Virus record (IMG/VR): IMGVR_UViG_3300029952_000097
Location: 1 to 30,612 of that record
Strand: one strand, 5' to 3'
DNA length: 30,612 nt
DNA from: a virus
In this document: in pieces, positions 1 through 30,612 of the stretch
How the letters are laid out: each line of letters begins with the position of its first letter
Numbering within the stretch: the stretch's first letter is position 1
The notes under the pieces: model-generated
Database searches by the model: none
Told to the model about the DNA's origin: nothing
The model's input: only the letters and a program-made list of their open reading frames with translations
Program-made: the position numbers and the translations under genes

Positions 1-418
1 AATCACGCGCCAATTCTTTGATATCTGCGTCGCTCATACCTTCTAGCTTAAGTAAACGTAACTTTTCCATTCCCACAACATCGTCCGTGATTCTGTGAAA
101 TGCTTTGAACTTGAACATGAGCGCTGCTGCGTTACCTTTGATTGTGCCATCTATGAGTCCTTCCAACATTCGCTCATCTTTTCTAAATCTGAATTCTTTA
201 CCTTTTTGATAAGCTAAATCAAACTCGGGATGATCTAATCTCCATTGATAGAGAGTTGATCTTACTACACCGATATCGCATCCAAAATTGTCAAATGCTA
301 AACCTGTGCTCATATAATCGATGAGTCGCTGGCAATACTCCGGTTTGTATTTTGTGACGTCAGGTATCACCGGATTCTTTTGTTTCCCTTTCAATGCTCT
401 CGGCTTATCGCTGTCCAT
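1..418 (-). CDS. Terminase small subunit, partial (C-terminus off the left edge)
   Basis: The frame opens at ATG 418 and stays open for 139 codons to the window edge. It begins MDSDKPRALKGKQKN. A helix-turn-helix with the pattern STGLAFDNFGCDIGVVRSTL followed by YQWRLDHPEF (about residues 39-68) is the DNA-binding module usual in phage small terminase subunits. Such proteins recognise the packaging site and recruit the large subunit. AAGGCGG lies just upstream of the start. The start overlaps the end of the 52-aa gene before it. The large subunit would be expected to follow off the left edge. Assignment is by motif and by position beside RusA on the packaging strand. Confidence 0.75.
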   Translation of the reverse strand, partial: MDSDKPRALKGKQKNPVIPDVTKYKPEYCQRLIDYMSTGLAFDNFGCDIGVVRSTLYQWRLDHPEFDLAYQKGKEFRFRKDERMLEGLIDGTIKGNAAALMFKFKAFHRITDDVVGMEKLRLLKLEGMSDADIKELARD

Positions 419-563
419 TTAACCGCCTTAATCTTTCTTTGTAACGTTTCTCTAAGTATTTGTTTAAATATTCTAAACTTATATATGCCAATCCTATTAC
501 TATCATTAACAAACTTAAATATAGCCAGGCGTGTACAAGCAATGATGTTAACTCGTCGTCCAT
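405..563 (-). CDS. Small single-span membrane protein, 52 aa
   Basis: A 52-codon frame starts at ATG 563, whose first base is the last base of the RusA stop codon (TAATG, typical of translational coupling). It ends at TAA 405, 14 nt inside the terminase gene. The product has a hydrophobic stretch at about residues 13-30 (WLYLSLLMIVIGLAYISL) followed by a strongly basic tail rich in K and R. That suggests one membrane span with a positive cytoplasmic end. Function is unknown. Its tight packing between two recognised genes supports it as real. Confidence 0.6.
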   Translation of the reverse strand: MDDELTSLLVHAWLYLSLLMIVIGLAYISLEYLNKYLEKRYKERLRRLNGQR

Positions 564-946
564 TATTTTTCCTCTGTTAACTTAATAGTTAAAGTAATTC
601 CAGGAGTTTTTGAGTACTGTTTACGTAGTGTTAAGTTATCAATCAATCTATCATCAGTAAAGAGTATGCCATTCGCCGCGTCTAGTATTGCTTTAGCGTA
701 GTTATCAATATCGCCGATCGGAGTTGGCCAAGTGCTTTTAGTGCTACTTTTAAGTTTAGGTAAACGGATATCTATTAATATAGTGACAGCCTCATTTAAA
801 GGAGGAAGTCTGCACTGAATAAAGAGAAAGTTCTTTAACTTTTGCTCGTATTCTCTAGTTCTTTTAGGCGTATATCCTATTCCCGCTTTAGTAACCCTAG
901 GTCTACCTTTGGGAATAGGAACAATATCTAACGTATAAATTTGCAC
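563..946 (-). CDS. rusA: RusA-like Holliday junction resolvase
   Basis: This 127-aa protein matches the size and pattern of RusA endonucleases, which cut Holliday junctions and branched phage DNA, often just before packaging. Near the start is PIPKGRPR (residues 10-17). The acidic block is GDIDNYAKAILDAANG (78-93) with FTDDRLID (96-103), giving the family's conserved aspartates and lysine. The start is GTG at 946, five bases behind AGGAG. An ATG at 948 is in another frame. It is the first gene of the leftward RusA-52aa-terminase operon, which fits a role in resolving concatemers for packaging. Confidence 0.88.
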   Translation of the reverse strand: MQIYTLDIVPIPKGRPRVTKAGIGYTPKRTREYEQKLKNFLFIQCRLPPLNEAVTILIDIRLPKLKSSTKSTWPTPIGDIDNYAKAILDAANGILFTDDRLIDNLTLRKQYSKTPGITLTIKLTEEK

Positions 947-969
947 ATCGACTCCTGCTTGTTTTTACA

Positions 970-998
970 ACTTTAACAAGCATCTGAACATCTTACAA
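970..998 (-). promoter_or_regulatory. Candidate leftward promoter for the rusA operon
   Basis: On the minus strand TTGTAA (998-993) and TAAAGT (975-970) are separated by exactly 17 bases. Each matches four of six sigma-70 consensus positions. Initiation near 963 would give a short leader ending at the AGGAG and GTG start of rusA. This is a by-eye match with no experimental support. Confidence 0.35.
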
Positions 999-1051
999 CT
1001 TGCTGAAAAATGTTGCTTTTTTTTCATTGTTTGTCTGAATCGAATATTTAT

Positions 1052-1098
1052 TGCCACAGTGCATCAATGATGCTTGACAACACTGTTGCACTGTGGCA
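1052..1098. promoter_or_regulatory. Divergent operator: 12-bp inverted repeat, nested palindrome and a -35 box
   Basis: TGCCACAGTGCA (1052-1063) and its exact reverse complement TGCACTGTGGCA (1087-1098) flank a 23-base spacer. The palindrome GCATCAATGATGC (1061-1073) abuts TTGACA (1074-1079), a perfect -35 hexamer pointing right. With a 17-base spacer the -10 would be CATTGT (1097-1102), which is weak, so activation may be needed. The element sits between the leftward rusA operon and the rightward early operon, where a shared switch would be expected. The DNA symmetry is seen directly; operator function is inferred. Confidence 0.5.
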
Positions 1099-1149
1099 TT
1101 GTTTTGTTGTCGCACAGATAGCGGCTTACTTAACTCAAAGGAGATGATA

Positions 1150-1551
1150 ATGACTATGCTTGAACACGAGTGGGAACAACTTAAAAGAAAAAACAGAATC
1201 GAAAAATTTGAAAAAGAGACTGACCCTGCAGAGTTAGAAAAAATTAAAAAAATGGCAAATTTAATTAGAAAAAGTATTTTAAGCAAATCTGAAATGTTTA
1301 GAATTAATACAAGATTTTGTAAGCTTGAACACCACGATGGCGTTATTAAGTTAACTAGATGGGCAGATACATCGGAGTATACACGTACAAAACATAGCGT
1401 AAATATAAATGTTGCTATAAATGTTGCTTCTATAGACTGGAAAAAGCTCTGGGCGCAAGTGATGCAGTTTGTAACTGAGTGTTATCAAAAAAACTTATGC
1501 ATACAGCACTTTGTTGATTTAACAGCTAACGACGAAAAAAAAGAGGAATAA
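1150..1551 (+). CDS. First gene of the early operon, unknown, 133 aa
   Basis: The frame extends upstream to 1093, but AAAGGAG at 1137-1143 sets the start at ATG 1150 (MTMLEHEW). The upstream start would lie in the operator. The first 50 residues are highly charged and probably helical (EQLKRKNRIEKFEKET). The middle holds RWADTSEYTRTKHSVNI. No family is recognised. Being the first gene after the divergent control region suggests an early regulatory or host-takeover role, but that is inference. Confidence 0.6.
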   Translation: MTMLEHEWEQLKRKNRIEKFEKETDPAELEKIKKMANLIRKSILSKSEMFRINTRFCKLEHHDGVIKLTRWADTSEYTRTKHSVNINVAINVASIDWKKLWAQVMQFVTECYQKNLCIQHFVDLTANDEKKEE

Positions 1552-1555
1552 TTTG

Positions 1556-1810
1556 ATGACGTATAGAATCGAATTCGTTTCTTACTATTACAACGGCAGA
1601 GAATATATTGAGAGAGAAATTATCTATCAAACTCATTATGAGAATCTGGGAGACGCTGAAAATATGGCGTGCGAGATCTTAGACGCGGATAAAGGCACTG
1701 ATTTTAGCGTGATTATGAGCATAGCAATTTTGGATGACGAAAACGACGAAGTCGTCGTTGATGCGGGCAGTTACTTTTATAAACCGTTGCATTGGAGGAA
1801 TAATGACTGA
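1556..1810 (+). CDS. Small acidic protein, unknown, 84 aa
   Basis: The start is ATG 1556 (MTYRIEF), about nine bases behind AGAGG. A TTG three bases earlier is possible. The N-terminus resembles a beta strand-loop-strand (YRIEFVSYYYNGREYIEREI). The C-terminal half is rich in aspartate and glutamate (AILDDENDEVVVDAG), giving a net acidic protein. It lies four bases after the previous gene and overlaps the next by eight. The family is not recognised. The acidic character recalls DNA-mimic or regulatory proteins, but nothing specific supports that. Confidence 0.55.
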   Translation: MTYRIEFVSYYYNGREYIEREIIYQTHYENLGDAENMACEILDADKGTDFSVIMSIAILDDENDEVVVDAGSYFYKPLHWRNND

Positions 1811-2039
1811 AAAGAGTAGCAAATATAGAGACAGAGGAGACACGTTAGGCAGAGAAAGTTATCAAAATAATACTAACGTGAGGAGATTAAGTATATACAT
1901 TGATAATGAAATAGATCTAAAAATTACGACGATTGCTAACAAAAAGCGCGTACATAAGTCAGAATTATTTAATCAAATATTGAGACTGGGTTTAGAAAAA
2001 AACGACAAAAAGGAAATAGAAAATGCAAATGCAAAGTGA
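1803..2039 (+). CDS. Ribbon-helix-helix DNA-binding protein, 78 aa
   Basis: GGAGG at 1794-1798 sets the start at ATG 1803 (MTEKSSKY), shortening a longer open frame. Residues about 27-66 follow the ribbon-helix-helix plan of Arc, MetJ and CopG proteins: a short strand RRLSIYID, then helix DLKITTIANKKR, a turn at VHKS and helix ELFNQILRLGLE. Such proteins bind operators as dimers through the strand pair. It is the only clear transcription-factor-like gene in the early operon, so it could act at the palindromic control region near 1052-1098. That link is inferred. Confidence 0.6.
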   Translation: MTEKSSKYRDRGDTLGRESYQNNTNVRRLSIYIDNEIDLKITTIANKKRVHKSELFNQILRLGLEKNDKKEIENANAK

Positions 2040-2616
2040 ATCCATCGGCAAATTAGCAGAAGCTCTTTCTTTAGCTCAAGCGGAATTCAAGCCCGCTTTA
2101 AAAGATAGCAAAAATCCCTTCTTTAAATCTAACTATGCTGATTTAGCTAGCATAGTTGATGCATCCAGGACTGCTCTTACTAAGCACGGATTAGCAGTTA
2201 TTCAAGCGACTACGTTCTTTGAAGGGTTCTTTTGTTTGCACACTATCTTAAGTCACAAGAGTGGTGAATACATTTCCGGATTATATCCGTTAAAGCCGGT
2301 CAAAGACGACCCCCAGGGCCAAGGAAGCTGTATTACATACGCTAAGAGATACGCTTATGCAGCTATTTGTGGAGTCACTACAGATGATGATGACGGGGAA
2401 GCTGCACATGGGCGAGCAAAATCTGAAGTGCAAAAAATGGGTGAGCCAGTAGAGATATACAACGGGGCAGTCTCACAAAAAGAGATAGTAAAAGCTATTT
2501 TTGGAAAATATGGAGTGCCAATGGATTTGATGAGTAAGCTTAATGGTTCTCTGATGAGTAGACCAATTCGTGATGCAGACGGAATAGTCAAAGATTTTAT
2601 GAGTAAACATGGTTAA
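2023..2616 (+). CDS. erf: ERF-family single-strand annealing protein
   Basis: This 197-aa protein closely follows the ERF recombinase pattern: NPFFKSNYADLASIVD (residues 27-42), then TKHGLAVIQ, then YPLKPVKDDPQGQGSCITYA (88-107), then AICGVTTDDDDGEAA. ERF proteins of P22-type phages anneal complementary single strands for recombination and genome circularisation. The C-terminal 65 residues are variable. ATG 2023 follows AAAAGGAA; ATG 2029 is an alternative. It overlaps the upstream gene by 17 bases. The nearby SSB is its usual partner. Confidence 0.92.
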   Translation: MQMQSESIGKLAEALSLAQAEFKPALKDSKNPFFKSNYADLASIVDASRTALTKHGLAVIQATTFFEGFFCLHTILSHKSGEYISGLYPLKPVKDDPQGQGSCITYAKRYAYAAICGVTTDDDDGEAAHGRAKSEVQKMGEPVEIYNGAVSQKEIVKAIFGKYGVPMDLMSKLNGSLMSRPIRDADGIVKDFMSKHG

Positions 2617-2806
2617 GTACTACCCATTTTTGATTAAATTTAATGGGTTATCTCGCGGAGTTGCTGTAATAAGTAACAAGTTTTTAGCTAAAGACAAAGA
2701 AGAAGCTGAAGATATTGTGAAGAGAGAATATATATTGTGGCCTAATGCTCGCGTCGTACGTTTAGTCCAAGAGATACCAGAACTAATTGAAGAAAGGGAG
2801 GAATAA
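2609..2806 (+). CDS. Unknown small protein, 65 aa
   Basis: It starts inside the end of erf (ATGGTTAA, 8-base overlap), which suggests coupled translation. The protein has an amphipathic start (MVKYYPFLIKFNGLSRG), a central KDKEEAEDIVKREY helix and an acidic end (ELIEEREE). This looks like a compact alpha/beta fold similar to small phage proteins of unknown function. It lies between erf and ssb in the recombination module, which is the only hint to its role. Confidence 0.55.
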   Translation: MVKYYPFLIKFNGLSRGVAVISNKFLAKDKEEAEDIVKREYILWPNARVVRLVQEIPELIEEREE

Positions 2807-2808
2807 TT

Positions 2809-3111
2809 ATGGATTTTAAAAGAATATTCAAAAAAGAAAAAGATATAGAACAGTATATTGCAAATAAGATTAAAAGATACAAAAAACAACTAGTTAAAAT
2901 AGCAAATGATCACGATTTAACGCAAGAACAAATAGAGCAATCTCGAAAATTTGCACGAGAATTTATTGAAACATTGTGGAATAGCAAAATAACAAAAGGT
3001 ACTTATATCTTCGCATCTGAAACTTTTTATCGTGAGTTTTGCGTGCAAATGTTATTTTCGATGAGCGACTATAAAAACTCTAAAAACGATAGCAAAAAGG
3101 AAATAAAATAA
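2809..3111 (+). CDS. Unknown helical protein, 100 aa
   Basis: It starts two bases after the previous stop behind AAAGGGAGGA. The sequence is lysine-rich and helical (FKRIFKKEKDIEQYIANKI), then LTQEQIEQSRKFAREFIETL. It ends in a basic serine/lysine tail. The last base of its TAA is the first base of the ssb ATG, so the two genes are likely translationally coupled. No family is recognised. Confidence 0.55.
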   Translation: MDFKRIFKKEKDIEQYIANKIKRYKKQLVKIANDHDLTQEQIEQSRKFAREFIETLWNSKITKGTYIFASETFYREFCVQMLFSMSDYKNSKNDSKKEIK

Positions 3112-3509
3112 TGGCGGGATTAAATAAAGTAATTATTATTGGGCGCCTTGGGCAAGACCCTGAACTTAGAACTACTGCTACCGGTATGCCTGTGGCGAAT
3201 TTCTCGGTGGCTACTTCTGAGAAGAGCAAGGACGGTAAAGAAACAGTAGAATGGCATCGCTGTTTATTATTTGGTAAACAAGCAGAACTCGCTAGTAAAT
3301 ACTTGTCCAAGGGCAAGCAAGTTTATTTAGAGGGTAAAATCCAAACTAAAACTTATCAAGACAAACAAGGTAACGCTAAAAGTTCCACAGAAATACTTTG
3401 TCATCAAATGGTTTTTCTTGATAGCTTACAAAAAGAAACTCAAGACGCTTTTAAAGATATGATTAAAACACCGGATGTTCCGGGATCATACGACGATATA
3501 CCCTTTTGA
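3111..3509 (+). CDS. ssb: Single-stranded DNA-binding protein
   Basis: The 132-aa product is a typical bacterial/phage SSB. The OB-fold starts NKVIIIGRLGQDPELR (residues 5-20), continues VANFSVATSE and EWHRCLLFGKQAELASKYL, and includes GKQVYLEGKIQTKTYQD. It ends in the acidic tip DDIPF, the conserved motif that recruits replication and repair partners. The linker is short, so it is a compact phage version. Start ATG 3111 overlaps the preceding stop by one base. It protects single strands during replication and ERF-driven annealing. Confidence 0.95.
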   Translation: MAGLNKVIIIGRLGQDPELRTTATGMPVANFSVATSEKSKDGKETVEWHRCLLFGKQAELASKYLSKGKQVYLEGKIQTKTYQDKQGNAKSSTEILCHQMVFLDSLQKETQDAFKDMIKTPDVPGSYDDIPF

Positions 3510-3522
3510 ATCAGGAGATTTT

Positions 3523-3729
3523 ATGGCTAATCACAGCGGTAGAAATGTTGTCAGAAGCGCTGAAACAGGGAAAAGAATTGCAGTAAAAGAGCTCACTACT
3601 GGACTCATCTTTGCTTCTCTCAATCTCGCCGGTAAACACTTTGGCATCACTCCTACTGTGATTAAGCAATATGCCAATAATAGAGTTAAGTTTCCTCAAC
3701 TACCATACAGGTTCGAATGGATAAAATGA
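3523..3729 (+). CDS. Small helix-turn-helix-like protein, 68 aa
   Basis: AGGAG at 3513-3517 sets the start at ATG 3523 (MANHSGRNVV). Residues 30-50, LNLAGKHFGITPTVIKQYAN, look like a helix-turn-helix of the kind found in phage and homing-enzyme accessory domains (NUMOD1-like). It ends with the aromatic PYRFEWIK. It may bind DNA, but the short length and lack of other domains leave this uncertain. The stop overlaps the next ATG by four bases. Confidence 0.5.
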   Translation: MANHSGRNVVRSAETGKRIAVKELTTGLIFASLNLAGKHFGITPTVIKQYANNRVKFPQLPYRFEWIK

Positions 3730-3833
3730 ACATAATCGATGTTCTCCTAATTGTGGCAGTTACTATGCTGATTATCGGTTTGATTTATCTACCATTTTTT
3801 TTATATCTGACTAATTACCTGGGGAATCAATGA
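3726..3833 (+). CDS. Tiny membrane protein upstream of the endolysin, 35 aa
   Basis: A 35-codon frame starts at ATG 3726, overlapping the previous stop (ATGA), and ends at TGA 3831-3833, overlapping the endolysin start. Almost the whole protein is hydrophobic (VLLIVAVTMLIIGLIYLPFF, about residues 6-25), so it should form one membrane span. The position directly in front of the endolysin would suit a very small holin or lysis regulator. No motif confirms this. Confidence 0.5.
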   Translation: MNIIDVLLIVAVTMLIIGLIYLPFFLYLTNYLGNQ

Positions 3834-4291
3834 TGGAATTAGATTTTTTAAGGCCACAGTCCAAAGCTCATTTCGCTACATTAAACTCTGATGCTAAGCC
3901 CATCTTCGAGGAATTTTTGAAGCTGTGTCACGACAAAATGTTCAATGTGCAAGTAACTTCTGGCTCTCGTACTGCTGCTGAGCAAGATGCTCTCTACGAA
4001 ATAGGTCGTGAGAAGCCTGGAAAGATTATCACTGCTGCTAGAGGTGGTGAATCTTCTCATAACTACGGGATAGCTATTGATGTAGTGGTCTTGAATAGGG
4101 ATGGCGAATGCGACTGGCGCACAGAGACTTACGGAATGCTCTGGACCCTAGCGAAAGAAGCAGGGCTGGATAAAAAAGGTCTTCGTTGGGCTGGCGAATG
4201 GAAAAGCTTTAAAGAAGCTGTGCATTTCGACTTAAGCAATGGCCACAGTATCGCTGCGATTAAAGATAAATATCCTTTGTACACTTGTTAA
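3830..4291 (+). CDS. Endolysin, M15-type L-alanyl-D-glutamate peptidase
   Basis: The 153-aa protein has the zinc-peptidase signature of the CwlK/Ply500 group: SGSRTAAEQDALY (residues 44-56), SSHNYGIAIDV (75-85, with zinc ligands H77 and D84) and EAVHFDL (129-135, with catalytic E129 and ligand H132). These enzymes cut the peptide stem of peptidoglycan. There is no signal peptide, so a holin-type partner is needed for export. It starts at ATG 3830 or 3833. It lies in the early operon rather than with the late genes, which is unusual timing for a lysis gene. Small membrane proteins flank it on both sides. Confidence 0.88.
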   Translation: MMELDFLRPQSKAHFATLNSDAKPIFEEFLKLCHDKMFNVQVTSGSRTAAEQDALYEIGREKPGKIITAARGGESSHNYGIAIDVVVLNRDGECDWRTETYGMLWTLAKEAGLDKKGLRWAGEWKSFKEAVHFDLSNGHSIAAIKDKYPLYTC

Positions 4292-4314
4292 TTTAATAGA
4301 GATGGAGGTCTCTT

Positions 4315-4647
4315 ATGTCGTTTTCAATTCCCCCTTTTTGGGCGCTGATGGGTTTAATTGCGTTCGGTTCGCATTTTTTCCTATATGCTTTGTATGCAGG
4401 AATAGCTATTTTAGCACTAAAGTTGGCAGCATTCTTGTACAATAAAAAACCCACTAAAACTTTCCTATTCGTGAAGGACATTTGTTCTTCCGTGAATAAG
4501 TTTTTGTCATCCAGGGGTGTGACGATCGTTTGTACTGCATTATGGACATCACTACTTGTCTATATGTTCGTAACATCATTCGGAGAACCTATCTGCCTAT
4601 GTTACGCGATTATGTTAATTTGTCCTTTAGCTTCATTTTTACCATAG
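4315..4647 (+). CDS. Multi-span membrane protein, holin candidate
   Basis: This 110-aa protein follows the endolysin by 23 bases, with GGAGG before the ATG. Hydrophobic segments cover about residues 8-42 (one long or two short spans), 67-90 and 92-108, separated by a basic loop (NKKPTKTF). Size, membrane content and position next to the endolysin make it the best holin candidate here. Holins share little sequence, so this rests on context and hydrophobicity only. Confidence 0.5.
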   Translation: MSFSIPPFWALMGLIAFGSHFFLYALYAGIAILALKLAAFLYNKKPTKTFLFVKDICSSVNKFLSSRGVTIVCTALWTSLLVYMFVTSFGEPICLCYAIMLICPLASFLP

Positions 4648-4672
4648 TCAAAGAAAAAATAAGGAGTCGAAG

Positions 4673-5116
4673 ATGAGTCTGTGGAAATGTATTAAGAGGT
4701 TTTTTGTCTATCATCAATGCAGTGATCCAGACACTGCATTTGAAAAGAGATTGGAGTTGTTTAGAGAAGCTGAACGCCAAAACATGCTAGTAGAAGAAGT
4801 AATTGAAGAAGTAAAAGAAGAAGCAGAAGATAGAAAACTTAATCGCAACATTAAAAAGATGGAAGAAATAGGTTTTATTATCGATGCTAAAACTGACAAT
4901 GTCAGAAAAGAACTCGCAGATACACGGGAAAAACTGTTTTTGACCGTGAATTCTTATCACAATAATACTGCTAGAGAAATGAATCAGGCAAAAGAAAGCT
5001 TTGATAATATTATCCGTGGCATGAACAATAGACTCGAAAGACTTGAGAGGAATCCTGTACCTGTACCTGAAATCGTTAAAAGGAAACCTGGTAGGCCCAA
5101 AAATGTAAAGATTTAA
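4673..5116 (+). CDS. Coiled-coil protein with an AT-hook-like C-terminus, 147 aa
   Basis: ATG follows TAAGGAG by six bases. Residues 20-60 are rich in glutamate (EEVIEEVKEEAEDRK) and residues 80-125 have long heptad-like helices, so an extended coiled coil is likely. The last residues, VKRKPGRPKNVKI, contain the GRP core flanked by basic residues seen in AT-hook minor-groove binders. The product could bridge DNA or anchor a complex to A+T-rich sites. The family is not recognised. Confidence 0.55.
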   Translation: MSLWKCIKRFFVYHQCSDPDTAFEKRLELFREAERQNMLVEEVIEEVKEEAEDRKLNRNIKKMEEIGFIIDAKTDNVRKELADTREKLFLTVNSYHNNTAREMNQAKESFDNIIRGMNNRLERLERNPVPVPEIVKRKPGRPKNVKI

Positions 5117-5191
5117 TCGGTTATGGTAATTTTAATTATTTGATAAAAGATAGAAGAATATGTTTTTACAATAAAAGTAGGAGTTTGTCTA

Positions 5192-5509
5192 GTGGGCGAT
5201 TTTTTTTATCAGTTGTTCCGAGGACTAGAACGAGAACTCAACATTAACAGACACTGCGATAAACTTATCGTGAGAGCCTTTTTTCCGTCTCTAATGCCCT
5301 CGTTCAGATCTAGGGATACTCTCGTGCTCTCTTGCCCAGAAATTGCAGCACAGACTAAAATTAGCGATTCTTGGGTGCGTGCTTGTTTGCTACGCCTTGA
5401 AGCTAAAAATATACTCTGCATTGCTAGAGAAAGAGTAAAAGGATATAGACTGTATAAGTTTACACCAGAAATGCGGCAGAGGATCGATGTCTTACTTGCT
5501 AGTAAATAA
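5192..5509 (+). CDS. Winged helix-turn-helix protein, 105 aa
   Basis: The start is GTG 5192, eight bases after AGGAG (5179-5183). Residues 45-75, SCPEIAAQTKISDSWVRACL followed by LRLEAKNIL, form a winged-helix core of the GntR/MarR type, and the wing is ARERVKGYRLYKF. It is probably a transcription regulator or an accessory replication factor, because the next gene is the O-like initiator. A strong hairpin follows 22 bases downstream. Confidence 0.6.
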   Translation: MGDFFYQLFRGLERELNINRHCDKLIVRAFFPSLMPSFRSRDTLVLSCPEIAAQTKISDSWVRACLLRLEAKNILCIARERVKGYRLYKFTPEMRQRIDVLLASK

Positions 5510-5531
5510 CTTACATAGTAAAAGAAAAAAC

Positions 5532-5555
5532 CCCAGCTCTCGAGAAAGAGCTGGG
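5532..5555 (-). terminator. Hairpin terminator, strongest on the leftward strand
   Basis: CCCAGCTCT (5532-5540) pairs with AGAGCTGGG (5547-5555) around a six-base loop. Read leftward, the stem is followed by GTTTTTTCTTTT, a good U tract. Read rightward it is followed by only TGTTT and then mixed sequence. It should stop leftward transcripts well and rightward ones partially. Confidence 0.75.
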
Positions 5556-5594
5556 TGTTTAAGCGTTTGTTTTTCGGCCTCACTACCACGTTAC

Positions 5595-5684
5595 CCCGAA
5601 GAACTTCTTAATGAGTAGTATATAACGATTTCGATTGCAATAGCAATTTGTCATTATTTTACAAAAGTCAAAAGTTTCTTCGGG
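5595..5684. repeat. Inverted repeat upstream of the replication initiator
   Basis: CCCGAAGAA (5595-5603) and TTCTTCGGG (5676-5684) are exact inverted copies 72 bases apart in the 204-base gap before the O-like gene. GTTACC occurs beside both arms as a direct repeat. Between them the DNA is A+T-rich and contains ATTGC-AATA-GCAAT. The pair could bind a regulator at two sites and loop the DNA, or form part of a promoter or origin region. No clear sigma-70 promoter is visible. Confidence 0.4.
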
Positions 5685-5713
5685 TTACCTAACAACCAGA
5701 AGGAAATGATTCC

Positions 5714-6628
5714 ATGTCTTCGCAACTATCTCCGGAACAAAGATCTTTGAATGGTGGTCGTTCTCTCAATGCCATCTGGGATTCCCCTCGTCTTGACTGC
5801 TATGAAAAATTGTTTCTACAATTTCTAGGATCGTGTGCTGATTTCAGTGGCGATTTTACAGACTTCAGTTTCCACTCCCTCAAAAAATTAGAAGAAGCTA
5901 CAAGCCTTTCCCGACGCAAACTCCTCTACGTGGCCAAAGATTTAGAAGAAAAAAGCTATATACTGCGCGAAAAAAGATTCTTCGTTCAAGACAATACTAA
6001 AGCTCCTTCCAACTATTCACTGACTAAAAAAATATTCGATGAGTACATCCTAATTCTTAGAGAACGGGATGCTAAGAAAGCTCAAGATGGTGCACAGTAT
6101 GCACCAGGTAGTGCACAGTATGCACCAGGTAGTGCACAGTATGCACTAGGGGTAGTGCACAGCGTGCACGAGGGTAGTGCACAGCGTGCACATGATCTCC
6201 CCCAACAGACTTCCCCCATTTCGAATTCCCCCAGTCTTTCTTTAAACCCACCCTTGGTGGCTTCCAAAGTTGAGAAAACTGAAGGTAGTAAAATTTGGGA
6301 TGCTTATAAGGAAGCCTATGAAAGAAGATATCGAGTAGCACCTGTTCGAAACGCCAAGACTAACTCTCAATGCGCTAGTCTACACAAACGCCTAGGGGAA
6401 AATGCTGTTGAGGTAATAACTTTCTATCTTACTCATAATGCCCAGAAGTACGTAGCTAACTGTCATCCTATAGGCTTCGCTCTATCAGATGCCGAATCTT
6501 TGAATACACAAATGTTGAATGGAAAAGCCGTCACTCACAAAGATGCTGTAAACGTAGATAAACGACAGACCACCATGAATTCCCTAGAAAGAGCCCTTGA
6601 GCTTATGAGAGGGAAAAGTAATGGATGA
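5714..6628 (+). CDS. Lambda O-like replication initiator
   Basis: The 304-aa protein has an N-terminal winged-helix region (residues 20-95, with YEKLFLQFLGSC and LEEATSLSRRKLLYVAKDLE) like phage O-type initiators. A repeat-bearing linker (126-159, AQYAPGS units) and a low-complexity P/S stretch follow. The C-terminal helical domain starts at KIWDAYKEAYERR (about 194). Its gene contains five origin-like iterons, as lambda O contains the lambda origin. The next gene overlaps by eight bases and is P-like. It probably binds the iterons and recruits a helicase loader. The initiator call rests on architecture and context rather than a certain family match. Confidence 0.7.
   Translation: MSSQLSPEQRSLNGGRSLNAIWDSPRLDCYEKLFLQFLGSCADFSGDFTDFSFHSLKKLEEATSLSRRKLLYVAKDLEEKSYILREKRFFVQDNTKAPSNYSLTKKIFDEYILILRERDAKKAQDGAQYAPGSAQYAPGSAQYALGVVHSVHEGSAQRAHDLPQQTSPISNSPSLSLNPPLVASKVEKTEGSKIWDAYKEAYERRYRVAPVRNAKTNSQCASLHKRLGENAVEVITFYLTHNAQKYVANCHPIGFALSDAESLNTQMLNGKAVTHKDAVNVDKRQTTMNSLERALELMRGKSNG
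6090..6191 (+). repeat. Five-copy iteron cluster, candidate replication origin
   Basis: Five 15-base units GTGCA-N5-TGCAC start at 6090, 6111, 6132, 6155 and 6177. Each is itself a dyad. The first three have CAGTA in the middle and the last two CAGCG. Spacings are 21, 21, 23 and 22 bases, about two helical turns. Copy 4 lies in a different reading frame from the others and copy 5 returns to the first frame. The repeat is therefore kept at DNA level and not as a protein repeat. This matches origin iterons inside an initiator gene. Confidence 0.72.
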
Positions 6629-7142
6629 AAAGTACAAAGAAAGGATAATCAAAGGGTTGTACTGCTTAGCAGATATCACTGACAAAGAGCTATCTCCCGA
6701 AATAGCCAATATCTATGCCAGTAAGATAGCTCGCATTCCTCAGGAAACATTACTGTCCGTCCTCAATGAATGCTTGTCTTCAGAATCACGTTTTCCAACT
6801 ATATCTAGAATATTTGAGCTGTGCGGGGTGCCGTCGCACAAATCATTAGCCGAAAGTGAAGTGAACAATATCATCTCACAAATCATGGCCGCAGCCCAAA
6901 AAGGCCATCAGAATGTAAAAGAAAAGGATATGTCACCTACTGCATGGCAAGTAGCCAGAGAGTATGGGGGTTTCTACAAAGTTTGTTATGAGCCTGACAA
7001 TTATCTTCAAAAAAATTTACAAAATATCGCAAAAGAGATTATCAGGAAAAGAGATGAGAAGAAGCAAATAGAAAGTGCTCCGTCGGAATCTAGAGGACTA
7101 CAGTCAGCCAAAGATGTTCTCAAGCTAGTCACAGGACAATAG
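6621..7142 (+). CDS. P-like helicase loader candidate, 173 aa
   Basis: It overlaps the O-like gene by eight bases (ATGGATGA). Residues 20-75 hold DKELSPEIANIYASKIARIP and then FPTISRIFELCG. That resembles the N-terminal helical domain of phage helicase loaders such as lambda P and SPP1 G39P, where several helices are followed by a conserved FPT motif. The middle has TAWQVAREYGGFYKVCY and the C-terminus is charged. Synteny (initiator then loader) is the strongest argument. The likely role is loading the host DnaB helicase, since no phage helicase is seen in the window. Confidence 0.55.
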   Translation: MDEKYKERIIKGLYCLADITDKELSPEIANIYASKIARIPQETLLSVLNECLSSESRFPTISRIFELCGVPSHKSLAESEVNNIISQIMAAAQKGHQNVKEKDMSPTAWQVAREYGGFYKVCYEPDNYLQKNLQNIAKEIIRKRDEKKQIESAPSESRGLQSAKDVLKLVTGQ

Positions 7143-7152
7143 GAACGACAAA

Positions 7153-7181
7153 AAAGCTCTCTTGTAGGTCAAGAAAGCTTT
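7153..7181 (-). terminator. Leftward terminator-like hairpin
   Basis: AAAGCTCTCTTG (7153-7164) and CAAGAAAGCTTT (7170-7181) form a 12-bp stem with one mismatch and a five-base loop. On the leftward transcript the stem is followed by TTTTTTG. On the rightward transcript no U tract follows beyond the stem. It lies just after the P-like gene, antisense to the late operon's read-through path. Confidence 0.5.
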
Positions 7182-7214
7182 CAACGAAATCATCATCAGA
7201 AAGGATGAGATATT

Positions 7215-7490
7215 ATGGATAACAGAAAACTGATTACCGGACAATTCGAAAGAGGATCAGATGATGGGTATATCCAAAATTTAGTGGAAAGCATCAAAAG
7301 GCTACAGGCCCTAGTAGTAAAGAACGATCCGATTCCAGATCCTGATATTTTCAAAGAGAAAATAATCGATGAAATGGAGACTCTTCTTGCGAATTTTGAA
7401 AAGGAATTTTGGGAGGAACAAATAAAACGCAAAGCATATTTAGACAAGTTAGGAAGAGATAGTTCTTTTGTTAAAACATCTCCTGGATAG
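7215..7490 (+). CDS. Unknown helical protein, 91 aa
   Basis: ATG 7215 follows AAAGGATGAG. The protein is mostly helical and charged (YIQNLVESIKRLQALVVKND, then KIIDEMETLLANFEKEFWEE). It shows no membrane segment or known motif. It sits between two leftward terminator-like hairpins. The family is not recognised. Confidence 0.5.
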   Translation: MDNRKLITGQFERGSDDGYIQNLVESIKRLQALVVKNDPIPDPDIFKEKIIDEMETLLANFEKEFWEEQIKRKAYLDKLGRDSSFVKTSPG

Positions 7491-7543
7491 ATTAAAGAAT
7501 TCCCCGCATTTTTTAATTTAGCTAATGTACAAGAAAGATAAAA

Positions 7544-7562
7544 TCCCTACACCATGTAGGGA
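7544..7562 (-). terminator. Leftward terminator-like hairpin
   Basis: TCCCTACA (7544-7551) and TGTAGGGA (7555-7562) form an exact 8-bp stem with a three-base loop. Leftward, the stem is followed by TTTTATCTTTC. Rightward it is followed by AGTGCAAC, with no U tract. It is the first such signal met by leftward late transcription after the MazG-like gene. Confidence 0.5.
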
Positions 7563-7608
7563 AGTGCAACACCAAGGATCAACTTGATTATATCACAGGA
7601 GCCGAAAA

Positions 7609-7821
7609 ATGAAATATAGTCGCATGATAGAATTGTCGCAGAAGTTACAATTAGCAATCCATTTGTTGCAAGAAGATTGCATTCACAGAGAAGAATGCGG
7701 AATTAATGCCAAAAAAATTAAAAGGATAGTAGACGAACTGAAACCCATCCACCAAGATTTCATGCTAGAGAGTCAATATATTATCGATAGATTTGTGGAA
7801 GCTAATGATTTTAAGGATTAA
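7609..7821 (+). CDS. Last gene of the early strand, unknown, 70 aa
   Basis: ATG follows ACAGGAGCCG. The protein is helical (MIELSQKLQLAIHLLQEDCI) with cysteines in the CIHREECG segment. Two cysteines and one histidine are too few for a confident metal site. Its stop overlaps the stop of the convergent MazG-like gene by four bases. Function unknown. Confidence 0.5.
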   Translation: MKYSRMIELSQKLQLAIHLLQEDCIHREECGINAKKIKRIVDELKPIHQDFMLESQYIIDRFVEANDFKD

Positions 7822-8144
7822 TCTTTGCTCAGCTTATCTGCAATAAACATTGCATAGAGGGCGACATCAGTTGCTTCTGAGACGATTCTTTGTTTAAACT
7901 TCTCGTTCTGAAAAGTTTCTCCTTGGCCTTTCGCAATCTGTAAACGCATGCAAGCCTCAAAAAGCTCATAAACTTCCCCTTTAAGCCCGTCGAATAGTTC
8001 TTCCCATCTCTTATCCTTCCAATCACCCTTGCTCGCGTTCTTGGTCAAATTTAGAGTGCTGAGCATATCTTCTGCGAACTGTTCTATTTCTTCGTCGCCC
8101 CTGAGCTTTATAGTTTCTTTCCCTATCACCGTTAAAAATTCCAT
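7818..8144 (-). CDS. MazG-like NTP pyrophosphohydrolase
   Basis: The 108-aa protein has the paired metal-binding motifs of the all-alpha NTP pyrophosphatase (MazG/dUTPase-like) superfamily. The first is GLKGEVYELFEA with E57-x-x-E60. The second is SEATDVALYAMFIAD with E90-x-x-D93. The order and spacing fit the EXXE...EXXD pattern. Such enzymes hydrolyse nucleoside triphosphates to monophosphates, adjusting nucleotide pools or alarmones. It is the last gene of the late operon and overlaps the upstream gene by 13 bases. The substrate cannot be told from sequence. Confidence 0.72.
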   Translation of the reverse strand: MEFLTVIGKETIKLRGDEEIEQFAEDMLSTLNLTKNASKGDWKDKRWEELFDGLKGEVYELFEACMRLQIAKGQGETFQNEKFKQRIVSEATDVALYAMFIADKLSKD

Positions 8145-8704
8145 GCTAATCCGACTCCCACTTCTGATCTGTGAATGTTGTAGCTAACTACCCCTGAGAA
8201 TCCTAGAAACAGGTCTCTAGATGCACTGATGACGATTTCAATATCATTAGTCGTCTTGGGCCGCTCGAAGCTCACCACGGGCAAATACGCAAGAATTCCA
8301 AGGTGATATTGATTCCCAACGGGTTCTACTACTTTTTCGCTTATTTCATCAGTTTTTTTTAAAGATCGTTTGGAGCTAAACTCCGTGAGTGCATCATGCA
8401 CGTTCGAGTAAGTAGTAATAGTACGCTCTTCAGCTACTGTCTGCGGAGTCGAATCACAAACAGTGGCCTCAGAGGTTCGGAGTTGTGATGGAGATCCCAA
8501 CCGCTGAGAGTATACAACAATATGCTCTCGCTTGATAGTATGATCTTCGTGAACCTGTGAAATCTTTATATCTTCTTGCGACTCTAGAACGTGTTGCAAT
8601 TGATTGGTAATTGATGCTTTTTTACTATTTATAATTGTATGACTCGTCATAAAGCCCATAGCAAAAAAGAGAACTGCTATGATAAAAGTGTGTTTTAATT
8701 CCAT
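8132..8704 (-). CDS. Membrane-anchored protein with an outer-membrane-like C-terminus, 190 aa
   Basis: Residues 5-20 (HTFIIAVLFFAMGFMTSH region) form a signal anchor. A polar, probably extended or coiled segment follows to about 130. The last 60 residues alternate in beta-strand fashion and end GVGLAWNF, with the terminal phenylalanine typical of beta-barrel proteins. The start directly follows the preceding stop. An envelope-spanning role such as a spanin or outer-membrane modifier is possible. No lipobox is present. Family not recognised. Confidence 0.55.
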   Translation of the reverse strand: MELKHTFIIAVLFFAMGFMTSHTIINSKKASITNQLQHVLESQEDIKISQVHEDHTIKREHIVVYSQRLGSPSQLRTSEATVCDSTPQTVAEERTITTYSNVHDALTEFSSKRSLKKTDEISEKVVEPVGNQYHLGILAYLPVVSFERPKTTNDIEIVISASRDLFLGFSGVVSYNIHRSEVGVGLAWNF

Positions 8705-8971
8705 CTATTTTACTCGCTGATTGAGGAGCTCAATCCTGAGAACCATCTCGTTGATGCTCTTGTTCACATCATCAAGCTTGGCTTCGTTATGAGTATTGTC
8801 TGCTACACATTGGGTTGCCTGCTTTTCTAAAGCGTTCAGGAAGATATAGCTAAATCCGGCAATCCCAACTATTGAAAGAATTGCTAGCATCATTAGCAAA
8901 ACAAAGTGACCGTTGCTTCCAGCTACCCCGGAAACAACAGTCGAAAATGCCTTGTTAGTATTGTCATCCAT
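8705..8971 (-). CDS. Single-span protein with a coiled-coil tail, 88 aa
   Basis: The N-terminal 20 residues are polar, a strong membrane span covers 23-47 (FVLLMMLAILSIVGIAGFSY), and residues 55-88 look like a coiled coil (EAKLDDVNKSINEMVLRIEL). AGGAG lies upstream next to a TAGTTA/TAACTA dyad. Paired with the next membrane-anchored gene, it could be a lysis protein (holin or inner-membrane spanin). Only topology supports this. Confidence 0.55.
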   Translation of the reverse strand: MDDNTNKAFSTVVSGVAGSNGHFVLLMMLAILSIVGIAGFSYIFLNALEKQATQCVADNTHNEAKLDDVNKSINEMVLRIELLNQRVK

Positions 8972-9014
8972 TTTTGCAGTACTCCTAGTTATTAACTAAG
9001 CGTACCACAAATTA

Positions 9015-9461
9015 TTAGGCGGGGTACCAAGCGTTGGAATTAGAATCGTAAATGTAAGCAAAGTGTCCGCCAACAGTTCCGGCAGTGATCGCGGTACCGA
9101 TGATGGATGAACCGTCAGTCGTAGCAACCGTAAGAGCCGTAACAACCTGACTAAAACTTACAACGACTTTTTGACCGGCTTGCAAGGTCTTAGAGGTAAT
9201 CGCTGGTAAGTTTATAGTCAGAGCTGCAATTGTTCCTGCTGGGTTTACAATAGAGTTGCTGTAAACAAGAGTGATTGTTGTGCCTGTAAGAGGCGTGAAA
9301 TAGTCGTAAGCTTTTCCTACGGATGCAACGAGTGCTCCCACAGAATTATACTGTACAACTGCTCCGTTGATCGGAGTTAGATAGACATAAGCTCCGCCAT
9401 TCAGGGAAGCGACGATTCCCGCAGGGGTTTGCGGGGTTGGGACGTAAGTAGTTTCTGACAT
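9015..9461 (-). CDS. Beta-rich putative virion protein, 148 aa
   Basis: The composition is rich in T, S, G, V and A, typical of phage surface beta structures. Examples are ITLVYSNSIVNPAGTIAALT and TDGSSIIGTAITAGTVGGHF. It ends with YIYDSNSNAWYPA, a tail seen in many appendage-type proteins. No catalytic motif is visible. It is probably a decoration or minor tail protein, inferred from composition and position in the late operon. Confidence 0.5.
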   Translation of the reverse strand: MSETTYVPTPQTPAGIVASLNGGAYVYLTPINGAVVQYNSVGALVASVGKAYDYFTPLTGTTITLVYSNSIVNPAGTIAALTINLPAITSKTLQAGQKVVVSFSQVVTALTVATTDGSSIIGTAITAGTVGGHFAYIYDSNSNAWYPA

Positions 9462-9476
9462 AGCAATGCTCCTTTA

Positions 9477-9872
9477 TTAGTTTGCGGCTGCTGGTGCTGT
9501 TGGGGCTGCCTCAGGGGCCGCTGGAATCGATGCGTGAACTGCTGCTGCTGCTACGCCTGCCATCACAACATGTGAAGCTGCTGTAGCTGCTGGGAGAACT
9601 GCTTGGACCTTAGTAATCACGGCCATGATGCTTTGAATGCTAGCGTAGACTTTTTGCAATAAAGCAAGATCAGCCGCAGGAACGCCCATGATGCTCCCAA
9701 GAGCTGTCAAAGTTGTCACGGCATAGCTAACATTAGATTCCATATCTGCAATTGCGCCTTCGAGGCCACCCTTAGAAGTTATGTAAGCTTGAAATTCTGC
9801 ATCAGCACTCATGAAAGCTTTTTTGACAGTTGCAAGTGCGGACTCGATATCATTTAAGAATGCGCTAGTCAT
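9477..9872 (-). CDS. Helical Ala-rich protein, 131 aa
   Basis: It is predicted largely helical (IESALATVKKAFMSADAEFQ), with moderately hydrophobic Ala/Val stretches around residues 100-115 and a Pro/Ala tail (AAPEAAPTAPAAAN). No signal peptide or recognised domain is seen. It is transcribed with small late genes between the fibre block and the membrane proteins. Function unknown. Confidence 0.5.
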   Translation of the reverse strand: MTSAFLNDIESALATVKKAFMSADAEFQAYITSKGGLEGAIADMESNVSYAVTTLTALGSIMGVPAADLALLQKVYASIQSIMAVITKVQAVLPAATAASHVVMAGVAAAAVHASIPAAPEAAPTAPAAAN

Positions 9873-9882
9873 AGAAAACTCC

Positions 9883-10113
9883 TTATTTCATGCCTGGTTC
9901 ACGTGGGGAAACTTTATTCGTAGAGATAGCTTTATCGTGCGGGATTCTTTCAGTGATGTGGCTAGGATTATAAACGACATCTACTTTTTGGTGGTGACCT
10001 TCACTGATAGAATAAACTCCACTGGAGCCTAATTCTGCCTTTGGCGGCGGAGGACTATTTTTAGTAATCTTATCTTCCCACTTCGCCGCTTTGTACTCGT
10101 CCATTTCTCTCAT
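9883..10113 (-). CDS. Small protein with an HH-KV-VYNP motif, 76 aa
   Basis: The start overlaps the stop of the upstream gene (ATGA). After a lysine-rich N-terminus and PPPP, residues 40-56 read HHQKVDVVYNPSHITER. The neighbouring upstream gene carries a closely similar segment, so the two genes share a motif. No known domain is recognised. It may be a small virion or host-interaction protein. Confidence 0.5.
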   Translation of the reverse strand: MREMDEYKAAKWEDKITKNSPPPPKAELGSSGVYSISEGHHQKVDVVYNPSHITERIPHDKAISTNKVSPREPGMK

Positions 10114-10316
10114 TTCTTTTTCCTTTTTTCTGCATGTTCAGGATTGTAAACTTCTTCTACTTTACTGTGGTGCTTTTTTAGATGCCCCTTGTGAACGCTC
10201 TCACCTTTTTCATGATAAGCAGCAGCTATACTCTGTGCTTGTGAATGGCCTGCAGCCATCATCTCTTTGATGTTTTGTTTAAAGACTTTATCAGATTTAC
10301 CTTTGTGTAATGGCAT
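10110..10316 (-). CDS. Small basic phage protein (MPLxKGKS type), 68 aa
   Basis: The N-terminus MPLHKGKSDKVFKQNIKEMM with HSQAQSIAAAY closely follows a widespread short phage protein type that begins MPLKKGKS and includes NIKE-M and QA-AIA. Its function is not established. A His/Lys-rich stretch (GHLKKHHSKVEEVYNPEH) then follows and matches the next gene's motif. The protein is strongly basic, with a KRKKK end. Confidence 0.65.
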   Translation of the reverse strand: MPLHKGKSDKVFKQNIKEMMAAGHSQAQSIAAAYHEKGESVHKGHLKKHHSKVEEVYNPEHAEKRKKK

Positions 10317-10327
10317 CTCTCAAATCC

Positions 10328-10453
10328 TTATTTTTTCTTTGACATCTTTTCTTTCATCATTTTCATTTTCTCTTTATGCTTCGCTTCCATTTCTTTCATC
10401 TTCTCTTTGTGAGCGTGCATCTTCCCTTTTTCTTTATCCATTTTCTTTTCCAT
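10328..10453 (-). CDS. Tiny Lys/Met/Glu-rich protein, 41 aa
   Basis: An ATG at 10453 stands six bases behind AAGGAG and opens a 41-codon frame ending at TAA 10328. The composition is almost only K, E, M and H (for example KMKEMEAKHKEKMKMMKEKM), forming a single charged helix. The strong ribosome site and late-operon spacing argue for a real gene. The extreme composition could also be low-complexity chance. Confidence 0.5.
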   Translation of the reverse strand: MEKKMDKEKGKMHAHKEKMKEMEAKHKEKMKMMKEKMSKKK

Positions 10454-10514
10454 CTCAATCTCCTTAAATTATTAAACTAGGACTGTGTTAGCTTTTACTA
10501 TATCGTAAGTTTCC

Positions 10515-11573
10515 TCAAAATCCTTGTCCACCGGGAAAATTATTTACAAAGGTGTCAAGCGTACAAGTGCTACCCGGAGCCACTCCGTAGTCGGCGGCGA
10601 AAACATAGTTTCCACTGTTATCTCCATACATCGCTATCGAGCCAAAAACCGCGTTGGCCACTCCCGTATAAGCAGTAGTTACTTTGATCGGAGATGACCT
10701 ATTGGTAATATCAAAACACTCCAAAATACCCCCATGAGTCGCATCTGCTCCGCTTGGAACGTAAAGATAACTAGATTGGTTTTGGGTAACAATGGCTAAG
10801 TTACCGCTGTTGAAAGCGGCTGCTGGTGTTATTATTGAAAGCGAATTTGGCGCTAAAGGATTAGTGATGTCAACAACAATTATACGACTCACATTTCCGT
10901 CTGTTACGAAAGCTGTTGCAGTGTCCAAGGACAATGTTATTCCGAGAGGTTTTGTATTGGCCGGTAGCGTATAAGTGTTTTGTAATACTGGAGCTGTCGG
11001 GGTACTGATGTTCCAAGTCTTTAGGTAACGAACTGTCCAGGGAGTCGCCGTCTGGAAGTTAGTTGTGTACAGAGTTGTTCCGTTAATGGCTATGCCGAAT
11101 GACTTATTTAAAGTTCCACCTTCTTGGTACACTTGCACGGGCAGCGCTGGATTTGTTACGTCCACGACTGTGAGACCCTTGTTCTGCGTAGAAATATAAC
11201 AATAGTTTCCTTGAACCACGCAGGAATAAAGCGCACCAGCGGCGCCCGTAATTGCACAGGTTCCCACTTTGTTAGGAGCAGAAGGGTTTGAAACATCAAC
11301 GATATACAAACTACTACTGCCAGAAGATGGAACATATAAGTATTTCCCTTGAATCGCGACGTCGTAAGCCCCGGCGTAGCCTGCGATTAGTTGGCTCTTG
11401 AGTACAGGAGCTTTCGGATTATAGATGTCGAAAATAGACACTGTTGCTGAAGCGGAACCACATACGTAGGCATAATGCCCCTGGATTGTAAGAGCGCTTA
11501 GTTTAACGTTTGCACCAGGCACTGATGTTTGCGTAACTTGTTGGAGTAAAATCGGCAAACTGATCATGTTCAT
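10515..11573 (-). CDS. LVIVD-repeat beta-propeller protein, 352 aa
   Basis: Six copies of a D-x-x-NP-x-x-P motif recur about every 45-50 residues: FDIYNPKAP (about 48), IVDVSNPSAP (91), VVDVTNPALP (136), WNISTPTAP (187), VVDITNPLAP (233) and FDITNRSSP (287). Each follows a strand pair. This is the pattern of LVIVD repeats, which fold as a beta-propeller. There is no signal peptide. As the last large gene of the appendage cluster it is a candidate receptor-binding or tail-associated protein, which is inferred. Such repeats are better known from bacterial and archaeal surface proteins. Confidence 0.7.
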   Translation of the reverse strand: MNMISLPILLQQVTQTSVPGANVKLSALTIQGHYAYVCGSASATVSIFDIYNPKAPVLKSQLIAGYAGAYDVAIQGKYLYVPSSGSSSLYIVDVSNPSAPNKVGTCAITGAAGALYSCVVQGNYCYISTQNKGLTVVDVTNPALPVQVYQEGGTLNKSFGIAINGTTLYTTNFQTATPWTVRYLKTWNISTPTAPVLQNTYTLPANTKPLGITLSLDTATAFVTDGNVSRIIVVDITNPLAPNSLSIITPAAAFNSGNLAIVTQNQSSYLYVPSGADATHGGILECFDITNRSSPIKVTTAYTGVANAVFGSIAMYGDNSGNYVFAADYGVAPGSTCTLDTFVNNFPGGQGF

Positions 11574-11575
11574 TT

Positions 11576-11896
11576 TTAAACGCCCTTGCCGTTGTAAACC
11601 GCAATGACTGTTCCGGTTCCAGATGTATTCGTGTAAACTGCTTGAATGTATCTGAAACCAGCTTCAAAATAATTAACCAGAAAGTTCCCCGCAGCTCCGC
11701 CGGTGGCAGCAGAAGAGTTGGGAATTAATGTCCAGTTTGTGCCGTCACAGCTTGCATTTATGCTCACTGTTCCTGTCGGAGTTCCCGTCCAGGTGAACTG
11801 AATCGAAAAGGCTACAATATTACTTAAATCTATTGATGCACTGGTAGTCGTTGCTAGAACAGGAATATTCAGAATTATATTTTCAGTAAAACGCAT
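11576..11896 (-). CDS. Beta-sandwich minor structural protein, 106 aa
   Basis: The core VAFSIQFTWTGTPTGTVSIN and DGTNWTLIP, ending in YTNTSGTGTVIAVYNGKG, matches a common short phage structural module. The protein at 15825-16181 shares the GTPTGT strand pattern and layout, so the two may be paralogues. It probably decorates the tail or fibre. It lies two bases before the propeller gene. Confidence 0.6.
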   Translation of the reverse strand: MRFTENIILNIPVLATTTSASIDLSNIVAFSIQFTWTGTPTGTVSINASCDGTNWTLIPNSSAATGGAAGNFLVNYFEAGFRYIQAVYTNTSGTGTVIAVYNGKGV

Positions 11897-11905
11897 TGAG
11901 TCCCC

Positions 11906-12220
11906 TTATTCATTCAATCCTGGATATATTGCCGTTAATTGTGCAAAAACATTTGACCTAATGGGCGATGCCGTTACTGATACCGTCGCAGTTGTAAAAG
12001 CCGTGGAAGCACTTCTTTGAGTGAAACCAGACTGAGTGGGCCAAGTAATTATCTCGCACCTAATATTTATGGGGTAAGAAGGAATATTGTTTACAATAAT
12101 ATTCCCATTGCAATCTTCCAGATAATAAATTACTGGAGAACCTGTAAACGTTTCTTGACTCTGATTATTAGTTCCTGTTGAATCGTCAGCATATAGCTGA
12201 CATAATTTCTGATATGTCAT
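11906..12220 (-). CDS. Putative virion protein, 104 aa
   Basis: It begins MTYQKLCQLYADDSTGTNNQ and continues with a Thr/Ser-rich beta region (FTTATVSVTASPIRSNVFAQ). It is positioned three bases after the large fibre gene. No domain is recognised. A structural role is likely from composition and location. Confidence 0.5.
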   Translation of the reverse strand: MTYQKLCQLYADDSTGTNNQSQETFTGSPVIYYLEDCNGNIIVNNIPSYPINIRCEIITWPTQSGFTQRSASTAFTTATVSVTASPIRSNVFAQLTAIYPGLNE

Positions 12221-12223
12221 TTG

Positions 12224-14176
12224 TTAACTCCATCCTACGATTGGTAATCCGACAAAAGAGACGGTCATCGAATTATTATTAGTAAAGTTAGTTCCTTGTA
12301 ATTGTGTATTGTTATTAGATGCTATAGCGCAAAACTGCACGCCGGTAGTAAAGGCAGAAACAACCTGAATACCGATATTGGTAATCCCACTAGAAGCAGT
12401 TACGGTTCCGACTAAAATCGTATAATTTGTCGACGATATTTTCGTGGTATTTATTGCATAACCCGTTGGTAAACTGATTTGCGCCGCTACTCCAGTGTTC
12501 GTTCCGCTTGTAAAAGTGCAATTCACATCCATAGAATCGCCTATACGACGAAACCAAGTAGCAACAGAAGTTACTGTGCCAAACCCTTGGAATGTCGGTG
12601 TATAAGCAACCCATCCAGACTGGCCATTCACATAACCTGCGCTCGATACAGTCGCTGGGGCTAATTCTCCCACGCCGATTCCTGATGATCTGCGAATTCT
12701 CCAACGTGTTCCTGCAGTATTCGCGGTTGCCCATGAAGTTCCCGCTAGACCGTAAGTTGCTCCACTAGAGTATGAATATTGTCCGAAAGTAATATCGATC
12801 TGACTCGTTTGAGCAGAGACAATCGTGTATCCGATTCCATATCCGATGGTGTTTTGGATTTCTAAAGGACTAATTCCTGCAGAAGCGTTATAAGTGGTGA
12901 GTGGTAACCAAGGCCCTGTGCCCGCATTTTGTATTTCAATTTGAATATTATCAGTTGACTGTATGGGCTGAGCAAATTGAATTCTCTTCGTTCTTGTAGC
13001 AGTTAGAGTACTTGGAACAATACTACCCGCAGCACCATTTACAAAACTTGTTGTATCATTTGCATCTGATGTGGATGAGTTAGAAGCAAATTCAGTAGAA
13101 CTTGTTCCTAGGGTAGTTTGCGTGGACCATTGGGCAATCGGAATTCGTGCTTGCAAACTCATTAAGCTAGAACTACCGATGACCGTACTCCCGTTTTGCG
13201 GAAAACCCACTCCTGACGTACTTATTGTGTTACCAAAATAAAGTACCGAGGTGCTGGTCGTAGTAGCGCTCAGCATGATACCCGTGGCGCTCGTGGTACC
13301 CGTGACGTAAGATCCGACGTTGACACTCGCTGCACTCGCGGCCGTTTGAGCAGTCATTTTAGTTGTGTCAATCGTAAGACCAGAAGGCAAGGATATTGTT
13401 GCCGTCGTCGCTGTCACGGTGCCGGAAATAAAACCAATGTCCAACAGCATGCAGTCGCCAACGCGGGTGTAAAACCCGGACATGTTCGTGACAGTCCCGA
13501 AGCCTACAGCGGTAGGCGTATACGCGATGGGTGCCGATATGGGCGTTCCTATAGCCAATTGACCAGGACCAACATAAATAGAATCGATATTGAATGTTCT
13601 GAGCGCTGCATTATTACTCAAGAAACGAATAGAATATTGATCACTAGCTGTCGACGTCCCAGTGAATGATGCCTGGAAAAATGATAATGTCGATGGCAAG
13701 TTAGTAATTGATGGAGTGATCGTCGCTTGATAAGTACCAGTCGAGCTGTAGTTTATAATCTGAATTGTGCAATCGCCTGCAGCAAAAGTTCCACTCGTGC
13801 TGTAGTCGAGAGAAATGTTAATTGTCTTTCCGATATCCGCTACGTCTAACGTAAACATTGGCGTTTCTACGAATTGTGCTCCACTCGCTCCAGTGAGGGC
13901 CATCTGTGCCATCGCTGTATAACGCAAAGGGGAGCTCGTTACGTAACTCAAAAGAGAAGTCGTACTTGAACCCCAGAACGTTGTGTTGGTTGTTCTGTTA
14001 CCCGTTGAGGTTAAAGACGTAACTATTCCAGTCGTGGGGTTCTGGTTGAAGAAATACCACGTTTGAAGATAATTCCTCTGACCGGAGTTCGAACCGATAA
14101 ATGAATTCGACGTCAGGTAGTTCTGTAGGTTATTGGCGGTACTATTCCCGCCCCAAAGTATAGGTCCATTAGCCAT
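12224..14176 (-). CDS. Tail fibre or appendage protein with duplicated C-terminal domain, 650 aa
   Basis: Residues about 95-205 form a beta-sandwich resembling a carbohydrate-binding module (SLDYSTSGTFAAGDCTIQII). Two related domains follow at about 219-351 and 525-650. Each begins YTPT-x-x-GFGTVT, then R-x-GD-x-M, and contains ISLP-x-G with TTK. Each ends in WS. The region between has Gly/Thr/Ser-rich fibre-like sequence. It probably binds host surface sugars. The cluster position after the ejection proteins fits a tail appendage. Confidence 0.68.
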   Translation of the reverse strand: MANGPILWGGNSTANNLQNYLTSNSFIGSNSGQRNYLQTWYFFNQNPTTGIVTSLTSTGNRTTNTTFWGSSTTSLLSYVTSSPLRYTAMAQMALTGASGAQFVETPMFTLDVADIGKTINISLDYSTSGTFAAGDCTIQIINYSSTGTYQATITPSITNLPSTLSFFQASFTGTSTASDQYSIRFLSNNAALRTFNIDSIYVGPGQLAIGTPISAPIAYTPTAVGFGTVTNMSGFYTRVGDCMLLDIGFISGTVTATTATISLPSGLTIDTTKMTAQTAASAASVNVGSYVTGTTSATGIMLSATTTSTSVLYFGNTISTSGVGFPQNGSTVIGSSSLMSLQARIPIAQWSTQTTLGTSSTEFASNSSTSDANDTTSFVNGAAGSIVPSTLTATRTKRIQFAQPIQSTDNIQIEIQNAGTGPWLPLTTYNASAGISPLEIQNTIGYGIGYTIVSAQTSQIDITFGQYSYSSGATYGLAGTSWATANTAGTRWRIRRSSGIGVGELAPATVSSAGYVNGQSGWVAYTPTFQGFGTVTSVATWFRRIGDSMDVNCTFTSGTNTGVAAQISLPTGYAINTTKISSTNYTILVGTVTASSGITNIGIQVVSAFTTGVQFCAIASNNNTQLQGTNFTNNNSMTVSFVGLPIVGWS

Positions 14177-14179
14177 TGT

Positions 14180-15832
14180 TTACCCCAGTAGGTTTATAGT
14201 GAAGAAGCCAGAGGTCATGTCGCTAGTTACAGATGGATATCTGCGAATGGCTACACGTGTACTCGCTGCAATAGCAAGTCTTGCTTCTATACCGCCCGGA
14301 GGCACAACAAGTTGCACAACTTCGGAGCCAGCAGTACCAGTTGCTAATTCAAGAATAGATCCTGAACCATTGAAAATGCTTACCCATGAAACAGCAGCGG
14401 TCGTTGAGGCAAAAAGCTGAACATAAGCTGCCGATGTGATGTTCGTAGAGGAAGTATCCAAAGCTAAAAAGTTCTGAATGGCTAGTCCGCCCAGCGATGT
14501 ATTTATACCGCCGGTTGTAGAGACTGAGATTTCACGGTGGGTAGTTCCGTCCCAGCCCATCGCTAAACCAGCTTCGACGGGTACTGCGGTAGCGGTTGAT
14601 TGGGTGAACTGAGCCGCTGTAATTGCTCCGCTACTAAAGTTATTTGTGCCGTTACCAAGTTGCACAGATACTGGATTTGTAACACCGACTGCTGTGCTTC
14701 CGATACCGAGCATTGCAGCCGTTCTAAGAGTTGAGCTTCCTGGATTTCCATAGTTCGTATCCAAAGTTGTAGGAAAGTTCGAAGAAGCTACATTCACAAC
14801 TCCGGTTGTAGAAACCGAAATTTCTCTGTGCGTAGTTCCGTCCCAGCCCATCGCTAAACCAGCTTCGACGGGGACCGCTGTAGCCGTAGATTGTGTGAAT
14901 TGTGCCGCGGTGATTGCCGCACTTGTGAAACTGTTGGTTCCATTTCCTGGCTCAACGAAGACTGGATTTGTTACGGATACAGCAGTTGCGCCCATTCCCA
15001 GCATTGACGCCGTGCGCAACGTGCTTGCTGTAGGTGCGCCGTAGTTAGTATCGCTTGTCGTGGGCAATGAGGAGACCGTGACAGGTACTGCAGACTGGTT
15101 ACTGGCAATGGCAACCGATAATGACGCTGCCATTGTGGTTTGGCCGAGAGCCGCTGGCAATTGTGAACTCGAAGGGGCGTTGTATGTCGTCGCTCCATTG
15201 GATAACTCCACAAAAACGGGGTTAGTCGCTGAGACCGCTGTTGAACCCATACCGAGCATGCTTGCGGTTCTTAAAGTGCTGCTTGTAGGAGCGCCGTAGT
15301 TGGTATCTGAAGTCGTTGGTAAAGAAGAAACTGTGACAGGTATTGCACTTTGGTTAGATGCAATAACTACGCCCAAACTATTCGCTTCTGTCTGTTGCCC
15401 CAAAGCTGCAGGAAATTGAGCTGTTGTGGGTGCATTATATGAAGTAGTTCCATTGCTCAACTCGACGTTTATCGGAGTTGAAGGGGTGGTGGCGAATGTT
15501 ACCGGTAAAGTACTTTGGTTACTGGCGATGGCAACCGGTAAACTCGCTGCCATGGTGGTTTGGCCAAGGGCTGCGGGGAGCTGGGACGCTGTGTTTGTAT
15601 TGTATGTACCCGCTCCATTAGACAACTCAACGAAGAGCGGAGTTGTGACTGTGTCTGATAGAAGCACTGGAACAGGAGTTTGGTCTGATGCAATAACAAC
15701 CGGAAGGCTGTTTGCCATCGTTTGCTGACCCTCGACGATCGGAGCCCCGTTACTGTCTTCGATTCTCACTGTCGTGGCAATGCCGCCATTATATACGGTC
15801 GGTGGCCAGTTAAAGTCAGCCATATTAGCCAC
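14180..15832 (-). CDS. Repeat-rich tail protein, 550 aa
   Basis: The protein is built of tandem modules. The N-terminal two thirds repeats LP-VVIASNQS-PV, then P-LSNG-T-YN-P, then Q-PAALGQTTMAASL about every 50-70 residues, with TSDTNYG and STLRTASMLGMGSTAV inserts. Further on, a 97-residue unit (QFTQSTATAVPVEAGLAMGW, then THREISVSTTG) occurs twice. The last 100 residues form a distinct beta domain ending FFTINLLG. Such IASNQS-type repeats are common in phage tail proteins. It overlaps the upstream gene by eight bases. Confidence 0.65.
   Translation of the reverse strand: MANMADFNWPPTVYNGGIATTVRIEDSNGAPIVEGQQTMANSLPVVIASDQTPVPVLLSDTVTTPLFVELSNGAGTYNTNTASQLPAALGQTTMAASLPVAIASNQSTLPVTFATTPSTPINVELSNGTTSYNAPTTAQFPAALGQQTEANSLGVVIASNQSAIPVTVSSLPTTSDTNYGAPTSSTLRTASMLGMGSTAVSATNPVFVELSNGATTYNAPSSSQLPAALGQTTMAASLSVAIASNQSAVPVTVSSLPTTSDTNYGAPTASTLRTASMLGMGATAVSVTNPVFVEPGNGTNSFTSAAITAAQFTQSTATAVPVEAGLAMGWDGTTHREISVSTTGVVNVASSNFPTTLDTNYGNPGSSTLRTAAMLGIGSTAVGVTNPVSVQLGNGTNNFSSGAITAAQFTQSTATAVPVEAGLAMGWDGTTHREISVSTTGGINTSLGGLAIQNFLALDTSSTNITSAAYVQLFASTTAAVSWVSIFNGSGSILELATGTAGSEVVQLVVPPGGIEARLAIAASTRVAIRRYPSVTSDMTSGFFTINLLG
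14541..14872 (-). repeat. Two 41-nt identical direct repeats, period 291
   Basis: An identical 41-base block lies at 14541-14581 and 14832-14872, exactly 291 bases (97 codons) apart, inside the repeat-rich tail gene. Flanking sequence is also similar but diverged at silent positions. This points to a fairly recent or gene-converted internal duplication. Confidence 0.85.
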
Positions 15833-16181
15833 CTACTTTCTTGGTAACAATTGTAATTGTTAAATCAACTTGTCCAGCAGATGGAACATATTCAATTTGT
15901 GTCGCTGCGTACGGAAGTTGATTTAAATTTATTGTGTGACTTCCTGAGTTACCAGCTAGGGAAATTGGAACTCCGAAGTTCAAATTGTCCCAAGGGTCGC
16001 TTGGTTGATTTTTTACTTGCACAAAAAATGTTCCTGTAGGCGTCCCTGAACCATTCGCCCAGGTGATGACGTAACCAACATTATCTCTTTGAAGTTCGTT
16101 GGTTTCTTGACTTGTTACTGTGGCCACTACGGCGGTTTGTGAAAGGACGGTGTACGGCTGCGAGTTTAGCTTTGTACTCAT
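15825..16181 (-). CDS. Beta-sandwich minor structural protein, 118 aa
   Basis: AAGGA five bases upstream selects ATG 16181 (MSTKLNSQPYTV) over a TTG at 16208. Core sequence VGYVITWANGSGTPTGTFFV and PSDPWDNLNFGVPI, then QIEYVPSAGQVDLTITIV, gives an all-beta domain like the 106-aa protein at 11576-11896. The end overlaps the next gene by eight bases. It is probably a small tail or fibre-associated protein. Confidence 0.6.
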   Translation of the reverse strand: MSTKLNSQPYTVLSQTAVVATVTSQETNELQRDNVGYVITWANGSGTPTGTFFVQVKNQPSDPWDNLNFGVPISLAGNSGSHTINLNQLPYAATQIEYVPSAGQVDLTITIVTKKVGG

Positions 16182-16209
16182 GGATATCCTTGCGTGGTGA
16201 CAAGGCAAA

Positions 16210-16226
16210 GGCTTGAGTTACAAGCC
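16210..16226 (-). terminator. Weak hairpin after the large internal protein gene
   Basis: GGCTTG (16210-16215) pairs with CAAGCC (16221-16226) across a five-base loop. Leftward it is followed by TTTGCCTTG, a poor U tract. It may slow or partly end transcription between the ejection proteins and the appendage genes. Confidence 0.3.
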
Positions 16227-16260
16227 CGTGTCTCTGTGTTTGTGGAGTGTGACTATCTTA

Positions 16261-18930
16261 CTATTGGCCTAGTGAACTTTGCAATGGTGTCTGTGCGTTC
16301 TTGCTGCCCTTGCTCTTCGCAAATTGTGCACCACTGAACTCGGCGTTGTTCGCTCCAGCCTGCTGCATGACTTGTTGAGTCTGAGGACTGTGCATCTGCT
16401 GCATGCTCTGGATAAACTGAGGAGTCATAGATAAATCGAGGGGACGCCCGAGAAGCACACTCAAGTCCAGTCGCTTTTGATAGCTCAATTTCACTTTACT
16501 ATTGATGACTTCTTGCATGACTGACTCTACCATTTGATTGTAAATCTCTGGGTATAAACCCTTCACAATTGCTGCATTCTGAATGGTAATCATGCTATTA
16601 TTTAAATCATCTAACAGAGTGAGAGGAGACTGAATCAAGCGCTCCATATTAGCGAACTCTGAAATTTCATAATCGCTCGGAGGGATTTCTGGTCTGAAAC
16701 CCAGAAAATTATCATCGTCCATTTTTGGGATAGCGCCTGAGAGCATCTGCAAAGCTTCGGCCATTTTTACAGATAAAGCTGCCGCTGTCTCTGGAGCAAC
16801 TTCGTTCAAAGGACCCAATTTATCAGCAATTTCTTGTTGGAACATTTGGGTGTCTTGAGTTAGTGAAGAATATTTCTCGAGATTTTTTTCATACTGCTTC
16901 CTTTTTTCTTCCATAGTATCTTGTCCAGAAATAAGATCCTTGACGAAGTCCTGGTGAAAAGGAAGAGTTTTTCCAATGACTCCTATGCTTTCGTTTCCAG
17001 AATTCAGAAACTGGCTGACCGATTTTTTGATAAACTTATCGTTTTCATAAATCTGCTTCTCCATCCATCCGAGCAAACGCACCGCCTGCGCGGGGGAGCG
17101 GATTGCCGCATAGGTAGCGCCTGTCGGTATTCCAAGTCCACCCGAAACTATACCGCTGGCGATGGCTCCAATATCAATTCCCTGAGGACGTTCAGTGTAC
17201 CATTTGAGCTGACGATATTTATTAATATTGCCCAGCTTTTTTTGAATATCCGTGAAGTTCTGAAGAGTATCATTCACCATTCCACCTTGAGGCTGAACTT
17301 GCTCACCGATTAGAGTAGCTCCACTAGGGTTTCTGTTGAGAGTTGAAAATTTAGGATTAAATCTATCCCCACTTATTTTCCCTGTCGCAATAGCATCGGC
17401 GAGGTCATTCGTAGAATCGATGAAGAATTTAATAGCTGCGTCTTCTTCTTCAGAGCTAGCTTTATGTGCTTTAGTTACGTAGGCATTCACCCTTTTAGGG
17501 CTAAAAGCTCTTTGCTCTCTGCCATTAATGGATTGAGTAGAGCCGAAATGTTTTAAGAACTGCTTTTTCGCTTGTGAAAGTTGGGAAAAAGATTCATTTA
17601 TGGCTGCTTGCCTCGAAGCTATGCTACCCCAGATATCTTCATTTTCTAGAAAATCCATGGTGAAGCTACGTAGTTTTTTTATCTCTGTGAGAGAATCTTC
17701 ACGAAGCGCATGGACTAGTTTGTCGTACGGGATGGAATCATCCAAAGTTCTTTTGAATTCATCGATGGATTCATAAATCTGAGAAGGGCCTTTTTTAAAC
17801 GAATCTTTGCCTGAAATGATCGTTTGAATCTCTTTTTGTAGTTTGTTGGTTTCGTTTTCTAATCTATCCGTTTTGGCTTTAGGATAAGTTATCCTATCCT
17901 TGCGCATTTCTCGGATAGCTTGTTTAGCTTCCAAGAGAAGAGATTCGGCGCCTATACCTGCCTGACCAAGGTTAACTTCTTCATTCACAATTAAACGTTC
18001 AACTGGTCTGATACCTTTAAAGTATTCTTTTTCAATAGCGTCTGTCGAAACAAAACTTTGCTTTATTAATTCGCTGAACTCTGACGCTTCACTTTCTCTC
18101 TGAGCGAGATAGTTTGCTACGGGTTTACGAGTTGATTCGTAACCTTCTTTAGTAAAAGCTCCACTCGTTAAGTCTTTCAATCCTTGCTTATCAGCTCCGG
18201 AAATAGGCGCAGATATTGCTGTATACAGATTAGCGAGCTTTTGACCTGTGGTTCTTAAAATAGGAATGGCTGAATTAGCCAATTTCTCCGCCGCGATGGG
18301 AGTAAGTTCGCCGGCTCCTTTAAACAAAAAACCAAAACCTCCTCCGATGATAGCGCCCAACCCAAGACGAGAAAGTATGTCTTCTGCGTTCTTAGGAGGA
18401 GAGCCCAGAGCTGACTCGCTGATGAGTTGGCCAGTGGAATAGAACACGCCTTCAACAGCACTCCCCGCACCAATCGCAGCCGCTTTTTTCGCAATTTTTC
18501 CCGCTACCGATTTGGAGGCAGATTCTGCTCCAAGCTTTGCTGCTACTTTTGCTGATACCTTGGAACCTACTTGTGCACTGCGAGCAACCAGAGAACCAGG
18601 AACAAAAAGAGTTCCTGCTATCCCACCAATTTCTCCAGCGATAGTCGCTTTTGGGTTATGCTCTCTGAGGCCCTTGAGAGTTTCAGGCTTCACTAAACCG
18701 AGTTGGGTTAAGGCTACGTCACTACCAGCGAACGTAGCGGAACTGAGAGCAGCGGCCCCTAAGGCAGCAAATGGTCTATCGAATTTTTTTCTTTCCAATT
18801 TTTGGGTTTGCTCTAAAGCGTTCATCTCTTCATCAGAAATGAATCCATTTGATTGGCCGATGGGTTGAGCACTTTCACTTTGAAGCTCCAGGGCGTTCAT
18901 TTCCTCATCTGAGATAAAGCTTTTCGCCAT
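16261..18930 (-). CDS. Large internal virion (DNA ejection) protein, 889 aa
   Basis: The N-terminus has the 11-residue motif FISDEEMNALE twice (residues 5-15 and 30-40). Ala/Gly-rich hydrophobic segments follow (about 53-72, AGEIGGIAGTLFVPGSLVA, and LGLGAIIGGGFGFLF near 190-205). The rest is long charged helices. This composition fits ejection proteins of podoviruses that leave the head and form a channel across the cell envelope. It is the third of three consecutive candidates after the nozzle gene. No lysozyme motif was seen. The role is by position and composition. Confidence 0.65.
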   Translation of the reverse strand: MAKSFISDEEMNALELQSESAQPIGQSNGFISDEEMNALEQTQKLERKKFDRPFAALGAAALSSATFAGSDVALTQLGLVKPETLKGLREHNPKATIAGEIGGIAGTLFVPGSLVARSAQVGSKVSAKVAAKLGAESASKSVAGKIAKKAAAIGAGSAVEGVFYSTGQLISESALGSPPKNAEDILSRLGLGAIIGGGFGFLFKGAGELTPIAAEKLANSAIPILRTTGQKLANLYTAISAPISGADKQGLKDLTSGAFTKEGYESTRKPVANYLAQRESEASEFSELIKQSFVSTDAIEKEYFKGIRPVERLIVNEEVNLGQAGIGAESLLLEAKQAIREMRKDRITYPKAKTDRLENETNKLQKEIQTIISGKDSFKKGPSQIYESIDEFKRTLDDSIPYDKLVHALREDSLTEIKKLRSFTMDFLENEDIWGSIASRQAAINESFSQLSQAKKQFLKHFGSTQSINGREQRAFSPKRVNAYVTKAHKASSEEEDAAIKFFIDSTNDLADAIATGKISGDRFNPKFSTLNRNPSGATLIGEQVQPQGGMVNDTLQNFTDIQKKLGNINKYRQLKWYTERPQGIDIGAIASGIVSGGLGIPTGATYAAIRSPAQAVRLLGWMEKQIYENDKFIKKSVSQFLNSGNESIGVIGKTLPFHQDFVKDLISGQDTMEEKRKQYEKNLEKYSSLTQDTQMFQQEIADKLGPLNEVAPETAAALSVKMAEALQMLSGAIPKMDDDNFLGFRPEIPPSDYEISEFANMERLIQSPLTLLDDLNNSMITIQNAAIVKGLYPEIYNQMVESVMQEVINSKVKLSYQKRLDLSVLLGRPLDLSMTPQFIQSMQQMHSPQTQQVMQQAGANNAEFSGAQFAKSKGSKNAQTPLQSSLGQ

Positions 18931-18932
18931 TA

Positions 18933-20510
18933 TTATTTTACCTCTTCCCAGCCACCGGGAACTTTTTTGTATGTCCTACCATTTATCTTTTTGGTCTGAT
19001 TTCGAGACTCTTCCTCATAAGCTTCATCTATCTGTCTCATAGCCTGCTTTCCGGCTTTGGCCTCTAAGGCAGTTACCGCTGTTTTTCTAGCAATAGCTTT
19101 TTGTTGAATCGCTTTTTCTGAATCTCCGGCACGGGGGAAATATTTGTTTTGATCTCTTTCAAGCTCTGGTTCTGTGATGTTAGCCCCGGATTCGCTTCTT
19201 AGAACCGCTGTTACAAAAGTTCTTTCCGCTTGTTCTTGGCTTACTGCATCAGATGTTCTAAATACGTTTGAAAACTTTGAACCTATACCAGATGACACAT
19301 CCGAGCGGTCATATCCTTCAGAAGCAATATTTTCAATATCTTTTAATGCATGGCGTGCTTGCAACGCAAAACCTGCTGTCGTCCTCTGTGTGTCGTTAGG
19401 CTCCTTGCCTTCCCCTGCTTGCTGCTCTCTGATTCCAAATTCTTTATTGAATTTCTCTTTCTCAAAGCCGAACTTTTCTTTTTCTAGACCGAACTGACGT
19501 TCAGTGTTCATAGTCTTATAAAGTTGTTCTAATTCTTTGAATTTGTTGGATGTATAAATATCATAAATTTTTTGATTGTTCTCTTCTATCTTTTGTTCGA
19601 TATTTCCACGCTCTAATGCCCAACGCTCTTTAGCTTGTAGGTTGTTATACTTCTCAGCTGTAGCGTCCCCCAAGAGCTGTAGTCTTTGAAGTCCAGTGTT
19701 AAGTGTCATGAGCTTTGCAGCTTTCCCATCGCCGATGAAATCTTTGAAAGTCTTATAGGCAGTTTGCATGCCCATAATGCTCTCTTTCAAAGCTCCTTTT
19801 TCTTCCTTTTGAGAGTCGATATCATTTTCGATAGCGCGAGTAATCACATCCAATGCACTGTTACTCTTGCCTGTAAGTCCTGAACCAATTCCTGAAAGGA
19901 CGAGGCCTAGGAATCCAGCGATTTTCTGACCAGTGGATGACTTATTCCACAGGCGATTCGGGTCTATTTTGAAGTTGGATAGCTCTTCATTTCTCTTTAA
20001 AATCTCATTAGGCAATGATTCTAGTTGCTCGAAAGCCTGTTGAAATCTTGGGTCATTACGCACTTGCTCTTCAGGACTCTGAGCCAACATATCCGCTTTT
20101 TGTTTGTTAATATCGAATAGAGCCTGAGACTTTTCGCCTTCAAGCTCTCCGAGTCGCTCTGCTGCTCCAAGCTGTTGCTGAAATCCAGCGTTGGGCCCCT
20201 TGGGTTGCATAGGAGACTGTGGCGCAGCCATTGGAGCTTGCGGCATTTGTTGCTGCGGCTGAATCGCTGGAGCCTGCATAGGCGGCGCCATTAGTGCCTG
20301 ATTATTTGGTTGCTTCATCTGTGGTACAGAATTAGGTGCATTTGGTATAGATTCAGGCTCACTAGGCAAAGTAATTCGACTACGGTAGTAATCTTGTAAA
20401 TCATTACTCATCGAGCCCTTAGGTACTTTGATTGTTTTATTATCTTGAGTGGTTAAGAAAAACTTCGGCTCCTCGCCTAAGACGAGAAACTTACCTTTGG
20501 AATCAGCCAT
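18933..20510 (-). CDS. Internal virion protein, 525 aa
   Basis: An open frame reaches 20531 through a TTG, but AAGGAAAGG places the start at ATG 20510 (MADSKGKFLVLG), overlapping the upstream stop by eight bases. A Pro/Gln/Met-rich linker (about 55-110) leads to long charged helices (KEKFGFEKEKFNKEFG) with a small hydrophobic segment AGFLGLVLSGIGSGL. The C-terminus ends KINGRTYKKVPGGWEEVK, a short beta motif seen at the ends of phage proteins. It is likely an ejection-complex component. Confidence 0.6.
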   Translation of the reverse strand: MADSKGKFLVLGEEPKFFLTTQDNKTIKVPKGSMSNDLQDYYRSRITLPSEPESIPNAPNSVPQMKQPNNQALMAPPMQAPAIQPQQQMPQAPMAAPQSPMQPKGPNAGFQQQLGAAERLGELEGEKSQALFDINKQKADMLAQSPEEQVRNDPRFQQAFEQLESLPNEILKRNEELSNFKIDPNRLWNKSSTGQKIAGFLGLVLSGIGSGLTGKSNSALDVITRAIENDIDSQKEEKGALKESIMGMQTAYKTFKDFIGDGKAAKLMTLNTGLQRLQLLGDATAEKYNNLQAKERWALERGNIEQKIEENNQKIYDIYTSNKFKELEQLYKTMNTERQFGLEKEKFGFEKEKFNKEFGIREQQAGEGKEPNDTQRTTAGFALQARHALKDIENIASEGYDRSDVSSGIGSKFSNVFRTSDAVSQEQAERTFVTAVLRSESGANITEPELERDQNKYFPRAGDSEKAIQQKAIARKTAVTALEAKAGKQAMRQIDEAYEEESRNQTKKINGRTYKKVPGGWEEVK

Positions 20511-21615
20511 TTTTCTTACCCTTTCCTTCAAGCTCTTGAATCTTCTTGTTGAGATGAGAGAGACTAGCCAGGATTGCTCCGTAACCCTGTGGGGAACTAT
20601 AATCTACGACTTTGGTGCCATCAGCTGTATGTTTGACCATGTGCTTGCCAGCGGCCGTTTTCTCTAGCTCTTGAGCCATAGGACTTATGTGCTCGCCTTC
20701 AGGAGCCATAGAACCTTTGTATTTATCTTTGTATTCGTAGACGTGAGCCTTAAGGGCATCTAGAAATTTCTGTGCTTCTTTAGAGCCGTCTTTGACATTG
20801 GTCTTCGCTTTCTTATCTGAAACTGCTGCTGCAGGAGCTGCCGCCTTTGCTGGTCCTGAAAAAGCACCCATTGCCAAACCACCACCGATACCACCCAACA
20901 AACCGCCCATGATTTGGCCTTTTTGTTGTTGATAAGCTCCCTGCAAAGCTGCAGATGCATTTACATCTCCAAGCTCTGCTTGAATCCTTAATTGCTCTGC
21001 GCTTTGCATGCCGCCTAATGCGCCAAATTGCTGTTGTTGGTTAAGTTGATTAGTTGCTAGTTGTCCCTGCTGATTTAAAGCATTCGCTTGCTGCTGAGCG
21101 CCAAGATTTGCAAGGTTGCGTTGCTGTTCGAGTCCTGCCTGGCTAAAAGCACTGTTCGCATATTCTCCACGTGCTGCTGCCATCTCCGCCGCTCTAAGTT
21201 GTGCTGCGTTATTAATGGCTGCCTGTTGCATCTGAGCGCCTTGATTCTGAGCTCCTAGAGCCGCTTGAAGCTGATTACCAGCTCCACCTCTGGCTGAGTT
21301 TGCTGCCGCGAACTGACCTCTTAATGCCTGTTCAAGACCTTGCTGTTGCTGTAGACCCGCCACGCTCGGAGCGCCACCAGTTGCTGCTTGCTGTTGAAGC
21401 TGTAAAGCTTGATTTGTAAATTGATTGCCCGCCTGACCCCCGATGGTAGGAGTCGCGTATTGAGGTGCATTATACTTAGTCTGCATCGCGCCCATGAAAT
21501 CTTTACGCAATTGATCTGCGCTTCTGTTCCCGGCGGGGGCTGCTTTTCTGTCTAAAGTGGGTTTAGAACCGCCAAATAAACCACCGATTGCGTCACCGAC
21601 TACTTCAAATACCAT
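20503..21615 (-). CDS. Internal virion protein with S74-like chaperone C-terminus, 370 aa
   Basis: Residues 60-235 are Gln/Ala/Asn-rich helices. A Gly/Leu-rich stretch at 237-253 (GGLLGGIGGGLAMGAF) could enter a membrane. Residues 264-360 resemble the intramolecular chaperone (peptidase S74) domain: SDKKAKTNV (S266 at the self-cleavage position), YEYKDKYKG, SPMAQELEKT, DGTKVVDYS and a final coiled coil LNKKIQELEGK. Such domains trimerise fibres and are then cleaved off. Here it sits on an ejection-type protein directly after the nozzle gene. Confidence 0.68.
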   Translation of the reverse strand: MVFEVVGDAIGGLFGGSKPTLDRKAAPAGNRSADQLRKDFMGAMQTKYNAPQYATPTIGGQAGNQFTNQALQLQQQAATGGAPSVAGLQQQQGLEQALRGQFAAANSARGGAGNQLQAALGAQNQGAQMQQAAINNAAQLRAAEMAAARGEYANSAFSQAGLEQQRNLANLGAQQQANALNQQGQLATNQLNQQQQFGALGGMQSAEQLRIQAELGDVNASAALQGAYQQQKGQIMGGLLGGIGGGLAMGAFSGPAKAAAPAAAVSDKKAKTNVKDGSKEAQKFLDALKAHVYEYKDKYKGSMAPEGEHISPMAQELEKTAAGKHMVKHTADGTKVVDYSSPQGYGAILASLSHLNKKIQELEGKGKKNG

Positions 21616-24596
21616 TATGTCATCCTCCTAACCGCTACGGTTTTGTATTGGCCATTCTTTAGGCCGACAGTGAAGCTCATAGCGTGAAGTTCAAACCCAC
21701 CGCTTGGCTGATTGTTTGGAAAAATATCTTGAATCATTAGTTGCATACTTTCACACTTCTGCTGACAGGGCTTGTACTCAAACTGGTAAACGCCATCTGT
21801 GTACTGCTGAGTTCCGTAAGTCCCATTGGTCCCGTAAACATTATTCTCGCCATAGATTGAGCCGAAGATAACATTTTGTGGAGTGATAGTAACAGTCTCC
21901 CTAGCAGTAGTTTTGAAGTCGAAGAAACTGCTCACTTGGAGCACATGATTTCCCACGAACTTGCCGAGCAGAAGCACTGAGTAAACTCTTTGGAAGCCTT
22001 GAATACCTGCAAAGGAAAACCATCCAGTTTGAACAGTTGTATTGATAGGATAATTATTATCAGAGAAGCTGTTTTGGTCTTCCACTCTCGTAACACCATT
22101 GGTGCCTAAGATAGTGAAGTTGCCGTCCCAGATCTTGCACGAGTCAGCTTGTTGATTCGTGAATGTGTACCACTTCTCAAAGAACCAATCGTAGACAAGA
22201 GTCGTTCCTTCCAGAGTCGTAAATCTCGCTTGATTTTCATCGCCGACAACGACCGACCCCGTGAATGTGTAGTTGTTGAAAGCTTCTACCGGAGCTCCAA
22301 TATACTCGAATGCCAGCCCTCGATTTAGAAGATAGATTCCCTTGTTGGACAAGAACATAAGTCCATTAGGAATCTTGGCGATAGCTCGCGGCTCTGTGCA
22401 ACCAATTTCACCACTGATGATTTGAGGGAGACTGAATGTTCCATTTCCACCAGTGTTATCTGGACCAATTCCTGCGATGGCATACACAGCTTTGTTCTTG
22501 AAGATGATGAGTTTGTCGTCGAGGTCTGACAACGCCGAGATTGGGCCGCCAACTTCATTTACGAGAATATTTCCCGTTGGAGTAAATGATACTCCATCTC
22601 CAGTGATGAACTCGTTAGAATAATAAAGGGTATTTACATCCTCAGCCCCTGCGAGCCAAAGTCTATTCTGAAAAGCGTGAGACAGAGTCGATGCTGGCGG
22701 AGGGAAGTAAGGCAATGCGCCGCCAGTCGTATAGAGAAGTTCGTTGGAAGTTATAGTACTGTCAGCAGCGTTGTCAGTGTAAGTTATCGTGTTCGCTAAC
22801 GGATTATTATATAAAGGACTCGATAAGTTTGTAAGTCTGTAAAATATTGTTCCAGCCGCAACTGTGCGATAGATAACTGCTAGTGCATTTGTTCTGCCGT
22901 ATAGCGCTTGTTTTAATGTAATTCTCAAAGTTGGAATCGTGAGAGTATAGTTATTACTACTTAATGTAACAGACAAAATAGGACTTGGCCCACTCTGGTG
23001 AAGTTGTCCTGCTTGGTCTATCCATTGCCAAACCACGATATATTGATAAGCACCCGTGAGTGCACCTGAACCTGTTGCCCCCGTCGGTAATTCTGGATTC
23101 AAAAAGAATCCTAATTCTGTTGTACTCAACCCATCATAAGCCTGAACAACTCCGCCGTTGATGTGCAAGTTCTGTCCCAGCTGCTCAGCTTCAATGTCGC
23201 TTGTGAGGTTAAAGTTGAAGTTATATTTATAAACTCCAAGTAAAAAAGTAAGTGTTGTTCCCGCGATTACTTTTACTCTTCGTGACGCAGGGAATTCTAC
23301 TAGTCCATTCGAACTTACGCTGGCCCTGCAAAGACTGTTCGTTTTAGCGAGAATACCTGCGCCTAATGTGTAACTAAACTTCGCCACAATAAAGGCATCG
23401 CTAATTCTGATGATAAAGTTTGTTGCTTGTATATTGGTGTCATAGTTAACAGCTACATAATATTCGCCTTGAGCGTAAAATATCTTAGATAACAACCCAG
23501 CACTTAAGAGAAGATTTGCTGCCGTTCCTGGGGTATTGTCACTGATGGTCAAACTATTTGTTTTGATGAAATAGTTAATATTAGGAGTTCCTGGAAGCTC
23601 ATAAAGTGCTACTATTATTCCGCCATTATCAACCAAAGTTATTTGCGAGGGAGTCGTAGCTAATCCGCTGTCTAGTGTAGTTTCTGTTAAATATGTAGTT
23701 AAGTTTGTGTTGTATGCTGAATGCTTTACTGTTGAAGCGCTAGCAGAATAAGCACAGTAAATATGATTGTATTCATTCTCGCCAAAGTCTGAGCAAATCG
23801 CTAGACAGTCAACTACAGTAATACCCGAAAAAGTCGTGGGTTGAGGCGTCCCCGTGAGTAAAGAACCAACCGTATTGTCTTGATTTAAATATCCTAGCAC
23901 TAAGTTATTACCAGCATTCCCGTAAGCAAACATCATTCTGCTGCTGAACTGGATAACGTCGTAAATGCCGTTAATACTGCTAGAGATAGTTGTCTCTGTG
24001 CTGAAACTAGACGGGTTTTCTGTATCAAATCTTCTTGACACGATAGAAGTGCCATTCTTAATCGCGAAGACGAATATGAAGGTTCCGCATGCGACGACCC
24101 TAGGTCTTGTATATGATGAACTTAGTTGTTGTTCCACGAGAATAATATTCCCAGAAGCAGCATCAAGAGCAGTGACATATACGCCGCCACGTGAATCTTC
24201 CCATGCATATAACTCAATTCCATTAGTCGTGTCCCTGTCCGGTATTGTCTGGTTATAAGAGTTTGCTATCACAGGTGTGGCAACGACTCGGTTCGTGTAA
24301 AGTTCGTTGACAACTATCCATTCATCATTGGGCTGACTATAGGAATAGAGAAGCGCTCCGTCGTGCATCAGAAGTTCATTATTGTAAGTAAATAACGTTT
24401 TTCCCTGTGTGATCTGAGCTGTCTGATTCAAGATATTTGTTGATAAACTATCTAATCCAAAACGCTTTTGAATACTTCCCGTCTTTTGCTGAAAGCAATT
24501 CTGCAGACTCAAGAATGAAGTTGTCAAGAATGGGCTTGTCTTTGTGTCTACTCCTTTATCGAAAGGAGCCGGAATAACTTGCTTTTGCAAAGCCAT
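21615..24596 (-). CDS. Tail nozzle / stabilisation protein, 993 aa
   Basis: The N-terminus PAPFDKGVDTKTSPFLTTSF followed by LSLQNCFQQKTGSIQKRFGL is the hallmark of podovirus tail tubular B/nozzle or P22 gp10-like proteins (F-x-x-GVDTKT then K-x-GxxxKR-G). The body is a beta-propeller of short strands with Asn/Ser/Thr loops, and a C-terminal domain includes EYKPCQQKCESMQLMIQDI. It forms the tip of the short tail. The stop overlaps the next gene's start by one base. Confidence 0.82.
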   Translation of the reverse strand: MALQKQVIPAPFDKGVDTKTSPFLTTSFLSLQNCFQQKTGSIQKRFGLDSLSTNILNQTAQITQGKTLFTYNNELLMHDGALLYSYSQPNDEWIVVNELYTNRVVATPVIANSYNQTIPDRDTTNGIELYAWEDSRGGVYVTALDAASGNIILVEQQLSSSYTRPRVVACGTFIFVFAIKNGTSIVSRRFDTENPSSFSTETTISSSINGIYDVIQFSSRMMFAYGNAGNNLVLGYLNQDNTVGSLLTGTPQPTTFSGITVVDCLAICSDFGENEYNHIYCAYSASASTVKHSAYNTNLTTYLTETTLDSGLATTPSQITLVDNGGIIVALYELPGTPNINYFIKTNSLTISDNTPGTAANLLLSAGLLSKIFYAQGEYYVAVNYDTNIQATNFIIRISDAFIVAKFSYTLGAGILAKTNSLCRASVSSNGLVEFPASRRVKVIAGTTLTFLLGVYKYNFNFNLTSDIEAEQLGQNLHINGGVVQAYDGLSTTELGFFLNPELPTGATGSGALTGAYQYIVVWQWIDQAGQLHQSGPSPILSVTLSSNNYTLTIPTLRITLKQALYGRTNALAVIYRTVAAGTIFYRLTNLSSPLYNNPLANTITYTDNAADSTITSNELLYTTGGALPYFPPPASTLSHAFQNRLWLAGAEDVNTLYYSNEFITGDGVSFTPTGNILVNEVGGPISALSDLDDKLIIFKNKAVYAIAGIGPDNTGGNGTFSLPQIISGEIGCTEPRAIAKIPNGLMFLSNKGIYLLNRGLAFEYIGAPVEAFNNYTFTGSVVVGDENQARFTTLEGTTLVYDWFFEKWYTFTNQQADSCKIWDGNFTILGTNGVTRVEDQNSFSDNNYPINTTVQTGWFSFAGIQGFQRVYSVLLLGKFVGNHVLQVSSFFDFKTTARETVTITPQNVIFGSIYGENNVYGTNGTYGTQQYTDGVYQFEYKPCQQKCESMQLMIQDIFPNNQPSGGFELHAMSFTVGLKNGQYKTVAVRRMT

Positions 24597-24607
24597 TTGC
24601 TAGCTCC

Positions 24608-25807
24608 TTAGTAGTAAGTGACAACGATTTGATAATTGCACGATGTAGACGGGAAATAGTTTTGAAGTCGCACGGTGGTCGCCGTCGGAGAATAAGCATT
24701 CACCGTGTTCGCAGGAATGGACGTTACGTTCGCTGGATATATGAAATAAGAGTTTCCGCTGCCGCCTGGAGTGTAGATTCCATTTATACCCAAAACTGTT
24801 GTCGCCCCAGAAACCGTGATTGTCGCGTTGCCATTGCCGCCGATCGAACCACTGTAGTAGGCATTCTTCAACAGCGCAGATCCTTGAGTTGAATAGATGC
24901 CGCCGAGAGGATTGATATACCCCGACGTAGTGGTGTTCCCGCCGACTGTTACCGTGGTGAGACTGGCCGTTCCTGAGACGGCTAGACCGCCTGCAGTACT
25001 GAGTGATCCGCCGCTTATCTGTCCCGTCACTCCCAAAGTACCAGAGATGGTTTCGTTGCCCACGAGAGCAATCGTGCTACTCGCGGCAGTCAGAGTCGTG
25101 ACTGTCAAGCCGACAGCGTTGATGTTACCTGAGCTGTCACGAGTCACGACCGTGCTTGGAGTGTTGGCAGAAGTATAAGGAGTGAAGCTCGCATTGCCTG
25201 AAGTGTCGAAAGTCATGACGCTCGCCGAGGCCGCCACTGCTGCAGGCAAAGTGATCGTGTAGGAACTCACAGTCGCTGGAGCTCCGAGCGTAACAAATTG
25301 TGGGCTAGCACTCGGATATCCAAATGCAACGCTATTAACTGATAGTGACGCAGGGGTATTTGGGCTTTGAGTAAACGCAAAATTCTTCGTTACATTGCTG
25401 TAAGTGACTGCTGCTGGGTTCAAGCCCCCAAAGTCCCCACCGATTGTTCCTAATGAAGCAATATTTAGTCCTGCTCCACTAGTGATCTGCACCGGTGTTC
25501 CGGAGGAGTTGTTAATGGTAAAGTTACCATTAACAAAGTAACCACAGTTTATGTCTGTAGGTAGCGCTAGAAATGCTGTTTGGTTCTGTCCCTGCCAAGA
25601 ACGGATGGAAGTCACGTTGTTGAAGTTGAAGGATAAGTCAGAGTTTATATTCAACCCTGCTGGCGTAACCTGAGCACCTTTGCCAACAGAATGGTCGTGA
25701 GCATCAATAATTGACCAGTCCCCGTTGATGTTATTAGACCATATTGGGTCTTGGGTTATTCCTACTACATTCAGTGTCAAACCCATGTTTGTTGTGGTGT
25801 TAGCCAT
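24608..25807 (-). CDS. Tail fibre-like protein, 399 aa
   Basis: The N-terminal module WSNNINGDWSIIDAHDHSVG followed by KGAQVTPAGLNINSDLSF is a recurring phage fibre/appendage attachment sequence. The shaft has repeats of the T-x-SGTLGVTGQISGG type (residues about 245-300), typical of trimeric beta-helical fibres. The end NYQIVVTYY is a compact beta tip. It is translated between the adaptor genes and the nozzle, so it may be the main tail fibre. Confidence 0.7.
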   Translation of the reverse strand: MANTTTNMGLTLNVVGITQDPIWSNNINGDWSIIDAHDHSVGKGAQVTPAGLNINSDLSFNFNNVTSIRSWQGQNQTAFLALPTDINCGYFVNGNFTINNSSGTPVQITSGAGLNIASLGTIGGDFGGLNPAAVTYSNVTKNFAFTQSPNTPASLSVNSVAFGYPSASPQFVTLGAPATVSSYTITLPAAVAASASVMTFDTSGNASFTPYTSANTPSTVVTRDSSGNINAVGLTVTTLTAASSTIALVGNETISGTLGVTGQISGGSLSTAGGLAVSGTASLTTVTVGGNTTTSGYINPLGGIYSTQGSALLKNAYYSGSIGGNGNATITVSGATTVLGINGIYTPGGSGNSYFIYPANVTSIPANTVNAYSPTATTVRLQNYFPSTSCNYQIVVTYY

Positions 25808-25817
25808 GATTTATTCC

Positions 25818-26144
25818 TCAAAAAAAGACGATGTTTACTGTCGCGTTTGCTGTAGATTTTAACACAATAATTGTATTTGGATTAGGACTTGCTGTTGAGG
25901 ATGTGTAAATATCCACTGCAACGTTCTTAGAAACAACAAAATAGCCTTTAGGAACTCTATTTAACCCATGATTTACATAATTATCAACACCAGTTGTAAG
26001 CGTAATTCCCTGGTTGTTTACACCATTTTGCAGAACAGCATTTAGCAAAAAACTACTCTGCAAACTGTTAAACACATTTGCTACGTTGTCTTGGAAACGC
26101 TGAATAATGTCATCTATGATTTGAATCTTTTTAAAAGGTATCAT
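25818..26144 (-). CDS. Small beta-rich tail-associated protein, 108 aa
   Basis: ATG 26144 (MIPFKKIQIIDDI) follows the previous stop by one base, which favours coupling over an upstream in-frame start. Helical residues 1-45 lead to a beta domain NQGITLTTGVDNYVNHGLNR with PKGYFVVSKN, ending TVNIVFF. This arrangement is often found in short podovirus tail proteins next to the fibre. Function unproven. Confidence 0.55.
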   Translation of the reverse strand: MIPFKKIQIIDDIIQRFQDNVANVFNSLQSSFLLNAVLQNGVNNQGITLTTGVDNYVNHGLNRVPKGYFVVSKNVAVDIYTSSTASPNPNTIIVLKSTANATVNIVFF

Positions 26145-26145
26145 T

Positions 26146-26838
26146 TTACGACCTGAATAATGGGTTGTACATAGAAACACCGTTTATCGTGGTCATGTCT
26201 GTAACTCTGAGCGGGAAGCTATCATCCTGAGTAGCGCAAGCCTGTAGAATATTTTCAATCATCAATTGTTTGTCGGTTAAAAGATTAGACGTATCTGACT
26301 CTTCTTTTTGCAAACATTTAATAGCTGAGTCGATAACTAAATAATCTACGATTGTAGAAGGTGTGAGGACAAGAGTTTGTGTGGTCGAGGTGATAGGAGT
26401 CGGGTCAGGAATATACCACACAGTAAATGTTGCAGTTGTTAAAGGAACTGGAGTAAAAATGATATTCTCCGCACTTATTCTATAACGCCATGGAGTATTG
26501 TTCCATGCTACCGAGAAAACGTTTTTGTTAATGTTACGTTGATTCCGGTTGATAGGGGATAGAGTGATGGAAATATCTGACGAGGTATTAAGGTCTATAC
26601 CGCACAGTTTATAAAAATCAGTGGGCAATGGATAAGTATCCTGAGCACCATTCACTGTGTAAGTCTGTGTGGTTTCAAAAAAGTTAGAGTTTTGTTGAAC
26701 AATTCTGATGTACATATCTCTGTAAGATTTATCCAGATAACGAGTAATCTCGGCATCTGTAACAAACTGGCTGCTATTCTGGTCTGATAAGTCTCTGACA
26801 TCTTGTATCAAGTCTGAAACTACGACGGTCATACTCAT
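26146..26838 (-). CDS. Head-tail adaptor protein, 230 aa
   Basis: The N-terminal VSDLIQDVRDLSDQNSSQFV with TDAEITRYLDKSYRDMYIRI, then YPLPTDFYKLCGIDL, matches the layout of podovirus adaptors (P22 gp4 / tail tubular A type), where two helices are followed by an LP-x-DFY segment. The C-terminal half is beta-rich (VWYIPDPTPI) and then helical. It would sit below the portal. Its leader contains a tandem palindromic repeat (26857-26892). GGAG precedes the ATG. Confidence 0.72.
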   Translation of the reverse strand: MSMTVVVSDLIQDVRDLSDQNSSQFVTDAEITRYLDKSYRDMYIRIVQQNSNFFETTQTYTVNGAQDTYPLPTDFYKLCGIDLNTSSDISITLSPINRNQRNINKNVFSVAWNNTPWRYRISAENIIFTPVPLTTATFTVWYIPDPTPITSTTQTLVLTPSTIVDYLVIDSAIKCLQKEESDTSNLLTDKQLMIENILQACATQDDSFPLRVTDMTTINGVSMYNPLFRS

Positions 26839-26856
26839 AGGAACTCCGGTTAACTA

Positions 26857-26892
26857 GGGGTAACTAAAGTTAGTTGGGGGTAACTAAAGTTA
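26857..26892. repeat. Two 16-bp direct repeats containing a palindrome
   Basis: GGGGTAACTAAAGTTA occurs at 26857-26872 and 26877-26892, period 20. Each copy contains the dyad TAACT-AA-AGTTA. GGGGTAA of the second copy can also pair with TTACCCC just beyond it. The element fills the 56-base gap before the adaptor gene. It could be an operator, an attenuator or an RNA processing site. Confidence 0.6.
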
Positions 26893-26894
26893 CT

Positions 26895-27236
26895 TTACCC
26901 CTTTTCGAACGGACTTACACCAAGCTCAATATTTCTATCGTCTTGTTTCTCAGAGTCAGTCTCTTGCTCGTGTTCCATGTACTTCTTGGCTAACACATGT
27001 CCAGCTGCAAAAGCTTTCGCCATGCCGTGAATATCGCCGCCGTGAAAGGCTTCATGAAAGTTGTGCATAGCTTCGTGCATTCCGTCGCGGTGCATTGCTG
27101 CCTCGTCGTCTTCGTGCTCTTCGCCAATCTTGGCCCTAGGAGAAATATTTTCCTCATTGGGAACTCTCTTCATATATTTGCTGTAGATGTTGGAAGCTAA
27201 ACTAGCTCCGCCATCTTTTTTTCCGCCTAGCATCAT
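26895..27236 (-). CDS. Met/His-rich small late protein, 113 aa
   Basis: Residues 45-90 are rich in H, M, E and A (AMHRDGMHEAMHNFHEAFHG), followed by AFAAGHVLAKKYMEHEQETD. The protein is helical and acidic. The many His/Met residues might bind metal. It lies between the capsid-associated protein and the adaptor, where head-completion or small structural proteins occur. The family is not firmly recognised. Confidence 0.5.
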   Translation of the reverse strand: MMLGGKKDGGASLASNIYSKYMKRVPNEENISPRAKIGEEHEDDEAAMHRDGMHEAMHNFHEAFHGGDIHGMAKAFAAGHVLAKKYMEHEQETDSEKQDDRNIELGVSPFEKG

Positions 27237-27248
27237 ATCGATCCCCTT

Positions 27249-27632
27249 TTATAGAAATGTGTTCTTTAGAAGGATAACGAATGTGATGCCAAGTCCAGAC
27301 GGTGGATCAGTAACTACGCCAGAACCGTTTACAAAAGTAAATGTCACTGTGGGAGTCGCATTATTCACGTTAGAAGTCACGCCGTAGCTTAGAGATGTAA
27401 GACCAGACAATCCCGTTACGGTTGTGTAATCCATTTGCGTGGTTAACAAAGCATAATATCTATCGGATAGAGTTAGTGTGAATACTCCTGTAGAAGTATG
27501 CACTAAACTGCTTAAACCTTTTCCAGCCAAGTTGGTTGGCGCGCTAGAACCATTTAGGGTAGCTGTCCCGTCTAATATAACTACGTTTCTATCTAAAGAG
27601 CTCGTAAACTGCTGAAAATACCTTGATGCCAT
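27249..27632 (-). CDS. Putative head protein (decoration or completion), 127 aa
   Basis: It starts MASRYFQQFTSSLDRNVVIL and continues with a beta-rich region LTLSDRYYALLTTQMDYTTV and ending GLGITFVILLKNTFL. The MASR-Y-x-QF opening and a middle SLVHTSTGVFTLTL strand pair recall a common small phage structural protein found just after the capsid gene. AGGAGA precedes the ATG, after a strong hairpin. Exact role unknown. Confidence 0.55.
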   Translation of the reverse strand: MASRYFQQFTSSLDRNVVILDGTATLNGSSAPTNLAGKGLSSLVHTSTGVFTLTLSDRYYALLTTQMDYTTVTGLSGLTSLSYGVTSNVNNATPTVTFTFVNGSGVVTDPPSGLGITFVILLKNTFL

Positions 27633-27645
27633 TGCACTTCTCCTA

Positions 27646-27667
27646 TCGCTCCAGCTATCTGGAGCGA
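27646..27667 (-). promoter_or_regulatory. Strong stem-loop between the capsid gene and its downstream gene
   Basis: TCGCTCCAG (27646-27654) pairs exactly with CTGGAGCGA (27659-27667) across a four-base loop. No U tract follows on either strand, so it is not a classic terminator. It may protect the 3' end of capsid mRNA, mark an RNase cleavage site or reduce read-through. The ribosome site of the next gene follows immediately. Confidence 0.5.
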
Positions 27668-27687
27668 CTACAAGTTACGTTAAGTTA

Positions 27688-29132
27688 TTAGTATGGGAAG
27701 CTAGGGAATTGAATAACGCCGTTGAAACCAGGTGCGTAACAAGCGAGGTTAGAGTATGAATAGCAACGGAATTGCAAGCTGTCGTTTGTTGCAGAACGAA
27801 GAACGTCTAGTCCGTCGCCTTTGAACAAGTTAACTGCTTTTCCTAAGGAAGCCATTTCCCAAGTTCTCATTTCCAAAGCATATCCGTAGTTGTCAGGACA
27901 GTTTTGGTCAGCAAGAACGGTTACGCGTCCACCCGGGTAGTGAATTTGTACGCCTTCAAAACCAACATCAATGTCACCTGCCTTAACATTTACGTATTGA
28001 ACTTTAGAGCCCAAGGAAATGATAAGGTTTTGATAGATTAAGGAGTTAACGAAGAAGTAGTCAGGACGTCCGCCTTCTCTGTAAACATAACGAAGTAATT
28101 GTTGCATACCTTCTTCAAGGGATAGTGAGCTTCCGTCGAAGTATTGTCCGCCTAAACGTGTAGTATCTGTGTTACGTGTTACTTGGAAGAATGGAGCTGC
28201 AAGAACAGTGTTACGGTTAGCGAATGGAATCCATGCGTCTAATCCAGAAAGAGTCCCTTGAAGACCATCACCGCGTGGGAATAAATAGTAAGATGTAGCC
28301 ATTCCAGGAATAGCTTGGCTTAAAGTGATGATTCCGTTAATACGGTCGATCGCCGTAATTACACCTTGTTGTCCAGTAGTAGTCAAAGTAATTGGGTTAG
28401 TTAAGGTAGCGTTCGCTTCCAAAGCCATTCCGACTTCAAAGTTTACGGATTGTTCTGGGTCAGCAAGAGTTAATGTTGTGCCTGTTCCAGAAGTAGAGGA
28501 TATTTGTCCAATCCAACCAGTACCGTTTCTGTACAACTGAGTTGCAAGAGAACGAGCTAAGGAGTTAAGAGCTCCGTCTACTTCAAGCTTAAGTGCACGC
28601 ATAAATGCGCCGCTATCATTTTGAGAAGCAAGGATTGTTTCGTTAGCAACTTCACCAACAGAGTAGTTAGGTGAGCGAGTAAGAAAGAATGCTTGTAGTA
28701 AAGATGTACTACCAATAGACAAAGCTGTTCCAAATTGAGCAGAACGGTTTTGAGGGTTACCATAGATCAAAGGAATTTTACGAGCATCGCCAGTAAAGCC
28801 TTCGAACTTGGGAACCATAGCTAGGAACGGGTTATTTTTGTACAGAGTTGTTACTACTAGACTTTAACATCTAGCGGGGATACCACTTCGGATTTCCCTC
28901 TCCCGTTTCGCTTAGTTATAGCGGGAGTTCAGACTATCGCATCACCTTTCGGTGCCCTCTCACTTAGTCGTTCACGGTGCTTTCGCTTCCGCCCTGTCAC
29001 CCGCTGCCGGGCTTCCAAGTCAATCAGAGTGGGTTTAAACTCGTCTACAAGTTAAACGAGGTTACGGATTTCTTTATCTGTATACAGGGTTTTCAGCGCT
29101 GGAATAAACGCTTGATTGTCTAAAATTGACAT
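27688..29132 (-). CDS. Major capsid protein, split by a group I intron (exons 29132-29055 and 28842-27688)
   Basis: Joined, the two exons encode 410 aa. Exon 1 starts at ATG 29132 behind AAGGAAA and gives 26 residues ending YTDKEIRNLV. Exon 2 begins YKNNPFLAMVPKFEGF. Many podovirus capsid proteins have this N-arm motif (V-YKNNP-LA-x-x-PK). The body has DYFFVNSLIYQNLI, VQIHYPGGRVTVLADQNCP and a CYAPGFNGVIQFPSFPY end, in line with an HK97-type capsid. Exon 2 alone starts in mid-motif with no ribosome site at its first ATG (28818). Exon 1 read on into the intron meets UAA at once. Splicing must therefore occur for capsid production. The hairpin at 29135-29220 may control initiation. Confidence 0.9.
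28843..29054 (-). ncRNA. Group I self-splicing intron, 212 nt, ORF-less
   Basis: P1: exon end CTCGTT (29060-29055) pairs with GACGAG (29045-29040), giving the required U.G pair at the splice site. P10: TTGTA (29050-29046) pairs with exon 2 TACAA (28842-28838). P7: GACTA (28969-28965) pairs with TAGTC (28936-28932) in contexts ACGACTAAG and GATAGTCTGAAC, close to conserved group I R and S elements. P3: CCCACTC (29033-29027) with GAGAGGG (28961-28955), one mismatch. P8: CACC-GAAA-GGTG. P9: CTCCCG with CGGGAG, plus two more 3' hairpins. The last intron base is G (28843). It has no homing endonuclease ORF, and its length is not a multiple of three. Confidence 0.88.
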
Positions 29133-29134
29133 TT

Positions 29135-29220
29135 GTCAGTTTCCTTATGGGTAAATAAATTTTTAATTCAAAACTTTATTTTGCCGTGTTCTCATTGAAC
29201 ATTAGCGCCCGGAAACTGAC
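29135..29220 (-). promoter_or_regulatory. Inverted repeat covering the capsid ribosome binding site
   Basis: GTCAGTTTCC (29135-29144) and GGAAACTGAC (29211-29220) are exact 10-bp inverted copies. In the leftward mRNA the second-transcribed arm contains GGAAA of the capsid Shine-Dalgarno and ends three bases before the ATG. Pairing would hide the ribosome site. The 66-base loop is A+T-rich. Regulation is inferred. Confidence 0.5.
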
Positions 29221-29252
29221 TTATGGGCAGATGTAACTTTAGCTGCGTAACC

Positions 29253-30146
29253 TTATCTTCCGCGTGCTTTATCCAGCATCTCTATTGCTCTTTGAAATCT
29301 TTGTTCAGGAGATAGAGAACTTTCATCAGCACGGTGTGGAACTTCAGGTTTTAGATTGTTTGATAAACTCGTAGGACGCTGTGACTGGTAGACGGGTTCT
29401 CTTAAGAATTCGAGAGGTGCCTGCTGACGGTCAACAACTTCACTTGGATTTATCAAGCCTTTAATCTTCTTTAGGCTAGCGTACTTGGTTTTAAATTCGC
29501 TTTCAAGCTCGTCTTCGACAAGTTGTGCCGCTTCCTTGAAGTCAAGAATCTTCTGAGTGTTGTTGTAATGCGTTTCGATGATCTCATAGACGGTATCCAC
29601 GTGATCAGGATTTGCCGCCAGGAACTCGAAATCATCTTTATTCGCTTCAACAAAATCATTAATGGTTTTCTTGTAAGTGGAAACTTGCGCCTCGTGATTT
29701 GCTCTCTCACGCTCAATCTCCTGCTGCTTCGCCATCTCCTCTTTGTCCATCTGAGACTTTTTCATCTCTTCGATTTGACTCTTGAGAGAAGAGATTGGAT
29801 CTTCAGGGGCAGCTTCTCCTCCTTCGAGCTGAAACCTTGCGATGTCTTCGAAGGTGAGACCTAAGCTCTGCAAAAATTTAATAGGGTTCTGTTTTGCCGT
29901 CTCTTTGTTCGTCTTGTACTCGTTGGCTAGAGCAAGGTCCGCGTCTAAAGCCTTTTTTTGCTCTAAGATTGCGCTTTCCTTCTTCGCTACGCGAGCCATT
30001 CGGTAAGCTAGGTCTGGGAGCTTATATTTCGACTTTCCTGAGGCCTCACCCTGTCCAGAAGGCTGACTATCAGGCGCTTCCGTTTGCGGGGCTTCTCCGC
30101 CAATTACAGCAGGCATTGATCCGGTTGACGTGTTTAAAAATTCCAT
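29253..30146 (-). CDS. Scaffold protein, 297 aa
   Basis: ATG 30146 (MEFLNTSTGSMP) follows TGGAG, so the longer open frame to 30206 is not used. The protein is highly charged and helical. A Pro/Ser/Gln N-terminus is followed by coiled coil (KSQMDKEEMAKQQEIERERA), and the C-terminal helix ends SPEQRFQRAIEMLDKARGR. Position directly before the capsid gene and composition are typical of procapsid scaffolds, which guide capsid assembly and then leave. It overlaps the upstream gene by 13 bases. Confidence 0.75.
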   Translation of the reverse strand: MEFLNTSTGSMPAVIGGEAPQTEAPDSQPSGQGEASGKSKYKLPDLAYRMARVAKKESAILEQKKALDADLALANEYKTNKETAKQNPIKFLQSLGLTFEDIARFQLEGGEAAPEDPISSLKSQIEEMKKSQMDKEEMAKQQEIERERANHEAQVSTYKKTINDFVEANKDDFEFLAANPDHVDTVYEIIETHYNNTQKILDFKEAAQLVEDELESEFKTKYASLKKIKGLINPSEVVDRQQAPLEFLREPVYQSQRPTSLSNNLKPEVPHRADESSLSPEQRFQRAIEMLDKARGR

Positions 30147-30388
30147 ACGACTCCAGTAAGTGAATCGGCTAAGTAGCCGCGTTGGTCCAAGAGGTCTTCG
30201 TCGCAAACTAGAAGGACTGAACCTGACGGATATCTAATCTTGAATATGTTGTCCCGCGCAAAACCTTCAGGAAATAATTCTTCCATGAGTTGGTTGTAAA
30301 AGGCTGGGGACGCGTGCAGAAAATCTGGCTTCCCACCCTTCAAACCAAACTTAGTGATGTTGTGCGTCAAGCAGGAATAAGCGCTCAT
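30134..30388 (-). CDS. Small protein between portal and scaffold, 84 aa
   Basis: ATG 30388 directly follows the portal stop. The sequence MSAYSCLTHNITKFGLKGGK, with FYNQLMEELFPEGFARDN and SGSVLLVCDEDLLDQRGYL, suggests a compact alpha/beta protein. Similar small genes occur in podovirus head operons, but the family is not identified. Possibly a procapsid assembly factor. Confidence 0.5.
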   Translation of the reverse strand: MSAYSCLTHNITKFGLKGGKPDFLHASPAFYNQLMEELFPEGFARDNIFKIRYPSGSVLLVCDEDLLDQRGYLADSLTGVVWNF

Positions 30389-30612
30389 TTACACCATCGG
30401 CGCAGTAGGTTGAAGTTCTGGGTTAATTCCCATTTCAGGTGCTGGGGTCTGTACTGCTGGAGCCTGAGGTGCTGGCGCAGCAGCTGCTTGAGCAGCCTGT
30501 TCCGGCACTTCAAGAAGCTTGGCTGCTTTGCTGATGTATGCCCGAATAAGCTCTAGAGAGCTGTCTTTGAGCTTCTTGTTGCGTGCCCAGTGATAGTAGT
30601 AATTTCCATATT
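30389..30612 (-). CDS. Portal protein, C-terminal part
   Basis: An open frame runs from the right edge to TAA 30389, giving 73 residues: YGNYYYHWARNKKLKDSSLE, then a helix AYISKAAKLLEVPEQAA and a Pro/Ala/Gln tail ending PTAPMV. Low-complexity Pro/Ala tails are common at portal C-termini. The place upstream of scaffold and capsid genes is the usual portal site. The identification rests mostly on gene order, since the conserved core lies outside the window. Confidence 0.55.
   Translation of the reverse strand, partial: YGNYYYHWARNKKLKDSSLELIRAYISKAAKLLEVPEQAAQAAAAPAPQAPAVQTPAPEMGINPELQPTAPMV

Follow-up and report, generated by a model that had tools for sequence, protein, structure and literature searches.

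The window analyzed here spans an entire virus record in IMG/VR and is 30,612 bases long. Its early genes on the plus strand include those for an annealing protein (Erf), SSB, and an endolysin, and a minus-strand block from ∼7.8 kb onward contains the structural genes. The window also contains an O-like initiator gene with five dyadic repeats (iterons) in its coding sequence, followed by an overlapping gene for a predicted helicase loader (Table 1). Contigs of other metagenomes in IMG/VR (L225–L228) match its late region at 85–99.98% identity, indicating that this type of phage recurs; the replication region is present in none of them. No O-like genes were found in contigs with the same capsid gene, these records being fragments.

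Three further repeats were noted in the window. An imperfect inverted repeat at 1052–1098 (TGCCACAGTGCATCAATGATG / CAACACTGTTGCACTGTGGCA) extends over a TTGACA box in front of the early rightward genes and is operator-like; it contains GTGCA and TGCAC half-sites 23 bp apart. A 222-bp direct repeat (14501–15013, 74% identical, spacing 291) is located in a minus-strand ORF of 550 amino acids (14180–15832). Finally, a 24-nt sequence is found at 4647–4670 and again, in inverted orientation, at 10320–10343 (92% complementary).

Table 1. Features of the window, with the basis for each assignment
Feature	Position	Strand	Basis or remark
RusA resolvase gene	563–946	-	left end
O-like replication initiator gene, 304 aa, holds the array	5714–6628	+	ORF; PHROG 270, PHROG 11527, annotated relatives
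Winged-helix DNA-binding domain segment, residues 17–138	5762–6127	+	AlphaFold2; MarR-type matches, Z ∼9–11
Weakest 50-mer in initiator gene, candidate unwinding element	6011–6060		just upstream of the array; nearest-neighbour energy
Array of five dyadic iterons	6090–6191	+	exact pattern GTGCA-N5-TGCAC; spacings 21, 21, 23, 22
Iteron 1, GTGCACAGTATGCAC	6090–6104	+	codon phase 1
Iteron 2, GTGCACAGTATGCAC	6111–6125	+	codon phase 1
Iteron 3, GTGCACAGTATGCAC	6132–6146	+	codon phase 1; dyad reaches 7-bp arms
Iteron 4, GTGCACAGCGTGCAC	6155–6169	+	codon phase 0, out of register
Iteron 5, GTGCACAGCGTGCAC	6177–6191	+	codon phase 1
Linker segment, residues 128–190	6095–6283	+	low-confidence AlphaFold2; contains nearly all iterons and the second array
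Second direct-repeat array, 3 × TYCCCCCA at 6197, 6211, 6226	6197–6233	+	spacings 14, 15; p 0.02 versus shuffles
C-terminal helical domain segment, residues 191–304	6284–6625	+	common to Pseudomonas, Erwinia, Serratia, Synechococcus phage initiators
Predicted helicase loader, 173 aa, overlaps initiator gene	6621–7142	+	placed like lambda P or SPP1 39; fold match

The gene that hosts the repeats had been called O-like in the initial annotation. This assignment is supported by matches to PHROG 270 (replication initiation protein, E 1.5e-5) and, for the C terminus, PHROG 11527 (E 2e-16), by the winged helix in the AlphaFold2 model, and by homologous phage initiators. The winged-helix N terminus matches the HTH_36/PHROG 270 initiator family at the profile level; Pfam HTH_36 itself matches the initiator of the window weakly (0.018, below the cut-off) and is strong in the N-terminal relatives L142, L147, and L217. 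In the model, a long helix (residues 105–127) may provide dimer contacts. The linker exhibits a pLDDT mostly below 50 at residues 136–176 and no secondary structure throughout residues 128–190, and it is probably disordered. The C-terminal domain is 26–40% identical to the initiators of the Pseudomonas phages Riah, LESphi3, and D14E, the Erwinia phage Pavtok, the Serratia phage Parlo, and the Synechococcus phage Ssp-JY37; one annotated C-terminal relative is labeled replication initiation protein O. Neither hhalign nor blastp gave convincing sequence homology to lambda O, and PHROG 277 (the Lambda O family) did not match the initiator of the window, whereas it does match lambda O itself. The RepA_N Pfam domain was likewise not matched.

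Homologues of the downstream gene occupy the same position in relatives. By sequence, its product had no match in annotated phages or in the PDB. Its structural model, however, superposes with the phage helicase loaders G39P from SPP1 (PDB code 1no1; Z 7.0, rmsd 2.2 over 62 of 67 residues) and P from lambda (PDB code 9oa1; Z 6.8, rmsd 8.3 over 137). For a helical protein, a Z of ∼7 is moderate evidence for a loader fold, strengthened by the fact that these two loaders are the best matches of 473 chains.

The repeats had originally been described as five GTGCA-N5-TGCAC units, and all five proved to be exact, at the coordinates and spacings claimed for them. Their core is even tighter than that pattern, with GTGCACAG-[TA/CG]-TGCAC in 5/5 copies. 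There is no sixth exact copy elsewhere in the 30,612-base record, and dinucleotide shuffles of the whole window contained 0.025 exact sites on average and never more than 1. The same array is present in a 99.99% identical stretch of a second contig (IMGVR_UViG_3300029914_000127), which argues against an assembly error. The five copies probably arose by tandem duplication.

Such repeats might serve the protein rather than the DNA, as an Ala/Gln/Gly linker peptide expanded by slippage, with the DNA similarity being a by-product. Copies 1–3 indeed encode a nearly identical peptide (GAQYAPGSAQYAPGSAQYAL), and the array segment encodes a disordered linker. However, the fourth copy is out of the codon frame, to which the fifth returns, just as the initial annotation had pointed out, and its dyad is still exact. 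When synonymous codons were redrawn according to the codon usage of the phage itself while keeping the peptide, 0, 1, or 2 sites were obtained, but never five (20,000 trials). The probability of an iteron under such a redraw is 0.004–0.022 per site, values that are not independent of each other because of the probable tandem duplication. Moreover, 94 distinct GTGCA-type arrays from other phages and prophages, among the matches listed, show spacings of mostly 21–24 bp, and all spacings below 30 bp are distributed 63/60/56 over the three classes modulo 3, so they lack codon periodicity. Codon phases, redraws, and spacings together bear out the earlier claim that the array is selected at the DNA level; the repeats are conserved as DNA and not as peptide. 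An origin by slippage of a functional linker peptide is already largely refuted, and we give it almost no weight.

Comparison with relatives revealed arrays of 2–7 copies at the same position of the gene. Linker repeat arrays are found in 6/6 annotated phage relatives that share the C terminus, all with sequences that differ from those of the window; the array of Riah, for example, comprises seven copies with spacings of 17, 17, 17, 21, 23, and 22. In 58 of 76 C-terminal relatives, the direct repeats of the linker exceed those of codon-shuffled controls (∼4 expected), an upper figure for iterons because some of these repeats are low-complexity tracts; the remaining 18 of the 76 lack a significant linker array by this comparison. 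A detector for N5 dyads was positive in only 18/76, many of the relatives' repeats being imperfect dyads.

The iterons of the window were also traced independently of any protein. Viral and genome contigs were scanned blindly for a tandem pair of GTGCA-N5-TGCAC units, which returned at least 128 loci. In 107 of the 128 loci among the matches listed, the array is located inside an O-like winged-helix initiator ORF, compared with 6 O-like winged-helix matches among the 1194 other ORFs of the same listed loci. The remaining loci include several initiator ORFs that are cut by a contig end. Although the second-round profile was partly trained on scan matches, the first-round profile alone found 99 of the listed loci, and four loci that were checked (L093, L095, L142, and L147) independently matched PHROG replication-initiation families. 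One locus with the exact iteron pattern, L094, was set aside as an unrelated collagen-like repeat gene. The tandem GTGCA-N5-TGCAC unit thus offers a simple DNA pattern for finding putative intragenic origins across many phages and prophages.

Which part of the initiator reads the iterons is suggested by co-variation in a set of 33 C-terminal relatives whose arrays are clear. The more alike their N termini, the more alike their iterons, also when the C terminus is controlled for (partial r 0.49, Mantel permutation p 0.001); with C-terminal identity, the N terminus being controlled for, the value is 0.08. The N terminus of the window's initiator has 14 detectable neighbors in the pooled set, and 14/14 belong to the GTGCA class. 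One of its N-terminal neighbors, the Alkaliphilus locus L221, even shows the same run of spacings (21, 23, 22). The C terminus, in contrast, is nearest to phages with other iterons. Locus L093 combines the same iteron with an initiator that has a different C terminus and with a DnaC-like loader. These sequence relationships are most simply read as binding of the iterons by the N-terminal domain and a joint transfer of domain and iterons as a single unit.

The initiator of the window is therefore likely a natural chimera, into which the DNA-binding domain and its sites appear to have been swapped together from another phage family. A precedent for such a swap is plasmid pPR9, where a PF13730 domain and its origin replaced those of a pSK41-like rep gene (PMC5703833). 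Because the sites adjoin the domain that would read them, both could move together between phages, and because the array encodes a probably unstructured linker, the protein would tolerate whatever the DNA sites dictate, so that a site can change frame. We tentatively extend this to a more general proposal, which we hold at slightly less than even odds: DNA-binding domain and embedded iterons may constitute an autonomous specificity cassette, exchanged between replication modules of phages that are otherwise unrelated. Here, a cassette of a class also found in Bacillota genomes would have been joined to a C-terminal domain and loader of the Pseudomonas/cyanophage type, and the usual AT-rich opening element would have been replaced by a pyrimidine-rich repeat tract. 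The co-variation of iterons and winged helices provides material for studying the pairing of residues with the bases they read, and the ways in which phages switch replicon specificity.

Co-variation also bears on the idea that the array is bound by some other host or phage factor, for instance as a partition or incompatibility site that lies in the gene by chance. Iteron arrays can act in plasmid copy control. However, an unrelated factor would not explain why the iteron sequence co-varies with the N-terminal domain of the initiator, and we consider this explanation very unlikely.

The tract directly downstream of the iterons is not AT-rich but 70% pyrimidine over 60 bp, and over the 40 bp adjoining the array the AT content lies 7–12 points below that of the gene. 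In 85 relatives, the corresponding segment averages 13 points more AT, and lambda is AT-rich as well. The TYCCCCCA array in this tract occupies the place of unwinding-element repeats. Following the iterons, short repeats of at least three copies with a period of 10–22 are found in 40% of 83 nonredundant relatives versus 0.8% of control segments. The unit spacings of this second array in relatives fall into the classes 0, 1, and 2 modulo 3 with counts of 32, 11, and 30, so a peptide-level constraint may contribute to it. As the unwinding elements of oriC, plasmids, and lambda are known to contain repeats (PMC10797057), the second array is likely their counterpart and not a new element. Its presence behind the iterons in so many relatives suggests a common opening element that is worth testing. 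Strand asymmetry downstream of the array was not above that elsewhere in 100 relatives (Wilcoxon p 0.12), which indicates that the pyrimidine tract of the window does not reflect a general asymmetry of this sort.

Two related observations were made in other loci. In L097–L214, the 70 bp downstream of the GTGCA iterons frequently contain GAACCAGTCA or AACAATA-type repeats, a candidate common strand-opening motif. The initiator linkers of L013–L091 show that many C-terminal relatives have short tandem tracts after their iterons, such as CTGATTC with a 7-bp period, which cross the frame. On the other side of the array, the weak stretch at 6011–6060 has a nearest-neighbour energy of −55.8, compared with a mean of −64.3 over 5700–7200, and could serve as the unwinding element.

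We interpret the array as the initiator-binding part of a replication origin of the lambda/SPP1 type, embedded in a tailed phage's initiator gene, and assign this reading, which is based on sequence comparison, a probability of roughly 0.86. Dimers of the winged-helix domain would bind each dyadic iteron, and five such dimers, spaced about two helical turns apart, would build a nucleoprotein complex that melts a neighboring segment, either the repeat tract at 6197–6233 or, on the upstream side, the weak stretch at 6011–6060. The C-terminal domain would then recruit the product of the next gene, the predicted helicase loader, which in turn would deliver the replicative helicase of the host, so that the host polymerase can carry out theta replication.

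One check proposed in the initial annotation did not come out in favor of an origin at this site. GC skew has no turning point at the array and instead tracks the strand of the genes. Because the record is of uncertain completeness, another origin could lie outside it. The repeats might also represent an operator inside the gene, at which the initiator would control the transcription of the operon it belongs to. Such a role would suit the MarR-like winged-helix domain, a fold whose repressors bind dyads. However, five phased copies in the middle of a gene, ∼376 bp downstream of the start codon, do not correspond to an operator layout, and relatives carry 2–7 copies at the equivalent position, with short repeats behind them that resemble those of known origin unwinding elements. 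We therefore regard an operator as very unlikely and favor the origin, which represents a testable candidate for an otherwise unclassified phage.

The initial annotation had further stated that the arrangement mirrors the lambda origin within gene O, with a different iteron sequence. This holds for the dyad geometry, the crossing of the codon frame, and the unrelated iteron sequence, but homology to lambda O is not detected, and the AT-rich tract directly downstream of the iterons is absent. Lambda possesses four annotated iterons, dyads of the TCCCTC-N5-GAGGGA type with spacings of 20, 24, and 23, that cross the codon frame. As proposed for the window, the lambda origin lies within the initiator gene, and its dyads likewise have a 5-bp center; a DNA-binding N terminus, a flexible linker, and a loader-binding C terminus are followed by the loader gene (PMC6022878, PMC5043065), an order also predicted for the window. 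Each iteron is bound by a dimer of lambda O, which opens an AT-rich tract of 40 bp (PMC5043065).

In SPP1, oriL is located within gene 38, and the helicase loader gp39 acts together with gp38 (PMC6316719). By description, the window resembles SPP1, where origin repeats lie in the gene of the origin-binding protein and a loader (G39P, PDB code 1NO1) acts with it (PMC6316719); the downstream product of the window is predicted to have the G39P fold. SPP1, however, also possesses a second origin and encodes a helicase of its own, gp40; neither is seen in the record.

In the RepA_N plasmid pSK41, repeats in the middle of rep encode a dispensable linker and are read by a winged-helix N terminus, and in pPR9 the N-terminal domain and origin have been replaced with a phage-like Pfam PF13730 domain (PMC5703833), the type of swap proposed for the window. 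These are plasmids of Gram-positive bacteria, though, and the C-terminal domain of the pSK41 protein binds the primase DnaG, whereas the initiator of the window has no RepA_N match. The iterons of plasmids such as RK2, F, and P1 as a rule lie outside the rep coding region. They too are found beside a strand-opening element with short repeats (PMC10797057), but they bind monomers (PMC5043065), whereas the sites of the window are dyads within a gene. The kind of object described here is already known; its novelty lies in the class of iteron, in the apparently chimeric initiator, and in the unusual tract that follows the array.
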